DNA from: Actinomycetales bacterium
Lineage (GTDB): Bacteria > Actinomycetota > Actinomycetes > Mycobacteriales > Micromonosporaceae
Assembly: GCA_002919305.1 (NCBI GenBank)
Contig: PKFB01000007.1
Span: 1 to 64,000, forward strand
Reading direction: 5' to 3'
Length of the DNA stretch: 64,000 bases
The position numbers were made by a program, and so were the translations under genes. Below are positions 1 through 64,000 of the stretch, piece by piece. Every line of letters starts with the position of its first letter. Position 1 is the stretch's first letter. Below the pieces are notes generated by a model. That model saw nothing but the letters and a program-made list of their open reading frames with translations. It did not search any database and had not been told where the DNA came from.

Positions 1-1122
1 CACGTCGGCGTGCGCGGTATGCCCGCACGCCGTACAGGCGAACTCGGCTTGGGTGACGCGGTTCTCCGCAGCGCAGTGCCCGCAGCGGGCGCACGTGCGG
101 GATGTGTTGGCGGGGTTCACCGCGATCAGCTCGCGACCGGCGCTTTCAGCCTTGTGCGCGAGGATCGTCAGGAACACCCCCCAACCCGCATCCAGGATGC
201 TTCGGTTCAAACCGGACTTCTGCGCGACGTTGCGTCCGGGGTTGTCGATCGTGCCGGACGCCGAGCGGGTCATGTTCGCGATCCGCAGGTCCTCGTGCAC
301 GATCACGTCATAGTCGCGGACCAGGTCGAGCGCGGCCTTGTGCGCGTGGTCGAGGCGCTGCCGCCGGACCTTCGCATGCAGGGCAGCAACCCTCGCCACC
401 GCCTTAAGCCGCCTTTTGCTGCCCCGCTTCTTGCGGGCGAGGTCGCGCTGCGCGGCAGCGAGCCGGTCGGCGGTGGCGGCGAGGTGGCGCGGGTTGGCCA
501 GATGCTCCCCGTCAGAGGTGGTGACCAACGAGGCCACGCCCATGTCCAGACCGACGACTGCACCGGTCGCAGGCAGTGGTTCGGCGGGCACGTCGTCGCA
601 TGCCAGGATCACGTACCAGCGGCGGCCTTCCCGTTTGACGCTGATCGTCTTCACCCGGCCGCGCACGGGGCGGTGCTGATGCACGCGGACATGCCCGATG
701 CCTTGCAATCGCACGTAGGTCGCGGTCGGGTGCTCGGGCTGGGAGTCCCACCGGCAGCCGTCACCGTCCTTCGGCCATTCGACCGTGTCGAACCAGCCGC
801 GGCCCTTAAAGCGGGGGAAGCCCGGCTTCTGCCCGGCCTTGACACGGCGGAAGAACGCGGCGAACGCCTTGTCCAACCGTCGCAGGGTGGCCTGCTGGGA
901 GGAGAACGACCACCGGCCCTGCCCGTCCGGGTCGTCCGCGCGGATGTGCTTCAGCTCGGCCGACTGGTCTCCGTACCGGATCGTCACACCTGCCATGCGG
1001 TAGGCGGTGCGGCGGTGCTCAAGGGCCGCGTTGTACAGCGTGCGGTGGTCCTCCAGGCAGGCCGCGAGCGCGATCTCCTGGCGGCGGGTGGGGCGCAGCA
1101 GGAACTTGTACGACCTACGCAC
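1..1122 (-). CDS. tnpB: RNA-guided endonuclease TnpB, C-terminus outside the window
   Basis: I translated 374 residues. TnpB is a DNA nuclease guided by an RNA from the element's right end. It cuts the empty donor site and so helps keep the element. The RuvC-type acidic residues are visible: D193 in GLDMGV, E277 in HEDLR, and D373 in HAD at the very edge. A zinc ribbon (C344-x2-C347, C363-x2-C366) lies between the second and third. The N-terminal part (residues 1-180) includes the usual SYKFLLRPT opening. The start is a GTG at 1122 that overlaps the tnpA stop, giving translational coupling; GTG codons a few bases upstream are alternatives. No frameshift is seen, so the protein is probably active. 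Only a few codons should be missing. Confidence 0.9.
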   Translation of the reverse strand, partial: MRRSYKFLLRPTRRQEIALAACLEDHRTLYNAALEHRRTAYRMAGVTIRYGDQSAELKHIRADDPDGQGRWSFSSQQATLRRLDKAFAAFFRRVKAGQKPGFPRFKGRGWFDTVEWPKDGDGCRWDSQPEHPTATYVRLQGIGHVRVHQHRPVRGRVKTISVKREGRRWYVILACDDVPAEPLPATGAVVGLDMGVASLVTTSDGEHLANPRHLAATADRLAAAQRDLARKKRGSKRRLKAVARVAALHAKVRRQRLDHAHKAALDLVRDYDVIVHEDLRIANMTRSASGTIDNPGRNVAQKSGLNRSILDAGWGVFLTILAHKAESAGRELIAVNPANTSRTCARCGHCAAENRVTQAEFACTACGHTAHADV

Positions 1123-1537
1123 GGCCACCACCCTTGGACGGCCGCCCGTACTGCGTCTCGATGTACCGCTGCACCGTCTGCGCGGACACAGCGCCGACCG
1201 TGGCCACGAAGTAGGACCGCGACCACAGCGTGGGCAGCCGGGAGCGCAGGTGCGGAAACTCGGCACGCAGGTGGTGTGAGGTGAGGCCCTTGAACTGGTT
1301 TGCCACGTACGACGGCGAGTCCTTCGGGTGCGCCTTGACAAACAGGTGCACGTGGTCAGGCATCACCTCAAGGGCCACGATCTCCCACCCGTGCTCGTCG
1401 GCCTTGGCGCGAATCAGCTCCTCAAGGCGGTCCTTCACCCGGCCGCCAAGGACGGGGCGGCGGTACTTCGGGCACCACACCACGTGGTACCCGAGGTCAT
1501 ACGCCGCACCGGGAGAAGTGCGCACCCGACGAGTCAC
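1115..1537 (-). CDS. tnpA: IS200/IS605-family transposase TnpA (Y1 HUH)
   Basis: This 140-aa protein is a normal length for the family. It is a single-domain HUH transposase that acts as a dimer on single-stranded hairpin ends. The metal-binding pair H62/H64 lies in PDHVHLF and the catalytic tyrosine is probably Y125 in VQRYIETQ. The GTG start at 1537 gives the usual opening leading to YHVVWCPKYRRPVL. It overlaps tnpB by a few bases. All key residues are present, so it is likely functional. Confidence 0.93.
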   Translation of the reverse strand: MTRRVRTSPGAAYDLGYHVVWCPKYRRPVLGGRVKDRLEELIRAKADEHGWEIVALEVMPDHVHLFVKAHPKDSPSYVANQFKGLTSHHLRAEFPHLRSRLPTLWSRSYFVATVGAVSAQTVQRYIETQYGRPSKGGGRA

Positions 1538-1655
1538 ACGATCATTATACGGGCGTCGCCCATCTAACGACTATCGAAAGGTTGAGCCGGTGCGCACTCC
1601 GTGCTTGGTCCTGTCCCGCTGGCGCGGGCCAGTCCCTACCGGGACCCCGATTCAC

Positions 1656-1675
1656 CCGTCGCCTGAAGGCGACGG
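1656..1675. repeat. Subterminal hairpin of the IS200/IS605 left end
   Basis: A perfect 8-bp stem (CCGTCGCC / GGCGACGG) with a 4-nt loop lies 18 bp inside the inferred element boundary and upstream of tnpA. TnpA of this family recognises such hairpins in single-stranded form. Its position between tnpA and the broken transporter gene supports this role. Confidence 0.7.
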
Positions 1676-1692
1676 TCCCCTCGGGAGGTTCT

Positions 1693-2274
1693 GATGGCCA
1701 GGGCCAGGCCGTCGGCTTTAGGAAACCGGCCACCGACCCGGGCGCTGCACACGATGTACGCCGCCCACAGCGTCGCTGACAACAAGGCGAAGCCCACCCC
1801 GGCCGGATTGAGACGGTCAAACCCACCGTTGCCCAGCAGGAACACCCCGACCAACGCCAGCAGCGCCCACAGCCAACTCACCGCACGCCGGGCGGTGACC
1901 ACCGACAGCAGAAGCGGCCCCAGCACCTCCAAGGTGACCGCCGGCCCCAACGGGATCCGGTCAATGGCCAGGTAGATCGCGGTGTTCATCCCCGCCAGCA
2001 CCACCCCAAACCCCACGATCAGACCCCAGTCTCGGCGGGCGTACCCCCGCATCCGGGGCCGGCACAGCGCCAGCAGCAACACAGCGGCGATCACCAGCCG
2101 CAACGTCACCACACCGGCCACCCCGACCCGGGGAAACAACAAGGCCGCGATCGCGGCACCGAACTGCACCGACACCGCCCCGCCCAACACCAGACCAACC
2201 GCGCCGATCGGGGCGCGGGAGCGACGCGGCACATCGGGGTCAGCGGTTCGGGCTGCGGTGGGGGTCGCCGTCAC
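1693..2274 (-). pseudogene. EamA/RhtA-family transporter gene interrupted by the IS element
   Basis: The first about 194 residues match the EamA (drug/metabolite transporter) fold: hydrophobic helices, GAVSVQFGAAIAALLFPR near the N-terminus, and PLGPAVTLEVLGPLL in the middle. The family normally has about 290-300 residues and ten membrane segments. Here the frame runs from DGLALA straight into IS sequence and stops at 1636 after about 18 foreign residues. The missing C-terminal half probably lies beyond the left window edge on the other side of the element. Homologues export amino acids or drugs; the substrate cannot be told. Confidence 0.8.
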
Positions 2275-2479
2275 GCCTCCACGCTACGAACCGCGTCGCC
2301 CCGCCAAACCGCAGGGGATTGGGAGTACGCGCAAGCAGGCGGCGTCCGCCCGCCGCGGGGTTACCGGCGTCTGTCACACCCCGGTGGAGTTCTCCGTTCC
2401 GCTGTTGTGGGTCGGCCCGGACGGTACGCTGACTTCAATTCACATATCGGGCATTCCATGCATCGATCGGGAGAATGCC

Positions 2480-2905
2480 GTGAACTGGAGTGGTGGATCG
2501 TTGATAGCCACCATCGCCGTGGGCGCGCTCACCATCGGAGCGGCTCCGTCCATGGCGGCAAGCGCCGACATCGGCTGGGTGTACACCGCCGATGCTCCAT
2601 CCGGCGGGCGGGCGTACTTCGACGCCGACTACGCCGGACACCCCAGCAACGAAAGCCTGATCGTCTGCGATCAGCGAGCGGACACCTACGGCGCCATCGC
2701 GTACCTGGCCTCAGGAACCGAACCGAATGCCCAAGGCGACCCGCCGGTGACCCTGTTCCACAAAGACCCCGGCACCTTCGACGGCTGCCACGCCCTGGTC
2801 GGGGACTTCTTCCCCGAAGACACCCCCGTGCAGCTGCGGGTATGCCTGTACCAGTACCCCGAGTACGAGTACTCCTGCAGCGCCTGGATACCAGGGAGGG
2901 CCTGA
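2480..2905 (+). CDS. Secreted hypothetical protein with four cysteines
   Basis: A GTG start at 2480 with GGGAG seven bases upstream gives 141 aa. The N-terminus has a hydrophobic stretch (SLIATIAVGALTIGAA) followed by SMAASA, a plausible signal-peptidase site near residue 28, although the n-region has no basic residue. The mature part is small and acidic with four cysteines (VCDQ, GCHA, VCLY, SCSAW) that could form two disulfides after export. I recognise no family. It stands alone between the IS-disrupted transporter and the convergent sugar kinase. Confidence 0.65.
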   Translation: MNWSGGSLIATIAVGALTIGAAPSMAASADIGWVYTADAPSGGRAYFDADYAGHPSNESLIVCDQRADTYGAIAYLASGTEPNAQGDPPVTLFHKDPGTFDGCHALVGDFFPEDTPVQLRVCLYQYPEYEYSCSAWIPGRA

Positions 2906-2934
2906 GCCCTGCCCGCTCAGCGTCTGCCGGCCGG

Positions 2935-4356
2935 CTAGTCGGCGGTGACGGCGGGCAGGAAACGGTCGTGGTAGAACCGGTCATAGCGGGCGGCCTCATC
3001 AGGGTCGATGGCCAGCCGCCGGGTAGGCAGGGTCGCGGCGGGCACCCCCAAGCCGATCCGCGCCGCCAGCATCGCCGCCCCCGCACACACTGTGTCGGGG
3101 GTATCCACCAGCCGGGAAGGCGCCGGATTCACCGCTACCTTGATCCGCATCCAGTGCTCATTCCGGGTCGGCCCGCCGACCACGACGGTCTGAATGGGAG
3201 CCCGCCCGGTCACCCGCTGGTGCGCCGTGCTCATCCACCTCAGGTGCATACAGGCGCCCTCCAGCAACGCCACCCCAAGATGCGCCAGAACATGGTGGGG
3301 AGCCAGGCCGCTGATCCGCAGCCGCCGGTTCGGGTCTGGCGCCGGCGCTCCCCGACCCGACAGGTAGGGCTCAACCACGATGCCGGTGGGACGCTCGGTC
3401 ACCTCCGCCACCAGCGCGGTGAAACGCCGGTACCCCTCCTCATCGGGCTTGCTGCCCAGGTAGCCGGTGATGAACCAGTCAACCAGCCGCCCCGCCCCAG
3501 GAAACCCAGAGATTAAGCAATAGGTTGAGCCGTCGACGAACCGGTTCCACGACACACCGGTCCCCGCGGTGAGGCCGGTGGGGCACCGATCGGTGAGCGT
3601 GATGAACGCTTCGGCGGTACCTAAGGAGTCAGCCGTGTCGCCTGCGGCACGGGCACCGGCGGCGTAGGCGGCGACCAGATGGTCATGCCCGGCGACCACC
3701 ACCGGGGTTCCCGCGGCCAGTCCGCACCGGTCGGCCATCGCCGGGCTCACCATGCCGATCCCTGTGGCCGGAGGCACCTGCTGTGGGGTGACCCCGGCCG
3801 CGGCGAGCAGATCCGGGTGGTAGCGGCCCGCGGCGATGTCGTATCCCCCGGTACGCCCCGCCAAAGTCGGATCGGTGACCGGGGCGCCGGTCAGGACCGA
3901 GGCGACCAGGTCAGGCGCCCCCAGCCACACCCGATCACCGCTCAACAGGCCGGGTTGGGTACGCGTCAGCCAGCGCCACCGCGCCAGCGGAGTCTTCGCT
4001 CCCAGGGTCACGCCGGTCCGGTTGAACAGCTCCTGCCGTCCCAGCTCAGCACCGAGCATCCGAGCGTCTTCCCCGCCGCGCGGATCATCCCAACGGATCA
4101 GCGGATGCAGCGGGGTGAGATCAGCGTCGACGACCACGCCGCTTTCGGCCATACCCGCCACTCCCACCGCCACCGGGGCGTGGTCCGCCCGCTCCGCGAG
4201 CCCGCGTACCTCCGCTAAGACCTCGCTGACCAGCCGCGCCGCATCGGTCGGAGTAGGCCACCGCCGCAAGGCGACACACGAACCGTCCAGCCGGTAAAGC
4301 CCGACCTTGGTGTTCGTGGTTCCCACATCCACGCCCACGACGAGCGCGCCAGCCAC
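2935..4356 (-). CDS. FGGY-family carbohydrate kinase
   Basis: FGGY kinases phosphorylate sugars and polyols such as xylulose, gluconate or glycerol with ATP. The N-terminal phosphate-binding motif VGVDVGTTNTKVGLY is clear, a mid-protein VVVAGHDHLVAAYA segment matches the second domain, and VVVGGPTRNEHWMRIKVAV matches the adenosine motif near the C-terminus. An in-frame ATG lies upstream, but I prefer the GTG at 4356 because a strong GGAGGTGAG ribosome site precedes it. This gives 473 aa, the normal size. No sugar transporter or isomerase is adjacent, so the substrate is unknown; gluconate or xylulose are the likeliest. Confidence 0.85.
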   Translation of the reverse strand: MAGALVVGVDVGTTNTKVGLYRLDGSCVALRRWPTPTDAARLVSEVLAEVRGLAERADHAPVAVGVAGMAESGVVVDADLTPLHPLIRWDDPRGGEDARMLGAELGRQELFNRTGVTLGAKTPLARWRWLTRTQPGLLSGDRVWLGAPDLVASVLTGAPVTDPTLAGRTGGYDIAAGRYHPDLLAAAGVTPQQVPPATGIGMVSPAMADRCGLAAGTPVVVAGHDHLVAAYAAGARAAGDTADSLGTAEAFITLTDRCPTGLTAGTGVSWNRFVDGSTYCLISGFPGAGRLVDWFITGYLGSKPDEEGYRRFTALVAEVTERPTGIVVEPYLSGRGAPAPDPNRRLRISGLAPHHVLAHLGVALLEGACMHLRWMSTAHQRVTGRAPIQTVVVGGPTRNEHWMRIKVAVNPAPSRLVDTPDTVCAGAAMLAARIGLGVPAATLPTRRLAIDPDEAARYDRFYHDRFLPAVTAD

Positions 4357-5169
4357 GACCTCACCTCCGGCTCCCGTATCAAGACTGTCCACGATGGATT
4401 AATGAGTGGACAACGATATCCGGTCTACCCTTTCAGCGGGCACGTCAGATTGTTAATTTTCTGACCCTCGCGAAGGCGTTACGGGCAACCTGCGAAAACG
4501 CGTCGGTGATCGCTGTCGAAGCATGACGCAACGCGACTTCGACCCCTCGGCGTGACCTTTCCGCGGGCGGAGACACCACAGCCCTGGCGTCGACAGCGCT
4601 GCTCAACGGTGCGGGACCCTCGAGACCGGCACGGAGCGGGGAGCCAGACAGTGAAGGAGATCAATGAACATATTCGAATGACATGCTGTTTTAACGCGGC
4701 GGGCGCGCATAAGTCTTGGCTGGCTCCTCGCGAGGAAAGTGCCCGCGAATCCTGGAATGTGAGGAAAGACTGAACAGAAGCGGTTCAGCTGGGGTGTCGA
4801 TAACACAGGTGCCCGTCCCTCGTCACGCTGTGTCCAGTGAGCGTCTCCCCCAGCGGCGTCGGTCAGCTCGCCCGCGCGTACTCGACCTGGAGGGCTTCGG
4901 TCGCCTTCTCCATCAAGCTGTTCGGCGCCGAACCGGCCCAAGCGCCGTCCCGGCTACGTCAACTTCACCGTCGCTGAGCCGCCGTCCACTGCTACCACCG
5001 TGCAGCACGTAGCCGCCAGCGCTACCGCGGGCTGCTGTTGACCCACTGACACCGTTGCGAGCTGCCGATCACAGGTCGGCACCTCACCGCCGCCCCAGCA
5101 GCATCGGTCGCACGGCCACTCACCCACGACTGTCACACCCCGCAGGGCGGGTGCTGCCGCGCATACGTT
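4357..5169. other. Gene-poor interval of about 0.8 kb
   Basis: I find no recognisable gene. The stretch near 4440-4470 and 4660-4720 is more AT-rich than the surroundings and probably carries the kinase promoter. The reading frames here have no ribosome site and no family character. Confidence 0.5.
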
Positions 5170-5207
5170 TTGACTCTCCAGTTACTGGAGACTCTACGGT
5201 CGGGCGC
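5170..5207 (+). promoter_or_regulatory. MerR-type promoter with 19-bp spacer and dyad
   Basis: TTGACT (5170-5175) and TACGGT (5195-5200) are separated by exactly 19 bp. The spacer contains the perfect dyad CTCCAGT-T-ACTGGAG (5176-5190). An overlong 19-bp spacer with a central dyad is the hallmark of promoters activated by MerR-family proteins through DNA untwisting. The expected transcription start coincides with the ATG at 5208, so the message is probably leaderless. Confidence 0.75.
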
Positions 5208-5684
5208 ATGAACGCCAACGACACCATTCCGCCGGAAATCACCCGTGACATCTACGGCATGCCGATGTTCGTCACTCTGACCGTCGCCGACCTCGACCGC
5301 AGCGTCGACTGGTACGTCAACGGGCTCGACTTCATCTCACTGTTCACGATCCCCGGCCCTCACGGCCCAGTGCTGGTGCACCTCCGTCGCTGGCGCTACC
5401 AGGACATCCTGATACGCCAGGGAGAAGCCCCGACGGGCGGTGACTGGACGGTGAGCGTCATGGCCACCATCGACCAGCTAGATGAGATCGCCGCCCGGGC
5501 GCGAGCGCACGGCGGCGGTGTGGTGGAGGGCCCGTTCGACACCCCCTGGAACACCCGGGACCTGAAGGTCACCGACCCCGACGGCTACACCCTCGTCTAC
5601 ACCGCGCGCCGCCCTGAAGGAACCCGCGACGAGAAATTCAGCGCGATGATCCAGGAGCAGGCCCGTGAGCAACTCGGCCGGTGA
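5208..5684 (+). CDS. VOC (glyoxalase/bleomycin-resistance fold) family protein
   Basis: The protein has 158 aa and the two beta-alpha-beta-beta-beta modules of the VOC fold: MFVTLTVADLDRSVDWYVNG at the start and GVVEGPFDTPWNTRDLKVTD then PDGYTLVYT at the end. VOC proteins bind a metal or sequester or modify small molecules; the ligand here is unknown. The ATG at 5208 was chosen because it sits where transcription from the MerR-type promoter should begin; no Shine-Dalgarno precedes it. No MerR gene is adjacent, so regulation may be by an unlinked regulator. A weak hairpin follows the stop. Confidence 0.85.
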   Translation: MNANDTIPPEITRDIYGMPMFVTLTVADLDRSVDWYVNGLDFISLFTIPGPHGPVLVHLRRWRYQDILIRQGEAPTGGDWTVSVMATIDQLDEIAARARAHGGGVVEGPFDTPWNTRDLKVTDPDGYTLVYTARRPEGTRDEKFSAMIQEQAREQLGR

Positions 5685-5690
5685 TGGCCT

Positions 5691-5721
5691 CCTTCGCGCT
5701 AAACACCCTTCCCTGCGAAGG
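5691..5721 (+). terminator. Possible terminator after the VOC gene
   Basis: A 7-bp stem (CCTTCGC / GCGAAGG) with a 17-nt loop starts seven bases after the stop codon. There is no T-run, so this is tentative. Confidence 0.35.
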
Positions 5722-6216
5722 CCCCGTGAAGGTACGCGCGTCGGCGTACCACAAGATCCGTGCTTTGTGACAGCTCCGCGTCCGCCATGGAACCCCATGC
5801 CGTGGACGCAGAGGCACAGGCCGCGCCGTCAATGACGGTGAGAGCAGGCTCTTACACCAGCACGGCCAGTCCACTGTGACATCCAGCCCACTAAGGGTGA
5901 TGACGCAACTCTAACCTTAAATCGCAGGTCAGACCCGCTTTTCGAGGCTCGGTTGAGTTGATTTTTGCAGCGGTCCGCCGGTTGTGCATCTGTGCTGGTC
6001 AGAGCGTCAAACCCAATGATCACTGGGCTGACTATGGCGGTGAGCTCTCGCTGACGTGAGCTTCATTGTCAGATGGGTCCGCCATGGGTACTCGCTGAAG
6101 CAACGGCAAGGTTGAGCGTTTCCCTTGCCTTGATGGCTGATCACTGGGCGGATGTCATCAAGGGCACCACCACAGGCTCTGGCGGCGCGTACGCGTACAC
6201 AGGAAATACACATGAA
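5722..6216. other. Non-coding interval downstream of the tRNA array
   Basis: No gene or RNA is recognised. TGATCACTGGGC occurs twice (6017-6028 and 6140-6151), a direct repeat that may be chance. Confidence 0.4.
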
Positions 6217-6250
6217 GCGGCCCTGGCCTGCCATCCCAAGCCAGGGCCGC
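6217..6250 (-). terminator. Strong hairpin ending the tRNA array
   Basis: A perfect 11-bp GC-rich stem (GCGGCCCTGGC / GCCAGGGCCGC) with a 12-nt loop lies 34 bp beyond the last tRNA. On the minus strand it is followed by a T-containing tract. It is the natural terminator of the array transcript. Confidence 0.65.
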
Positions 6251-6283
6251 GCGTGGGGGTGGATGGCATGTGGATATGGGAAG

Positions 6284-6356
6284 CGCCTCCGGCTGGACTC
6301 AAACCAGCGACCCCCGGGTCCGGAACCCAGTGCTCTATCCGCTGAGCTACGGAGGC
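6284..6356 (-). tRNA. tRNA-Arg (anticodon CCG)
   Basis: All four arms fold: acceptor GCCTCCG/CGGAGGC, D stem GCTC/GAGC, anticodon loop TTCCGGA reading CGG codons, T stem GCTGG/CCAGC with loop TTTGAGT. The discriminator is G and no CCA is encoded. It is the last gene of the array. Confidence 0.92.
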
Positions 6357-6485
6357 TCTGACCGTGAAGCGTGGTGTGGGCGGCGTTCCTGCCAGGACCA
6401 CCAGGGGCGGTCCACTCGGCGGTCGTCTCACCTGGTGGGGTGCGCCGGTAGCGGCGGTGGTCCTGACACCCCGATAGCAAGAGGG

Positions 6486-6559
6486 CGTCCCGGGCTGGAT
6501 TTGAACCAGCGTCTGCGTCCCTGCAAGGGGCGTCCTCTTCCAAACTGAGGTACCGGGAC
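6486..6559 (-). tRNA. tRNA-like gene with anticodon TGC but no alanine identity pair
   Basis: Acceptor GTCCCGG/CCGGGAC, D stem CCTC/GAGG and T stem GCTGG/CCAGC are perfect. The anticodon loop CTTGCAG reads as TGC (alanine). The anticodon stem CGCCC/GGACG has a C29-A41 mismatch, and the third acceptor pair is C3-G70 instead of the G3-U70 that alanyl-tRNA synthetase requires. It may be charged by another enzyme or be non-functional. Confidence 0.75.
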
Positions 6560-6586
6560 AACAACAGTTATGGAGTGAGCTTAAAG

Positions 6587-6659
6587 GTGCCCGGGCTGGA
6601 CTCGAACCAGCGTCCTCCGGCCCAGCCGGGCGGTGCTCTGTCCGCTGAGCTACCGGGAC
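6587..6659 (-). tRNA. Degenerate tRNA-like gene, anticodon uncertain
   Basis: The D stem GCTC/GAGC and T arm GCTGG-TTCGAGT-CCAGC are intact, but the acceptor GTCCCGG pairs with CCGGGCA only over five base pairs. The anticodon region does not give a seven-base loop with U33; the simplest fold is CCGGC-TGG-GCCGG. A proline anticodon (GGG or TGG) is possible. I regard it as a decaying or pseudo-tRNA. Confidence 0.55.
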
Positions 6660-6707
6660 CAGAATCGGGGATCGTGCCTGACTATAACGATCGAGTTCCC
6701 TTTCGCG

Positions 6708-6780
6708 TACGCCGCGAGGGAGTCGAACCCTCGACCCGCTGGTTAAGAGCCGGCTGCTCTGGCCTCTGAGCTAACGGCGC
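6708..6780 (-). tRNA. tRNA-Lys (anticodon CTT)
   Basis: Acceptor GCGCCGT/GCGGCGT with wobble pairs at both ends, D stem GCTC/GAGC, T stem GAGGG/CCCTC with TTCGACT. The loop CTCTTAA gives CTT. The anticodon stem GCCGG/CCAGC has a C29-A41 mismatch, the same place as in the gene at 6486. Discriminator A. Confidence 0.85.
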
Positions 6781-6803
6781 GTAATAAATATTGAAGTGAT
6801 GTG

Positions 6804-6877
6804 TACCCCCAGCAGGACTCGAACCTGCGACCTCGACGTTCGTAGCGTCGCGCGCTGTCCAACTGCGCCATGGGGGC
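6804..6877 (-). tRNA. tRNA-Arg (anticodon ACG)
   Basis: Acceptor GCCCCCA/TGGGGGT, D stem GCGC/GCGC, anticodon stem CGACG/CGTCG with loop CTACGAA, T stem GCAGG/CCTGC. The A34 would be edited to inosine to read CGN codons. G1-U72 is a wobble closing pair. Discriminator A. Confidence 0.9.
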
Positions 6878-6883
6878 GTTATG

Positions 6884-6957
6884 TCCCGCCGGCAGGAGTT
6901 GAACCTGCGACCTCCGCTGTATCAGAGCGGCGCCCTTACCACTTGGGCCACGGCGGG
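6884..6957 (-). tRNA. tRNA with anticodon GAT (isoleucine)
   Basis: Acceptor CCCGCCG/CGGCGGG, D stem GCCC/GGGC, anticodon stem CCGCT/AGCGG with loop CTGATAC, T stem GCAGG/CCTGC. The anticodon reads ATC. The C1-G72 pair and a C at position 38 are unusual for isoleucine tRNA. Only six bases separate it from the next array gene. Confidence 0.85.
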
Positions 6958-6985
6958 AATTCACACAGGCAAATATGGGAGTGAG

Positions 6986-7060
6986 TACCCGGGGCACGAT
7001 TCGAACGCGCACTGTCCTGACCCTGAATCAGGTGCCTCCTGCCGGTTGGGCTACCCGGGC
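6986..7060 (-). tRNA. tRNA with leucine anticodon CAG but short variable loop
   Basis: Acceptor GCCCGGG/CCCGGGT, anticodon stem CCTGA/TCAGG with loop TTCAGGG, T stem GCGCG/CGTGC all fold; the D stem has one mismatch. The anticodon CAG reads CTG leucine codons. Bacterial leucine tRNAs are normally class II with a long variable arm; this one has only five bases, so its charging is uncertain. Confidence 0.8.
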
Positions 7061-7071
7061 ATGGGGGAGCG

Positions 7072-7145
7072 TGGACTCTGCCGGATTTGAACCGGCGACC
7101 TCCTGCGTGCAAGGCAGGCGCTCTACACCACTGAGCTAAGAGCCC
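7072..7145 (-). tRNA. tRNA-Ala (anticodon TGC)
   Basis: Acceptor GGGCTCT/AGAGTCC contains the G3-U70 alanine identity pair. D stem GCTC/GAGC, loop CTTGCAC, T stem GCCGG/CCGGC, discriminator A. It is canonical and is the first gene of the array. Confidence 0.95.
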
Positions 7146-7149
7146 GGGG

Positions 7150-7218
7150 GCCGGTCCGCCGGGTCAGCGTCCGGCGGACCGGCGCATGCCCTCGGCGCGG
7201 TAGCGGTACGCCGAGGGC
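7150..7218. repeat. Two consecutive strong hairpins upstream of the tRNA array
   Basis: The first is a perfect 13-bp stem (7150-7162 with 7171-7183) and an 8-nt loop. The second is a perfect 10-bp stem (GCCCTCGGCG 7188-7197 with 7209-7218) and an 11-nt loop. They start five bases before the first tRNA, so they would be in the 5' leader of the array or insulate it from upstream transcription. Confidence 0.7.
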
Positions 7219-7763
7219 GGTGAGTGGGCCTCACCCGATATCCCACAACCGGTTGGACCTAACCGAATGGGTGGGCCGTGAATAAAGCTCTCAATACATG
7301 CCATCCACTATGGAGTTATCAAGCTGCCGCCCCGAAAAGACCGGGGTACGCGCGGGTATCGCGAATCGAACCAGCCCAACTCTCGGGGTGGTGGTTTTCA
7401 ACGACTACGCCGGATTGGAATCGGTGCGGCCCAATGAGAAAACCGCCCGTTCCGGGACCGGACGAGCGGCTATTGAGGCGTTGACGCGCTAGCGTCGCCT
7501 GTCCGGTCCAGCAGTAATCGCCAGAATGCTCACGAGGCCGGTTTTCTTCGATGGGGATAGGACGATCTTGTCGTACGACGCTTGGCGTCGCACGGAGATC
7601 GCGTTCAGTACCCGCATCGTCGTCTCCCGACTGGCTCGTTTGCTCAATGCGGTTTCCACGATAGGAACCACCGGGCTGACCAACAACTTAATTTTTTCAT
7701 CCGTCCGTCCTGGCGGTTGCTCCACCGCTGTTCCAGGGCCGGTGCGGAGCCAAGGCACAGGTG
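7219..7763. other. Interval without a recognisable gene
   Basis: About 545 bp of lower G+C than its neighbours. Frames are short and lack ribosome sites. The array promoter, read on the minus strand, should lie here but no clear -35/-10 pair was identified. Confidence 0.45.
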
Positions 7764-8519
7764 TTATGTGGAGTCGGTGGTGTTCTCCGTCGACGGCGAC
7801 CGTAAAGCCGCCCGAGCGTTGAGGTAGCTGTCCAGTGCGGCGGCACCGGCGAGCATGGCGCGGCCCCGGGCCACAAGGCGGGTGTGCCAGTCACGCAGCG
7901 TCGCCTCCAGTGGGGCGATGCCGCCGGCGGCACGGACCTGATCGATTAGTGGGGCGATCTGGGGCAGCAGGTAGCCGCCCCGTCGAAGTTGCTGAATCAG
8001 CTGGGCGTCGCGGACATCGGCCGCGCTGTAGACCCGGTACCCCGTGCGCGGGTCCCGGTCCGGATGGAGCAGTCCGGCGCGTTCCCATTTACGCAGCGTG
8101 GCCGGGCGTACGCCGAGTCGTCTGGCCAGCAGGCCGATGAAGGTGGGGGTGCCGGGGTCCCGTGGCACGGGGCCGAGGGCACGCAGGGCGGCTTCGACGG
8201 CCTGGAGGGTACGGCGGTCCTCACGCAGCTGGGTGTGGCTTTCGTCGATGAGCCGCAACGCGTCGTCCACCGCGTCCTGGTTGACGGCGCGCATGATCGC
8301 CACGGCTGTCTGGTGGCCGTGCCCGGACACAAGAGCCAGGAACGCGCGCAGCGCCTGCGCGTGCAGCGGCGTGTAGGCGCGGTAGCCGTGGAGGGTGCGA
8401 TCAGCGGCTGGGAGGACCCCGGCCGCTTCATAGTTCCTCACCGCCTGAGTGGACAGGCCATGCTCCCGCGCTAAATCAATCGGCCTCAGACGACCCCGGT
8501 TTTGAAGGTTACGCGTCAC
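7764..8519 (-). CDS. Regulator with two tandem MerR DNA-binding domains (TioE-like)
   Basis: From the GTG at 8519 the protein has 251 aa. The first MerR winged helix begins at LRPIDLAREHGLSTQAVRNYE and ends near GYRAYTP (residues about 10-45). A second begins at IGLLARRLGVRPATLRKWERAG and ends near GYRVYSAADVRDA (residues about 128-165). Each is followed by a helical stretch. Single-chain double MerR proteins of the TioE type can occupy an operator as one polypeptide. An upstream TTG at 8561 would add 14 residues and overlap the palindrome, so I prefer the GTG. It is divergent from the esterase-family gene at 8579, its probable target. Confidence 0.85.
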   Translation of the reverse strand: MTRNLQNRGRLRPIDLAREHGLSTQAVRNYEAAGVLPAADRTLHGYRAYTPLHAQALRAFLALVSGHGHQTAVAIMRAVNQDAVDDALRLIDESHTQLREDRRTLQAVEAALRALGPVPRDPGTPTFIGLLARRLGVRPATLRKWERAGLLHPDRDPRTGYRVYSAADVRDAQLIQQLRRGGYLLPQIAPLIDQVRAAGGIAPLEATLRDWHTRLVARGRAMLAGAAALDSYLNARAALRSPSTENTTDST

Positions 8520-8556
8520 TGTCCTGCGGATATCGCGGAGAAGTTTCAACCGAGAG

Positions 8557-8574
8557 TTCAACGATATCGTTAAA
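8557..8574. promoter_or_regulatory. Palindromic operator between tandem-MerR and esterase genes
   Basis: AACGATATCGTT (8560-8571) is a perfect 12-bp palindrome, extending to 18 bp with one mismatch. It ends five bases before the esterase-family ATG and covers the region where both divergent promoters should lie. Confidence 0.6.
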
Positions 8575-8578
8575 GGGC

Positions 8579-9817
8579 ATGATTGCTGACATCGCAGGCG
8601 TGGTTCATGCCGTTGACGCCGCCGCCGTCATGGCGCAACTCCCCAACCGACCCCGTGTGTTGGCGCTGGGAGAACCCACGCACAACGAAGAGGAGCTGCT
8701 CGCGCTCCGCAACGCGTTGTTCCGGCAGCTGGTTGAACAGGAGGGCTACCGGACGATTGCTTTAGAGATCGACTGCATCAGGGCCCTGATCGTCGACGAC
8801 TACGTCACCTCAGGCGCAGGGTCCCTGGATGAGGTCATGGAGCGGGGGTTCAGCCATGAATGGGGCGGCTTGGCCGGCAACCGTGAGCTGGTGCGGTGGA
8901 TGCGTGCGTACAACGCTGATCGCCCCGCCTCAGAGCAGCTGCGCTTCGCCGGCTTCGATGGCCCGTTAGAGATCACCCACGCCGCAAGTCCTCGGCAGGC
9001 CCTCATCGCGCTTTATGACTATCTGGCGGTCCGGGTGGAGGCCGACCTGCTTCCGTGCACCGTGGAGACCCTCGACCGCCTGCTCGGCGCTGACGACCAG
9101 TGGACCAACCCCGCCGCGATGCTGGACCCCTCCCAGTCCGTGGGGCAGACCCCCGAGGCCACCCAGCTGCGGTTGCTCGCCGATGCCCTGGTGGCTCTGC
9201 TCGACGCGTGGGCGCCGCACCTGACCACGGTGTCCACACCTCAGGAGTGGGAGCGGGCCCGCCTGTTCGGGCGTACCGCCGTCAGCCTGCTGCGCTACCA
9301 CTCCTGGATGGCCGACACCTCCCCTGGCCGTATGGCGTGGCTGCTCACCGTGCGGGACTCGCTGATGGCCGCCAATCTGCTCGCGCTTGCCGAGCGGGGA
9401 CCGACACTGGTCTACGCCCACAATGCGCACCTGCAGCGGAGCAAAAGCACGATACGGATGGGCGACTCGCCGGTGGAGTGGTGGAGCGCCGGCGCGATCG
9501 TCGACACCCACCTAGGCGGGGAGTACGCCTTCCTAGCCACCGCCGTCGGCGCGATCCCGCACCGGGGTGTGGACGCGCCGCCTGCGGACACCGTCGAAGG
9601 GATGTTGTACGCGCTCCCAGAAAACCAGTGCGTGGTTGATCCCCAACGTGTGGTCGCCGCGGTCCCCACCCCACCTGTCCCCCGGGTCTCTCCCTGGTTC
9701 GGGTACGCCCCACTGGACCCGACGCAGCTAGGCACTATCGACGGGCTCGTGTTCGTCAAAGACCTCTCGCGAAGCCCGACCTCCGCGACGTCCACGGGTG
9801 GCGGCTCCCACCCCTGA
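8579..9817 (+). CDS. Erythromycin esterase family protein
   Basis: This 412-aa protein matches the family containing EreA/EreB and succinoglycan-biosynthesis relatives. Family motifs visible are LALGEPTHNEEELLALRNA near the N-terminus (ligand His and Glu), ALEIDC, SHEWGG and VYAHNAHLQRS in the C-terminal half. True Ere enzymes hydrolyse the macrolactone ester of 14-membered macrolides, but many family members do not, so the substrate is uncertain. The ATG at 8579 has only a weak ribosome site. Control by the divergent tandem-MerR protein is likely. Confidence 0.88.
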   Translation: MIADIAGVVHAVDAAAVMAQLPNRPRVLALGEPTHNEEELLALRNALFRQLVEQEGYRTIALEIDCIRALIVDDYVTSGAGSLDEVMERGFSHEWGGLAGNRELVRWMRAYNADRPASEQLRFAGFDGPLEITHAASPRQALIALYDYLAVRVEADLLPCTVETLDRLLGADDQWTNPAAMLDPSQSVGQTPEATQLRLLADALVALLDAWAPHLTTVSTPQEWERARLFGRTAVSLLRYHSWMADTSPGRMAWLLTVRDSLMAANLLALAERGPTLVYAHNAHLQRSKSTIRMGDSPVEWWSAGAIVDTHLGGEYAFLATAVGAIPHRGVDAPPADTVEGMLYALPENQCVVDPQRVVAAVPTPPVPRVSPWFGYAPLDPTQLGTIDGLVFVKDLSRSPTSATSTGGGSHP

Positions 9818-9935
9818 CGGTCCGCCGCACCCCGCCTCGCTCCTCTGGTTATGGTGATCACGGTGCCGCGGCCCGCGTCACCCCGGACGAGCGCGCTGCC
9901 GTACCCGGACCAGCAAAGACGGCGCGCAGAAGATC

Positions 9936-10232
9936 ATGAATCTCAGCGACCTCATCGAGATCACTGGCTCACTGATGATCCTGGCCGCCTTTGCGGCGGC
10001 TCAGCGACACATCCTGGACATCCAGTCCCTAACCTATCTGATCTTGAACATCGTCGGCTCCGCAGTGCTGGCGGTCATCGCCCTGCTGGACCGCTCGTGG
10101 GGCTTCCTGCTGTTGGAAGGCACCTGGGCCATCGTGTCGACGATCTCCCTGGTGGGGGTGCTCCGTCGCCGCCTGACGCGTCACCCCTCAGGCGCGGCGT
10201 CGCCCCAGCAAAACCCGACGGCAGAGCACTGA
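9936..10232 (+). CDS. Small membrane protein, CBU_0592 family
   Basis: 98 aa with three hydrophobic segments: LIEITGSLMILAAFAAA, LILNIVGSAVLAVIALL and FLLLEGTWAIVSTISLVG. The pattern and length match the CBU_0592-type family of uncharacterised inner-membrane proteins. The C-terminal 20 residues are polar and probably cytoplasmic. It may be cotranscribed with the YnfA-like gene 84 bp downstream. Confidence 0.75.
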   Translation: MNLSDLIEITGSLMILAAFAAAQRHILDIQSLTYLILNIVGSAVLAVIALLDRSWGFLLLEGTWAIVSTISLVGVLRRRLTRHPSGAASPQQNPTAEH

Positions 10233-10316
10233 CGCCCCATCCGTTGCCAGTACGAGCCGGTCACGCACCGCACCACCCCGCCGTTGGCGTCTTCCACGCC
10301 TCGATACGGTGCGGGC

Positions 10317-10655
10317 GTGACCGTGACTCGTTCGCTGATTCTGTTTGTGCTGGCCGCCTTGTTTGAGATCGGCGGCGCCTGGCTGGTGTGGCAGGGCTGG
10401 CGTGAACAGCGTGGCCTGTGGTGGATCGCCGCCGGGGTGATCGCCCTCGGGCTGTACGGATTCGCTGCCGCTTTCCAACCATCGCCTGAGTTCGGACGCG
10501 TCCTGGCCGCCTACGGCGGCGTCTTCATCGCCGGCTCCCTGGCCTGGGGCATCATGGTCGACAAGTTCCGCCCCGACCGTTACGACATCATCGGCGCCCT
10601 GATCTGCCTGGTCGGAGTCGCGATCATCATGTACGCGCCCCGCCCAGAGGGGTGA
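10317..10655 (+). CDS. YnfA family (UPF0060) membrane protein
   Basis: From the GTG at 10317 it has 112 aa, the usual family size. Four transmembrane helices are visible, with the family signatures [14 protein letters not shown] and [26 protein letters not shown]. YnfA proteins resemble small multidrug resistance transporters, but the substrate is not settled. The upstream in-frame codons add a polar leader not found in the family. Confidence 0.9.
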
Positions 10656-10680
10656 GCCGTACGGCCCGGGCCCCCGCGTC

Positions 10681-10955
10681 TTAATCCTCACGCGCCCTCG
10701 TCCGCGCGGCGAGAACCTCCAGATAGTGCCGGTTGTACATCACGCCGAGGAGGTTCCCGAACGGATCGATCACGGATGCAGCGATGAATCCAGGGCCGTA
10801 TTCGGCCGGTTCCTGATGCGGCGTGGCACCTAACTCCACCAGCCGCTGGAAGCTGCCCTGAACGTCACCACGGCCCAGTAGACCATCACTCCCTGGGGTG
10901 TGTCCGACCGGGGATGAGGCGCGAACCGGCTGGCGATGATGCCGAGTTCATGTCG
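10681..10955 (-). pseudogene. VOC family gene remnant (5' end deleted, frameshift)
   Basis: The 3' half of a glyoxalase-like gene can be read: ELGIIASRFAPHPRSDTPQG then MVYWAV, followed by a one-base deletion near 10868, then VQGSFQRLVELGATPHQEP and IDPFGNLLGVMYN to a TAA at 10681. The first module of the fold is missing upstream of about 10955. Confidence 0.65.
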
Positions 10956-10956
10956 C

Positions 10957-11310
10957 CCAGGTCGAGGTGACCGACCAGGCTGTCGAGCGTCCGGACGACT
11001 TCACCTTCGCCGCCACCTGACGCCACATCGTGGACGACGTGGAGCGGCGACGCGCCCACACCTGGGCCTCCATCCTGATCGAGGCCAGGTTCGTGCCGGT
11101 CCTCCGTAACCAGTTCGGGCGGCACTGCCACGCCGACGGCGAAAGCGACGGCGGGTTCGGGTCCGGCTCGCCGCACCCACCCCGTTGGATCTCGCCCGGA
11201 ACCTGGCGGGCTGGGGCGCGCTGGTTGAGGTGATCGAACCGCAGTCGGTCCGGAAGGCACTGGCGCGTATCGGCGCTGAGCTGGTCAACCGCTACGCCAC
11301 CAAGCCCTGA
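10957..11310 (+). pseudogene. WYL-domain (YafY-type) regulator remnant
   Basis: The C-terminal part of a YafY-type regulator is readable across three defects: the HTH and WYL cores are absent, a TGA at 11018-11020 replaces a codon that is tryptophan in relatives, and a frameshift near 11145 separates the FVPVLRNQFGRHC segment from the PLDLARNLAGWGALVEVIEP segment. It ends at 11308-11310. It was probably divergent from the VOC remnant. Confidence 0.6.
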
Positions 11311-11399
11311 CCGCTCAAGGGAGGCCCCGGTCGGGAATGCCTCCGACACCTCTGAACCGTCGCGGACCGGCGTCCAGGGCACATGGATACGCTCACCCA

Positions 11400-12005
11400 A
11401 TGACGGTCTTTCCGGACGGACGTTCCATGCGCGAGCGGATGCTCGCCGGTGACCTGTACCTCGCCGACGACCCCGAGCTGATTGACCTCAGCCTGCGCGC
11501 CATGGATCTGATGGAGGCGTACAACGCCACCCCGATCCGGGACTTTGACCGCCGCCGTCAGTTGCTGACCGAGCTGCTGGGCGCCGTCGGTGAGGGTGTA
11601 GAGATCCGCCCACCGATACGTGTCGACTACGGCCACAACATCCGCATCGGCGCCCGCACATTCGCTAACTTCGGCCTGGTCGCCCTCGACGTGGCGCCGA
11701 TCACCATCGGCGAAGACGTGCAGATCGGCACGAACGTGCAACTGCTGACCCCGACCCACCCGATCGACCCCGAGCTGCGCCGGGCCAAATGGGAAGCCGC
11801 CAAACCCATCACCATCGGCGACAACGTATGGCTAGGAAGCGGCGCCATCGTGCTGCCCGGGGTGACGATCGGGGAGAACACCGTGGTCGGAGCCGGCTCC
11901 GTGGTCACCCGTGACCTGCCGGCGAACGTGGTCGCGGTGGGCAACCCTGCCCGCGTCGTCCGCGCCATCGACCCGTCCAGCGCCCCACGTACGCGCACGC
12001 TCTAA
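11400..12005 (+). CDS. Maltose/galactoside O-acetyltransferase family protein
   Basis: 201 aa, the usual size. These trimeric enzymes acetylate sugars using acetyl-CoA. The N-terminal Mac domain (SMRERMLAGDLYLADDPEL) is followed by a left-handed beta-helix of hexapeptide repeats (NIRIGARTFANFGLVALD to ITIGDNVWLGSGAIVLPGVT) and the family ending VVAVGNPARVVR. The catalytic histidine is expected in LLTPTHPIDPELRR. The ATG at 11400 fits the family start. It converges on the LysR gene. Confidence 0.9.
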   Translation: MTVFPDGRSMRERMLAGDLYLADDPELIDLSLRAMDLMEAYNATPIRDFDRRRQLLTELLGAVGEGVEIRPPIRVDYGHNIRIGARTFANFGLVALDVAPITIGEDVQIGTNVQLLTPTHPIDPELRRAKWEAAKPITIGDNVWLGSGAIVLPGVTIGENTVVGAGSVVTRDLPANVVAVGNPARVVRAIDPSSAPRTRTL

Positions 12006-12072
12006 AACCACCAAGCCTGCGCAGAGGACCGGTCCCCGTTTCATCTCGAAGGGACAATGCCGCCGTCGACTG

Positions 12073-12924
12073 TCAGATCATGCGGCGCAGCGCGATCTCA
12101 ACGGCGTCCACCAGCAGGTCCCCGTCGGTCCGGGGGTGCCGGGCGAGCCCGAATTCAATGTCCGGTAACGCAGGCAGGGTGTTCGTGTCGTGGCAGACCA
12201 TGGCCGGTTCCAGGTTCGCGGGCATCAACGCCGCGACCCCAAGGCCGGCGCGTATAGCGGCGAGGACACCGACCAGGCTGTTACTTTCAAACGCCACCCG
12301 CCAGCGCCGGCCGGCGTTTTCCAGGGCCTGCAGCACCAAGGTGCGCCAGAAGCACGGGGTTGAGAACAGCACCACCGGCAGCGGGTCGCTGGTGATGTCT
12401 ACACCGGGGCCGACCGCCCATACCAGCGGGCGGCGTACCGTCCACCGGGGCGGTCCGGGAATATCCGGTACCGCGTTGAGGACGAGTTGGACGCGGCCTG
12501 CGTCGTAGGCTTCCCGCATCGCGGCCTTAGACAGGCACAACACCTCCACAGTGGCGCCGGGGTGAAGCCGGGCAAGGTCAGCGAGGGCCTGCGGCAGGTG
12601 GGAGGCGGCGAGGTCCTCCAGCAGCCCGACCCCGCAGTGGCCGGTGAGCACATGACGGGTGTCAGACAGCGCCTGCGCGGAGAGCGACAGGATGCGTTCG
12701 GCGTACGGCAGCAGCTCCTCACCCGCCCGGGTCGGTGAAACCCCGGATGGGGAGCGGTGAAGCAGCGGACGGCCGACGATGCGTTCAAGCTTGCGTAACT
12801 GCTGGCTGAGCGCGGGCTGGGTCTGACCCAGTGCCGTCGCGGCACGGCTGATGCTGCCGGTCCGCACCGCGGTGACGAACGACCGGAGTAACCCGGTCTC
12901 AAGCTCCCCAGGCATAAGGGTCAT
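12073..12924 (-). CDS. LysR family transcriptional regulator
   Basis: 283 aa. The N-terminal helix-turn-helix is FVTAVRTGSISRAATALGQT followed by QPALSQQLRKLERIVGRPL, and the rest is a periplasmic-binding-protein-like effector domain. It is divergent from the MFS gene, whose start is 62 bp away; LysR proteins commonly control such a neighbour and themselves. The intergenic part is AT-rich (12925-12955). An alternative ATG lies three codons downstream. Confidence 0.9.
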   Translation of the reverse strand: MTLMPGELETGLLRSFVTAVRTGSISRAATALGQTQPALSQQLRKLERIVGRPLLHRSPSGVSPTRAGEELLPYAERILSLSAQALSDTRHVLTGHCGVGLLEDLAASHLPQALADLARLHPGATVEVLCLSKAAMREAYDAGRVQLVLNAVPDIPGPPRWTVRRPLVWAVGPGVDITSDPLPVVLFSTPCFWRTLVLQALENAGRRWRVAFESNSLVGVLAAIRAGLGVAALMPANLEPAMVCHDTNTLPALPDIEFGLARHPRTDGDLLVDAVEIALRRMI

Positions 12925-12986
12925 TTATATCAGCTCTAATGAATTAAGAATTCCCTATGGCCCGGGGGTGATCTAGCGTCACGCGG

Positions 12987-14273
12987 GTGACCAGATATCG
13001 GCAGGTCCTCGCCGTGCCCGGGGTGGCCGCGCTGCTCGGCGTGTCGCTGTTTGCCCGCACCGCGATCACGGCCGACACGATGGCGCTGACGCTGTATGTG
13101 GTGCTGGGCCTGGGCATGAGCTACGCGGCGGCGGGCGGTGTCGCGGCGGCTTTGACCGTCGGGGTGGCGCTGGGTGGGCCACTGCTGGGCCGCATGATCG
13201 ACCGGCGAGGCCTGCGCCCTGTCCTGCTGCTGACGGTCGCCCTGCAGCTCGGGTTCTGGGTGAGCGTGCCGGTCCTGCCGTACCCGGCCCTGCTGGGCGC
13301 CGCCTTCGTGGCGGGTCTGTTGATGGTGCCGGCAATGCCGGTGACCAGGTTGGCGATCACCGCCTTGACGGCGCCGCAGCAGCGGCAGGCCGCGTTCGCT
13401 CTGGAAGCGGTCCACGGCGAGCTGGCGTACCTGATAGGGCCAGCCGTGGCGATCCTGAGCGCGGCGCAGTTGTCCCCCAGCGTGGTGGTGTGGGGAGTCG
13501 GTGCCGCGATCGTCGTCGGAGGCGTCGGGATCGCCCTGCTCAACCCGCCGCTGCGGGCCGCGGACGAGACGACCAGTGACGAAGCTGACCGGCCGTCGCG
13601 CCGCCACTGGCTAAACGCCGGCATGCTCGCTGTCCTGACGATGGCGTTCGGGGTCGCGACACTCCTCAGCGGCGTTGATCTCGCCATCGTCGCCACGCTC
13701 GAAGAAGCAGGTCAGGTGGCCTGGGCCTCCATGGCCATCGTGGTGCTCGCCGCCGCCTCCATCACCGGTGGACTGATATACGGAGCCCTGCCCCGGCCAC
13801 TGCCCATCTGGCTGCTGCTTGGCCTGCTGGGAATCGTGACGATCCCTGCCGGACTCGCCTCAGACTGGCGCTGGCTGTGCGTGGCGATGGTCGGGGTCGG
13901 CCTGCTGACCGCGCCAACCCTCTCCACGGTGAGCAACGCGGTGAGCAGGCTGGCACCGGCCGAGGTACGCGGCGAGGCGACCGGGCTACAGTCCACCGCG
14001 CTCAACACGGGTTTCACGCTCGGCTCCCCACTGGCCGGGGTGGCGGTTGACATATCTGCGCCGGTAGGTGGTTTCGCGGCGGCCGGGCTGGCTGGCCTGG
14101 CGACTGCCACAGCGGGATACCTGCTGTCCCGCCGTGCACCGGGCCGGTCACGGCCCACCCGCAGCGCCCCGGTGCGTACCGGGGCCTCGCGCTGTGAACC
14201 GCACCGGCCCCTCTCCCCCGCCCTGACTGCTCAGGGCGACCGGGTCAGTTCCCCACGCCAAGACCAGCCATGA
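12987..14273 (+). CDS. Major facilitator superfamily transporter
   Basis: 428 aa with about twelve hydrophobic segments and the loop-2 motif GRMIDRRGLRPVLLL typical of MFS drug exporters. A weaker counterpart SRLAPAEVRGEATGLQSTALN occurs in the second half. The GTG at 12987 is close to the first helix. It is probably induced through the divergent LysR regulator. The last 29 bp overlap the 3' end of the convergent aldo-keto reductase gene. Confidence 0.9.
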   Translation: MTRYRQVLAVPGVAALLGVSLFARTAITADTMALTLYVVLGLGMSYAAAGGVAAALTVGVALGGPLLGRMIDRRGLRPVLLLTVALQLGFWVSVPVLPYPALLGAAFVAGLLMVPAMPVTRLAITALTAPQQRQAAFALEAVHGELAYLIGPAVAILSAAQLSPSVVVWGVGAAIVVGGVGIALLNPPLRAADETTSDEADRPSRRHWLNAGMLAVLTMAFGVATLLSGVDLAIVATLEEAGQVAWASMAIVVLAAASITGGLIYGALPRPLPIWLLLGLLGIVTIPAGLASDWRWLCVAMVGVGLLTAPTLSTVSNAVSRLAPAEVRGEATGLQSTALNTGFTLGSPLAGVAVDISAPVGGFAAAGLAGLATATAGYLLSRRAPGRSRPTRSAPVRTGASRCEPHRPLSPALTAQGDRVSSPRQDQP

Positions 14274-15240
14274 ACACCGCGGGGTACCGGTCGCCGCGCG
14301 CAGAGCCCGGCGGCACGGCCTTCTCAATCTCAGCGAGGTCATCCGCGGTGAGGATTACATCCAGTGCAGGCAGCGCTTCGCTGAGTCGCTGACGGGTGCG
14401 GGCACCGACCAGCGGCACAATGTCCTCACCTTGCGCGGCGACCCAGGCGATGGCGAGCTGAGCGACGGTGCAGCCCTTCGCCTCAGCGATCCGACGCAGC
14501 TTCTCCACCAACGCGAGGTTGTGCTGCACGTTCTGGCCGGTGAACCGCGGATGAGCGGCGCGGCTGTCCCCCGGGCCGGCGCTGTGACCAGCGGTCCAGT
14601 GCCCAGAGATCAGGCCCCGGCCGAGGACCCCGTACGCGGTCAGGCCGATACCAAGCTCCCGCAGCGTCGGCAGCACCTCAGCCTCCACCGCACGGGACAG
14701 CACTGAGTACTCGATCTGCAGATCAGCAACCGGGTGGATGGCGTGCGCTCGGCGAATCAGCTCCGCATTGACCTCCGACAGGCCGAGATACCGCACATAC
14801 CCGGCGTCGATCAGCTCCTTGATCGCCCCCACCGTCTCTTCGATCGGCACCGTCGGATCCACCCGGCCCGGACGGTAGATGTCGATGTAGTCGGTATTCA
14901 GCCGGGTCAGTGAGTACGCCACAAAGTTCTTCACCGCCTCAGGACGACCATCGATCTTGAAGTACTCATGGCTCGGGCCCCGCAGCATGCCGAACTTCAC
15001 GCTCAGCTGGTAGCTGTCACGCCGCCGGCCACGCAGTGCCTCGGCGAGCAGTAACTCGTTGTGGCCCATGCCGTAGAAGTCACCGGTGTCGATCAGTGTG
15101 ATCCCGGCATCCAACGCGGCATGCACGGTGGCGATGCTTTCGGTCCGGTCAGCCGGGCCGTACGCACCCGACATGCCCAACGCGCCCAGGCCCAGCGCGG
15201 AGACGGTCGGGCCGGTGCGGCCCAGGGTTCGTGTCTGCAT
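14245..15240 (-). CDS. Aldo/keto reductase
   Basis: 331 aa, NADPH-dependent oxidoreductase of the AKR11/13-like bacterial type. The catalytic Asp and Tyr lie in LIDTGDFYGMGHNE and the Lys in YQLSVKFGML. The usual His position reads YRPGRVDP, a replacement common in this subgroup. The C-terminal cofactor segment is IVPLVGARTRQRLSEAL. The ATG at 15240 follows GAGGGAG; a GTG one codon earlier is equally possible. It is divergent from an XRE regulator, its probable controller. Confidence 0.9.
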   Translation of the reverse strand: MQTRTLGRTGPTVSALGLGALGMSGAYGPADRTESIATVHAALDAGITLIDTGDFYGMGHNELLLAEALRGRRRDSYQLSVKFGMLRGPSHEYFKIDGRPEAVKNFVAYSLTRLNTDYIDIYRPGRVDPTVPIEETVGAIKELIDAGYVRYLGLSEVNAELIRRAHAIHPVADLQIEYSVLSRAVEAEVLPTLRELGIGLTAYGVLGRGLISGHWTAGHSAGPGDSRAAHPRFTGQNVQHNLALVEKLRRIAEAKGCTVAQLAIAWVAAQGEDIVPLVGARTRQRLSEALPALDVILTADDLAEIEKAVPPGSARGDRYPAVFMAGLGVGN

Positions 15241-15368
15241 CACGTTCTCCCTCGTCAGCGACGTCGCCTCCCATGCTGTGACCGGATGCGGGCAGGCGGG
15301 AGCGGAGCGTTGATCGTGGGAGAGCCGCTCCCTGGTTCAGCGCACCGCCGCGAGCAACCATGGGAGCC

Positions 15369-16229
15369 ATGCAACGTGACCAGCTCGCCGACTTCCTGCG
15401 CCGTCGCCGTGCGGCGATCCGCCCGGAGGAGGTGGGTCTTGCCAGCGGCCCTCGCCGCCGCACCGCCGGTCTGCGTCGGGAAGAGGTGGCGATGCTCGCC
15501 GGGATGTCGGTGGACTATGTCGTCCGTCTTGAGCAGGGCCGCAGCAGCCAACCCTCCACCCAGCTGCTGAGGGCGCTGGCCCGGGCGCTGCGGCTGTCCG
15601 ACGACGAGCGTGACCACCTGTTTCACCTGGCTGGTCACCACCCTCCGCCCGCCGACGGTGCGGCCCGCCTGGCCCGCGCCGGCTTAATCCGCATGCTCGA
15701 CCTGCTCGGCGACACCCCGGCCCTGGTGTTGTCTGACCTGGGTGAGGTGCTCGCCCAGAACCGGGCGTCCCTTTTGCTGATGGGGGACCACACCCGCTGG
15801 GCCGACGATCGCCGCTACGCCGTCTACCGCTGGTTCACCGACCCCGCCACCCGCGCCCTTCACCCGCCGGAGGAGCAGGAACGCCACGCCCGCCAGTTCG
15901 TGGCCGACCTGCGCGCGACCGCTGGCCGCCGCTCCGGCGACCCCACCATCACCCGGCTCATCGCGCGGCTGCAGGCCGCCAGCGCTGACTTCCGACGGTT
16001 GTGGGCCGAGCATGAGGTGGCGGTGCGACGCACCGACCGCAAAACCATCCTGCATTCCCGGGTAGGGCGTCTGCTGATGGACTGCGAAACCCTGGTCACC
16101 CCCGACCAGGGCCAGCAACTGCTGGTGCTGACCCCGGCCGACGCCGACACCCGCGAACGGCTACAGCTGCTGCTGGTGGTGGGCACCGAGGAGTTCCCCG
16201 CAGGCATCACAAGCACACCCGACCGGTGA
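15369..16229 (+). CDS. XRE family regulator with MmyB-like ligand-binding domain
   Basis: 286 aa. The N-terminal helix-turn-helix (FLRRRRAAIRPEEVGL, then GLRREEVAMLAGMSVDYVVR) is joined to a MmyB-type domain (residues about 100-270) with LIRMLDLLGDTPALVLSDLG and HSRVGRLLMDCETLV. Such proteins often repress a divergent oxidoreductase and respond to lipids or small molecules. Its partner is the aldo/keto reductase 128 bp away. Codon 4 of a slightly longer frame, the ATG at 15369, matches the family start. Confidence 0.9.
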   Translation: MQRDQLADFLRRRRAAIRPEEVGLASGPRRRTAGLRREEVAMLAGMSVDYVVRLEQGRSSQPSTQLLRALARALRLSDDERDHLFHLAGHHPPPADGAARLARAGLIRMLDLLGDTPALVLSDLGEVLAQNRASLLLMGDHTRWADDRRYAVYRWFTDPATRALHPPEEQERHARQFVADLRATAGRRSGDPTITRLIARLQAASADFRRLWAEHEVAVRRTDRKTILHSRVGRLLMDCETLVTPDQGQQLLVLTPADADTRERLQLLLVVGTEEFPAGITSTPDR

Positions 16230-16355
16230 CGCCCTGACCGGTAACGCCACGCTGCCCAAGACACGACCCGCTACGGACCCTAGGCTGTCCCGGCCGTCAG
16301 CGAGACCGGGGCTATCGGGCGGCTGCTGGGCCCCACACCGTTCACGTGCACGGGC

Positions 16356-17345
16356 TCAGGAACCTAACCGACTGAGCGCCTCCATCGCGTTCCGCTCGAT
16401 GCGGGACAGGTCACGCAGCAGATCCCCGGCCTGCGCCAGGCACTGCGCGTCACCGGATTCACCGGCTTTCGTGATCAACGCCGCGACCTGTGTCCACACG
16501 GTAGCGGCTTCGGCGTACAACTCGTGACCGGTACGCAGATGCCGGCTGGGGAGCAGATGGGTGCATTCGGCCAGAAAGTCTCGGTACAGGCGTCGGAACA
16601 ACGCGCCGCCGGTGCCGGCCTTCTCCATCAGGAAAGCGGCCTGCGGCAGGTCCCGCCGGGGGTTGTGGGCACGCTGCAGCCAGGTGCGGACCAGCCGGCT
16701 GGCCTTCTCCAGGCCCCGGTAGCCGAGATTGGCGATGGGTGGGTTGAGGAAGGCGTCGGCGCAGGCGGTGATCGCGGGGATGATCAGCTCCGGCAGACGG
16801 AGCGGCCCGGCAGGAACGCTCAGGGTGAAGGAGCGATGCTTGGCGGCCATCGGGCCACGCGCGGCCCGCGCCGCCGCGAGGCTCCTCAGACTGGTGACCA
16901 CCGCCCCACCGTGCTGATCGGTGTCCACCAGGTAAGCGACCTGAGCGTCGTAGCCGTACATGGCGACGATATGGCCACCGAAGTGCACCTTCGGCTGGAA
17001 ATAGTCCAGGTGGTAGCTGTCGAGTTGAAGCCCGACCGGGCAGCCGGCGTCCACCGAAGCCGCCACGGTCTCCCACGCTTTGCGGGGCGAGGTGGTTTCA
17101 TGCACCCGCAGCTCCACCTGGAGCCTGCTGGCCAGGTTCCGGGTGAGCTCAAACGGCTTGACCCGTCCACCCAGGAACGGGAAGTCCAGGTGCTTGCTGT
17201 CCCAATAAATAAAGGAAAGCCCAGAGCCGAGGCCGAACAGCATAGGCTCGGACAGGTCGATCCCGTGATGCCGCAGCAGCACCCCCAGGGTCGTCGTCTC
17301 ACAGTGCTGCATCCCGCGAGGCTCGATGGTGGGGATCACGGTCAT
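16356..17345 (-). CDS. BtrH N-terminal domain-containing protein
   Basis: 329 aa. It resembles the butirosin-biosynthesis protein BtrH, an acyltransferase with a cysteine-protease-like fold that transfers an acyl group from a carrier protein. The N-terminal MQHCETTTLGVLLRHHGIDL carries the candidate nucleophile Cys, and HFGGHIVAMYGYD and YLVDTDQ carry likely His and Asp partners. The C-terminal half is helical (DUF4872-like). It overlaps the upstream MerR gene by four bases, so the two are coupled. No aminoglycoside or carrier gene is near, so the role is unknown. Confidence 0.8.
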   Translation of the reverse strand: MTVIPTIEPRGMQHCETTTLGVLLRHHGIDLSEPMLFGLGSGLSFIYWDSKHLDFPFLGGRVKPFELTRNLASRLQVELRVHETTSPRKAWETVAASVDAGCPVGLQLDSYHLDYFQPKVHFGGHIVAMYGYDAQVAYLVDTDQHGGAVVTSLRSLAAARAARGPMAAKHRSFTLSVPAGPLRLPELIIPAITACADAFLNPPIANLGYRGLEKASRLVRTWLQRAHNPRRDLPQAAFLMEKAGTGGALFRRLYRDFLAECTHLLPSRHLRTGHELYAEAATVWTQVAALITKAGESGDAQCLAQAGDLLRDLSRIERNAMEALSRLGS

Positions 17346-18157
17346 GCCGCGCCCCCCTGAACCGGGATGGTCAACCGGGTCATCAGCTCCTCACGCGACG
17401 CCTCCCCCGGCCCGACCAGGTACGTCTCACACACCGGCGGCTGCGGACGCAGCCCACGCTCATGGATCGCGGCGAACAGGGCGTGGTAGGCCAAGGGCAG
17501 CTGCGCGTAGGGGCCGATATGGACGGTTTCCACGGCCGGACCCTCGGGCACGGTCTCCCACTCCAGGCCAGGGGCCTTCGCCTCCGGGGTCGTCCACACC
17601 CCGACAGCGATCTTTATCTGCTCATCCAGATCCACCGGGTACAGCGCTGCCAGCGGCGGCTCCCACGGGATCCCCGCCGCCTGCAGCAGCGGAAACAAAC
17701 GCCCGACGCACTCCCCGACCGTCTCCTTGATGCCGGTTGGGGAGCAGACCGCACGTACCACCGCCAGCCGCCGCGCCGGCTGCTCCCCCAGCGTCACCTC
17801 ATAGCCGGGCAGACCACCGTCGGCGAGCCGCTCCAGCATCTCCAGCCGGGCCTGATCCCGGCGGATCCGTTCAGCCAGCCGGTCCCGCTCGGCACGCAGG
17901 ATCCGGGCCCGCTCCTCCGGAGCGGCCGCCAAGGCCTGGGCGATCACGGCCAGAGGCAGATCCAGCTCACGCAGTAAAGCGATGGTCAGGGCGTCACGCG
18001 CCTGCTCAGGAGCGTAATACCGGTAGCCGGTGGCGGCGTCGACGTGGATCGGAGCGAGCAGGCCCACCTCGTCGTAGTGCCGCAGCTGCTTGACGCTTAG
18101 CCGACACAGGCGGGCGAAGCGTCCGATCGTCACAAGGTCGTCTGGCACGCCCCTCAT
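17342..18157 (-). CDS. MerR family regulator with GyrI-like effector domain
   Basis: 271 aa from the ATG at 18157. The HTH is VTIGRFARLCRLSVKQLRHYD with wing GYRYYAPEQA, then a coiled coil (residues 80-120), then a GyrI-like small-molecule domain from EVTLGEQPARRLAVVRA to the end. This architecture is that of BmrR/TipAL-type multidrug sensors. A GTG at 18148 is an alternative that would suit a leaderless start from the dyad promoter. It is the first gene of an operon with the BtrH-like gene. Confidence 0.9.
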   Translation of the reverse strand: MRGVPDDLVTIGRFARLCRLSVKQLRHYDEVGLLAPIHVDAATGYRYYAPEQARDALTIALLRELDLPLAVIAQALAAAPEERARILRAERDRLAERIRRDQARLEMLERLADGGLPGYEVTLGEQPARRLAVVRAVCSPTGIKETVGECVGRLFPLLQAAGIPWEPPLAALYPVDLDEQIKIAVGVWTTPEAKAPGLEWETVPEGPAVETVHIGPYAQLPLAYHALFAAIHERGLRPQPPVCETYLVGPGEASREELMTRLTIPVQGGAA

Positions 18158-18186
18158 GGTGAACCCTCCCACCGTGGGAGAGTCCA
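18148..18186 (-). promoter_or_regulatory. MerR-type autoregulatory promoter
   Basis: On the minus strand TGGACT (18186-18181) is followed by the perfect dyad CTCCCAC-G-GTGGGAG (18180-18166). A 19-bp spacer would place the -10 at CACCAT and the start of transcription close to the GTG at 18148. The layout copies the VOC promoter at 5170 but with different half-sites. Confidence 0.6.
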
Positions 18187-18228
18187 CCGTCCATACGTCG
18201 GTGCCTCCCCGCTCCGTCGGCTCCGTGC

Positions 18229-18259
18229 GGTGAGGCTCCGTGCCGCACCGTGCCTCACC
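18229..18259 (-). terminator. Hairpin after the WYL regulator gene
   Basis: An 8-bp stem (GGTGAGGC / GCCTCACC) with a 15-nt loop lies 21 bp beyond the stop codon of the regulator at 18280. Confidence 0.5.
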
Positions 18260-18279
18260 AGCGCCTTATCAGTGCCTGG

Positions 18280-19230
18280 TTATCCGCCGGTAGCGGCGGT
18301 GAAACGCGCCGCGAGCACCCGTAGCCGGTCAGCCAGCTCCGGCGGCGACTCTACCTCAAAGGCCACGTCGAGGCTGCCCATCACCATCGCCACGATGTCG
18401 AACGAGTCCGTCGCCAACTCCAGCCGACACCGGGTGTCATCGACCGGCGTCACCACACCCTCAACCCGGCCGATGATCGCCGCGGCGGGCGCGTGGACCA
18501 GCAACCGGCACCGATACGGCCACATCTCCCACTCCATGCTCCGGCGCAGGTACGCGGCCGCATCGCCCTCAGGAAGCGCCCGGGGGGTGAACCGGGGACC
18601 GTTCGGGGTGCGAGGCGTGATCCGATCCACCCGGAAGGTCCGCCAGTCAGCACGATCAACGTCCCACCCGATCAGGTACCACCGGCCTCCCCAGTAGGCG
18701 AGCCGGTGCGGCTCCACGCGTCGCCGCGACGTGGCCTTGGCATGGTCGACATAGTCGAACCGGAGCGTCTCCGACGCTTGAATCGCCGCGGAGATCGCCG
18801 TGAGCACCTCAGCGTCTACAGCGGCGCTGTACCGGGGTGGCAGCGTCACCACCGCCCGCTCCACGGCGGCGACCCGGTGCCGCAATCGGGACGGCAGCAT
18901 CTGCCGCACCTTCGTCAGGGCCCGCAGTGCCGCCTCCTGAATACCCGCCACCCCACCCACGGTGCCGACATGCAGCCCGATCGCGACCGCCACCGCCTCA
19001 TCGTCATCAAGAAGCAACGGAGGCAGCGTCGCCCCCGCCCGCAGCCGGTACCCGCCGACCGGCCCCATCGAGGTGTGCACCGGATACCCAAGGTCCCGCA
19101 ACCGCCCGATATCCCGCCGGATCGTCCGGGTGGTCACTCCAAGCCGTTCGGCGAGTTCAGCGCCGGACCACTCCCGACAGGTCTGCAACAGCGACAGCAA
19201 ACGCAGCAGCCGACGCGACGTGTCCGCCAT
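18280..19230 (-). CDS. YafY-type HTH/WYL transcriptional regulator
   Basis: 316 aa with the DeoR-like winged helix at the N-terminus (AELAERLGVTTRTIRRDIGR), a WYL domain in the middle (LAYWGGRWYLIGWDVDRADW) and the WCX extension at the C-terminus. Members sense ligands or nucleic acid and often control a nearby VOC or oxidoreductase gene. None is directly adjacent; the recombinase gene ends 98 bp upstream on the same strand. It is intact, unlike the remnant at 10957. Confidence 0.92.
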   Translation of the reverse strand: MADTSRRLLRLLSLLQTCREWSGAELAERLGVTTRTIRRDIGRLRDLGYPVHTSMGPVGGYRLRAGATLPPLLLDDDEAVAVAIGLHVGTVGGVAGIQEAALRALTKVRQMLPSRLRHRVAAVERAVVTLPPRYSAAVDAEVLTAISAAIQASETLRFDYVDHAKATSRRRVEPHRLAYWGGRWYLIGWDVDRADWRTFRVDRITPRTPNGPRFTPRALPEGDAAAYLRRSMEWEMWPYRCRLLVHAPAAAIIGRVEGVVTPVDDTRCRLELATDSFDIVAMVMGSLDVAFEVESPPELADRLRVLAARFTAATGG

Positions 19231-19328
19231 GACGGTCAGCGTCTCACCAGTGAAGGACTAAAACTGTCCTCGACAGGACCCGACAGGCGGGAACCGGCCA
19301 CCCGGCTCCGGGCGCCCGCCATTGGGGA

Positions 19329-20366
19329 TCACCGATCCTCAAGCTGATCGAGGGCCGTGGTGACGACCTCCGCCAACCGGTACGCCGGAGACCGCCCCAG
19401 GGACCGGCGGGCCCGGTCATACCGCCGGGTGGTGCGGGGATCAGCGTGACCGAGCAGGTCCTGCACCGCGTGCAGCGGGGCACCGGCGTCCAGCGCGTGG
19501 GTGGCAGTGGTATGCCGGATGGAGTGCGGCGACAGCTGCTCCGCATGGGCGACGCCGGCCGCCCGGGCGACCCGCCGGATCAACCGCAGCACATACGGCT
19601 CATCCAAACGCCGCCCGGACCTGGTCGCAAACAGCGGCCCTGTGGTGGGGTGGCCCCGCTCAGCCAGGTAGACGTCGATGGCGTGCGCCGCCGGCGGCGG
19701 CAATACCAGCCGCCGCCGCTGTCCACCCTTAGCGATCAGATCCAGGACACGGTGCCCCGTGTCGACCCCGAGTGCGGTGACATCCGCCGCCAACAGGGAG
19801 CCCACACGGGCACCGGTGGCGTACAGCGTCCACAGCAACGCGTGGGTCCGGGCGCTTTCCCGGTCCCGGGCGTGGGCGAGCATCGCGGCGAGCTCCTCAC
19901 GGGACAGCCCGCGCGTCGCCGACTCCCGACCCGGGGCCGGCCGCTCCATCCCCTGGAACGGGTTGGAGGGGACCAGACGCGCGCGGACTAAATACGCGTA
20001 CCAGGAACTGACGGCGGCCAGGCGCCGCGCCACCGTCGACCGTGCCAGACCGGTAGCGCTGGTCGCGGCGGCGTACTGGTCCGCGTCGACCGGCCCCGCC
20101 TCCGTCGGGTGGCGACCTCGAGCCGCACACCACGCCAACCACCAGGACACATCACGGGCGTACGCGGTGCGGGTCGCCGGGCTCGAGCGTCGACCTGAGG
20201 CGAGCCAGGTCGCGGTCACCTCCGCCACCGCCTGCCCATACCCCGCGGCGACCGCGGCGAGCAACTCATCCACGTCGCGTGCCGGCGGGGTGCCCCGCAG
20301 CCCGGGAAGACCCGTGGCCGATACGGCGACATCGACCGGGCGAAAACTCAACGCTACGTCGGTCAC
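19329..20366 (-). CDS. Tyrosine recombinase (XerC/XerD-like integrase)
   Basis: 345 aa. A SAM-like core-binding domain spans about residues 50-150 (SSPATRTAYARDVSWWLAWC). The catalytic domain shows Arg in LYATGARVGSLL, Lys region KGGQRRRLVL, the HSIRHTTATH box, LGHADPRTT and the nucleophile Tyr in TTRRYDRAR. All active residues are present. Homologues perform chromosome-dimer resolution or integrate mobile DNA. It starts with GTG at 20366 and faces away from two AT-rich palindromes in its upstream region, which are candidate substrate sites. Confidence 0.93.
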   Translation of the reverse strand: MTDVALSFRPVDVAVSATGLPGLRGTPPARDVDELLAAVAAGYGQAVAEVTATWLASGRRSSPATRTAYARDVSWWLAWCAARGRHPTEAGPVDADQYAAATSATGLARSTVARRLAAVSSWYAYLVRARLVPSNPFQGMERPAPGRESATRGLSREELAAMLAHARDRESARTHALLWTLYATGARVGSLLAADVTALGVDTGHRVLDLIAKGGQRRRLVLPPPAAHAIDVYLAERGHPTTGPLFATRSGRRLDEPYVLRLIRRVARAAGVAHAEQLSPHSIRHTTATHALDAGAPLHAVQDLLGHADPRTTRRYDRARRSLGRSPAYRLAEVVTTALDQLEDR

Positions 20367-20493
20367 GCCCAGGACGGTACGACAGGGACGAAGACGGCGG
20401 CATCCGCCCCCACCCCGCTCCCGAGCCGTCGCCTCCCTATCGCGTCCTTATCGGCCGTGACAGCCGCACCGCGCAAGCATCGCCACCGCACCC

Positions 20494-20531
20494 TAATTAC
20501 TGAATTACTATTACCAGTAATTCGATAATTA
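20494..20531. repeat. AT-rich palindrome with 6-bp centre upstream of the recombinase
   Basis: GAATTACT (20502-20509) and AGTAATTC (20516-20523) flank ATTACC. After a two-base mismatch the symmetry resumes with TAATTA on both sides. It is strikingly AT-rich for this genome and lies 128 bp upstream of the recombinase start. Confidence 0.7.
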
Positions 20532-20552
20532 GAGCCTGCGGTGCCGTGTGGG

Positions 20553-20586
20553 GCACTACAGGATAACGGTCATTATCCTGTAGTGC
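20553..20586. repeat. Perfect 14-6-14 inverted repeat resembling a Xer core site
   Basis: GCACTACAGGATAA and its exact reverse complement flank CGGTCA. The inner ends ATAA and TTAT around a 6-bp spacer copy the XerC/XerD recombination core, where two 11-bp arms surround a central 6-8 bp. No gene ends here, so a terminator is unlikely. Confidence 0.7.
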
Positions 20587-20743
20587 TTGAGGGTACGCTC
20601 TGCGTTACCCTCCCCTCACGACACGTACACCTCGCCTTGGAAGACCGGCCAAGGAGACCGACCCGCCCGCCGCGACGGCCACCGCCTGACCTGGTGGGCG
20701 GTGCCCTTAAGAGGGGCAGCGGCACCGGTGGGATCATCGATGG

Positions 20744-21616
20744 GTGTGGAAAGCAGCCTTGGGGCTCATCGGCGCGCGGAGACGCCGGCAAAGGCCAAGG
20801 TCTATAAGGCACCCGGACGCCACAACAAGCAGCGTTCCTCACCGGTCACCCGAGGCGTTCGTGGCGTTGACCGCCGCCGCGTCGACGCCTTTTTGGCTGC
20901 TCGGGTCCGGACAGATCGCGGACCGGGTCGGTGTTGAGCTACCGGTCAGCTCCCTCATGCTGTGTTGCCCCGCGGCAGCGGCGGTGATGCTGGTTCACCG
21001 CCACGACCCACCCGGGGGCGTGCGGCGTCTACTGGCCCGGGTCATCGACTACCGCAGGATCCCCCACCTCCGGTGGTACCTGCCCGCCGTTTTCCTCATG
21101 CCCGCCGTCATGGCGGGGTCCTATGTGGTCCTCCGGCTGGCTGGGAGACAGCTACCCGCGCTGGAGATCACACCGGCGGCCGTCGCCGCGTACAGCGCGA
21201 TGTTCGTGGTCGCAGCCATGATCGAGGAGATCGGTTGGACGGGGTACGCCACCGGTCCGCTCCAGGCCCGCTACGGTGCCCTGACCGCCGGTGTCCTTCT
21301 GGGGGTGGTGTGGGCCCTGTGGCACGTCATCCCCTATCGGCAAGCCGGCCACGACCTGAACTGGATCATCGGCCAGTGCCTGTTCACGGTGGCGCTCCGG
21401 GTGATCCTGGGGTGGCTGTCTGTGCACACCGGCGGCAGTGTGCTCGCCGCGAGTCTGTGCCACGCCTCCTCCAACATCGGCTGGGCACTGTTTCCCCACC
21501 GCGGCTCGCACTATGACCCGGCGGTCGCTGCGCTTATCGCCGGAGCGGTGGCCGTGGTCCTCACCGTGGTGTCGCGGGCACGGATGCTCCCGGCGCACCC
21601 GGGGGGACGGAGCTAA
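20744..21616 (+). CDS. CPBP family intramembrane metalloprotease
   Basis: CPBP (Abi/CaaX-processing) proteins are membrane-embedded proteases. The first motif is AAMIEEIGWTGYA, the second WALWHVIPYRQAG, and the third LCHASSN, in a multi-helix protein. The usual Arg of the EExxxR motif is replaced (EEIGWT). From the GTG at 20744 it has 290 aa, but the first 35 residues are basic and atypical; a GTG at 20861 would give 251 aa with the conserved first helix. Divergent from the recombinase. Confidence 0.8.
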   Translation: MWKAALGLIGARRRRQRPRSIRHPDATTSSVPHRSPEAFVALTAAASTPFWLLGSGQIADRVGVELPVSSLMLCCPAAAAVMLVHRHDPPGGVRRLLARVIDYRRIPHLRWYLPAVFLMPAVMAGSYVVLRLAGRQLPALEITPAAVAAYSAMFVVAAMIEEIGWTGYATGPLQARYGALTAGVLLGVVWALWHVIPYRQAGHDLNWIIGQCLFTVALRVILGWLSVHTGGSVLAASLCHASSNIGWALFPHRGSHYDPAVAALIAGAVAVVLTVVSRARMLPAHPGGRS

Positions 21617-21776
21617 CGATGCGGGAAGACCTGCGTACCGCCGGCGTCATAAGCCACGCGAGATAACCGTTACTCCCGCGCAGTGAGGCGACAGTGGCGG
21701 AAAGACGCACCGCATGGCCGGCTGCGCTGGGAACGACGCAGCCGGCCACCTACGACCAGGTGCGTTCCGCTCCGTC

Positions 21777-22982
21777 TCACCCGTGGCTCACGGCCGCAGC
21801 CGCGTCACGTGGACGGCGCCCCGCGTTACTGCGGTACCCGAAAGCAGCGGTGATCTTGGCCCGGTGACCGGCGAAGAGATCGAGCCGGCTCAGTTGCTCC
21901 TCGGTCACCCACGCCACATCGCGGATCTCACTGCTGAGCGTGAAATCAAGGTCGCTGGTTCGGAGCGTGGCCTGGAAGATCGCGATGACGGGGATGGTGG
22001 TGGGTTCGGAGGTGATGACGCGGTTGTCGACCACACCGACGAGGCCGTCGATGGCGTCCTCGATCCGCAGACCGATCTCCTCCCGCACTTCCCGTGCCGC
22101 TGTCGCGGCCCAGGACTCCCCGACCTCACAGCCGCCTCCGGGGATCGCCCACTGGCCGGTGTCGGCGCGTTGCACGAGCAGCATCCGGTTATTGGTGTCG
22201 AAGATCGCCACCTCAGCGCCGGTGGTGGCGCCGTCCGGGTTGAGCTCGTACGACTCGAACGGCTGGTAGGTGATGTCCTCGACGACGGTGTTTTCAGCCA
22301 GGGCACGCAGCTGGGCGAAGCGTTCGACGTTGTACCGGTCGCTGCTGTGCTCCTGCCCGCTAGCGGCAAGCTCAGCGATACGGTCGCAGATCGCCTTCGC
22401 CTCCGCGTTGACCGGAACTGGGTCGGTCCCCGCATCGACCCGTGGGCCACGGGTCTCATCCAGCTGGTACTGACCTAAAGCACGCTGGAGCGCCGTGGCG
22501 GGCTCCGGCCAGGCTTCCACGATCGCAGACGCCTGCAGCGTACTGTCAACCCGGTACACCGCGATGTGGGTGTGCGGGTCGGGAAGCCCAAGCTCGTGAG
22601 AGTCCACGAGCGCGACGGGGCGAGTTGGCGTAGTGTCCGCCTGCAGCCGGGTCGCGGCTTTCGTCAGCGCGTGCGGTAACGGCTGGTTCGGGGGAAGGTA
22701 CGCGACGCGTCGCAGGTGGACATCATCTGCTGACGTCACCCAGAAAGCGATCGCCGCTAAGGGGGTGGACAGACCATCATCCTTGCTGAAAGTCGCCTCG
22801 ATGAGGTCGACGTCGCGAGAGTCGACACAGGCGAGCAGTTCAGCGGCGTGGCGGCGCAACTGGTGAAAGCGCGCACGGTCGGCGTCATCGGGACGGTAGT
22901 GCAGGCCAAGAGCGGCCTGGGCGCGGAACCGGTCGGCCAGCCACGCCAGTTGCAGGCTGGCGGTGTCAGGCATCCCACTCAT
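21777..22982 (-). CDS. NUDIX hydrolase with long N-terminal extension
   Basis: 401 aa. The catalytic NUDIX box (G-x5-E-x7-REVREEIGL) lies near residue 310 and is complete. It is preceded by a helical NUDIX_N-type segment (AKAICDRIAELAASGQ, about residues 190-245). The first 190 residues are extra: they open with a second helical segment of similar look (LADRFRAQAALGLHYR) and continue into a mixed region with no recognised motif. Homologues with only the second half are ADP-ribose or nucleotide-sugar pyrophosphatases. The start is ambiguous among 22985, 22982 and 22973. Confidence 0.8.
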   Translation of the reverse strand: MSGMPDTASLQLAWLADRFRAQAALGLHYRPDDADRARFHQLRRHAAELLACVDSRDVDLIEATFSKDDGLSTPLAAIAFWVTSADDVHLRRVAYLPPNQPLPHALTKAATRLQADTTPTRPVALVDSHELGLPDPHTHIAVYRVDSTLQASAIVEAWPEPATALQRALGQYQLDETRGPRVDAGTDPVPVNAEAKAICDRIAELAASGQEHSSDRYNVERFAQLRALAENTVVEDITYQPFESYELNPDGATTGAEVAIFDTNNRMLLVQRADTGQWAIPGGGCEVGESWAATAAREVREEIGLRIEDAIDGLVGVVDNRVITSEPTTIPVIAIFQATLRTSDLDFTLSSEIRDVAWVTEEQLSRLDLFAGHRAKITAAFGYRSNAGRRPRDAAAAVSHG

Positions 22983-22993
22983 CACAGGTATCT

Positions 22994-23015
22994 TCCCACT
23001 GGCCCGCCAGTGGGA
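22994..23015. promoter_or_regulatory. Palindrome between NUDIX and AlkZ-like genes
   Basis: TCCCACTGGC and its exact complement flank CC, a 22-bp near-continuous palindrome 12 bp upstream of the NUDIX start. It is a likely operator for one or both divergent genes. Confidence 0.5.
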
Positions 23016-23041
23016 TCATCGTGGACAAAGGGTCGGGCATG

Positions 23042-23060
23042 GAGGACAGGACGTGTCCTC
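23042..23060. promoter_or_regulatory. Second inverted repeat between NUDIX and AlkZ-like genes
   Basis: GAGGACA and TGTCCTC flank GGACG, 22 bp before the AlkZ-like start. It may be a second operator or a leader hairpin. Confidence 0.4.
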
Positions 23061-23082
23061 GTGGCCTTCTAGCGTTGCTTGC

Positions 23083-24231
23083 ATGAGCATACGCGCCCGC
23101 GATTCAGCCCGTCGGCCACGGACCAGGGTTTTAAGCACGCGCGTCCTGGGGCGTCTGACGCTGGAGCGGCAACTGCTGCTTCAGCGTGTGACGATGCCGG
23201 TGGTCGAGGCCGTTGAGCAGATCTTCGGTCTCAACGCGCAGAACGCTGACCCGCCCTCCCTCGCCTTATGGAGCCGGCTGGCTGCCTTCACAAGCCAGGA
23301 GCTGAATGCGGCGATCGCACAGCGTTTACTGGTGCGGTCGACGCTGATGCGGGCAACTCAGCACCTGGTGTCGGTGGCTGACTTCACGCTGATGCGGCCC
23401 CTGGTGGCGCCGTTGCTGCGGCGGGTGCAGCGGAACGCGTTCGGGCGTCGCACCGCCGGTGTCGACCTGGATGCCCTGGTCGTTAAGGTGCGTGACCTGC
23501 TTGCGGACGGTCGGGTGCTGACCCGTCCGGAGCTTGGCCGCCTGCTCGCCCGCCACTGGCCGGGTGTGGAGAGCACCGCGTTGGGGTGGACAGCACAGTA
23601 CCTGGTGCCTTTGATTCATCCCGCCGTCAATGGCACCTGGACCCTCCGTGGCGCCACACCATTCGCGTTAGCGGACTGGACCGGGGTACGCCCCACCGCA
23701 ACGGTTGAGGACGCCCAGCGGATGGTGCGCCGGTATCTCATGGCGTTCGGTCCGGCCTCCGTCGCCGATATCCGGGCCTGGTCCGGGATCAGCGGACTGC
23801 GGGAAGTCGTTGAGGGGATGCGGTCGGAGCTGCGGGTGTACACCGACCCGTCCGGACGGGAACTGTTCGACCTGGCGGATGCTCCCGCCCCGCCCGGGGA
23901 CGTGGCCGATATCCCGGCGCCGGTGCGGTTTCTGCCGGAGTTCGACGCTGTGGTGTTGGCCTACGCTGACCGCACCCGGGTGATGACCGACCAGGTGCGC
24001 CGTCAGGTCTGTGTCGGGGCCAGCGTCGCCGCCACGGTCCTCGTCGACGGTACGGTCGCCGCGATGTGGTCCCGCACCACCACCCGCGACACCGTCGTGG
24101 TGACCATCCACCCGTTTCGGTCACTGTCCCGGTCAGAACACGCCGCGGTGGAGCAGGAAGCCCATCAGCTGCTTGCCTTTACCGACCCGGACGCCGCGGT
24201 ACGCCAGGTCCGTTTCCAACCAGCACCGTGA
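23083..24231 (+). CDS. AlkZ-like winged-helix DNA-binding protein (HTH_42)
   Basis: 382 aa. The HTH_42/AlkZ family consists of winged-helix repeats that bind DNA; some members unhook interstrand crosslinks made by azinomycin or related genotoxins. Typical segments are VEQIFGLNAQNADPPSLALW, LVRSTLMRATQHLVSVADF and VRFLPEFDAVVLAYADRTRV. The QxQ motif linked with glycosylase activity in AlkZ/YcaQ reads LNAQNA here, so catalysis is uncertain. The ATG at 23083 fits the family. It is divergent from the NUDIX gene. Confidence 0.85.
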   Translation: MSIRARDSARRPRTRVLSTRVLGRLTLERQLLLQRVTMPVVEAVEQIFGLNAQNADPPSLALWSRLAAFTSQELNAAIAQRLLVRSTLMRATQHLVSVADFTLMRPLVAPLLRRVQRNAFGRRTAGVDLDALVVKVRDLLADGRVLTRPELGRLLARHWPGVESTALGWTAQYLVPLIHPAVNGTWTLRGATPFALADWTGVRPTATVEDAQRMVRRYLMAFGPASVADIRAWSGISGLREVVEGMRSELRVYTDPSGRELFDLADAPAPPGDVADIPAPVRFLPEFDAVVLAYADRTRVMTDQVRRQVCVGASVAATVLVDGTVAAMWSRTTTRDTVVVTIHPFRSLSRSEHAAVEQEAHQLLAFTDPDAAVRQVRFQPAP

Positions 24232-24659
24232 CCCCTGCCCCGCAGGGGTGACCGCTGCTCCCCGCGTACCAGGCAAGGGAAGCCCATGTTGTGGGAGACG
24301 GGGGATGCGGCGACGCATGGGGGCCAGGCGGCTCCGCAGGTCCGATGTGGTGGGTCTGATGTGGTGGGATGCGCCACCCGACGACGCCTGTGACTCGCCG
24401 TCTCCACTCACGTGGTGTGCGAGGAGCCTTACGGGCTCCTCGGTCGCGTGTGGACCGGCCTGCTCCTGGGAGCGGTGCGCCGATGTGGACCCGACCGTCT
24501 CGCCATCTACCGCTCTGGGCGTCAGGCCTGGGTTGGCCGTGGCCGCCCTCGAAGAGGGGCACGCGTTATCCACAACATGATCCACAAGCCCGCGCCGCAC
24601 CGCGCCGTGTCGGCTCACGGTAGGCGCGGGCACCCCGGGTGGTGTGGCCGTGGTGCGGG
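24232..24659. other. Interval between convergent genes
   Basis: About 430 bp with no recognised gene or RNA. A single TTATCCACA matching a DnaA box occurs at 24566-24574, without the clustering an origin would show. Confidence 0.45.
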
Positions 24660-25265
24660 TTAGGAGAACGCCAGGCGTACCCCAAGAGCGGCGAACGCGG
24701 CGGCGAAGACCCGCCGCATCCAGGTCAGGATCCGGGGACGGGCCGCGATCCGGTCCCCGATCGCGGCGGCGAATCGGCCGTACCCCGCGAACACCACGAG
24801 GGTCAACAGCATGAAGACGGCGCTGAGCTCCAGCATGCGCAGCAGCGCGTTCGGCTCATCGGCGCCCACGAACTGCGGCAGGAACGCGACGAAGAAGATC
24901 GTCAGTTTCGGGTTGAGGATGTTGATCAGCACCCCGGTGGTGATTACCTTGACCGCTGACTGTGGAGCGGCGTCCTGGTCCGCGGCCAGGTCACCGTCAT
25001 CCTGCAGGGCCCGCCAGGCCATATAGATCAGGTACGCCACACCCAGGTACTTAAGGGTCTGGAACGCCACCGCGCTGGTATGCAGCAGCGCCGCCAAACC
25101 CGTAATCACCGCCAGTAGATGCGGGACGATACCGAGGGTGCTTCCGAGGGCGGCGATGAGGCCGGCGCGCGTACCGTGCGCCATCCCAACCGCCACCGTG
25201 TACAGCACACCGGTGCCGGGAGTGACGATCACAATCAGCGAGGTCAGCAGGAACTCCACGCTCAC
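24660..25265 (-). CDS. LysE family amino-acid exporter
   Basis: 201 aa with five to six membrane helices; the family start EFLLTSLIVIVTPGTGVLYT and the mid-protein LNPKLTIFFVAFLPQF are diagnostic. LysE/RhtB proteins export amino acids or other small amines. I chose GTG at 25265 because GGGAGGA lies six bases upstream. It is divergent from a MocR-type regulator, a recurrent pairing in which the regulator senses the amino acid or pyridoxal phosphate. Confidence 0.9.
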   Translation of the reverse strand: MSVEFLLTSLIVIVTPGTGVLYTVAVGMAHGTRAGLIAALGSTLGIVPHLLAVITGLAALLHTSAVAFQTLKYLGVAYLIYMAWRALQDDGDLAADQDAAPQSAVKVITTGVLINILNPKLTIFFVAFLPQFVGADEPNALLRMLELSAVFMLLTLVVFAGYGRFAAAIGDRIAARPRILTWMRRVFAAAFAALGVRLAFS

Positions 25266-25346
25266 GGCTGTCCTCCCGGCGAGAGCAGCCCTGGAGTGGG
25301 AGGGTGGTTGATGTCCATACCCGCACCCTGCCGCCACAATGGCCCA

Positions 25347-26837
25347 GTGGACAGGTCCAATCACGACACGTCTGACAGGTCCAAAACCGTCGGGTCGGAT
25401 TTCCTGCAGCTCACCCTCGCCCAGGCCCCACCGGGTGGGATGGCGGATTGGTTGACACAGCAGCTGCGGCAGGCGATCACCGACGGGCGCCTGCCGGTGG
25501 GCAGCCAGCTGCCGCCGACGCGGGTGCTGGCCAGCGAACTGCGGGTGTCCCGGGGGGTGGTCACCGAGGCCTATCGACGCCTCAGCGAAGACGGGCATGT
25601 GGAAGGGCGCGGGCGCCACGGCACCGTGGTGGTGGCCGCCCCGATGCTGCCGACAGGCCCGACCCAGGCCGATACCCCCGTGGCCGCTCCATCAGCGGAG
25701 GCCCTGTTCACCCCCACCCCCGGCACGGACATCTTCGACCGGATCCGCCAAGCCCCAGCCCGGATCGACTTGTTCCCCGGCGTACCGGATCTGACCGCGT
25801 TCCCACGGTCGGCGTGGCTGCGGGCGGAACGCGCGGTGCTGCGTCAGTTGTCGGCCGCTGACTTCGGGTACGGGGATCCGCGTGGGACGCCGACGCTGCG
25901 GCGGGCCGTGGCCGGCTGGCTGGCCCGTAACCGGGGAATCCGGGTGGATCCGGCCGAGGTGCTCATCGTCGCCGGCACCGCCCAGGCGCTTGGGCTGGTG
26001 GGGCAGGTCCTGATCGGGCACGGCATCCGCCAGATGGCGGTGGAGGACCCCGGGTCGTTGGGGGTGCGGCAGCAGCTGGCAAGCACCGGGCTAGCCACCC
26101 CACCGGTGCCGGTGGACGACCGTGGGATTCACGTGGCGGCGTTACGCGCGTCAGGGGTGCGTGCCGTCGCGGTCACCCCGGCACACCAGTACCCGACCGG
26201 GGTGGTGTTGGAGGGGGAGCGGCGTCGGGAGCTGATGCGGTGGGCCCACGACGGCGGGATGATCCTCGAGGACGACTACGACGCCGAACACCGGTATGAC
26301 CGGCCTCCGGTGCCCGCCCTACGGTCGATGCTGCCTGACCGGGTCTGCTACACCGGCAGCGTGTCCAAACTGCTGGCGCCGGCGCTGCGGGTGGGGTGGG
26401 TGCTGGCGCCACCTGCGTACCGCGAGGACCTGGTGGAGGCCAAACGGTACGCCGACCTCGGCAACGCGGTGCTGCCGCAGTTGGTGCTGGCGCATCTGAT
26501 GGAATCCGGCGCGCTGGAGCGGCACCTGCGGCTGCTGCGTCGCCGGCACCGGCGTCGCCGGGACGCGATGATTGAGGCGGTCAAGACGTATTTGCCGGGC
26601 GCGGTGGTCCACGGCGCCGCCGCAGGCCTGCATCTGCTGGTCACCTTCCCCGGGGGATTCTCCGATGTGGACCTGGCGGCGGCGGCGTACACGCGCGGGG
26701 TGAAAACCCAACCGTTGTCCTGGTGCAGTCAACGCCCCACCCGCCCCGGGCTGGTGCTGGGGTACGCCGCGCGGACACCGACCGACATCACCGAAGGGGT
26801 GGCGCTGATCGGGGACGCGCTGCGGCACCTGCGGTAG
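25347..26837 (+). CDS. MocR/PdxR-type regulator with aminotransferase domain
   Basis: 496 aa. The GntR winged helix (WLTQQLRQAITDGRLPVGSQ, ASELRVSRGVVTEAYRRLSE) covers residues about 25-95 and the fold-type I aminotransferase domain the rest. The PLP lysine is in SVSKLLAPALRVGW and the DDYDAEHRYD motif is present. Such proteins bind PLP as an effector. The GTG at 25347 overlaps direct repeats that may be its own operator, so leaderless or overlapping control is possible. Confidence 0.9.
   Translation: MDRSNHDTSDRSKTVGSDFLQLTLAQAPPGGMADWLTQQLRQAITDGRLPVGSQLPPTRVLASELRVSRGVVTEAYRRLSEDGHVEGRGRHGTVVVAAPMLPTGPTQADTPVAAPSAEALFTPTPGTDIFDRIRQAPARIDLFPGVPDLTAFPRSAWLRAERAVLRQLSAADFGYGDPRGTPTLRRAVAGWLARNRGIRVDPAEVLIVAGTAQALGLVGQVLIGHGIRQMAVEDPGSLGVRQQLASTGLATPPVPVDDRGIHVAALRASGVRAVAVTPAHQYPTGVVLEGERRRELMRWAHDGGMILEDDYDAEHRYDRPPVPALRSMLPDRVCYTGSVSKLLAPALRVGWVLAPPAYREDLVEAKRYADLGNAVLPQLVLAHLMESGALERHLRLLRRRHRRRRDAMIEAVKTYLPGAVVHGAAAGLHLLVTFPGGFSDVDLAAAAYTRGVKTQPLSWCSQRPTRPGLVLGYAARTPTDITEGVALIGDALRHLR
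25350..25384. promoter_or_regulatory. Direct repeats at the MocR start
   Basis: GACAGGTCCAA occurs at 25350-25360 and 25374-25384, 24 bp apart. Tandem direct repeats spaced about two helical turns are the usual binding sites of MocR proteins. Confidence 0.5.
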
Positions 26838-26965
26838 GGCCCCACGACAGGCCGGTGGTGTGGCCCTGCCCGGTGCAGGCGTCGCTGGCAGGCGATACCG
26901 GCCTGCTTCCTGGGCAAGGCCCGGCCCGCGTGGTACGGCGGTGGCGTGCCGTGCCTGGCGTGGGG

Positions 26966-27724
26966 TCAGACCGTGGCCGCCTGCTGGGCGAGCCACTCGT
27001 CGAACGTGGTCGGTGCGATACGGGCGTCCTCTCCCGGCAGCAGCACATCACCGGCCATCTCCGGGCCGAACACCGCCGACCACGTCGGCACCAGCTTCAC
27101 GGTGCGACCCCGCACCTGGTAGGTGCGGCGCGCCATGTCGACCAGGTCCTGCGTCTCCGGGCCGGCGATGTCGATCGTCCGCCGGTACGGTTCCCCGGTC
27201 GCCACCTCCGCAAGGATGTCAGCCACATCTGACGGCGCGATCGGCTGTACCAGCAGCGGCGCGATCGTGGCAACGCCGTCCTGTTCGGTCCAGCCGGTCA
27301 CCATCTCAGCGAAGTCGTGGAACTGAGTGGCCCGCACGATGGTCCACGGCACAGGACTGGCTTTCACCAGCCGCTCCTGCTCGCGTTTGCCGGCGTAGTG
27401 CGGGTTACCTTCCACCCGGTGGATTCCGACGATCGACAGCAGCACGTGGTGACCGACCCCGGCCCGCTCCTCAGCGGCGAGCAGGTTCTGGGTGACGGTG
27501 CCAAAGAACGCCACTGTTTTGGCGCGATCCCGATCGGTTGATTGGTAGTTGATGGCGTCGATGACCGCCTCCACCCCGGCCAGGGCGTCATCGAGCCCGT
27601 CCCCGCTCACCAGGTCTACGCCCAGTGAGCGGCTGATCCGCACCACCTCGTGGCCGTCCCGCTGCAAGGCGGCCACGGTGCGGCTCCCGATGTTCCCGGT
27701 CGCGCCGACGACTGCGACCCGCAT
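26966..27724 (-). CDS. NAD(P)H-binding (NmrA/SDR-atypical) protein
   Basis: 252 aa. The Rossmann motif VVGATGNIGSRTVAAL opens the protein, and there is no clear YxxxK catalytic pair, as in atypical SDRs that act as redox sensors or reductases. I use ATG at 27724 because AAAGGAG lies seven bases upstream. It is divergent from an Rrf2 regulator with which such genes are commonly paired. Confidence 0.88.
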   Translation of the reverse strand: MRVAVVGATGNIGSRTVAALQRDGHEVVRISRSLGVDLVSGDGLDDALAGVEAVIDAINYQSTDRDRAKTVAFFGTVTQNLLAAEERAGVGHHVLLSIVGIHRVEGNPHYAGKREQERLVKASPVPWTIVRATQFHDFAEMVTGWTEQDGVATIAPLLVQPIAPSDVADILAEVATGEPYRRTIDIAGPETQDLVDMARRTYQVRGRTVKLVPTWSAVFGPEMAGDVLLPGEDARIAPTTFDEWLAQQAATV

Positions 27725-27750
27725 GATGCGCTCCTTTCTCGCGATGCGCC

Positions 27751-27800
27751 GACAGTATAGAAGACTAAATAGATCCGCAATATCTGAGATAGAATCAGGT
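27751..27800. promoter_or_regulatory. AT-rich control region between NmrA-like and Rrf2 genes
   Basis: The 77 bp between the genes are AT-rich and contain the palindrome TATCT-G-AGATA (27781-27791), a candidate Rrf2-family operator. Confidence 0.5.
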
Positions 27801-27801
27801 C

Positions 27802-28281
27802 GTGAAGCTACCTGTAAGCACCGAATGGGTGTTGCACTGCGCCACAACGTTGGCGCAGCTGGAGCCAGGGTCCTCCGCGTCGGCGGCGCAGCTGGCGGAG
27901 TACTTTGACCTACCCGCCCCCTACCTCGCCAAACAACTCCAGACGCTCGTCAAAGCCGGTGTGCTCACCGCGACGACCGGCCCTCGGGGCGGGTTCCGAC
28001 TGGCACGGCCCCCCTCCGAGATCACCCTGCTGCAGATCATCGAGGCGGTCGACGGCACCTCCTCGCCGTACGAGTGCCGCGAAATCCGCCAGCAGGGACG
28101 CGGCGCGCTCCCACCCGAGGAGTGCCAACACACCTGCATCCTCGCCGAGAAGATGGCCGACGCACACGAGGCATGGCGACGCAGCCTCAACGCCGTCACC
28201 CTCGCCGACATCCTCGCCTCCCTGCCCCGGTGGGCCCCGGCCCGCACCCGGTCACTCCTGACCGGAACAGGAACGGCGTAA
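27802..28281 (+). CDS. Rrf2 family transcriptional regulator
   Basis: 159 aa. The winged helix (QLAEYFDLPAPYLAKQLQTL, then ATTGPRGGFRLARP) is typical. Three cysteines (YECREIR, EECQHTC) match the cluster or redox cysteines of Rrf2 proteins, so a thiol or Fe-S switch is plausible. It starts with GTG at 27802 and is divergent from the NAD(P)H-binding protein, the probable target. Confidence 0.9.
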   Translation: MKLPVSTEWVLHCATTLAQLEPGSSASAAQLAEYFDLPAPYLAKQLQTLVKAGVLTATTGPRGGFRLARPPSEITLLQIIEAVDGTSSPYECREIRQQGRGALPPEECQHTCILAEKMADAHEAWRRSLNAVTLADILASLPRWAPARTRSLLTGTGTA

Positions 28282-28289
28282 CCCACCGA

Positions 28290-28643
28290 TCAGCCCTGAT
28301 CGGGGATACCGGTGAGGTGATGATCCGCGGCGGCTAAGGCCTCGACAACCAGGCGACGCACATGCCCACCCCGGGCGGTGTAAAACACGCGGCGTCCCTG
28401 ACGACGCTCGCGTACCAGGCCAGCTAACCGCAGCTTGGCCAAGTGCTGGGAGACCGCCGGCCGGGCCGCACCCACCCGGGCGGCCAGCTCCGACACGCTC
28501 TGCTCCCGTTGGCTCACCAGCCACAGCAGACGCAGTCGAGTGGGTTCAGCGAGCATCCGCAACATCTCAACCGCCGTGTAAAACCGCTGGTCATCCGGTT
28601 GTTGCGGATGATTGGCACCTGCATCGTAGTCGCGTGCGCACAT
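28290..28643 (-). CDS. ArsR/SmtB family metalloregulator
   Basis: 117 aa. The helix-turn-helix is VSELAARVGAARPAVSQHLA with a beta wing RRQGRRVFYTARG. A C-terminal His-containing helix (GGHVRRLVVEALAAADHH) and an N-terminal MCARDYDAGANH could supply metal ligands as in CmtR/NmtR-type sensors. It is divergent from a cation diffusion facilitator, so it probably represses zinc, nickel or cobalt export. Confidence 0.92.
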   Translation of the reverse strand: MCARDYDAGANHPQQPDDQRFYTAVEMLRMLAEPTRLRLLWLVSQREQSVSELAARVGAARPAVSQHLAKLRLAGLVRERRQGRRVFYTARGGHVRRLVVEALAAADHHLTGIPDQG

Positions 28644-28708
28644 AAGCACCTATTCTGGCGGGGGCCACAGGCCACGACGCACCGACCCTCTGGCGAGAGG
28701 GAGGCAGC

Positions 28709-29785
28709 ATGTCGACTTCGCCTCACCACCACACCCACCCCCACCGCCATCCGCACTCCGGCGGACACCCCCACCCGCATGGGTGGTGGCATCGGGTACG
28801 CCACGCCCTCACGCCGCATCCCCACGATCCCGCCGACAGGATCGACCAGGCGATGTGGGCCCACCGCCACGGCATCCGTGCCGTGTGGATCTCCCTGCTG
28901 GGGCTGGCCGCTACCGCCGCACTACAGGCGGCGATCGTGGTGCTCTCCGGGTCGGTGGCGCTCCTGGGCGACACCCTGCACAACGTGGCCGACGCCGCCA
29001 CCGCCATCCCCCTGGGCCTGGCGTTCCTAATCGCACGGCGGGCAGCAAACCGCCGCTACACCTACGGGTACGGACGCGCCGAAGACCTGGCGGGGATCCT
29101 CATCGTCGCCGTCATCGCCGCCTCCGCCCTGGCCGCCGGCCTGGCTGCCCTCGACCGCCTGAGGCACCCAGCCCACGTCCACCACCTGTGGGCGGTCGCC
29201 GCCGCCGCACTGATCGGATTCGCCGGCAACGAACTCGTCGCCCGGTACCGCATCAACGTGGGCCGCCGGATCGGGTCAGCGGCGTTGGTAGCCGACGGAC
29301 TCCACGCCCGCACCGACGGCCTGACCTCCCTCGCGGTACTCCTGAGCGCCGCCGGCACCGCACTGGGCTGGCAATGGGCCGACCCCGTGGTCGGGTTGGG
29401 CATCACCGCGGCGATCGGTGTCGTCCTCATCGACGCCGCCCGTCAGATCTACCACCGCCTGATGGACGCCGTGGATCCCACCCTGGTGGACACCGCCGAA
29501 CACACCCTGGCCACCACACCCGGGGTGCGCCACGTCGGCACGGTACGGCTGCGCTGGATCGGCCACCGACTCCACGCTGAGGCCACCATCGCCGTCGACG
29601 CGGACCTGTCGATACGGGACGCGCACACGATCACCGTGGACGCCGAACACCGACTACGGCACACGATCCCCCACCTGGATACCGCCACCCTGCACACCGA
29701 CCCCGCCCACACCAGCCCCGACCCCCACCACCCAGTGCAGACTCACCCCCATCCACACCCCCAGGCCCTCCCCCACCAGGCATAA
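28709..29785 (+). CDS. Cation diffusion facilitator (CDF) metal exporter
   Basis: 358 aa with six membrane helices. Metal-site motifs are LGDTLHNVADAA in helix 2 and ADGLHARTDG in helix 5. A His-rich N-terminus (residues 6-40) and a His/Pro-rich tail (about residues 328-358) flank the core and may scavenge zinc. The cytoplasmic ferredoxin-like domain lies after residue 240. Control by the divergent ArsR gene is expected. Confidence 0.93.
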   Translation: MSTSPHHHTHPHRHPHSGGHPHPHGWWHRVRHALTPHPHDPADRIDQAMWAHRHGIRAVWISLLGLAATAALQAAIVVLSGSVALLGDTLHNVADAATAIPLGLAFLIARRAANRRYTYGYGRAEDLAGILIVAVIAASALAAGLAALDRLRHPAHVHHLWAVAAAALIGFAGNELVARYRINVGRRIGSAALVADGLHARTDGLTSLAVLLSAAGTALGWQWADPVVGLGITAAIGVVLIDAARQIYHRLMDAVDPTLVDTAEHTLATTPGVRHVGTVRLRWIGHRLHAEATIAVDADLSIRDAHTITVDAEHRLRHTIPHLDTATLHTDPAHTSPDPHHPVQTHPHPHPQALPHQA

Positions 29786-29896
29786 CCCGCCCAGCCCTGC
29801 AGGCAACCAGCCCAGAGACAGCCGCAGCCCAGGCCTGCAACCACGCTGGTAGATTGGCCAGCCCGGCGAACCACAAGCCACCAGCAGGGGCCGCAG

Positions 29897-30859
29897 ATGG
29901 CGACGCTATACCCCCACCATGAGCCGTACGACCACGGCATGCTGCCGGTCAGCGACGGACAACATCTGTACTGGGAGACCTGCGGCAACCCCACCGGCAA
30001 ACCCGCCCTGGTGCTGCACGGCGGCCCAGGATCAGGATGTACGCCCTACTGGCGGCGCCTGTTCAACCCCGCCGCGTACCGCATCGTGCTGTTCGACCAA
30101 CGCGGCTGCGGCCGAAGCAGCCCACACGCCAGCGACCCCACCGTTGATCTGAGCGTGAACACCACCCATCACCTCATCGCCGACATCGAGGCGTTACGCC
30201 GCCACCTCGACATCGACCAGTGGCTGGTACTCGGCGGCTCATGGGGCTCCACACTCGCCCTGGCCTACGCGCAAACCCACCCCAACCGGGTCACCCAGCT
30301 GGTCCTGTTCAGCGTCGTCACCACCACCCGCCGGGAGGTGGAATGGATCACCCGCCACATGGGACGGATCTTCCCCGAACAGTGGACCCGTTTCCGCAAC
30401 GGGGTGCCCCCTGAGGACCGGGACGGTGACCTGGCCGCCGCCTACAGCCGACTGTTGGAAGACCCGGATCCAAAGGTCCGTGACCAGGCGGCCCGCCGCT
30501 GGTGCGCCTGGGAGGACACCCACGTGGCCACTACCCCGAACTACCGCCCCGATCCACGCTACCGGGATCCCCGGTTTCGGATGGCGTTCGCGCGACTGGT
30601 CACCCACTACTGGCGACACGCCGCCTGGCTGGAGGACGGGGCGCTACTGCACGGGGCCACCCGACTCACCGGGATCCCCGGGGTGCTCATCCACGGCCGC
30701 CTGGATATCAGCAGCCCAGTGGACATCCCCTGGCAGCTGTCCCAAAACTGGCCCAGCAGTGAACTGATCCTGGTCGATCACGCCGGACACGGCGCAGGAC
30801 ATCACGGCATCACCGACGCGGTAGTGGCAGCGCTGGAGCGTTTCGCCACCCACCAGTGA
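29897..30859 (+). CDS. pip: Proline iminopeptidase (alpha/beta hydrolase, S33)
   Basis: 320 aa. The enzyme removes N-terminal proline from peptides. The oxyanion motif HGGPGSGC, the nucleophile elbow GGSWGSTLAL with its serine, the acid in IHGRLDISSP and the histidine in DHAGHGAGHH are all present. The opening YPHHEPYDHGMLPVSDGQHLYWE matches bacterial Pip proteins. Convergent with aroA across a strong terminator. Confidence 0.93.
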   Translation: MATLYPHHEPYDHGMLPVSDGQHLYWETCGNPTGKPALVLHGGPGSGCTPYWRRLFNPAAYRIVLFDQRGCGRSSPHASDPTVDLSVNTTHHLIADIEALRRHLDIDQWLVLGGSWGSTLALAYAQTHPNRVTQLVLFSVVTTTRREVEWITRHMGRIFPEQWTRFRNGVPPEDRDGDLAAAYSRLLEDPDPKVRDQAARRWCAWEDTHVATTPNYRPDPRYRDPRFRMAFARLVTHYWRHAAWLEDGALLHGATRLTGIPGVLIHGRLDISSPVDIPWQLSQNWPSSELILVDHAGHGAGHHGITDAVVAALERFATHQ

Positions 30860-30988
30860 CACTCACCAAATCACACGTCATCCGCGGATGGCACCGGGAT
30901 GCGGACACAGCCCAACCTGACCATCCCCCAACAACAAAGCGAGCCCACCGTCTGCCACCGCAGCCCATGGTCACAGGCGGCGTCAGAC

Positions 30989-31033
30989 GCGGATACCCCG
31001 AAGCCAGGCGTCCCCCAGCTCCGGGGTATCCGC
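30989..31033. terminator. Bidirectional terminator between pip and aroA
   Basis: A perfect 12-bp stem (GCGGATACCCCG / CGGGGTATCCGC) with a 21-nt loop lies between two convergent genes and ends seven bases before the aroA stop. Confidence 0.75.
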
Positions 31034-31040
31034 CTTCGCC

Positions 31041-32351
31041 TTAAGCCGACAGTCGAGCCAGGTCTTGGAAAAACTCAGGGTAGGTCTTCGACACACACCC
31101 AGGGTCGGTGATCTGAATACCCGGCACCCGCAACCCGATCAGGGACAGACTCATCGCCATCCGATGATCGTCATAGGTGGCGAACTGAGTGGGGGCGGGA
31201 GTACCGGGGTGGATCGTAAAACCGTCCTCATGCTCCACCGCGTCGATGCCGGCGCGCCGTAGCTCCGTGACGATCGCCCCGATCCGGTCGGTCTCCTTCG
31301 CCCGAATAAACCCGATCCCTCTGACCCGGGTGGGGGAGGTAGCGAACACCGCCACCGCCGCCAGCGTCTGCGCGGTGTCAGAGATGTCCGCCATGTTGAC
31401 ATCCACACCCCGCAGCTGCCCGGTACCGGTGATGGTCATCCGGTCCGGATACCGCTCCACCCGCGCCCCCATCTGCTCCAGGATGTCCGCGAACCGCACA
31501 TCCCCTTGCAGGCTGCCGGTCCCCAACCCCTCAATAGTGACCTGCCCACCGCAGATAGCCGCCGCCGCCGCAAAATACGACGCGGCACTGGCATCAGGCT
31601 CAATGGCGTACATGGTGGGCCGGTAGCCACCGGGCGGCACAGTCAACCCCTCCACGGGAGCGTCAGAGGCGGCCTGCAACACCGACAGGCCCTCCACCTG
31701 CGCCCCGAAGGCAGCCATCACCGCGGCGGTCATCGTCACATACGGCACCGACACCAGCGGCGACGTCAACGACACCCGCAACCCGTCAGGCATCAGCGGC
31801 GCCGCCATCAACAAACCCGACAGGAACTGACTAGACAGGTGCCCCGGAAGCGCCACCCGCCCCCCACGGACCGGCCCGGTGACACTCACCGGCAGGAAAC
31901 CAGACCGCTCCTGCTCCTGCACCGTGGCGCCGAGCCGCTGTAGCGCCTCAATCAACGGCCCGAACGGACGGGCCCGCAGCTGCGGGGCGCCATCAACAAC
32001 ACCGCACCCGGGCCGCAGCGCCACCACCGGCAGAATGAACCGTGAGGTGGTACCGGACTGGCGGGCATCCACCCGGATCGTCTGATCCCCCACCCGCGGA
32101 TCAACACCAGTCACAGTCACCTCCCGACGCGCCCGGTCGATCTCAACCTGCGCGCCCAACGCGGTGACCGCATCCAGCATCGCGTGGGTGTCATCCGCAA
32201 ACAGCACCCCCGTCAGGGTGCTGCGGCCACTGGCCAACGCCGCACACAACAAGGCCCGGTTGGTGATGCTTTTCGACCCAGGCGGCCGTACCGACACCTT
32301 CGGAGGCGCCGCCACGGGCGTGACTGTCAGGACATCGGGTGAAGAAGGCAC
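31041..32351 (-). CDS. aroA: 3-phosphoshikimate 1-carboxyvinyltransferase (EPSP synthase)
   Basis: 436 aa. It joins shikimate-3-phosphate and phosphoenolpyruvate in the shikimate pathway. Substrate motifs are PPGSKSITNRALLCAALASG near the N-terminus, DARQSGTTSRF, and RAKETDRIGAI plus DDHRMAMSLSL near the C-terminus. The longer frame has no family similarity before residue 74, so the GTG at 32351 is the start. It is not beside other aro genes. Confidence 0.95.
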   Translation of the reverse strand: MPSSPDVLTVTPVAAPPKVSVRPPGSKSITNRALLCAALASGRSTLTGVLFADDTHAMLDAVTALGAQVEIDRARREVTVTGVDPRVGDQTIRVDARQSGTTSRFILPVVALRPGCGVVDGAPQLRARPFGPLIEALQRLGATVQEQERSGFLPVSVTGPVRGGRVALPGHLSSQFLSGLLMAAPLMPDGLRVSLTSPLVSVPYVTMTAAVMAAFGAQVEGLSVLQAASDAPVEGLTVPPGGYRPTMYAIEPDASAASYFAAAAAICGGQVTIEGLGTGSLQGDVRFADILEQMGARVERYPDRMTITGTGQLRGVDVNMADISDTAQTLAAVAVFATSPTRVRGIGFIRAKETDRIGAIVTELRRAGIDAVEHEDGFTIHPGTPAPTQFATYDDHRMAMSLSLIGLRVPGIQITDPGCVSKTYPEFFQDLARLSA

Positions 32352-32551
32352 GGCCCCAAGTCTCTCCCACCAGCCCACGCCGGTAACGCCGGGGCCAGCC
32401 CTCAGCCCACAGCGCCGCCGATACGCCGCGCCACACCCCACACCCTCAAGCGGCCTGTCAAGGGATCCCTGCGCGGCAGCGGTAGGGCGCCACCCCCGAT
32501 CTACCGTAGAGACCACAGCCCCGCCACACGGCCAGGAAGGGGGAGCAGGCC

Positions 32552-33049
32552 ATGACCGACCGGAAACCACCCCACCTGGATATGGAGACCTGGATCGACC
32601 GGCAGATCCGGGAGGCGACCGAACGCGGTCTGTTCGACAACCTGCCCGGCGCCGGTAAACCCCTACCGGACCTGCACACCCCCGACGACGAGTTGTGGTG
32701 GGTCAAGAAGTATCTGCGCCGGGAAGGACTATCCACCGAGGCGCTACTCCCCACCGGGCTGCGGCTGCGCGCCCAGATCGAACGGTTACCCGACACCGTC
32801 CGCGAATTGCCGTCCGAATGGGCGGTCCGGGAAGCGGTGAATAAACTCAACCAGCAGATCACCCAGTGGCTGCGCGCCCCATCCGGGCCAGGCCCCGCCA
32901 AGCCGGTGGATCCAGACGCGATCGTGGAACGTTGGAAAGCAGACCGCGCAAACACCACCCCACCCACCGCGACACCACCCGGTGACCCCGCCACAACCAA
33001 CCAACCGAAAACACGACGCTGGTGGTTGTGGCGGCAACGCCGCCGCTGA
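32552..33049 (+). CDS. DnaJ-associated DUF1992 family protein
   Basis: 165 aa. The conserved DUF1992 core is ETWIDRQIREATERGLFDNL followed by PGAGKPLPDL and a helical region; related domains occur in DNAJC28. Function is not established. The C-terminal 35 residues are proline-rich then strongly basic (RRWWLWRQRRR). A GGAGCAGGCC stretch precedes the ATG. Confidence 0.88.
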   Translation: MTDRKPPHLDMETWIDRQIREATERGLFDNLPGAGKPLPDLHTPDDELWWVKKYLRREGLSTEALLPTGLRLRAQIERLPDTVRELPSEWAVREAVNKLNQQITQWLRAPSGPGPAKPVDPDAIVERWKADRANTTPPTATPPGDPATTNQPKTRRWWLWRQRRR

Positions 33050-33076
33050 TGTTTTTCAGCCAGGCCCTACCTTTCC

Positions 33077-33556
33077 TTAAAGGAAGCGTCGCCGCTGTTC
33101 ATCAGCCTGCTCGATCGCGCGTTCAATCGCGCGATAGATCTTGCCGAACCGGGTGACGTCGTCAACACGAACCAGCAGCAATTCCTGACCCCGCCACCGG
33201 GTCCAGATTTCATGGACCCCCATCCCCCGCAGATAGGAACGATCCAACGCCGGCAGCAACGGCAAACCCCACACCGGGAAAACCCCGAAAAACAGTGGAC
33301 CGGCCACGATCACCAGCAGGATCAGCAGAACGTACTGAACCACCCCTCCCAACAGCAGGCTCGGTAACCGCAACACCACCACAGCCGTGGCGATCAGGAG
33401 GATGACCCGCACCAGCCGCCGCACCCACACCGCGATACTGGGCCGGCCCCGGCGATACCACACATAGCTCAACTCAGCCAACGGATAGACCCGACCGCCG
33501 ACGTTGATCGCTGTTGAGGTCACCCACACCAAATCGTCCCGGTAGTAGGTTCTCAC
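33077..33556 (-). CDS. DUF6232 family membrane protein
   Basis: 159 aa. The N-terminus has an extracellular or cytosolic strand-rich part (YYRDDLVWVTSTAINVGGRV, YPLAELSYVWYRRG), then two hydrophobic helices (VRVILLIATAVVVL and YVLLILLVIVAGPLFFGVFP), then a polar tail. This matches the actinobacterial DUF6232 family of unknown function. Confidence 0.85.
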   Translation of the reverse strand: MRTYYRDDLVWVTSTAINVGGRVYPLAELSYVWYRRGRPSIAVWVRRLVRVILLIATAVVVLRLPSLLLGGVVQYVLLILLVIVAGPLFFGVFPVWGLPLLPALDRSYLRGMGVHEIWTRWRGQELLLVRVDDVTRFGKIYRAIERAIEQADEQRRRFL

Positions 33557-33662
33557 CTTCTCAGTAAAACCCGAACAAGCCCACCACGCCGACGAACTGA
33601 CTTTAAATCAAACACCGATGAATGGTCGACAGGAGACGACCGTAAGACACCCGGCTGCGGTA

Positions 33663-33869
33663 TCACCCACCGTGATCCTCATCCGGCGGCTCCGCTCGTA
33701 GGATTCCATGATCGATTTCTTCCTTACCCGAATCCTCCACTTCATCCTCAACGAGATCACCGGGCGGGTTTTCCACATACCGCCGATACTCCTCCGGTTC
33801 TGAGTGCCGCTGCCCAACTGCACCAGCATCTGCACCCACATCGCTGTCAACAGCCGGTTTTCTGTCCAT
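33663..33869 (-). CDS. Small acidic hypothetical protein
   Basis: 68 aa from ATG at 33869 with GGGGAGAGG upstream. It is rich in Asp and Glu (VEDEVEDSGKEEID) and has no hydrophobic core, suggesting a disordered protein. No family recognised. It lies between the DUF6232 and hemerythrin genes on the same strand. Confidence 0.5.
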   Translation of the reverse strand: MDRKPAVDSDVGADAGAVGQRHSEPEEYRRYVENPPGDLVEDEVEDSGKEEIDHGILRAEPPDEDHGG

Positions 33870-33966
33870 CACACCTCTCCCCACCTAAATGAGGAACCAG
33901 CGCCCCAGGAAACCCCCAGGGCGCCGGCAAACCGACACACCACAACCCACAGCCGCCCTACAAACG

Positions 33967-34563
33967 TCAGTGCCCCACCTTCACGTGCTCCGCGTTCTGA
34001 GCGGACTTCACCGCCTCCAACAGCTCCCCTTTACTCATCCGGGACCGCCCCGCAATGCCGTACTCACCCGCCAACGCGTACAGCTTCTGCTTACTCAACT
34101 CCGAACCACCCACCTGATGGGTGGAGGGGCCATGCTCCAGCTCAGCCCCACGCCGCCGCAGAAACGCCTCACCCAGCCGAACCAGCTGCTCTCGGTCACT
34201 GCGCTCCCGCAAGGCCGGCAGCGTGACGCTCTCCTCCTCCCGGATGTGCTCCTCCACCGTCTGCATAAGCCGGGTCAGCCCGTCGTCGAACTCCGACGAA
34301 TCCGGATCCATCTTCTTCAGACGCGCCAAAAGCTCATCGGCCTCCGCATGCTCCTGCCGCGCATGCGTGACCTCCTCAGCGGTGGTCGCCCGAGCGATCT
34401 GCGGGTAAACCTCAGCCTCCTCAGCGCGGCTGTGCGCGGTCAGTAACGCCGCCATCTGCTGGAACAGCAACAGGCGATCACCCTCACCACGGCGCAACCT
34501 GACGAACAACGCCTGAATATCACGATGATCCTGAATGATTAGATCGACGACGTTCGTGCGCAT
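33967..34563 (-). CDS. Hemerythrin domain protein with Rho_N-like C-terminus
   Basis: 198 aa. The hemerythrin four-helix bundle covers residues 1-135 with probable iron ligands H13, H44, E48, H72, H106 and E110. Residues 155-190 (SKQKLYALAGEYGIAGRSRM followed by SKGELLEAVKSA) look like the Rho termination factor N-terminal or SAP-like nucleic-acid-binding helix set. A long upstream extension is not family-like, so ATG at 34563 with GGGGGA upstream is preferred. Such proteins may sense oxygen or NO. Confidence 0.85.
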   Translation of the reverse strand: MRTNVVDLIIQDHRDIQALFVRLRRGEGDRLLLFQQMAALLTAHSRAEEAEVYPQIARATTAEEVTHARQEHAEADELLARLKKMDPDSSEFDDGLTRLMQTVEEHIREEESVTLPALRERSDREQLVRLGEAFLRRRGAELEHGPSTHQVGGSELSKQKLYALAGEYGIAGRSRMSKGELLEAVKSAQNAEHVKVGH

Positions 34564-34710
34564 CGTGTCCCCCAAGCTCGGTTGTGCCGCTGGGGTACCC
34601 GCCACGCCCCCACACAAACGCCGCCCCGCCCGGGCTGCCGCAGGCCGGCTCCATGCAAGCAGGCCCGCAGCAGCACCCGAACCCAACCCACCCCAAAAAA
34701 ACGGAAACCG

Positions 34711-34752
34711 CAAGATAGTTTTGCGGCGGACCTATCTTGGTAAGATCAAGGA
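34711..34752 (+). promoter_or_regulatory. Operator and leaderless promoter of the MarR gene
   Basis: CAAGATAG (34711-34718) and CTATCTTG (34732-34739) form a perfect inverted repeat. A -10 TAAGAT (34741-34746) lies seven bases before the GTG, so the message starts at the start codon and the repeat covers the -35 region. Confidence 0.6.
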
Positions 34753-35286
34753 GTGACCATTCAGCAGGCGGATCCGAGCACTACCAGCACCCCGGCGGCA
34801 CCCACACACGCCACCCCTCCGGACCTGTCCTTCCTGCTGAGCCACACCAGCCATGCACTGATCACCAAAATGACAGCCGCCCTCGCCGAGCTCGGCGTCA
34901 CCCCCCGTGGCTTCTGCGTTCTGAAAAATGCCCTCCCCGGCACCCTCACCCAGATCCAACTCGCCGAACTGTCGCACCTCGACAAAACCACCATGGTGGT
35001 CACCCTCGACGAGCTGGAGAAAGCCGGACTAGCCGAACGACGCCCTTCCCCCACGGACCGACGCGCCCGCATCATCGTCGTCACCGACGCCGGCCGCCAA
35101 GTGGCCACCGCAGGCCAACGAATCGTCGATCAGGTCCACAGGGCCGTCCTGGAGGCGCTACCCGAATCAGAACGCCAGGCGTTCGTCTCCGCCCTCACCC
35201 GCCTGGCCAGCGGCTACCTGTCCACCCCTGTCCCGTGTCAACGGTCTGTTCGGCGGACACGCCAGCCCCGACGCAATCACGCCTGA
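34753..35286 (+). CDS. MarR family transcriptional regulator
   Basis: 177 aa. The winged helix is IQLAELSHLDKTTMVVTLDE followed by the wing RRPSPTDRRARIIVVTDAG. The N-terminal 25 residues are low-complexity. GTG at 34753 is likely leaderless. Downstream, in the same direction, lies a DHA2 drug exporter, a frequent MarR target, although it has its own operator. Confidence 0.9.
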   Translation: MTIQQADPSTTSTPAAPTHATPPDLSFLLSHTSHALITKMTAALAELGVTPRGFCVLKNALPGTLTQIQLAELSHLDKTTMVVTLDELEKAGLAERRPSPTDRRARIIVVTDAGRQVATAGQRIVDQVHRAVLEALPESERQAFVSALTRLASGYLSTPVPCQRSVRRTRQPRRNHA

Positions 35287-35429
35287 CCACCCATCACCGC
35301 AGCGCTGGCCCACCACAGCACCTCCTGCCGCGGTACGCCCCAGCACGCAAGGAAGCCAGGGACGGACAAGGCTCAGACCCACAGCAGCCCTTAGAACCGG
35401 TCAGCGACACCAACCCCGCATGTGACGGT

Positions 35430-35451
35430 CCGCCCTTCCCGCACAGGGCGG
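35430..35451 (+). terminator. Terminator-like hairpin after the MarR gene
   Basis: A 7-bp stem (CCGCCCT / AGGGCGG) with an 8-nt loop is followed by TCTTCTC. The remaining sequence between 35287 and 35610 shows no gene. Confidence 0.55.
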
Positions 35452-35613
35452 TCTTCTCAGAGTGCGGATCGCCGTCACCGCGTCAAAGTGGCGCAGCCGA
35501 CGCCGTCCGATTTCTCCCTCATCGTCACCTGTAAGGGCATCCGGTCGCGGCAAAACGCCCCTTTTGTCGGGAATCAAAGGGCAAACGACTACAGCCACTT
35601 GAGGTTTAGTTCT

Positions 35614-35647
35614 CTAGCAGATGGTTAATTAAGAAACTATCTGCTAG
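35614..35647. promoter_or_regulatory. Operator upstream of the DHA2 exporter
   Basis: CTAGCAGAT (35614-35622) and ATCTGCTAG (35639-35647) are a perfect 9-bp inverted repeat around an AT-rich centre containing TTAATTAAG. It resembles a TetR or MarR operator overlapping the -10 region. Its sequence differs from the MarR autoregulatory repeat. Confidence 0.6.
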
Positions 35648-35698
35648 TGTCTCACCCGCACTTCTCCAACAAACCCACCCTCAAATCAGGACACAACC

Positions 35699-37150
35699 AT
35701 GACCACATCCACCTCCTCACCACCCATAACCACCCCCACCAACGATCGAGCCCGCTGGCTCGCCCTCACCACCCTCTGCGCCAGCATGCTCATGATCGTC
35801 CTCGACAGCACCATCGTGACCGTCGCACTCCCCGCCATCCAAACCGACCTCAACATCGCCACCACATCCCTCGGCTGGGTCATCAACGCCTACCTCATCG
35901 CCTTCGGAGGCCTACTCCTCCTCGCCGGACGCCTCGGCGACCTCCTAGGACGCCGTCGCGTCTTCATCACCGGCCTCACCCTGTTCACCCTCGCCTCCCT
36001 GCTCTGCGGCATCGCCACCACCCCCACACAACTGATCACCGCCCGATTCCTCCAAGGAATCGGCGGCGCCTTAACCTCCGCCGTCAGCCTCGGCATGCTG
36101 GTCACCCTCTTCCCCGAACCCCACCACCGCGCCAAAGCCATCGGCGCCTTCAGCTTCGTCAGCGCCGCCGGCGCCTCCATCGGCCTCATCAGCGGCGGCA
36201 TCCTCACCCAAACCCTCAGCTGGCCCTGGATCTTCCTGGTCAACCTCCCCATCGGCATCGCCGCCATCCTCCTCGCCCTCCGCCTCCTCCCCGCCGACCC
36301 CGGCATCGGACTACGCCAAGGAGCCGACATCCTTGGCGCCCTCCTCGTCACCAGCGGCCTCATGCTCGGCGTCTACACCATCGTGGAAACCACCAACCAC
36401 GGCTGGACCTCACCCCGCACCCTCACAGGCGGCGCCATAGCCCTCGCCCTCCTCACCGGCTTCACCCTCCGCCAAGCCACCGCCCCAACCCCCCTCCTCC
36501 CCCTCCGCATCCTCACCTACCGCCCCGTCTGGAGCGCCAACCTCATCCAAATCCTGATGGCCTCCGCCGGCGTGGGCTTCCAAGTCCTCATCGCCCTCTA
36601 CAGCCAACAAGTCCTCGGCTACGACGCACTCAAAGCCGGCCTCGCCCTCACCCCCACCACCCTCCTCATCGGCGCCTTCTCCCTCCTCCTATCCGCCCGA
36701 CTCATCACCCGCTACGGCGCACGCACCGTCCTCCTCATCAGCCTGACCCTCCCCCTCGCCGCCTTCTGCCTCCTCACCCGCATCCCCACCCACGCCTCCT
36801 ACCTCACCGACCTCCTCCCCACCTTGGTGCTGGTCAGCGGATTCGGCCTCGCCTTCCCCGCCCTCACCAACCTCGCCATGTCCAACGCCCAATCCGACGA
36901 CGCCGGACTGACCTCCGGCCTGTTCAACACCACCCAAACCGTCGGCAGCGCTCTCGGCATCGCAATCCTCAGCACCATCGCCACCACCCGCACCACCACC
37001 CTGCTCACCAACGGCGAGCCCATACCCGACGCCCTCGCCAGCGGCCACCGACTGGCCTACACCACCGCCACCGCCTTCATCGCCGCCGCGATCCTCCTCA
37101 CCTTCGCCCTGCTCCGCGCCACACGCACACCACCCACCACCCACGCCTAA
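35699..37150 (+). CDS. DHA2 family MFS drug exporter (EmrB/QacA type)
   Basis: 483 aa with about fourteen membrane segments. The family start LDSTIVTVALPAIQTDL, the motif GRLGDLLGRRRVFITGL and the antiporter motif near GIGGALTSAVSLGML are clear. It exports drugs by proton antiport. Codons end almost always in C (Leu mostly CTC, Thr ACC), unlike neighbours up to 34 kb. Control by the inverted repeat at 35614 is likely. Confidence 0.93.
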   Translation: MTTSTSSPPITTPTNDRARWLALTTLCASMLMIVLDSTIVTVALPAIQTDLNIATTSLGWVINAYLIAFGGLLLLAGRLGDLLGRRRVFITGLTLFTLASLLCGIATTPTQLITARFLQGIGGALTSAVSLGMLVTLFPEPHHRAKAIGAFSFVSAAGASIGLISGGILTQTLSWPWIFLVNLPIGIAAILLALRLLPADPGIGLRQGADILGALLVTSGLMLGVYTIVETTNHGWTSPRTLTGGAIALALLTGFTLRQATAPTPLLPLRILTYRPVWSANLIQILMASAGVGFQVLIALYSQQVLGYDALKAGLALTPTTLLIGAFSLLLSARLITRYGARTVLLISLTLPLAAFCLLTRIPTHASYLTDLLPTLVLVSGFGLAFPALTNLAMSNAQSDDAGLTSGLFNTTQTVGSALGIAILSTIATTRTTTLLTNGEPIPDALASGHRLAYTTATAFIAAAILLTFALLRATRTPPTTHA

Positions 37151-37156
37151 CCACCA

Positions 37157-37190
37157 CCCCGTGGTCGAGGCCGTGGTCTCGACCACGGGG
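37157..37190 (+). terminator. Strong hairpin after the DHA2 exporter
   Basis: A perfect 13-bp stem (CCCCGTGGTCGAG / CTCGACCACGGGG) with an 8-nt loop lies seven bases after the stop codon and 18 bases before the next start. Confidence 0.7.
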
Positions 37191-37208
37191 TCGACGTACC
37201 CTCCCACC

Positions 37209-37655
37209 GTGCACCCACCCCACTGCGTAGGAGCCCTCATCCACAACCGCCACAACCGAATCCTGGCCGTCCGCCGCGCCCCCACCCGCACCCTCCTCCC
37301 CGGCATCTGGGACATCGTCGGCGGCCATCTAGAACCCGGCGAAACCCCCCACCAAGCCCTGGCCCGCGAAATCCACGAAGAAACCGGCTGGACCCTCCAC
37401 CACATCGACGCGGTCATCGCCGACTGGGAATGGGAACACCACGGCGTCACCCGCCGCGAAATCGACTACCTCGTCCGCGTCACCGGCGACCCCCACACCC
37501 CTCGCCTCCAACCCGACGAACACGACGCCTACGCCTGGATAGGACCAGACAACCTCGAGCTACTGATGCAGGGCCGCACCGACAACGACCGACGCCTCCA
37601 CGACATCGTCGCCACCGCCCTCCACACCCTCCACCACACCCATCCACGGACCTAA
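37209..37655 (+). CDS. NUDIX hydrolase
   Basis: 148 aa. The NUDIX box is GGHLEPGETPHQALAREI then HEETGW, complete. The start GTG at 37209 lies seven bases after a TACCCT -10-like element, so the gene may be leaderless. Its codon use is as C-biased as the DHA2 gene before it. Substrate unknown; the length suits a nucleotide or alcohol diphosphate hydrolase. Confidence 0.9.
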   Translation: MHPPHCVGALIHNRHNRILAVRRAPTRTLLPGIWDIVGGHLEPGETPHQALAREIHEETGWTLHHIDAVIADWEWEHHGVTRREIDYLVRVTGDPHTPRLQPDEHDAYAWIGPDNLELLMQGRTDNDRRLHDIVATALHTLHHTHPRT

Positions 37656-37765
37656 CCGTCTTCCCACACCACTAAACGAGGCACAACACAGGCCGTCCGC
37701 GGCGGCACCAACAACCTGTGTCGTTGGCTGTTCGGAACTGTTTGACGAGGTCAGAGACCGGGAGG

Positions 37766-37850
37766 TCCTTCGCCTTTGGCGAAGGAGATATTTAGTGTTG
37801 TCCAGCTGTGCTGGACAACACGTCACTTACTTCGTCCTAGGAAGCTAGGA
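37766..37850. repeat. Cluster of three perfect hairpins
   Basis: TCCTTCGCC-TTT-GGCGAAGGA (37766-37786), a 12-bp stem GTGTTGTCCAGC-TGT-GCTGGACAACAC (37795-37821) and TCCTAG-GAAG-CTAGGA (37835-37850) follow one another in an intergenic region. They lie between a + gene and a - gene that converge, so they may terminate both, but the number of hairpins also suggests a mobile-element end. The rest of 37656-38094 holds nothing recognised. Confidence 0.6.
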
Positions 37851-38094
37851 TTTAACGTCATCACAGCTGATCGCCGCATGACTAATTACGTTCCGTAGTC
37901 ACTCTCCCGCGGCGCGTCCCGTCACAATCGGTTACTCCGCATCCACCGCCGTAACGTCAACCCCATCTCAGGAAACCCATGCCGGACACGGTCACCCGAC
38001 GATGCCCTCGGCACGCACCATTGGGCTTCACCAATAGCGCTGAAAGCGCGACGGTGTCGTCCCCCGGTCACGCGTACCCGACCCCCGTCCGGAA

Positions 38095-38829
38095 TCAGTC
38101 GAGCGGAACGGTGGGCGGTGGCAGCCCGATGTCCCGGGTGAGGTCCAGCATCTCGTTTCGGAACAGCTTTGCGGGATTTGTGGTTTGTGATCCCAGATGC
38201 CCGGTGATCTCCAGCATCACCAAGCCATGCATCCGGCCCCAGATTCGCAACGCGAGAGCGAGCGCCGCTGGTGGCAGCTCCGGGTGCGTCCGTCGGATGG
38301 TGGCGACCATGTGCGGCTGGAAATCCGACCAGGTGTAGTCCCGTCCCCAAGCCGACAGAGTCACATATGGCCACGCCTCGGCGACCAAGTCGTCCAATAG
38401 CGCACAGGCACGATCTCGCGCCTGTGCCGCGGCGCTGTTCGGTGGGATCCTGTAACCGGGGATCGGTTCGCCGAAGATCAGCTGGAACCCCGCCGGGTTC
38501 CCCACCGCCCATTCCCGGTACGCCAGCCCGACCGCGATGATCTTCCCCGCCGGGTCTCCCACGGGGACGGTCCGTGCGGCGGCCTGCTCAGCGTCGGTCA
38601 TCTCCTGGTATACATCGGCGACCAACGCGGTGATGAGGTCCTCGCGGGTGTCGTAGTAGCTGTAGAGCGCCCCCGCCGTCATCCCCATGTCCCGGGCGAT
38701 GGCGCGTAGTGAGATCGCTGCGACACCACCGGTGGCGAGGTGTCGCAGCGCAGTCGCCTTGATCTCGGCGATGGTCTCGGCGCGGAGGCGGTCCCGTCGG
38801 GACCGGATCACGTTACCCACGCTTGACAC
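38095..38829 (-). CDS. TetR/AcrR family regulator
   Basis: 244 aa. The HTH is ISLRAIARDMGMTAGALYSYYDTREDL after a helix ETIAEIKATALRHLATGG. The C-terminal domain (residues 85-240) is of the WHG/TetR_C_13 type. It is divergent from the epimerase-like gene and the two share a perfect 9-3-9 palindrome. GTG starts at 38829 or 38820 are both possible. Confidence 0.92.
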   Translation of the reverse strand: MSSVGNVIRSRRDRLRAETIAEIKATALRHLATGGVAAISLRAIARDMGMTAGALYSYYDTREDLITALVADVYQEMTDAEQAAARTVPVGDPAGKIIAVGLAYREWAVGNPAGFQLIFGEPIPGYRIPPNSAAAQARDRACALLDDLVAEAWPYVTLSAWGRDYTWSDFQPHMVATIRRTHPELPPAALALALRIWGRMHGLVMLEITGHLGSQTTNPAKLFRNEMLDLTRDIGLPPPTVPLD

Positions 38830-38861
38830 CTTACAGAGTTGAAATACTATGCGCCGTGCAA

Positions 38862-38882
38862 AGATTGAACACCGTTCAATCT
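38862..38882. promoter_or_regulatory. TetR operator
   Basis: AGATTGAAC and GTTCAATCT flank ACC, a perfect 21-bp inverted repeat. It ends 20 bp before the epimerase-like ATG. Confidence 0.75.
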
Positions 38883-38902
38883 ATGAACCCCGTGGAGGAA
38901 TC

Positions 38903-39820
38903 ATGGCTCTCCGAGTCGTCGTGGGCGCTGGCGGCACCGGCGTTCCCACGGCTCTGCGTTTCGCCGACGCTGGTGATGAGGTCCGGTTGATCAGCCGACG
39001 TGGTACCGGCCCTGACCACCCTCGGATCACCCGGATCGCCGCTGACGCCACCGACACCGACCGCCTCACCGACCTGACCACCGGTGCCGCGACCCTGCTC
39101 AACTGCGCCATGCCCCCGTACGACCGGTGGCCTCGCGAGTGGCCCCCGCTCGCCGCTTCACTGCTCACCGCTGCGGAACGCACCGGCGCTGACTACGTGA
39201 TCGTGGGGAACTTCTACGGATACGGACCGGTCACCGGGCCCCTCACCGAAGACCTGCCGATGGCCCCCACCTCGGTCAAGGGGCGGGTCCGAGCCCAGAT
39301 GTGGGAGGACGCCCTCGCCGCCCACCGGGCGGGGCGGGTCCGAGTCACCGAAGTCCGGGCCAGCGACCTCCTCGGTGCCCGCGCCGCCTCAGTCTTCGGC
39401 TTCGTGGTGCTCCCCGCTGTCCTCGCCGGTGACGTGGTCCGCTATCCCGGCGACCTCGACGCACCCCATCCCTGGACCTACACCGGTGACGTCGCAGCGA
39501 CCTTGACCGCCGTCAGCAACAGCGATGTGGCCTGGGGACGGGCCTGGCACGTCCCCTCCCCTAACGCCTCGGTGCGGCAAGTCGCGACTCTGCTCGCTGA
39601 GATAACCGGGGCTCCCATGCCGAAACTGGAGCGGCTGTCACGCGCCGCCGTCACCGAGCTGGGGCGCAGCGACCCGATCATCGCCGAACTCCCGGAAGTG
39701 ATGTACCTCGATGAGCAGCCGCTTTTCTTGGACTCCACGGTGACCGAACAGACCTTCGGGGTGACCGCCAGTCCTCTCCGGAAAATGTTGGAGGAGATGG
39801 TCGCCGCGGCACAGGCGTGA
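38903..39820 (+). CDS. NAD-dependent epimerase/dehydratase-like protein
   Basis: 305 aa, extended-SDR-like. The nucleotide motif VVGAGGTGVPTALRFADAG opens it; the active-site region reads YVIVGNFYGYG. The ATG at 38903 has a GGAGG site. It is divergent from and probably repressed by the TetR protein. The substrate is unknown. Confidence 0.88.
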   Translation: MALRVVVGAGGTGVPTALRFADAGDEVRLISRRGTGPDHPRITRIAADATDTDRLTDLTTGAATLLNCAMPPYDRWPREWPPLAASLLTAAERTGADYVIVGNFYGYGPVTGPLTEDLPMAPTSVKGRVRAQMWEDALAAHRAGRVRVTEVRASDLLGARAASVFGFVVLPAVLAGDVVRYPGDLDAPHPWTYTGDVAATLTAVSNSDVAWGRAWHVPSPNASVRQVATLLAEITGAPMPKLERLSRAAVTELGRSDPIIAELPEVMYLDEQPLFLDSTVTEQTFGVTASPLRKMLEEMVAAAQA

Positions 39821-39857
39821 TGGGTATTTCCGCTTGCTCCCGCCGACGCCGGCTAAA

Positions 39858-39898
39858 GGGGTACGCGCTGTGGTGCGGCTAGCATCGCCGCGTACCCC
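39858..39898. terminator. Bidirectional hairpin between epimerase-like and SWIM genes
   Basis: GGGGTACGCG (39858-39867) and CGCGTACCCC (39889-39898) form a perfect 10-bp stem with a 21-nt loop, 38 bp after the + gene's stop. The two genes converge. Confidence 0.6.
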
Positions 39899-40015
39899 CC
39901 ATCTCCGAATCGTCCACCTTGAGGTAGCGCCTTCGATGGCGAGCCCGTTGGGGTGACGTGTGCTTTAGATCCGCGGCGGCACCCACCCGTGGCTGGACTG
40001 ACACCCATGTCGCGG

Positions 40016-41299
40016 TCAGGAGTCCAGTAGCTCGGCCACGGCAGCGGCCGGGTCGGGGCGAGGTGGGCCGGCTGGCCACCAGTCATCCCCGGCACCGGAG
40101 TGGGAAAGGTACGGATACCAGCACCCGTCCTGCCCGTAACGCACCTGCAGCCACCGTGTCCGGCCCGGGCCGGGAGGGAGCGTGCACCGGTTACGCCACA
40201 CCCGCGGTTGAGGCGCCTCATCGCCGTCCCAGATCGCGACGAACGCGGCCCGAGCCCGCGCCAGCTCCAGTGTAGGTGGGGTCCATGGAGTCTCCAGCAC
40301 CTGCAGCCCACCCAGGCCCCCATACCGCCAGGCACACGCCGCCTGATCCAGCTCCGTGAGGGAGCGGGCGCTGGCCTGGGCCAGGCGTTCCCGCGCCTCA
40401 GACGGCATCCCGGGATGTGTGGCGGCTAGACGCGCCGCGTCCTGGCGTACGTCCAATGTGGTCACAGCAGTGACGAGATCGTTCGGCGTCGTCGCCGGGT
40501 TGTCTCCTGTGATCAGTCCACTGTGGCGGAGCAGGGCACTGGCGCGGGCCGCGGCGTCGTGCACCAGCGTCGCCAGAGCCTCAGGATCCACGCCGTCTGT
40601 CGCGGGCACCGACAGCAGGGCCGGTGGAGTGGACACCGGCGGTGGAGGCGGCGGCAGCGGCGCCGGTGCCGTGGCGTACGCCTCGGTCGCTGGTGTCCCC
40701 GCGGTGGTGGCGACCGAGCTTGTCTCCACCGCCGGGGTGTCACGGTGCCGTAGTTCCTCCATCAGCTTCGCCTCTCCCCGGCCCCTCAGCAGCAGAAGGA
40801 GGAACGGGTCCTCGTCGAGCAGCCAGGCCACCTGGTAGGCCAGTGCGGCCGCGTGTTTGCACGGGTAGCCCCAGTCCGGGCAGGTGCAGTCCGGCTCCAG
40901 GTCCCCCACCGTGGGCAGCAGCGGCACCCCCACGTCCTCGGCGGCCGCCACCAGATCGCGGGGCATCTCCCGGTCCAGCAACGCCGCGAGATACCCAGCC
41001 CGGGCCGCCACCTCATCCAGGAAGCGGTCCCAATCGGAGTCGCTCAGCTGCTCGACGATGATCTGGGCCCGGTACGGCGTGGGGTCGCTGCCGTACACCG
41101 GGGCAAGGATCCGTCCCGGAGCGACGGTGATGCTTCCGACATACCCGGCCCGCGCGTAGGTGCGTCCCCGGGCCAGCCGCCCGGAGTCCACAGAGGTCTC
41201 CTCCAAGGCCTTGATCCACGCCTTGCCCCACCACGATCGTGCCCAGGCTCCCCGTCTGGCGCGGGGCGGGAAGGTAGGGAAGGTGACGGCCGTGGTCAC
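40016..41299 (-). CDS. SWIM zinc-finger protein
   Basis: 427 aa. The SWIM motif is C138-T-C140 in DCTCPDWG followed by C147-x-H149 (PCKH). The N-terminal part carries WWGKAWIKALEE and the DPTPYRAQIIVEQL segment shared by the family. The long proline-rich stretch near residues 220-235 is a linker. Its start overlaps the end of the SNF2 gene by four bases, so the two are translationally coupled; this pairing is common in Actinobacteria but its function is not established. Confidence 0.92.
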   Translation of the reverse strand: MTTAVTFPTFPPRARRGAWARSWWGKAWIKALEETSVDSGRLARGRTYARAGYVGSITVAPGRILAPVYGSDPTPYRAQIIVEQLSDSDWDRFLDEVAARAGYLAALLDREMPRDLVAAAEDVGVPLLPTVGDLEPDCTCPDWGYPCKHAAALAYQVAWLLDEDPFLLLLLRGRGEAKLMEELRHRDTPAVETSSVATTAGTPATEAYATAPAPLPPPPPPVSTPPALLSVPATDGVDPEALATLVHDAAARASALLRHSGLITGDNPATTPNDLVTAVTTLDVRQDAARLAATHPGMPSEARERLAQASARSLTELDQAACAWRYGGLGGLQVLETPWTPPTLELARARAAFVAIWDGDEAPQPRVWRNRCTLPPGPGRTRWLQVRYGQDGCWYPYLSHSGAGDDWWPAGPPRPDPAAAVAELLDS

Positions 41300-44265
41300 C
41301 GTGTCCTCCTCAGCTCCACCAGATCCGCCAACTCGGCGTCGGACAGCTCAGTCAACGCCGCCTCCCCCGAGGCCAGCACCGCCTCGGCCAACGCCCGTTT
41401 GGACTCCAGCATCACGGCGATCCGGTCCTCGACCGTGCCTTCGGTAATCAGGCGGTGCACCTGGACCGGCTTGGTCTGGCCGATCCGGTACGCCCGGTCG
41501 GTCGCCTGCTCCTCCACAGCCGGGTTCCACCACCGGTCGTAGTGGATCACGTGGTCGGCGCGAGTGAGGTTCAGGCCGGTCCCGGCGGCCTTCAACGACA
41601 GCAGGAAAACGGGCACGCCCGCCGCGGGGTCACAGAACCGCCGCACCATCTCCTCGCGCCGCGCCACGGGCGTACCCCCGTGCAGCAGCAAAGACGGCAC
41701 CCCTCGATCGGCCAGGTGACGCTCGATGAGCCGGGCCATGGCCACATACTGGGTGAACACCAAAACCGCTCCGCCTTCAGCGAGGATGGTGTCCACCAGC
41801 TCATCGAACAGCTCCAACTTCCCGGAACGGCCGGCCAGACGGGGCCGTGACTCGTTGAGGTACTGCGCGGGGTGGTTACAGATCTGCTTCAGCGCGGTGA
41901 GCATCTTCAGGATCAGCCCGCGGCGGGCCATGCCGCCGCTGTTTCTGATCCGCTCCATGCTTTCCCGGACCACGGCCTGATACAGCCCGACCTGCTCCGG
42001 GGTGAGTGCGACCGGCCGATCGGTCTCGGTCTTCGGCGGCAACTCGGGCACGATCTGCGGGTCGGATTTCCGGCGCCGTAGCAGGAAAGGCCCGACCAGG
42101 CGCGCGAGCCGCTCGGTGACCACCGGGTCCCGGTCTGCTTCGATCGGCTTAGCCCAGCGGGCCCGGAAAGCGGATAGGGAGCCCAAAAGCCCGGGGGTGG
42201 CCCAGTCGAGGATCGCCCACAGTTCCGACAGATTGTTCTCCACCGGGGTGCCGGTCAACGCGACCCGGGCGCGGGCCGGGATGGTACGCAGCGCCTTCGC
42301 CGTGTTCGACAGCGGATTTTTGACGTGCTGAGCCTCATCGGCGACCACCAGTGCCCAATCCACCTCCGCCAACCGGGATGCGTCCAGCCGCATGGTGCCG
42401 TAGGTGGTCAGCACAAACCCCTCAACCGTGGTGTCCAGTCGACGTCCGGGGCCGTGGAACCGCAGAACGGGGACGCCGGGCGCGAACCGTTGGATCTCCC
42501 GCTCCCAGTTCCCCAGTAGGGACGCGGGGCAGACCACCAAGGTGGGGCCGGCGGTGGCCGGGTTCTGTTGGCGGTGCAGATGCAACGCGATGAGGGTGAC
42601 GGTCTTACCCAGCCCCATGTCGTCGGCCAGGCAGCACCCCAACCCCAGCTCGGTCATCCGCGCCAGCCACCGCAGCCCGTGAAGCTGATAGTCCCGCAAG
42701 GTGGCGGCCAAGGCGGCGGGTTGCTGGATCGGTTCGGCCTCCTCGACAGGCCGCTGCAGACGCTCCCGGAGGGTCTGCAGCCACCCGGTCGGTACCACCT
42801 CGACCGGTTCCCCGTCCACCACCGTGGTTCCGGTGAGCGCGGCGTTGAGCGCCTCCATCACCGACAGCGGCTTCAGGCTCCGCTCCCGGGCCCGTCGGGC
42901 AAGCTCGGGGTCGACCACGGTCCACCGGTCCCGGAGCCGGACGATCGGGCGGTGGCTCGCGGCGAGCTGCTCCATCTCGGCCTCGGTGAGGGGGTGGCCG
43001 CCGAGGGCCAACCGCCAGTCAAACCGCAGCAGCGCGTCCCCACCGAAGAAGGACGGCAGCTCCGACAGCGAAAGATCGGCGCCGTCGATGACGGCGTGCG
43101 CCGTCAGGTCGTGAACCAACTCCTTGGGCCAGTGCACCTCAACTCCGGCCTCCGCCAGCCGTGGGATGCCGTGGTGAAGCAGGTCGGTGATGTCCTCATC
43201 GCTGAGCGGGAGTTGATCCGGCACCGCCTGCTCCAGCAGACGCTCCAGGGGACGCCAGGCCCGTGCGATACGTCGGATGGCCAGAAGCGCGTCCATGCGG
43301 GCCTGCGGTCCCAGGACCGGCGCCTCGCCGCTCCATAGCGTCCCGGCGTCGACGATGACCGTGGGGTCGGCCAGGCTGTGGACCTGGGGCACGACCTTCA
43401 GGGGTTCAGGCGGCGGCAGGTCGGGCCCGATCGGCTCCAGGCGCAGCGATATGCGTACCCCTGCATCGGTACCAGCGGCGATCTCCTCGGCCCAGGGACG
43501 CAGTCGCGGCACCCGCTGCGGCTCAAAACCCGCAAAAAGCGGCCCGCCCACCATCGCCGCCGCGGCCGGGGTGCGAGGCATCGCGTCGGCGACCGCGTCG
43601 AGGAAGGCCCGCACCATGGACTCGGTGTCGGGCACCAGCGGGTCATCCCCACACCCGCCTGTGTCGGTGGTCAGGGGAATCGCACGAGCCTGCGGTGGCA
43701 TGGCGGCGGCCAATTGCCTGATCCGTTCGATGTCGTCGGCGTCGAGTGGCCCCACCCGCCAGGCGTCGAATTCTCCCGCCGACACCCCGGGCAGCATCCG
43801 GCCCCGGGCGATCAGGTGGAGCGCCAGCAGCGCGACGCCTCCCCAAAACGCCATGGTCGGATGCACCGGTTCGGTGGAGGTGGCGGGGTCGCTGTCCCCA
43901 CCGGGGGTTTTCTGCTCCTGGAGGGTCGACTCGGTGTTGCGGGCGGTATTGGCGTGAGAAGAACCGGATCGAGAAGACCTGGACACCGCTCGGTGATAGG
44001 CGGTTATCAGCAGAGGGAGCGTGTCCATGATGGGGATCTGCAGTACCGGGACACGCCTCAGGCGTACCTCTCCGGTGCCTTCTTCCTGATCAACGACCGT
44101 CGCCTCGCCGGGCTCAATGCGAGCTGTATCAGACAACGACAGCGGCACCGGCAACGGATTCGGTATCAGACCGCTGGAAGATGCCGGTTCCCAGAAAACC
44201 ATCCGTCCGGTACGCGGCGGGTCTCCGGCTTGGAATGTCACCGCGTACCGCGTCATGTCCTTCAT
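41296..44265 (-). CDS. SNF2-family DEAD/DEAH ATPase
   Basis: 989 aa. The N-terminal 500 residues are the bacterial SNF2-associated region. The ATPase begins at DDMGLGKTVTLIALHL (motif I), with VVADEAQHVKN (DEAQ box), VALTGTPVENNLSELW, and the second RecA lobe QYVAMARLIERHL to ATDRAYRIGQTKPVQV. Such enzymes translocate on double-stranded DNA. It is the first gene of a two-gene operon with the SWIM protein. ATG at 44265 or 44256 both fit. Confidence 0.93.
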   Translation of the reverse strand: MKDMTRYAVTFQAGDPPRTGRMVFWEPASSSGLIPNPLPVPLSLSDTARIEPGEATVVDQEEGTGEVRLRRVPVLQIPIMDTLPLLITAYHRAVSRSSRSGSSHANTARNTESTLQEQKTPGGDSDPATSTEPVHPTMAFWGGVALLALHLIARGRMLPGVSAGEFDAWRVGPLDADDIERIRQLAAAMPPQARAIPLTTDTGGCGDDPLVPDTESMVRAFLDAVADAMPRTPAAAAMVGGPLFAGFEPQRVPRLRPWAEEIAAGTDAGVRISLRLEPIGPDLPPPEPLKVVPQVHSLADPTVIVDAGTLWSGEAPVLGPQARMDALLAIRRIARAWRPLERLLEQAVPDQLPLSDEDITDLLHHGIPRLAEAGVEVHWPKELVHDLTAHAVIDGADLSLSELPSFFGGDALLRFDWRLALGGHPLTEAEMEQLAASHRPIVRLRDRWTVVDPELARRARERSLKPLSVMEALNAALTGTTVVDGEPVEVVPTGWLQTLRERLQRPVEEAEPIQQPAALAATLRDYQLHGLRWLARMTELGLGCCLADDMGLGKTVTLIALHLHRQQNPATAGPTLVVCPASLLGNWEREIQRFAPGVPVLRFHGPGRRLDTTVEGFVLTTYGTMRLDASRLAEVDWALVVADEAQHVKNPLSNTAKALRTIPARARVALTGTPVENNLSELWAILDWATPGLLGSLSAFRARWAKPIEADRDPVVTERLARLVGPFLLRRRKSDPQIVPELPPKTETDRPVALTPEQVGLYQAVVRESMERIRNSGGMARRGLILKMLTALKQICNHPAQYLNESRPRLAGRSGKLELFDELVDTILAEGGAVLVFTQYVAMARLIERHLADRGVPSLLLHGGTPVARREEMVRRFCDPAAGVPVFLLSLKAAGTGLNLTRADHVIHYDRWWNPAVEEQATDRAYRIGQTKPVQVHRLITEGTVEDRIAVMLESKRALAEAVLASGEAALTELSDAELADLVELRRTR

Positions 44266-44297
44266 GCTCCCTCGCAGGTTCGAGTCCTCGTGCCCTG

Positions 44298-44331
44298 CGG
44301 GTCCGAACCCGGAATATCGGGTTCGGACCCG
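44298..44331 (-). terminator. Perfect 14-bp hairpin after the ABC exporter operon
   Basis: CGGGTCCGAACCCG and its exact complement flank GAATAT, 18 bp after the permease stop. It would end the ABC transcript and separate it from the SNF2 operon. Confidence 0.65.
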
Positions 44332-44348
44332 TGTGCTGCTCTAGGGCG

Positions 44349-45176
44349 TCAGAGGCTCAGGCGACGGTAGCGCCGGACCGCCAAAGGCAGGAAAACGGCC
44401 GTCAGGAGCAGCGGCCAGACCACGGCCATCAGCAGCGCGTGCTCGGCGATCCAGGAATCGCCGCCCCATCCTGGGTTACCGAACAGTTGCCGGGTCGCCG
44501 CGACCGTCGACGACAGCGGATTCCATTCCGCGACCATCCCCAGCCAGTCAGGCATCCCGGCGGGTGAGGAGAAGGTGTTGGCCAAGAATCCGATCGGCCA
44601 CACCACGATCTGCACCACCATGACGGATTCCGGGTTCCGGACAACCAGACCCAGGTAGATGCCGATCCATATGAAGGCGAAGCGCAGCAGCAACAGCAGC
44701 CCGAGCGCCAACGCCGCGTCCCCGATCCCTTCGCGCCAGCGCCAGCCGATCGCCACCCCGCAGCCGAGAAGCACCACCAGGACGAGCAGCGCGTCCACCA
44801 TGTCAGCGATCGCCCGCCCCACCACCACGGCCGACGACGCCATCGGCATGGAACGGAATCGGTCGGTAACGCCTCGGCTGGCGTCGGTCGCGACCGCGAT
44901 CATGGTGGACTCGACCCCGAAGAGCATTGTCATGGCGAACAGCCCTGGCATGAGGAACTCTCGGTAGTTCCCGCCGCCGGGCACCACCATGCTGCCCCCG
45001 AACAGATAGCCGAACAGCAGCGCGATCATGATCGGGAACATCAACGTGATCAGGAATTGGGCCGGCTGCTGTTTCCAGTGCGCCAGGCTGCGCAGGGTGA
45101 TGGTCCAGCCGTCGGCGACCGCCCAGCGCAGCCGACCGACGAAGGTACGCGGCATAGCCGCGGGAATGATCGTCAT
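44349..45176 (-). CDS. ABC-2 type permease (drug exporter, DrrB-like)
   Basis: 275 aa with six membrane helices. Segments LITLMFPIMIALLFGYLFGG, MPGLFAMTMLFGVESTMIAV and MVVQIVVWPIGFLANTFSSP match the DrrB/ABC2 family. It pairs with the ATPase whose 3' end overlaps its start by four bases, and the pair should export a hydrophobic drug. Confidence 0.92.
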   Translation of the reverse strand: MTIIPAAMPRTFVGRLRWAVADGWTITLRSLAHWKQQPAQFLITLMFPIMIALLFGYLFGGSMVVPGGGNYREFLMPGLFAMTMLFGVESTMIAVATDASRGVTDRFRSMPMASSAVVVGRAIADMVDALLVLVVLLGCGVAIGWRWREGIGDAALALGLLLLLRFAFIWIGIYLGLVVRNPESVMVVQIVVWPIGFLANTFSSPAGMPDWLGMVAEWNPLSSTVAATRQLFGNPGWGGDSWIAEHALLMAVVWPLLLTAVFLPLAVRRYRRLSL

Positions 45177-46150
45177 GCCACCTTCTCCTTCGGTGAATTC
45201 GCCGCGGCATCACCGGTCAGGCGCAGGAAGACCTCATCGAGGGTGGGGCGTCGCAGCACGATGTCCTCGGCTTCGATGCCGGCGTCGTGCAGTGCCCGAG
45301 CCACGCTGGTGAGCGCTGCGACCCGGTCGGTGACGGGGACGCTGACTCGACGCTCCCGGTGGGCGATCTGGGCCTGCTGCCCCACAACGGAGGTGATCAG
45401 CCCGGCGGTGTGGTCCAGGTGGGCGGCGTCGCTGACCATCACGTCGATCTGATCGCCGCCGATTTTGGATTTCAGCTGCTCCGGGGTCCCCTCCGCGATG
45501 ACTCTCCCGCCGTCGATCACCGAGATCTCGTGGGCCAGTCGGTCGGCCTCCTCCAGGTACTGCGTGGTCAGCAGCACCGTGGTGCCTTCGTTGACCAGGG
45601 AGCGGACGGCTTCCCACACCTCATCGCGTGCCCGTGGATCCAGGCCGGTGGTCGGTTCATCCAGGAACAGCACCGCTGGGGTCAGGATGAGGCTGGCCGC
45701 CAGATCCAGCCGGCGCCGCATCCCGCCGGAGTACTCCTTGACCGCCCGGTCCGCGGCGTCGGTGAGCCTGAACTGCTCCAAGAGCTCATCCGCGCGACGC
45801 CGCGCCGCCCGCGGACTCAGGTGGTAGAGCCGACCGAACATCACCAGGTTCTGTCGGCCGGAGAGCACCTCATCCACGGCGGCGTACTGCCCCACCAGGC
45901 CGATCCGGTACCGGACCTCGACCGCTTGGGTGACGACATCACAGCCGGCCACCTCGGCCCGTCCCGCATCCGGCCGCAGCAGCGTGGCCAGGATCCGCAC
46001 CGCCGTGGTCTTGCCGGCCCCGTTGGGGCCCAGCAGACCACGCACGGTGCCCGCGGGTACGGCCAGATCAAGTCCGTTGAGGGCCATCACGTCGCCGTAG
46101 CGCTTGCGTAGGCCTTCGGTGACCACCGCGTACGCGTGTGCACTCACCAC
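45173..46150 (-). CDS. ABC transporter ATP-binding protein (DrrA family)
   Basis: 325 aa. Walker A is GLLGPNGAGKTTAV, the signature VKEYSGGMRRRLDLAAS, and Walker B LILTPAVLFLDEPTTGLD. The C-terminal extension after residue 220 matches the DrrA daunorubicin-resistance family. The start GTG at 46150 (or 46147) lies close to the double TetR operator, so it is likely derepressed by ligand. Confidence 0.95.
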   Translation of the reverse strand: MVSAHAYAVVTEGLRKRYGDVMALNGLDLAVPAGTVRGLLGPNGAGKTTAVRILATLLRPDAGRAEVAGCDVVTQAVEVRYRIGLVGQYAAVDEVLSGRQNLVMFGRLYHLSPRAARRRADELLEQFRLTDAADRAVKEYSGGMRRRLDLAASLILTPAVLFLDEPTTGLDPRARDEVWEAVRSLVNEGTTVLLTTQYLEEADRLAHEISVIDGGRVIAEGTPEQLKSKIGGDQIDVMVSDAAHLDHTAGLITSVVGQQAQIAHRERRVSVPVTDRVAALTSVARALHDAGIEAEDIVLRRPTLDEVFLRLTGDAAANSPKEKVA

Positions 46151-46159
46151 AACCCCTTA

Positions 46160-46213
46160 CTCTGTACATCGTACGAAGTTTAGGGAGGCGATTATACCGT
46201 ACGATGTACAGAG
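46160..46213. promoter_or_regulatory. Paired TetR operators between ABC exporter and TetR gene
   Basis: CTCTGTACATCGTACG (46160-46175) and its exact complement (46198-46213) form a perfect 16-bp inverted repeat 22 bp apart. Each arm contains the smaller palindrome GTAC-N3-GTAC, so there are two TetR-type sites, one for each divergent promoter or two dimers bound side by side. Confidence 0.75.
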
Positions 46214-46323
46214 TTACTGGCGGCATTGGAACGCTCTTCAAAACCGCGCTTTGATCTGGAAGCCCAGTGGGACAGGCCGGCCTGCCCCGGTGTCAGTACC
46301 GCGAGGCTGGAGAGAATGAGCCT

Positions 46324-47091
46324 GTGACGACCGAGTACGCCGGTGCCGGCGATCCCAAACGCACCCTCGAGCTGTTGTGGGGCCTCCAGGAACGGTCAAA
46401 GCGGGGCCCGAAGCCGCGCCTGACCGTGGAGCAGATCGTGCGGACCGCGATCTCTGTGGCCGACACCGAAGGCTTAGCCGCGTTGTCCATACGACGCGTC
46501 GCCGAGGAGCTCGGTGTGTCCCCCATGTCCCTGTACACCTATATACCGGGCAAGGCCGAGCTGCTTGACCTGATGCTGGATACGGTCTACGCGGAGACCG
46601 CACGGCCCCCGCATGTCCCTGGTCAGTGGCGAGCCAGCCTCACTCAGATCGCCTTGGAAAACTGGGCGCTGTACCAGCGGCACCCGTGGCTGTTGCAGGT
46701 CGCCATCAGCAGGCCTCCGATGGGCCCTCATGTGATGGGGAAGTACGAGTATGAGCTACGCGCTATCGAGGGCCTCGGCCTGACCGATATTGAGATGGAC
46801 GCGGTGCTCACCCTCATCATCAACTATGTTCACGGCGCGGTCCGCACCGCTATCGACGCGGCACAGGCCGAGCAGCGCACCGGCATGTCCGACGAGCAGT
46901 GGTGGGCGGCTCACGCTCCCCTATTGGAGAAAATCGTGGATGACAGCCAGTACCCGGTGGGGAGTCGAGTCGGTAAGGCCGTGGGAGAGGCCTTCCAGGC
47001 TGTTGTCGCTCCCGACTTCTCCTTCCGCTTCGGGTTGGAGCGGATCCTGGACGGCATCGAGGTCCTGATCGCCTCCCGGCAAGCGAAGTAA
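46324..47091 (+). CDS. TetR/AcrR family regulator
   Basis: 255 aa from GTG at 46324. The HTH is LSIRRVAEELGVSPMSLYTY then IPGKAELLD. The C-terminal domain is of the TetR_C_1 (tetracycline-repressor-like) type with LIINYVHGAVRTAID. It is divergent from the DrrA/DrrB-type exporter and should repress it through the paired GTAC-N3-GTAC sites. Confidence 0.92.
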   Translation: MTTEYAGAGDPKRTLELLWGLQERSKRGPKPRLTVEQIVRTAISVADTEGLAALSIRRVAEELGVSPMSLYTYIPGKAELLDLMLDTVYAETARPPHVPGQWRASLTQIALENWALYQRHPWLLQVAISRPPMGPHVMGKYEYELRAIEGLGLTDIEMDAVLTLIINYVHGAVRTAIDAAQAEQRTGMSDEQWWAAHAPLLEKIVDDSQYPVGSRVGKAVGEAFQAVVAPDFSFRFGLERILDGIEVLIASRQAK

Positions 47092-47190
47092 CTGGCCGTG
47101 GTGCCTGTCGAGGCCACCAGGTGGATGCGTGCGGGCGCGTAGTGGACCGGCATCGTCCCCGCCTCGTCTGTCACACCGCCCGCTGATAAG

Positions 47191-47236
47191 CGGTTGGCTC
47201 TGGCGCGAGCCGCACGCCCGCCACCAGAGCCAACCG
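47191..47236. terminator. Bidirectional terminator between TetR and MMPL genes
   Basis: A perfect 13-bp stem (CGGTTGGCTCTGG / CCAGAGCCAACCG) with a 20-nt loop lies between convergent genes. Confidence 0.7.
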
Positions 47237-47258
47237 AGGACTGTCGGATTTACAGGGT

Positions 47259-49400
47259 TCAGTGGTGTTCGATGGCGACCCGGGGGACCAGACGGCTCAG
47301 CCAGTTCGGCAGCCACCACGCCCGCTTCCCGAGCAGCTGCATCACCGCCGGCAGGATCAGGCAGCGGATGATGACGGCGTCCAACAGCACCGCCACCGCC
47401 AACCCGAGCCCGAACTGCTTGAGCATCCGGTCAGGGCTGAACAGGAAGGCCCCGAAGACCACCACCATGATCGCCGCCGCGGCGGTGACGATCCGCCCGG
47501 TGGTGGCGATCCCTTCCCGGATCGCCGCGGCGGCGTCCCGGTCGCGCTCCCACGCCTCATGCATCCGAGACAGCAGGAACACCTCATAGTCCATCGACAA
47601 CCCGAACGCGATCGCGAAGATCATCACTGGGACGAACGCCTCGATCGGCCCCGGTTCCACGCCCAACGGTCCGGCCAGGAATCCCTTCTGGAACACCAGA
47701 GTGATCACTCCCAGGGAGGCGCCCACACTCAGCAGGTTGAGCACGGCCGCTTTGACCGGGATGAGCAGTGACCGGAAGACCACCAGCAGCAGCAACGCGG
47801 ACAGCCCGACGACGATCGCGATGAAGATAGGCAACCGGGTGGACAGGGCGGTGGAGAAGTCATCCGCAGCCGCCGTGGCTCCACCCACCAGGATGGTCAG
47901 CCCGGTGTCACGCTCCACGGCCGGCAGGACCTCCTCACGCAGCCGCTCAACCAGTTCGGAGGTCTCCGCGTCCTGCGGCGCCGAGTCGGGGAAGACCATG
48001 ATCGTCGCCAGTCCACCGTCCCGGGAGGGGATCGGTGGGGTCACCGCGGCCACCCCCTCCACCTGACCGAGAGCGTCAACGAGGGGGTCGATCCGCATGG
48101 TGTCCCCTTCGGCCACCAGAATCAGCGGCCCGTTGGTGCCGGGACCGAAGCCCTCGGCCAGCAGGTCGTAGGCCTGACGGCTGGTGCTGGAGGCCGGGTC
48201 ATTGCCGGCATCCGCGAACCCTAACCGGGTGTCCAGCGCGGGAGCCGCCAATGCAAGCAGCCCCACCACCGACACCACCGTCGCCAGCCAGGGGCGACGC
48301 TGCACCGCGGTCGCCCACCGCCGCCACCAGTTCCCCTCGGTGTGGCGCTCACGACGCGCCCGCCGACGCACCTGCCGCTCGATCCGGCCCCCCAACAGCG
48401 CCAGCAGAGCCGGCAGCAGCGTCACGGAGGCGATCATGGTCACCAGCACCGTGACGGCCACGGCGATCGCCATCCCCTGCATGGCCCCCAGGCCGAGGGC
48501 CACCAGGCCACCCAGGGCGATGATGACCGTCAGGCAGGCGAAGAACACCGTCCGTCCGGCGGTGTCCAGCGCGACGCGGACCGCCTCCTGACGTTCCCGC
48601 CCCTGCAGCAGCTCGGAGCGGAAACGGGAGAAAATCAGCAGCGCGTAGTCGATGCCGACTCCCAGACCGACCAACATCATCAGCGGGGGCGTGAAATCGG
48701 CGATCGTGGCCAGATTCGAGGCCAGGATGGTCACGCCGATCGCGCTGCCGACCGCGAAGACCGCGACCAGGATGGGCAGGCTGGCCGCCACCACCGATCC
48801 GAACAGGATCACCAGGATGATCAACGCGGCGAACAGACCGATCCCCTCAGCGGCCCCGCCTTCGCTCTCCTCAGCGCCGCGCACCGCCTCGCCGCCGAGC
48901 TCAACCCGCAGGCCATCCTGCTGCGCGGCCTGAGCGGTCTCAATGATGCGGCGCACGTCGTCAACCGGCACATCCTGTGCGGAGCCATCCAGCAGGACCG
49001 TGGCGTACCCGATGGTGCCGTCCTCGGAGATCGTGCCCTGCTCCTGGTAGGGGTTGCTGACCTCCACCACGTGCGGCAGCTGCGCCACCTCGTCCAGCAT
49101 CTGTTCGACCTGGACGCGCTGTGCGCTGACGCCGTCGGGGGCCTGGACCACGATGGTGATCGTGTCCCCCGCCCGTGCAGAGCCGTGTGCGTTGAGGGTG
49201 TCGACCGCTTCTTGTGACTCGGTACCCGGCAGCGAGTAGTCGTTGTGATAGTCACTGCCGATCATCTGCGACGCCGCCGTCACTCCTACCAGGACGACGA
49301 CCCATAAGATCAGCGCCCACCAGCGGCGCCGGTAGGCCCAACCCGCCAACCGTTCAAAACGGCTGGCCTCGCGGACCTCTATCCGCTCGGACACGAGCAT
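47259..49400 (-). CDS. MMPL family transporter (RND superfamily)
   Basis: 713 aa with about twelve membrane helices in two repeats and two soluble porter-like loops. GLGVGIDYALLIFSRFRSEL and FGLSMDYEVFLLSRMHEAWE are the family signatures, including the proton-relay Asp-Tyr pairs. MMPL proteins export lipids or drugs. It is divergent from a two-component system that probably controls it, as is often seen in Actinobacteria. Confidence 0.95.
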   Translation of the reverse strand: MLVSERIEVREASRFERLAGWAYRRRWWALILWVVVLVGVTAASQMIGSDYHNDYSLPGTESQEAVDTLNAHGSARAGDTITIVVQAPDGVSAQRVQVEQMLDEVAQLPHVVEVSNPYQEQGTISEDGTIGYATVLLDGSAQDVPVDDVRRIIETAQAAQQDGLRVELGGEAVRGAEESEGGAAEGIGLFAALIILVILFGSVVAASLPILVAVFAVGSAIGVTILASNLATIADFTPPLMMLVGLGVGIDYALLIFSRFRSELLQGRERQEAVRVALDTAGRTVFFACLTVIIALGGLVALGLGAMQGMAIAVAVTVLVTMIASVTLLPALLALLGGRIERQVRRRARRERHTEGNWWRRWATAVQRRPWLATVVSVVGLLALAAPALDTRLGFADAGNDPASSTSRQAYDLLAEGFGPGTNGPLILVAEGDTMRIDPLVDALGQVEGVAAVTPPIPSRDGGLATIMVFPDSAPQDAETSELVERLREEVLPAVERDTGLTILVGGATAAADDFSTALSTRLPIFIAIVVGLSALLLLVVFRSLLIPVKAAVLNLLSVGASLGVITLVFQKGFLAGPLGVEPGPIEAFVPVMIFAIAFGLSMDYEVFLLSRMHEAWERDRDAAAAIREGIATTGRIVTAAAAIMVVVFGAFLFSPDRMLKQFGLGLAVAVLLDAVIIRCLILPAVMQLLGKRAWWLPNWLSRLVPRVAIEHH

Positions 49401-49567
49401 GAACCTGCTCCTTCTCGTTTGCTCACGACTGCCGAGGGACGCTATGGATCCGCGTTATCCAGCAACAACGCCCCGCGGGGCGATCTCGCACTCCCCCTGT
49501 AGGGGTGCCCAGGGTGCCCCCCGTGGGGGGATCCGGGAGACAATCCGACCTCACTACCCTTCGTGAC

Positions 49568-50749
49568 ATGACCCGCAGAAACCTCGCCATTGACGTGGGC
49601 CTGGCGTTGTTGTTGTTCGCGCTGGCGCTGGCCATGATCGGCGAGGGGGGTTTCGGCGAAAGCCCGGTCCAGGGACACCCACTGGACTGGCCAGGTGTCC
49701 TGCTGGCGGCCGGCTCATCGCTGCCGCTCGTCGCCCGCCGCTGGGCACCGCTGTGGATCTATCTGGTCACCACCGTGGCCAGTGTGCTGTTGCTGTTGCT
49801 GTTTTACCCCTACGATCTTCCGCTCGGCCCGCTGGCGGCGACCTACTCGCTGGGGATGGCCTACGGCGGTGACCCACGCCGTACCTATCGGATCGCGATG
49901 CTGGTGGCCGCTGAGCTGTTCACACCGATCGTTGCTATGACTTATGCAGTCAGGGGTGAGGACGTCAGCGATTTGCTGGTGCCGGAGATGCTGGTCCTTT
50001 CTCTGATGTCCAGCGCCGCCTGGCTGGCGGGCGACCGTACCCGGTTACGGCGGGAACGGATCCTCGCGCTGGAGGAACGGGCACGGTACAACGAGCGGGA
50101 AGCGGAGCGGGAGCGACGGCTGGCCGCGGCCGAGGAGCGCACCCGGATCGCGCGGGAGCTGCACGACTCCGCCGGTCACGCCATCAACGTGATCCTGGTG
50201 CAGGCCGGCGCCGCCCGCCTGCTGTACGACCGGGACCCTGAGCAGTCTCGTCGCGCCATCGCCACCATCGAGAACGTCGCACGCGAAACGATCAACGAGA
50301 TCGATCGGATCGTACGCGCGCTCCGGGAGGACAACTCTGAGCCGGCGCCTGCCCGCCCCGGCGCGCTGGAGGAGTTGGTGGAGCGGCACCGCACCCACGG
50401 CCTGTCCATCAACGCCGACATCCAGGGCGATGGGCGGTCCCTGCCCCATAGCGTGGCGTGGGCGGCGTACCGGATCCTGCAGGAAGCCCTCACCAACGCG
50501 ACCCGGCACGGAACGGGAAACGCCGACGTAACGGTACGGTTCGGCAGCGACGCTGTGGAGATCACCGTGCTCAACCCCACCCCTCCCTCGAGCACCAAAC
50601 CGACGAGGGAGCACACACGAAACGGAGGTCATGGCATCGTGGGGATGCGGGAGCGTGCCAGCCTACTGGGCGGCACCCTCGATATCACCAATGGTGACGG
50701 TATGTTCCGACTGTACGCCCGCCTGCCGTGTGACACGGTGGTGTCATGA
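49568..50749 (+). CDS. Sensor histidine kinase (HisKA_3, NarL-type)
   Basis: 393 aa. Four to five membrane helices in the first 160 residues form the sensor. The phosphoacceptor is in ELHDSAGHAINVILVQAG, and the ATPase domain includes QEALTNATRH and GGHGIVGMRERASLLGG. It overlaps the response regulator by four bases, giving coupling. ATG at 49568 is preferred because upstream codons are not hydrophobic. Confidence 0.93.
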   Translation: MTRRNLAIDVGLALLLFALALAMIGEGGFGESPVQGHPLDWPGVLLAAGSSLPLVARRWAPLWIYLVTTVASVLLLLLFYPYDLPLGPLAATYSLGMAYGGDPRRTYRIAMLVAAELFTPIVAMTYAVRGEDVSDLLVPEMLVLSLMSSAAWLAGDRTRLRRERILALEERARYNEREAERERRLAAAEERTRIARELHDSAGHAINVILVQAGAARLLYDRDPEQSRRAIATIENVARETINEIDRIVRALREDNSEPAPARPGALEELVERHRTHGLSINADIQGDGRSLPHSVAWAAYRILQEALTNATRHGTGNADVTVRFGSDAVEITVLNPTPPSSTKPTREHTRNGGHGIVGMRERASLLGGTLDITNGDGMFRLYARLPCDTVVS

Positions 50750-51423
50750 CAGCGGCGCGGCGGGTTCTCATCGTCGATGACGACGACTTAATGCGCGCCG
50801 GTCTACGCGCCGTGCTGTCCAGCGACGACAGCATCATCGTGGTGGGTGAGGCCGCCACCGGTCGGGAAGCGATCGACCTTGTCCGCCGTGATAAGCCTGA
50901 CGTCGTCCTGATGGATGTACGCATGCCCGAGATGGACGGCATCGCCGCGACCCGGGCAATCCTGGCGACCGCCCCGGACTGCCGCATCCTGATCTTGACG
51001 ACGTTTGAGGATGACGACTACGTGTTCGGGGCCCTCAACGCCGGCGCCTCTGGCTTCCTTCTGAAACGGACGCGCCCCGAACAACTCATCGAGGCTATTC
51101 ACGTCATCGCCACGGGTGACTCCCTGCTGTCCCCCTCGGTGACCCGTACGGTCATCGACCGGGTGGCGCGTACCCTTCCTCCCGATCCCGCCAGCGGTCG
51201 CCGCCTGGGGGTGCTCACCCCACGGGAGCGGGATGTGCTGCGGCTCGTCGCCCGAGGCCTGTCCAACGCAGAGATCGCCGCTGAACTGGTGGTCGAGGAA
51301 TCCACGGTCAAAACCCACGTCAAGCGGATCCTGGCCAAGTTGAATCTGCGTGACCGGGTCCAGGCCGTCATCCTGGCGTACGAAACCGGCCTGGTTCGCC
51401 CGGGCGACCCTCGCCCAGTCTGA
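50746..51423 (+). CDS. NarL/LuxR-type response regulator
   Basis: 225 aa. Receiver domain with phosphoacceptor D57 in VVLMDVRMPEMDG, acidic triad near LIVDDDD and the Lys in GFLLKRTRPEQL. The LuxR helix-turn-helix is LTPRERDVLRLVARGLSNAE then STVKTHVKRILAKLNL. It works with the kinase directly upstream; the divergent MMPL gene is a likely target. Confidence 0.95.
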   Translation: MTAARRVLIVDDDDLMRAGLRAVLSSDDSIIVVGEAATGREAIDLVRRDKPDVVLMDVRMPEMDGIAATRAILATAPDCRILILTTFEDDDYVFGALNAGASGFLLKRTRPEQLIEAIHVIATGDSLLSPSVTRTVIDRVARTLPPDPASGRRLGVLTPRERDVLRLVARGLSNAEIAAELVVEESTVKTHVKRILAKLNLRDRVQAVILAYETGLVRPGDPRPV

Positions 51424-51444
51424 TCGCGCTCAGCATCCCCTGGG

Positions 51445-51465
51445 CGATCACCGATCAGGTGATCG
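51445..51465 (+). terminator. Hairpin after the two-component system
   Basis: CGATCACC and GGTGATCG flank GATCA, 21 bp after the response regulator stop. Confidence 0.5.
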
Positions 51466-51546
51466 GTACCTCCCGGCGGGATCGTTGTCATCCCAACACC
51501 ACATAAAAGGAACATAAAAAGAACAGGTCAGTGAAAGTAGGCGTCG

Positions 51547-52203
51547 ATGTCAGAACAGGTGTGGAGCGCGGTTGACAACTACCTCGAGGAGTTACTCATC
51601 CCCACCGACCCGGCTTTGGAGGCCACGCTTCAGGCTAGCCGTGTCGCTGGTCTCCCGCCATTTAACGTCTCCCCGCTGCAGGGCAAACTGCTCCACCTGC
51701 TGGCGAAAATGCACGGCGCGCGCCGCATTTTAGAAATCGGCACCATGGGGGGCTACAGCACAATCTGGCTGGCCCGGGCCCTGCCCGAGGACGGCCGCCT
51801 GGTCACCCTCGAGATCAACGAGGAGTACGCGCAGGTAGCGCGCGCCAACATCGCCGCCGCAGGGCTGGCCGACCGGGTCGAGATCCGGGTGGGGCCGGCC
51901 CTGGAGACCCTGCCGCTGTTGGAAGGCCCGTTCGACCTGACGTTCATCGACGCCGACAAACCCAACAACCCCGCCTACCTGGAGTGGACGTTGCGGCTGT
52001 CCCGGCCAGGCAGCGTCATCATCGGTGACAACGTGATCCGCGACGGCGAAGTCATCAACGCCGACAGCGACGATCCTCGGGTGGTGGGGGTACGCCGGTT
52101 CCTGGATCTGCTCGCGGCCGAGCCCAGGGTCAGCGCCACCGCCATCCAGACAGTCGGCGGGAAGGGATACGACGGATTCGCGTTGGGTGTGGTGACTGGC
52201 TGA
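51547..52203 (+). CDS. SAM-dependent O-methyltransferase (CCoAOMT-like)
   Basis: 218 aa. The SAM motif is ARRILEIGTMGGYSTIWLAR, the Asp motif FDLTFIDADKPNNPAYLEW gives the metal-binding residues, and GSVIIGDNVIRDG is also conserved. Such enzymes methylate catechols or related hydroxyls with Mg2+. It stands alone downstream of the two-component system. Confidence 0.92.
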   Translation: MSEQVWSAVDNYLEELLIPTDPALEATLQASRVAGLPPFNVSPLQGKLLHLLAKMHGARRILEIGTMGGYSTIWLARALPEDGRLVTLEINEEYAQVARANIAAAGLADRVEIRVGPALETLPLLEGPFDLTFIDADKPNNPAYLEWTLRLSRPGSVIIGDNVIRDGEVINADSDDPRVVGVRRFLDLLAAEPRVSATAIQTVGGKGYDGFALGVVTG

Positions 52204-52372
52204 CGATGGCTTGCGGGCCTCGCCTCCTCCGGCACGGAGTTTCCTGCAGGGATTCACCAGCGCGAATCCGGCCCATCGGGGAATGAGGGCCGAGACGACT
52301 GGGCATGGTCATGGTGGGACGACCCCGTAACGGTCGCCATTGGACCCGTTTTCCCCATAAAGGAGTCCCGCC

Positions 52373-52915
52373 ATGACTCACAGCGACAGCACCGGAGCCT
52401 GGGCGTTCGGGCGCGGTGTTTTCGGCGCGGCCACCATGCTGATCCTCGGCGTTTGCCAGACCTTGATGGGGATCGCAGCGGTGATCCAGGATGAGATCCT
52501 GGCTGTTGCTCGCGGCTACCTGTACACGGTGGACACGACCATCTGGGGTTGGGTCCACATCGCGATTGGGGTGGTCGCGATCCTGTTAAGCCTGTTCATC
52601 TATCGCGGTGCTCGCTGGGCCCGCGCTTTAGGAATCATCGTTGCGATCCTCACGGCGGTCGCCAACTTCCTCTTCCTTCCCTACTACCCATTCTGGTCGC
52701 TCGTGCTCATTCCGTTGGCGCTCTTCACGCTATGGCCCTTGAGCATGATGGACACCGTGGCGCACCACCGCGCGTCGCCGGTCTCTCACGACCGCGCTGG
52801 CGTACCCGGGGCACAACGGTGGGGTCCCACTAACCCACCACCGAGCACCGCCCCGCCCGTCACCGCCCCGCCTCCGCAGCCCCAAGTCCGCCAGAGCGGA
52901 CCGTCTCCCTTCTAA
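52373..52915 (+). CDS. DUF7144 family membrane protein
   Basis: 180 aa. Four membrane helices: FGAATMLILGVCQTLMGIAA, TIWGWVHIAIGVVAILLSLF, ALGIIVAILTAVANFLFL, PFWSLVLIPLALFTLWPL. The C-terminal 45 residues are proline-rich and polar. Ribosome site AAAGGAG precedes the ATG. The family is common in Actinobacteria with no known function. Confidence 0.85.
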   Translation: MTHSDSTGAWAFGRGVFGAATMLILGVCQTLMGIAAVIQDEILAVARGYLYTVDTTIWGWVHIAIGVVAILLSLFIYRGARWARALGIIVAILTAVANFLFLPYYPFWSLVLIPLALFTLWPLSMMDTVAHHRASPVSHDRAGVPGAQRWGPTNPPPSTAPPVTAPPPQPQVRQSGPSPF

Positions 52916-53120
52916 GGCCCGCACCAGCCGTCCTTCACCGCCGTGGTCTACCCACACACCGGCCGGTGCCGCCACGCGGGCCGGTCACCCGACCGTGGTG
53001 ATCACCGGTGACGCCCACGCCGTGGTGTCCAAACAACGCTGAAAAACCAGTCTGGAAGTCCGGCCTGAAGGACCGGGACCCGCGAGGCGACGTCACCGCG
53101 CCGCAGCGCAGTGAAGAGTG

Positions 53121-53150
53121 TGGTGGGGCCGCGGCACGGCGGCCCCACCA
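53121..53150. terminator. Bidirectional terminator
   Basis: A perfect 12-bp stem (TGGTGGGGCCGC / GCGGCCCCACCA) with a 6-nt loop lies between the convergent DUF7144 and methyltransferase genes. The rest of 52916-53255 shows no gene. Confidence 0.7.
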
Positions 53151-53255
53151 GCGTCATGAGGAGCATCGGACTGGTGGCTCTCACGGTGCGCAGGGAGCAG
53201 GGCGCCCCACGAGTCGACGTTTACCGCCTCCGGCTGGTGTTTACGACCCGGTGTC

Positions 53256-53933
53256 CTAGTCCGTCCGGTCCGGCGACACGGTCACCGGCAGCCGCCACAC
53301 CGTCGTGGTCTTCACGTCCGCGTCCTCCAAGGCACGGTTCACCGGCACCTGTTGGACGGCGGCCTGCTGAAAACGAGTGCGGGGCAGGTAGGTACGCCCG
53401 GGATCCCCGACCATCACCTGAGCTCCCCGCCGCGTCACCCGCTCCAGGAAGGCCATCACTCGCTCGGCCATGAGCTTCTCGTAGAACACATCACCGGCGA
53501 GCACGACCTGAGCGTCTTCTCCGTCGCCGTCCAGGATGTCGCCGAGCACCGTGCGTACGCTCACCCCGTTAGCTGTGGCGTTGAGCGTGATAGCGGTGAC
53601 CGCCAACGGATCGATCTCACTGGCGGTCACCTCTTTCGCACCCGCCATCGCCGCCGCGATCGCGACCACTCCGGATCCGGCGGCCAGATCCAACACCCGG
53701 CGTCCAGCCACCAAATCGGGGTGATCAAGCACGTACCGAGCCAGCGCCATCCCACCTGGCCAGGCGAAGGCCCAAAAAGGAGGCGCCAGATGAGTGGTCC
53801 CCATCTGGCGCTCGGTTGCTTCCCACAGGTCGAACGCTTCGTCCGCCAGGTGCAGTTTGATCTCCGGTAGATAGGACGGACTGTCCAGCCGGGTGTGATT
53901 ACGGATGAACGTGACGAGCGTCTCCTGCGACAT
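53256..53933 (-). CDS. METTL20/PrmA-like protein methyltransferase
   Basis: 225 aa. Motif I is GRRVLDLAAGSGVVAIAAA. The segments MGTTHLAPPFWAFAWPGGMA and VVLAGDVFYEKLMAERVM match the ETF-beta lysine methyltransferase group, which also includes L11 methyltransferase relatives. Its start lies only ten bases after the erm stop, so it is probably cotranscribed with that resistance gene. The protein target is unknown. Confidence 0.85.
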   Translation of the reverse strand: MSQETLVTFIRNHTRLDSPSYLPEIKLHLADEAFDLWEATERQMGTTHLAPPFWAFAWPGGMALARYVLDHPDLVAGRRVLDLAAGSGVVAIAAAMAGAKEVTASEIDPLAVTAITLNATANGVSVRTVLGDILDGDGEDAQVVLAGDVFYEKLMAERVMAFLERVTRRGAQVMVGDPGRTYLPRTRFQQAAVQQVPVNRALEDADVKTTTVWRLPVTVSPDRTD

Positions 53934-53943
53934 GCGGGTCAGA

Positions 53944-54783
53944 CTACGACGTCATCTCCTCGGCGAGGATGACCCACTGCTGTGGAGTTACCAATCCGAC
54001 CGGCGTGGCGGGATCCACTCCCGCCTTCCAGAATCCAGCGGCGAGCCGTCGGCCGGGGTACCGGCGACGCAACGACGCGTACAGGCTGCCTCCCATCCCG
54101 CTGAATCCCAGCTTCACCATGGCCTGGTACTCGACCAGATCCGCCACCAACGGCGTTTCCCGTCGCTCCAGATGCAGAATTCCGGAATCGACCGCGGGGA
54201 TGGGGCGGAAATGGTAGCGGGAGATCCGTCCGACCAACCGCCAGGAGAATATCGGCCAGCTGAGGATCGTGACCCGACTCCACCGCCCGTAATCTCCGGT
54301 TCGTTTACGCGCGTACTCCCATTGAGTCACCAATGTCGCTGCCTGTAGATGCGGTGCCCGCAGACACCAGTCAATGATTCGTGACGTGATCGCGTAGGGG
54401 ATATTCCCTACGACGGTAAAAGGCTCACGCGGCGGTCGGGCCGCCAGGAAATCCCCGGCTACGCACCGGACCGTTGGCTCCTGCCGGAGCCGTCGTCGCA
54501 GCTTGTCGACCAGGTGCGGGTCGATCTCGTACGCCACCACCGTCCGGCAGTGTCGGGCCAACTCCTGGGTGAGGGCGCCATCCCCGGCCCCCACCTCCAG
54601 CACCAGGTCGGTCGGCGTCAGACGGGCCGTTTGGATGATTCGTTGAATGGTTCGTGGGTTCCGTATAAAATTCTGCGATACCGACCAAGGGGTATTTTTG
54701 AGGGATCGCGGGATACCGCCACTTCCGTGGCACCCGTTGCTTGTACAGATCTGTTTTCTGTTCGCGTGATACGCGCGACGCAT
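53944..54783 (-). CDS. erm: 23S rRNA (adenine-2058) N6-methyltransferase, Erm family
   Basis: 279 aa. Erm enzymes methylate A2058 of 23S rRNA and give resistance to macrolides, lincosamides and streptogramin B. SAM motif I is LVLEVGAGDGALTQELA (residues about 60-76), motif IV FTVVGNIPYAIT (about 122-133), and the opening SVSQNFIRNPRTIQRII is diagnostic. The ATG at 54783 has TGAGGT upstream. The N-terminal 30 residues are a Cys-containing extension. A possible leader peptide ends two bases before its start. Confidence 0.93.
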   Translation of the reverse strand: MRRAYHANRKQICTSNGCHGSGGIPRSLKNTPWSVSQNFIRNPRTIQRIIQTARLTPTDLVLEVGAGDGALTQELARHCRTVVAYEIDPHLVDKLRRRLRQEPTVRCVAGDFLAARPPREPFTVVGNIPYAITSRIIDWCLRAPHLQAATLVTQWEYARKRTGDYGRWSRVTILSWPIFSWRLVGRISRYHFRPIPAVDSGILHLERRETPLVADLVEYQAMVKLGFSGMGGSLYASLRRRYPGRRLAAGFWKAGVDPATPVGLVTPQQWVILAEEMTS

Positions 54784-54785
54784 GG

Positions 54786-54890
54786 TTAGGACCTCACCAC
54801 TCGACAACACGATTTGTTCTCGAGATCCCTGAACGTGCGGCGCGCTCTCACCGCTCCAGCGTCGCTGGCCGCTTCGACCGGCACGCTCAT
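54786..54890 (-). CDS. Possible erm leader peptide
   Basis: A 34-codon frame starts with ATG at 54890 and ends with TAA two bases before the erm ATG. It contains a Val-Arg-Ala-Arg-Arg stretch; a basic-X-basic motif is where macrolide-bound ribosomes stall in several inducible erm leaders. A partial hairpin (CTCG..ACAA / TTGT..CGAG) lies near its end. It has no good ribosome site, so it may be fortuitous. Confidence 0.4.
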   Translation of the reverse strand: MSVPVEAASDAGAVRARRTFRDLENKSCCRVVRS

Positions 54891-55211
54891 GAACCGGGAA
54901 TCAAAAATTCAGCGCCTCGATAATCGATTCACGGCTCAGAAGGCACCGGACACTGATACCGGAACCTGTGGTTCACCGTGATTCGACGGTCCGATGCTGA
55001 AGGCGCACCGGAACCGGTGTGTGTCAGGGCCGCCTTGGGCCCGACACCGCCCTAGCCGGCGCCGTCAATCAGTGAACGCCCGCACGTCAGGGGAGGTGAA
55101 GCGCGGGCGACGAGTCATCTGCGGGCACCACTGTGCCCACCCCACCGGGTGCATCCCGGTGGTGGCGGCGGCCCCCATAACGATCGCTTCCATGACAGCG
55201 CGAGCGTAGCA
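54891..55211. other. Interval upstream of erm
   Basis: No gene recognised. It should contain the erm promoter. A 6-bp hairpin GGGCAC-CACT-GTGCCC is at about 55122-55137, close to the end of the YkvA gene on the same strand. Confidence 0.4.
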
Positions 55212-55682
55212 TCACAGGCCTGAGGCCGAATCCGAGTTTTCGGCGGCCTGCCCGCACCCGGCACGATCGTGGCTGGCCGGTGCGGTGCCCAGGAGGCGTT
55301 CGATGAGCCGGGGATCCCCGGGCCAGGCGGCCCGCATCACCTCGGGTGGCACCCGACGCCCCGCGTACCGCAGCGCCAAGGCCACCACCAGGATGTCGTC
55401 CAGGGGCCCGATGACCGGGAGAAACTCCGGGATGAGATCGATCGGGCTGGCCACCCACACGGCGGCGGTGAGTACCGCGAGCTTTGCCCGCCGGGGCACC
55501 CTGGGGTCACGCCGGAGCCGCCGGATCGCGGTGAGGCAGTCGGGGATGAACGCCACAAGGTCACGAGCGGCGCCGGGTGGCAGGCGCCGCGCCAGCACCG
55601 CCAAGACGCCCCATCCGACCACAAGGCACGCCACACCGACGCCGAGGCCGATCCCCCACTCCCGCAGACCCGCCATATGCAC
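55212..55682 (-). CDS. YkvA family (DUF1232) protein
   Basis: 156 aa. One N-terminal membrane helix (LGVGVACLVVGWGVLAVLA) precedes the DUF1232 motif SPIDLIPEFLPVIGPLDDIL. The family is widespread and of unknown function. GGAGG precedes the GTG at 55682; ATG at 55676 is also possible. Confidence 0.9.
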   Translation of the reverse strand: MHMAGLREWGIGLGVGVACLVVGWGVLAVLARRLPPGAARDLVAFIPDCLTAIRRLRRDPRVPRRAKLAVLTAAVWVASPIDLIPEFLPVIGPLDDILVVALALRYAGRRVPPEVMRAAWPGDPRLIERLLGTAPASHDRAGCGQAAENSDSASGL

Positions 55683-55946
55683 GTCGCCTCCCGTCTTGGC
55701 CTGAATGCTCAGCGTGACATACCGCGGGCGTCAGCCATGGCGCGCGACGCATCTGTCGCCTCTTACACCACGTATCGGCGACACATATCGCCAGATATCG
55801 CCAGGACCTGGTTGCCACCTGTCCTCCTGACCGCTCTCCCAGAGCGCCGCGCCCCTGCCGGGGTTATCCCCAGGGCGGTTATGGGCTCCAGGCCCATAGA
55901 TCACATAAGCACCCGTTTCTCTTCGTTTCGTCCTGCGTCACAGTGA

Positions 55947-56004
55947 TTGACGTTATTAAAACGTTTTGGTAAGTTGCCCTCCCGGAGGGAAAGCGCTTTC
56001 CCTC
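55947..56004 (+). promoter_or_regulatory. Promoter with two LacI-type palindromes
   Basis: TTGACG (55947-55952) and TAAGTT (55970-55975) are 17 bp apart. The spacer contains AAAACGTTTT (55958-55967). A second, perfect 20-bp palindrome GAGGGAAAGCGCTTTCCCTC lies at 55985-56004, just after the expected transcription start. Both have the central CG step typical of LacI-family operators. Confidence 0.75.
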
Positions 56005-56051
56005 GGCTCATCGGCGCACTCCCCTTCATCCCCTCTCTCGGGAGGCCGTCC

Positions 56052-57308
56052 ATGTTCAGCGCCCCGCCCCAGCTCTCCCGTCGGCGAACCGGGCTCGTGT
56101 TCGCCGCGGCCCTGACGCTGCTCGCCGCCGGCGGTGTCCTCGAGGCGCCGCGCTCGGCGGCCGTTTCGGCGCCCGCGGTATCCCCTGATTCGGTTCAGGT
56201 GGGGCAGCCCGTCACTGACGCTCCCCCCGCGCCGCCGGCGCCCCAGCAGCAAGGGTGCGGTACCAGCGGTTTCAACGCCGAGGTCACCCAAAACGGCAGC
56301 ACCTGGACCGCCCGCAACGGCGGCACCATCGTCTACACCGGCAACAGCCTGCTCTCGGCGATGCAGGCCGCGGTGAACAGCCTCACGCCGGGGCGTACCT
56401 ACAAAGAGCGGGTCGTGGTACGAGGCTCCGGGTCGATGAGCGCGGGCTCACGCCTGTCCCTGCCCAGCTACACCAGCCTGGAGGTCTGCGGCACCATCAA
56501 CGTCACCGGAAGCGGCTCCGGTGACCAGGCCGTGGTGTACGCCCGTAACGTCACCGACATCGAGGTGCCCTATCTGAGGGTCACCGGTTCCCCGCTGTAC
56601 GGGATCTTCATCCGGAACGCCACCAACGTCATCCTGGGTCAGATCGACATGCGCCTGTCGAGTGGCCTGGGCATCCGCATCGACAACCACGGGGACCGCA
56701 GCGTGCGTACCCGTAACGTCCGGATCGATTACGCCTACATCCAAGGGGCCGGCAACCATGGGGTCGAAACCTACGGGGTGGATGGCCTGACCATCGGCAC
56801 CGTGGTCGCCCGGAACGTGGCCTACTCCGGTTTGCAGCTCAACGACACCATCAACGCCACCATCGGCACCGTCGACGCGAACGGAGCCGGCACCGGCACC
56901 GGGTACGCGGCCTTCCGGATGGCTAACCGCAACGGTCGGATCGGCAACAGCTACCCCGTCAACATCCGGGTCGGGCAGGTGATCGCCCGGGGCGGCGGCC
57001 GGGGAATCTTCTGCGTCTCGGAAAGCGGCGGCGCGGTGATCGACCGGATCGACATCGCCGACACCGGCAACAACGCCATCCTGATCGAAAACTGCTACAA
57101 CGTCACCATCGCCGCGCAAAGCGGCACGGTCTCCGGAGGCGGTGAGATCCGGGTCGCGGCACGCAGCGAATTCCCGCCCTCCTCCAACATCACCCTGCAG
57201 AACCTGACGGTCATCAATAACACCGTCCGGGAGTCGCCCTGCGGTGGCGCCAATAATGTGGCGCGTAACCTCAACCTGGTCAACAGCAGGCTCATCTGGT
57301 GCAGCTAA
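56052..57308 (+). CDS. Secreted right-handed beta-helix (pectate-lyase-like) protein
   Basis: 418 aa. The signal peptide is SRRRTGLVFAAALTLLAAGG. A Pro/Ala linker (residues 55-68) leads to a parallel beta-helix whose coils repeat patterns such as VRIDYAYIQGAGNHGVETYG and LTIGTVVARNVAYSGLQLND. Four to five cysteines are spread through it. Homologues include polysaccharide lyases, but no catalytic set is evident. The LacI-type promoter suggests sugar control. No LacI gene is in the window. Confidence 0.88.
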   Translation: MFSAPPQLSRRRTGLVFAAALTLLAAGGVLEAPRSAAVSAPAVSPDSVQVGQPVTDAPPAPPAPQQQGCGTSGFNAEVTQNGSTWTARNGGTIVYTGNSLLSAMQAAVNSLTPGRTYKERVVVRGSGSMSAGSRLSLPSYTSLEVCGTINVTGSGSGDQAVVYARNVTDIEVPYLRVTGSPLYGIFIRNATNVILGQIDMRLSSGLGIRIDNHGDRSVRTRNVRIDYAYIQGAGNHGVETYGVDGLTIGTVVARNVAYSGLQLNDTINATIGTVDANGAGTGTGYAAFRMANRNGRIGNSYPVNIRVGQVIARGGGRGIFCVSESGGAVIDRIDIADTGNNAILIENCYNVTIAAQSGTVSGGGEIRVAARSEFPPSSNITLQNLTVINNTVRESPCGGANNVARNLNLVNSRLIWCS

Positions 57309-57388
57309 TGCAGCTGGTCAGCGCGCGTCGGGTGGGGTTACCGGGGTTACCCGCGGCCCCACTCGATGTCGCCTGTGCCGCTTCATCA

Positions 57389-57424
57389 GGGGTACGCGCC
57401 GCGTTCAGCGGGGGTACGCGCCGC
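57389..57424. repeat. Tandem 14-bp repeat with 8-bp spacer
   Basis: GGGGTACGCGCCGC occurs at 57389-57402 and 57411-57424. It lies between the convergent beta-helix and otsB genes. Confidence 0.6.
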
Positions 57425-57533
57425 CGGGTCGACAGAACGCGACACAGAACACGCCACAAGGGGCGGTCAGGATCACACCGGTGAGAACCCGGGAGCGCCA
57501 CAAGAACCGTCGGTCGCAAACCGTCAATCGACG

Positions 57534-58343
57534 TCAATCGACGAGGCCTTGGAGCAGCGACCGTACCTCATCCACTCCCGACACCATCAGGTCGGCTTCC
57601 TCACGCAGCTGCCATGGACCTTCGTCCGACCCCACACCGACCCGTAACGCGTACCCTAACCGTCCCTGCTCAGCCAACTTGGTCAGCCCGCGGAACGCAT
57701 CCAGATCGGTCACGTCGTCGCCCACGTACATGGCCGCAGCCAGCGTGGTGTCCCCCAGAAGGTTCAGAATGCCGGCGCCCTTGTCGATCCTGACCGGCGG
57801 GCGTACCTCCAGCACCTTGCGGCCCCAGTGGGTGTTCAGCCCCGCCGCCTCCGCCTGGTGGGCCACCTCCTGGACCGCTCGCTGGGCGGCCGCTTCGTCG
57901 GTTGCGCCTCGCCAGTGGAAAGCGGTGATGGCCTCTTTGTCTTCCAGGCGGATCGCCAGCCGCTCCAGCCGCTGGTCACGGTAGATCCGCTCGGTGAAGG
58001 CACGTACCCGAGGCGCCCAGGCCAGAACCTCCGGATCGAGGAGTGGTTCGGCTTGCCCTGGGCGAAGCAGCTCTGAGCCATGAGCGCCGACATAGATGAG
58101 GCTGTCCAGCCCAACCACGCGTCGAGCGTCCAGGGCGCGGCGGCCAGAGACACAGGCCACAACACCGTATCGCGCTGCCACCTGCTCCAATAGGTTTCGT
58201 GTGGCGTCCGGGACGTCGGCCTGTGCGTGCCACGCGGTGATTGGCGCGAGCACTCCATCGACATCGAGGAGCACCGCTGAACGAGCAGGTTCAGCCCGCA
58301 ACGGAGCTAGTACGTCGCCGTACGCGACCGTCTTGTGTGACAC
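57534..58343 (-). CDS. otsB: Trehalose-6-phosphate phosphatase
   Basis: 269 aa, HAD superfamily. It dephosphorylates trehalose-6-phosphate in trehalose synthesis. The nucleophile motif is LLDVDGVLAP (D27, D29), motif II VACVSGR, the Lys in VRIDKGAGI and the acidic pair in YVGDDVTDLDAF. No otsA is in the window. Confidence 0.92.
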   Translation of the reverse strand: MSHKTVAYGDVLAPLRAEPARSAVLLDVDGVLAPITAWHAQADVPDATRNLLEQVAARYGVVACVSGRRALDARRVVGLDSLIYVGAHGSELLRPGQAEPLLDPEVLAWAPRVRAFTERIYRDQRLERLAIRLEDKEAITAFHWRGATDEAAAQRAVQEVAHQAEAAGLNTHWGRKVLEVRPPVRIDKGAGILNLLGDTTLAAAMYVGDDVTDLDAFRGLTKLAEQGRLGYALRVGVGSDEGPWQLREEADLMVSGVDEVRSLLQGLVD

Positions 58344-58749
58344 GACCGTTCAGTATGCCTTCCTCATGTTTCCAATGATCGTTATTTAGACATGAGTGAG
58401 GATGAAAATGAAATGTCTCGTGGGTAGTCGTCTCACGTGATCACCCCGGGACCCCAGGTTGTTCCCAGGACACGACAGGCACCTGACCGACGGTACCGCA
58501 CCTGCCCGGTCAGTCGCGTGAGATGGCGTCGTCCCCCATTCCCCGACAGGCCAGGCGCCACGATAGCGCCCTCGATCACCGCCGTCCCTGTTTAGCCATC
58601 TCACGACGACTTTTGAGGGTTTCCACCCTCCTCGCCCGAGGCATCGTCTATACACTCACCGCCGCATCCCGACCCATTCCTCCCGGTCGGCACCCTGGTC
58701 GACGGAGCATACCCCTCCCGCCCAGGGCGGCACTGTCCCTATATCGCCC
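58344..58749. other. Interval between otsB and M48 gene
   Basis: About 400 bp containing the two divergent promoters. Nothing else recognised. Confidence 0.4.
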
Positions 58750-58785
58750 TTGAACCAAGAAACGTACTATCAAGGTGGATTTATT

Positions 58786-60317
58786 GTGATAACCGCGTTT
58801 CGCGCGCTTATCTCCACCCTCATGCTTTTCGACTTCTATGTCATAGCCCTCGCCCAGATAATCGCCATCGGCCTGTTGACGATTTGGCTCTCAAGTAACC
58901 TGTCCGGTCCCGCCGCGATCCGACTCGGTGGGGCCTTGCTGATTTTCACTGTTGGCGCGGTGGGGTACGGCACCTGGAAAGCGATCTGCACCTGGTATGA
59001 GCCCATGCCAGGGGTGCCTCTCACCCGCGCCGACGCCCCGGCGCTGTGGCGGTTGGTGGATGAGTTGGCCGCCGCGGCGGCCACCCGACCGCCGGACGAG
59101 ATCATCCTGATTCCCCAGGTCAACGCCGCGGTGTCGGAGCGGACCGTGCTGATGGGTTTAATCAGCCGACGGCGGTACCTGTACATCGGCCTGCCGTTGC
59201 TCATGACGCTCACTGTGGCTCAGGTACGCGCGGTGCTGGGGCACGAGTTCGGCCACTACTCGGGGCGCCACACCCGCCTCTCAGCGATTTCGTACCGGGG
59301 TGGTCTGGTGATCGCGCAGACGGTCACCAGCATGTCGCGTCGTAACGTCGCCGGTTGGATGTTCCGGGCGTACGCGAGGCTGTACTGGATCGCGCAAAGT
59401 AGCGTCCGTCGCCTCCAGGAACGGGAGGCTGACCTGCTCGCGGCCCAGGTCGGTGGACGTGAAGCGGCCAGAAGCGCCCTCATCGAGGTCGAGGTGATCG
59501 GGCAGGCCTTCGCGTTCTTCCTCGAGCAATACGTCCGCCTGGGGATGGGATCGGGGCTACCGTCCCGATGACGTCTTCGGCGGCTTCCGGGCTTTTCTGC
59601 AGGTCACCACGCTGTCAGAGCTGCTGGATCAGTTGGCGGCCGGGCGGTCAGCGGCGCTGACCAGGGCCCTGTTCGGCGCCGCTGACCCCGAGCAGGCCCG
59701 TGAGCAATTCGTTCAGGCGCTGACTCAGGTGCTGCTCGTCGCGGCGCTCCGGTCGGGTATCGCCCGCTACCGGTTGGTCTGGGGCGGCCCGATCCGCCTG
59801 GTCGGTGCCGACGGTTTGACAGAGATCGCCATGCTCGCGCTCAATCCAGCCAGCCCGCTACCGGTTGGCCGCCCTCGGGATCCAGATGACGATGGTCCGA
59901 CAGGTGGAGCGCAACGTCACCGCCGTCGGCTCCCGCTACGTGGCGGCGCTGGTCAACGTCATGGTCAACACGCAGCGCCATGATCTGGTGCTGCTGGATA
60001 CCGGGATGGTTCTCATCCCCAACACCCGGTACAGAGGGCTGTCCAAGCAGCGTCTGGTCAAGACGCTGCGGGAGACGCCGCCGGAACGGTTGGCCACCAT
60101 GCCGGGGCATCGCTTTGTACCCTACGACGAGATCGCGTCCGTCACGCGAATCAGTGCGTTCCGTCTCCACTACAACCTGACCTTGTACAGCGGTGAGACG
60201 GTACAGCTGCGTATCCCCTTAAGCGCCAAACAGATCGGCAAGGCCACGAAGACCCTTTTGGGGATCCTCGATCACCTCACCGCGCGCTGCGCGTCCGTGA
60301 CCGTCCCACCCGCCTGA
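58786..60317 (+). pseudogene. M48 family membrane metallopeptidase with two frameshifts
   Basis: The N-terminal frame shows two membrane helices and the zinc site HEFGH (59242-59256) with the later Glu in RLQEREADLLAAQ. It stops at 59571. The sequence continues in the next frame as GWDRGYRPDDVFGGFRAFLQ after one extra G near 59545, and in the third frame from about 59855 (RYRLAALGIQMTMVRQVERN) to a TGA at 60317 after one extra C. The full protein would have about 510 aa. GTG at 58786 with AAGGTGG upstream is preferred over TTG at 58750. Either a young pseudogene or assembly errors. Confidence 0.75.
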
Positions 60318-60430
60318 GCGCTCCTGGGCTCGGGAGGGGGTCGAAAGAGATCAGTGGCGTCACACCACCCGTGCGGACGGCTGCCCGCCCGGCCTCACCG
60401 CAGCCCGACTGTCGGGCGGGCCGCGGTCCG

Positions 60431-60739
60431 TCAATCCGGCGTGGTGTCCAGGCGCCGCTCCACCAGGTCAAGGTGGGGCTCCCACAATCTGCGGTAAGGC
60501 TCAAGCCAGGCGTCGAGTTCCCGTAGCGGCTCCGGCCGCAGCTCATACCAGCGGCGTTGGGCGTCCTGTCGGACCCGTACCAGCCCGGCTTCACGGAGCA
60601 CCCGCAGGTGTTTGGAGGTGCTGGGCTGACTCAGCCCAAGCTGATGAGTGAGCTCCCCTACCATCCGCGGGCGCTCCCGCAGCAGATCCAGGATCCGACG
60701 TCGGGTGGGTTCAGCGATGACGTCGAAGGGCGCGACCAC
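60431..60739 (-). CDS. ArsR family transcriptional regulator
   Basis: 102 aa. The HTH is VGELTHQLGLSQPSTSKHLR with wing VRQDAQRRWYELRPE. It lacks metal-binding cysteines and belongs to the type often paired with SRPBCC (AHSA1) genes, but none follows. GTG start at 60739. GAATATATTC, a perfect 10-bp palindrome at about 60745-60754, is probably its operator. Confidence 0.9.
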   Translation of the reverse strand: MVAPFDVIAEPTRRRILDLLRERPRMVGELTHQLGLSQPSTSKHLRVLREAGLVRVRQDAQRRWYELRPEPLRELDAWLEPYRRLWEPHLDLVERRLDTTPD

Positions 60740-60754
60740 TCTCTGAATATATTC

Positions 60755-61380
60755 CTCCGGCTATATTCCGGAACCCCCATGCCACCCTAATCGGGACTAA
60801 GGCCGCGTACCCCCCGCATCGACACGGGGCCTGGGTGGCCGGAAACGTCGCGCGCGGCTCTTCACGGCACAGCACCGACGGCGGGACTCCACGCTCGTCA
60901 GGACCAGGCCTGGCGCCCGCTGCACCGACAATGACGTGCGGCTCGTGTGGCGGCCTTCCGCGCGTACCCCTAGGGCTTCTCGGCACGTCCGGTTGCGCCG
61001 TGACGCTGCGTCGTCGAACCTGGAGACGTGATCTGCCAAGCCTGTCGTGAGCAGCGGCACCGGGAGTGCCGGGGCGGCTCCTGGTGCGACTGTCAGCACA
61101 AGGTGCCGCAACCGCCGCAGCCGGCTACTGGCCCGGCCGGGGAGTGACCGGTCAGGGACGCAGGTACGGCGTGTAGCGGTACGCCCGTCGCCACCCGTAT
61201 GCCGCCGCGGTGAGCGCCCAAGCGCGCGCAGTGTCGCCTTTTTCTCTCGCGCAGGTCGGTGTGATCCGGACCGGACGCCATGCCCGACCACACCGCGTGT
61301 CCGGTCCGAATCACACCGGGTCAAAGTCGCGGACGCCGATCAACGGTGTTTGGATGGGGTGGTTGTTGTCTCTGAGATGA
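60755..61380. other. Interval upstream of the FKBP gene
   Basis: No recognisable gene in about 600 bp. Frames on either strand are Arg-rich and look like noise. Confidence 0.45.
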
Positions 61381-61722
61381 ATGGATCACGCAATGAGCGA
61401 CAAACTGCAGATCGAAGACGTCGTGGTGGGGCAGGGTAAGGAGGCCCGCCCAGGCCAGACGGTCAGCGTGCACTACGTCGGAACCTTGCCCGATGGCCGC
61501 AAGTTCGACTCATCGCGGGACCGCCAGCAGGCGTTCGCTTTCCCCTTGGGCGCGGGCAGCGTCATCAAGGGCTGGGAGCAGGGGGTGGTCGGCATGCGGG
61601 TCGGCGGTGTCCGCAGGTTGGTGATCCCGCCCCACCTGGGCTACGGCGAGCGCGGCTTCCCGCCGGTGATCCCGCCGTCGGCGACGCTCCACTTCGAGAT
61701 CGAACTGCTCGACGTTCAGTAA
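61381..61722 (+). CDS. FKBP-type peptidyl-prolyl isomerase
   Basis: 113 aa, one cytosolic FKBP domain. VSVHYVGTLPDGRKFDSSRD, VIKGWEQGVVGMRVGGVRRL and LGYGERGFPPVIPPSATLHF are the substrate-pocket segments. It accelerates proline isomerisation in folding. ATG at 61381 or 61393. Confidence 0.95.
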   Translation: MDHAMSDKLQIEDVVVGQGKEARPGQTVSVHYVGTLPDGRKFDSSRDRQQAFAFPLGAGSVIKGWEQGVVGMRVGGVRRLVIPPHLGYGERGFPPVIPPSATLHFEIELLDVQ

Positions 61723-62160
61723 CTCCCTGATCGAGAAGCACTGAGCCGTCCCCCGGTGGCCCGAGGCCCCTCAGGTTCTGACAAGCCGATTCTGGCCGAT
61801 AGCGGGCCTGGGTAGGACGGAGCACATCCCGGCCGGGTCACATCGGCCTGGTCGGGATTCTGACAGCCGCACGCGGCAGACTCGCCGGTTGGTCAGGCGG
61901 GACACCATCAATCAGCGCCCGGTCAGAAGTTTTTTGCGTCTCGTCCCCGGGCCTGTTCATCCCTGAAACCTGAGGTCACCGCCGGCGCTGGCCGTACGCA
62001 GGCGCGCCCACGTCGCCCGCCGTGCACACCCTTCCCGCCAAAATCCGGGTATCAATACAGATGCTGTCATGATCATGCGTCCGCGAGGTTGCCCCGCGGT
62101 ACGCAGATCCACGTTAGTCTCCTAAGTGGACAGTTTCGGTCCGGATTGAGGAAGTGGTCT
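61723..62160. other. Interval between FKBP and WYL genes
   Basis: About 440 bp without a gene. The promoter of the regulator lies in the last 60 bp. No riboswitch or RNA recognised. Confidence 0.4.
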
Positions 62161-63117
62161 GTGTCGCATCCCACAACCCGCGTACTCGCCCTGCTGGAAC
62201 TACTTCAAACCCATCCCCAGCTCGGGGGTGCTGAACTCGCCCGTCGGCTGGGGGTTGATCCCCGAACTGTCCGGCGGTACGCGACCCGGCTCATTGAGCT
62301 GGGTATCCCCGTGGAGGCGGTACGGGGCCGTTACGGAGGTTACCGGCTCCGCCCCGGTTCCAAGCTGCCTCCGTTGATGTTCACCGACGACGAAGCCGTC
62401 GCCGTGGTGCTCGGCCTGGTGGCCAGTGGCCGATTCGGCTTAGTCCCGGACGACATCCGTGTCGACAGTGCACTGTCCAAATTAGAACGAGTGATGCCGA
62501 CGCCGCTGCGGGACCGGGTCAGCGCGATCACGCAAACCCTCTCCTTCGCCTCCCTGCCCCGTCAGGTGCACAGCCCGGCCGCCACCGCCCTCCTGAACCT
62601 GGCAGAGGCGGTACGCACCCGGCGTACCGTACGCATCCAGTACTGTTCCCACCGAGGGAAACACACCGAACGCTCCCTGAACCCCTACGGCCTGGTGTTC
62701 CACTCTGGACGGTGGTACACCGCCGGTCACGACCACAGCCGGAACGCGGTGCGGACCTTCCGGCTGGACCGGATCGAGCACATCGCCCTCACCGAGGACA
62801 CCTTCACGGTGCCTGCGGGCTTCGACGCCGTCGACTACGTGCTGGCCTCCCTGACCGCCGTCTCATACGACCATGAGGTGGTGGCGCTCATCGAGACCAC
62901 GGTGGAGCAGGCCCGCCGCCGCGTACCCCCCACCGTGGGCAGCCTCGAAGAGACCGCCGAGGGGACCCTGCTGCGGGCCCGCGTCGACGACCTCGACAGG
63001 ATGGCGCGGTTCCTGGCGGGCCTCCCCTGGCCGTTCATCATCCGCAAACCCGAGGCGCTGCGTATCGCCGTCCGGGAACTGGCCTCTTCCCTGGCCTTAC
63101 TCGCCGATCGCCGCTGA
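62161..63117 (+). CDS. YafY-type HTH/WYL transcriptional regulator
   Basis: 318 aa from GTG at 62161, with GAGGAAG upstream. HTH AELARRLGVDPRTVRRYATR, WYL segment GLVFHSGRWYTAGHDHSRNA and the C-terminal WCX part. No divergent enzyme gene is present on the left, so its target is unclear. It is complete. Confidence 0.92.
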   Translation: MSHPTTRVLALLELLQTHPQLGGAELARRLGVDPRTVRRYATRLIELGIPVEAVRGRYGGYRLRPGSKLPPLMFTDDEAVAVVLGLVASGRFGLVPDDIRVDSALSKLERVMPTPLRDRVSAITQTLSFASLPRQVHSPAATALLNLAEAVRTRRTVRIQYCSHRGKHTERSLNPYGLVFHSGRWYTAGHDHSRNAVRTFRLDRIEHIALTEDTFTVPAGFDAVDYVLASLTAVSYDHEVVALIETTVEQARRRVPPTVGSLEETAEGTLLRARVDDLDRMARFLAGLPWPFIIRKPEALRIAVRELASSLALLADRR

Positions 63118-63220
63118 CCACCGGGCCGCCACACCCGGCCACCTACCCTGGGAGCACCGACCAGCCCGGCGTCCATACCGCCCGCGCGGCGCCGGAACCC
63201 GGCAATTAGGCTCAGAGGCC

Positions 63221-64000
63221 GTGACGTCCAGCGAGACGGTGACCGGCCAGACGACCAGCGAGGTGCCGACCCGGCCCTGCCAGTACTGCGGTGCTCCCGT
63301 CCCGCAACGACCAGGCGCCGGTCGCCCGTTCCGGTACTGCCGCGACAACAACGGCGCCTGCCAGCGGGCGGCCCGTAACCTGCGGATGCGGGAACGCAAC
63401 GCCCCCGGCCTGACCGGCCAGGTGGCCCGGGTCTGGGAAATCGTGGACCGCTTGGAGACGGTGAGCGAAACCCTCGCCGAGGCCCTCCACGCGGAACTGT
63501 CCCCCGCGGGGGTGGAGCGTCAGGTCGCCGAAGCTCGCGCCGAAGCGGCGCAGCTGATCGCCGCCGCGCACGCCGAACGAGACCAGGCCCGACAGGAAGC
63601 CGACGCGGCTCGACAAGCCGCCCAGGCCGACCAGGCCCGGGCCGAGGCCGCCCGCGCCGAGGCACAACGCGCCATCACCGCCGCCGAACAAGCCGCCGAG
63701 CAGGCCCGGCAGGCGCAGCAGGAACGCGACGAGGCGATCGCCGCCCGGGACGAGGCCCGCGCCCAGGCGGCCGCCGCCGACGCGCTGCGGGTAGCGGCGC
63801 AGACCGAACGCGACGCGGCCCGCGCCCAGGCCGACCAGGCCACACGCCAGCGGGAGGCGCTGGCCGAAGAACTCGCAGAGGTACGCCGGGAGCAGGCCCG
63901 TCTACAGGAACGGCTGACGCAGGTCACCGCGGAACGCGACAGTGCCCACAGCCGCGCCGAACGGGAAGCCCGGGCCCGTCAGGACGCCGAAACCCAGCTG
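63221..64000 (+). CDS. Cysteine-motif plus long coiled-coil protein, cut by right edge
   Basis: The frame starts at GTG 63221 and is open for 260 codons to the window end. Residues about 22-50 hold CQYCGAPVPQRPGAGR followed by YCRDNNGACQRAAR, a four-cysteine zinc-ribbon-like motif. Then comes a short helical domain (GLTGQVARVWEIVDRLE) and, from about residue 100, an uninterrupted Ala/Glu/Arg/Gln-rich heptad coiled coil. It resembles KfrA-like or other plasmid-associated coiled-coil proteins in shape, but I do not recognise a characterised family. Confidence 0.75.
   Translation, partial: MTSSETVTGQTTSEVPTRPCQYCGAPVPQRPGAGRPFRYCRDNNGACQRAARNLRMRERNAPGLTGQVARVWEIVDRLETVSETLAEALHAELSPAGVERQVAEARAEAAQLIAAAHAERDQARQEADAARQAAQADQARAEAARAEAQRAITAAEQAAEQARQAQQERDEAIAARDEARAQAAAADALRVAAQTERDAARAQADQATRQREALAEELAEVRREQARLQERLTQVTAERDSAHSRAEREARARQDAETQL

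Follow-up and report, generated by a model that had tools for sequence, protein, structure and literature searches.

Why would a bacterium keep a dense second set of tRNA genes, and what could turn such a set on? Few bacterial tRNA arrays have a known switch. We analyzed one such array in the window, a stretch of 64,000 nucleotides at the start of a contig of 111.8 kb, in a genome of 4.94 Mb (84 contigs).

Organization of the tRNA array

ARAGORN detected exactly eight tRNA genes within approximately 0.86 kb (6283-7145), all on the minus strand. All eight reached the Rfam tRNA gathering score, ranging from 73.5 to 38.9 bits. Transcription runs leftwards, in the order listed here.

7071..7145, minus strand: tRNA-Ala (TGC), intact, G3:U70 present
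6985..7060, minus strand: tRNA-Leu (CAG), short variable arm, array-family type
6883..6957, minus strand: tRNA-Ile (GAT), intact
6803..6877, minus strand: tRNA-Arg (ACG), intact, 93% identity with a relative's array copy
6707..6780, minus strand: tRNA-Lys (CTT), single anticodon-stem mismatch
6586..6659, minus strand: tRNA called Ser-GCT, degenerate, closest to array Val-GAC
6483..6560, minus strand: second tRNA called Ala-TGC, altered, without G3:U70, closest to array Val-GAC
6283..6356, minus strand: tRNA-Arg (CCG), intact

A preliminary description had reported eight genes on one strand in about 0.86 kb, spacers down to 6 bp and a strong terminal hairpin. ARAGORN and Rfam agreed on the gene set, the narrowest spacer measured 5-6 nt (6877/6883), and a hairpin (6217-6250) lies downstream of the last gene, with others upstream of the first. 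The boundaries given there, 6284-7145, fit the tRNA genes but miss the leader (to about 7617) and, at the other end, the closing repeat and terminator (to 6217). A tRNA array unit has been defined by at least two tRNA genes per kb and at least 20 tRNA genes (Tran 2016, via PMC5966550). The present array exceeds this density, with eight genes in 0.86 kb, but eight is fewer than 20; we therefore call it a short relative and not a formal tRNA array unit.

The gene called Ser-GCT (6586-6659) lacks U33 and a long variable arm and has two acceptor mismatches. The second gene called Ala-TGC lacks G3:U70, the pair that marks alanine tRNAs. The best match of both was a Val-GAC tRNA from a relative's array (85% and 77%, respectively), so we read them as what look like decayed copies of the array Val-GAC tRNA. 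Stems are kept in the other six, which look usable. The earlier statement that several members are unusual or degenerate is borne out for these two genes only; it does not extend to Leu-CAG, whose short variable arm is common in this family. In the family this arm is also found on chromosomal Leu-CAA, and in this genome on chromosomal Leu-TAG.

The genes G000:C14:16173 (Leu-CAA) and G000:C19:81108 (Leu-TAG) were the sole chromosomal tRNAs found for these anticodons, and both have a class I shape. Such short-variable-arm tRNAs, unlike the usual leucine tRNAs, were also present in relatives and other actinobacteria; a search of the open-access literature for them in Streptomyces returned nothing useful. 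Between the last two tRNAs, a gap of 126 nt (6357-6482) contains a near-perfect 13-nt inverted repeat (6390-6402/6456-6468). The arrays of relatives have Val, His or Tyr genes at this position, and the gap is perhaps a decayed gene. A match to the Y RNA YrlA at 6532-6617 was rejected, as it overlapped two tRNAs and scored 30.7 bits, far under the gathering cut-off of 69.

Redundancy and divergence of the array tRNAs

There were 59 tRNA matches in the whole genome, and each array anticodon had at least one further copy outside the array. The set is therefore redundant, and the comparison with chromosomal tRNAs that the preliminary description had proposed found no anticodon represented by the array alone.

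The six intact members were 83-93% identical to the same isoacceptor in the arrays of relatives, versus 59-81% to their own cognates; the latter values ruled out recent duplication of house-keeping tRNAs. Between the house-keeping tRNAs of two other genera and those of this genome, the median identity was 92-95%; between array tRNAs and cognates of the same genome it was just 68-71%. The anticodon loop was unchanged from the house-keeping form in 77 of 81 between-genus controls, 20 of 49 array genes and one of the eight genes in this array. Changed loops found here, such as CTACGAA of Arg-ACG, recur in the arrays of relatives. The array tRNAs make up a lineage of their own, which evolves faster and has changed anticodon loops.

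We also compared 16 distinct array Leu-CAG genes, retrieved by a pattern search that placed no constraint on the anticodon stem. In each of the 16 the stem formed all five pairs, with three to four pair types per position. This full pairing by varied pair types argues that array Leu-CAG, at least, is under family-wide selection for tRNA structure.

The array family in related genomes

Clusters of 5-35 tRNA genes were found in at least 17 of 60 related genomes, a minimum because part of the 60 was examined incompletely. In a collection of 84,980 species, the array-type Leu-CAG pattern matched 26 stretches. Micromonosporaceae accounted for 23, among them Actinoplanes, Dactylosporangium, Hamadaea, Catellatospora and Phytohabitans; the remaining three were Leu-TAA genes of Deltaproteobacteria. 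This distribution suggests that the window belongs to Micromonosporaceae. The arrays of relatives span nearly all amino acids and have a common gene order, with unrelated neighbours and sites that differ between genomes. Of 158 informative pairs, 128 had the six intact tRNAs in the order seen in relatives, a score that only 8 of 720 permutations reached; with locus L077, 15 of 15 pairs agreed.

We define the Micromonosporaceae tRNA-array family here by tRNAs closer to the array tRNAs of relatives than to their own cognates, the common order, a leader ORF with terminator, a boxA-like element and a closing repeat. All of these were found in the window. It lacks two further traits, tRNA-Trp as the first gene (as in most relatives' arrays) and an HNH endonuclease gene inside the array (approximately ten arrays of relatives), which were not taken as defining because they are frequent and not universal. 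The HNH gene is homologous to genes of mycobacterial array plasmids and of Nostoc plasmids. Its subfamily also occurs without tRNAs, including once in this genome (contig C26); no HNH gene adjoins the array in the window.

One genome with a 35-tRNA array has, in addition, a less compact group of nine tRNA genes at L217 (G010:C1:2313500-2318500), mostly array-like.

Leader ORF and predicted attenuator

The preliminary description did not mention a regulatory leader; a leader ORF and a terminator lie upstream of the first tRNA.

7489..7617, minus strand: leader ORF, 42 aa (MRVLNAISVRRQASYDKIVLSPSKKTGLVSILAITAGPDRRR), with a GGGAG ribosome-binding site and a TAG stop 19 nt before the terminator
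7434..7514, minus strand: attenuator region, matching the family model from the leaders of 29 relatives
7496..7509, minus strand: predicted antiterminator 5' strand, GGACCGGACAGGCG, at the end of the leader ORF
7455-7468, minus strand: predicted antiterminator 3' strand, which is also the terminator 5' arm
7436..7470, minus strand: intrinsic terminator (attenuator), hairpin GCCGCTCGTCCGGTCCCGGAACGGGCGG followed by TTTTCTC
7349..7386, minus strand: possible tRNA-Trp remnant, a weak T-arm-like match positioned as in relatives

In relatives, a terminator-like hairpin with a T tract lies 7-128 nt upstream of the first tRNA; no terminator was found in a few short or truncated clusters. Among the leaders in which it was found, 33 of 33 (30 distinct) had a short ORF that follows a Shine-Dalgarno-like sequence and stops 10-30 nt ahead of the terminator, against 1.7 expected from dinucleotide shuffles. 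The distance from the ORF end to the hairpin was 14-25 nt (median 20). The leader in the window has the same layout in different letters. Its ORF alone is not striking, as 56 of 1000 shuffles did as well. A covariance model for which 29 relatives, but not the window, supplied the sequences identified 7434-7514 with 37.5 bits (E 1.6e-6); the next match in the window scored 15 bits.

Most leader ORFs of relatives end in R/G-W-R-x, and the codons CGG TGG CGC are able to pair with the terminator 5' arm GCGCCGCC. The mean number of pairs between ORF end and arm was 8.3 in the 33 leaders and 4.9 in shuffles, with only 6 of the 33 clearly above shuffles when taken singly; the conservation of the antiterminator is partly due to sequence similarity among leaders. 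In the window, GGACCGGACAGGCG can form 10 pairs with CGCTCGTCCGGTCC, a number reached by 2 of 60 shuffles. The window thus has the sequence features of an attenuator, a short ORF over an antiterminator strand whose pairing is predicted to exclude the terminator.

Leader peptides vary widely and the third-position excess is small, so only frame and geometry look conserved. A conserved arrest peptide was rejected on this weak codon-position test, and because the peptide sequence is weakly conserved we propose a translation sensor instead. The window leader has no run of one codon. The putative tRNA-Trp remnant at 7349-7386 was discarded, its alignment being no better than that of shuffled sequence.

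An array-type attenuator (L164 9627-9720, 43.4 bits) was also found directly before a lone array-type HNH gene near 9810, without tRNAs. Loci with a lone HNH gene may therefore be what is left of arrays, or the switch may have been re-used.

boxA-like element and closing repeat

Further elements surround the tRNA genes.

7297..7322, minus strand: rrn-like boxA element, TTGATAACTCCATAGTGGATGGCATG, slightly degraded, overlapping 7296-7308, where the closing repeat has its 5' arm
7150..7218, minus strand: two strong hairpins (7150-7183 and 7188-7218) between the boxA element and the first tRNA
6259..6271, minus strand: 3' arm of the closing inverted repeat, partner of 7296-7308
6217..6250, minus strand: 3' hairpin, probable operon terminator

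Most arrays of relatives carry TTGAGAACTCCACAGTGGATGGCATG after the first tRNA, and in many the second half recurs inverted at the 3' end. When up to 3 mismatches were allowed, each match of the boxA-like element in 1.09 Mb fell inside an array. The element resembles the rrn spacer of three relatives (e.g., TTGAGAATTGCACAGTGGACG), with up to 18 of 21 positions identical; the copy in the window has 16 of 21. We take this spacer element to be the actinobacterial boxA with the processing-stem region. The exact array pattern gave no match in rrn operons, because these have AATT (or ATTT) where arrays have AACT. In the window the boxA is changed from TTGAGAAC to TTGATAAC. The element has an rrn-type boxA sequence and may bind NusB/S10 and act in antitermination. 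An array on an M. chimaera plasmid has CTTTGAGAACTACACAGTGGTGGCATC directly before its first tRNA, so boxA-like elements may be general to arrays.

The 13-nt closing repeat GTGGATGGCATGT has just two copies in the whole genome, both at the array. Approximately 1,900 random placements within the window gave inverted repeats of at most 12 nt. Transposon ends were considered and rejected in favor of a processing stem, because the repeat arm belongs to the rrn-like element found after the first tRNA of relatives.

Neighboring genes and mobility

The preliminary description had stated that actinobacterial arrays of this kind are often carried on phages, plasmids or integrative elements. The neighboring genes are ordinary and encode an FGGY kinase, a glyoxalase-like protein, a MerR-type regulator, an erythromycin-esterase-like protein, transporters, regulators and an SNF2 helicase. 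No phage, plasmid, conjugation or replication genes were found beside the array. Close linkage to mobile genes, for which a test had been suggested, did not appear: those seen were limited to an IS200 transposase (1115-1537) and, approximately 12 kb from the array, a tyrosine recombinase (19329-20366). The best nucleotide matches of the array were arrays in related genomes. In plasmid and phage collections, no nucleotide match went beyond one or two tRNAs, so a plasmid or phage origin was rejected by this approach. No flanking genes were common to the window and the arrays of relatives. The family thus occupies different sites with unrelated neighbors, which is consistent with mobility at some time. 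Together with the redundancy this partly supports the earlier interpretation, but element genes beside the array are missing.

A Guanidine-III riboswitch (Rfam RF01763) was detected at 9860-9928 on the plus strand with 40 bits, above gathering. It lies directly before a membrane-protein-like ORF of 98 aa (9936-10232) without a Pfam match, and the erythromycin-esterase-like gene is upstream.

Proposed regulation and alternative explanations

We consider it probable that the locus is a shortened, partly decayed reserve tRNA operon of Micromonosporaceae, inducible by stress via leader-peptide transcription attenuation. To the broader proposal we give slightly better than an even chance: Actinobacteria would hold an additional, silent set of tRNAs, controlled by an RNA switch that senses ribosomes (leader-peptide attenuator and rrn-type antiterminator), with nuclease-evading anticodon loops, induced when translation fails.

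The geometry of the leader suggests the polarity of the switch. Transcription would start upstream of the leader ORF. During normal leader translation, the ribosome at the stop codon would cover the ORF end but not the hairpin 14-25 nt further on; the terminator would form and the array would be off. If translation were blocked by an antibiotic, tRNA cleavage or starvation, with the ribosome stalled or absent upstream, the ORF end would be free to pair with the terminator 5' arm, and RNA polymerase would read through into the array. The boxA-like element may protect the polymerase along the long, untranslated and structured tRNA RNA, as in rrn operons, and the closing repeat may aid processing of the long precursor. 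The released tRNAs, with their altered anticodon loops, could substitute for depleted house-keeping tRNAs and might resist tRNA-cleaving enzymes. Likely inducers would be ribosome-targeting antibiotics or tRNA depletion.

If true, a conserved attenuator that ties transcription of the array to the movement of ribosomes would account for the retention of redundant, odd tRNAs, namely as a standby set for translation emergencies. It would connect such arrays with the response to antibiotics, with tRNA-cleaving toxins and with defense against phages, and makes the question testable in culturable relatives (Actinoplanes, Dactylosporangium).

Wear is evident in the boxA, in two of the eight tRNAs and in the tRNA that comes first in most relatives (tRNA-Trp), so the copy in the window may be dying, its switch perhaps intact while the cargo erodes. 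A decaying, unexpressed relic of a once useful array is possible but rather doubtful. The two degenerate tRNAs, the missing tRNA-Trp, the altered boxA (TTGAGAAC to TTGATAAC) and the eight members against up to 35 in relatives point that way; on the other hand, six tRNAs with stems, the leader ORF, the terminator, the antiterminator pairing and the 13-nt closing repeat are still there, and the worn copy may still work. We regard as unlikely a reading in line with the preliminary description, that a phage, plasmid or integrative element brought the array into the chromosome and that the tRNAs serve this element's own translation or anti-defense. Mycobacterial arrays are found on plasmids and phages (PMC5966550, PMC12803027), a related HNH gene occurs on mycobacterial array plasmids, and array sites differ among relatives. 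Against this stand the lack of element genes beside the array and the nucleotide matches, which are best to arrays of related genomes and cover one or two tRNAs only in plasmids and phages.

Two further readings appear very improbable. An array that has no part in stress and only raises the translation of frequently used codons would suit members that read common high-GC codons (CTG, CGG, AAG, ATC), but not tRNAs strongly diverged from the house-keeping set, nor relatives' arrays that span nearly all amino acids behind a terminator-bearing leader. We give equally little credence to the leader hairpin being just the 3' terminator of the upstream gene, with the short ORF due to chance. The MerR-type gene (7764-8561) does have the same orientation, and the single-case probability of the ORF is approximately 3-6%; yet the upstream genes of relatives differ while leader, spacing and terminator are common, and the model matched 7434-7514 independently.

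Comparison with known systems

Array units are known from Mycobacterium chromosomes, plasmids and phages (Morgado & Vicente 2018, PMC5966550; Yano 2026, PMC12803027). The reserve operon proposed here shares with them dense, redundant tRNA genes of low similarity to chromosomal cognates, variable sites and, in relatives' arrays only, an embedded HNH endonuclease. The boxA-like element just before the first tRNA of the M. chimaera plasmid array is another likeness. The mycobacterial units differ in having at least 20 tRNAs by definition; the array here has eight, and its neighborhood contains neither plasmid nor phage genes. The accessible parts of PMC5966550 and PMC12803027 report no leader-peptide attenuator for these units, and our model R1 found none at two mycobacterial array loci. 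In the open-access literature searched, no leader-peptide attenuator was described on tRNA arrays; this element is new here.

In Anabaena sp. PCC 7120, the trn operon is a reserve tRNA operon repressed by TrcR, with induction by antibiotics shown (PMC10272220). It likewise adds reserve tRNAs to the house-keeping set, and induction by translational stress, shown there, is proposed here. Its regulator is a ribbon-helix-helix repressor, whereas we predict a cis-acting RNA attenuator. Leader-peptide transcription attenuators are known for actinobacterial amino-acid genes (PMC1262725), and toiL is a stress-sensing uORF that senses several antibiotic classes (PMC12121999). All have a short ORF followed by alternative hairpins, with the ribosome position deciding, and the attenuators also share the terminator. 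Those systems control mRNAs, whereas the predicted target here is a tRNA operon and the leader lacks a single-codon run. Phage tRNAs with altered loops have been proposed to evade anticodon nucleases (PMC10264068), and tRNA supply rescues phages from tRNA-cleaving defenses (PMC11555353). The array resembles these in its anticodon loops, altered versus host tRNAs, or in added tRNA supply; it is host-borne, and nuclease evasion would be a parallel only.

RtcB, TROVE and the Met-CAT genes of related arrays

RtcB lies inside one relative's array and a TROVE (Ro60-like) gene beside 3 of 17 arrays. TROVE is absent from this genome, and RtcB is encoded on contigs other than that of the array. With neither gene beside the array in the window, RtcB and Ro60/TROVE were rejected as general array partners. 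The last array gene is called Met-CAT at L071 8854-8928, L074 10946-11018, L073 10679-10751 and L077 10403-10475. Its D arm is odd and conserved (about GGGCGTTGGCTGCCC), and in L074 it is followed by a TROVE/Ro60 gene. Possibly this last gene is a tRNA mimic resembling a Y RNA. At TROVE genes away from arrays (L138, L141, L142 and L145), one predicted tRNA (Asp, Met, Arg and Gly, respectively) was located within approximately 1.5 kb, and these lone tRNAs are possibly miscalled Y RNAs.
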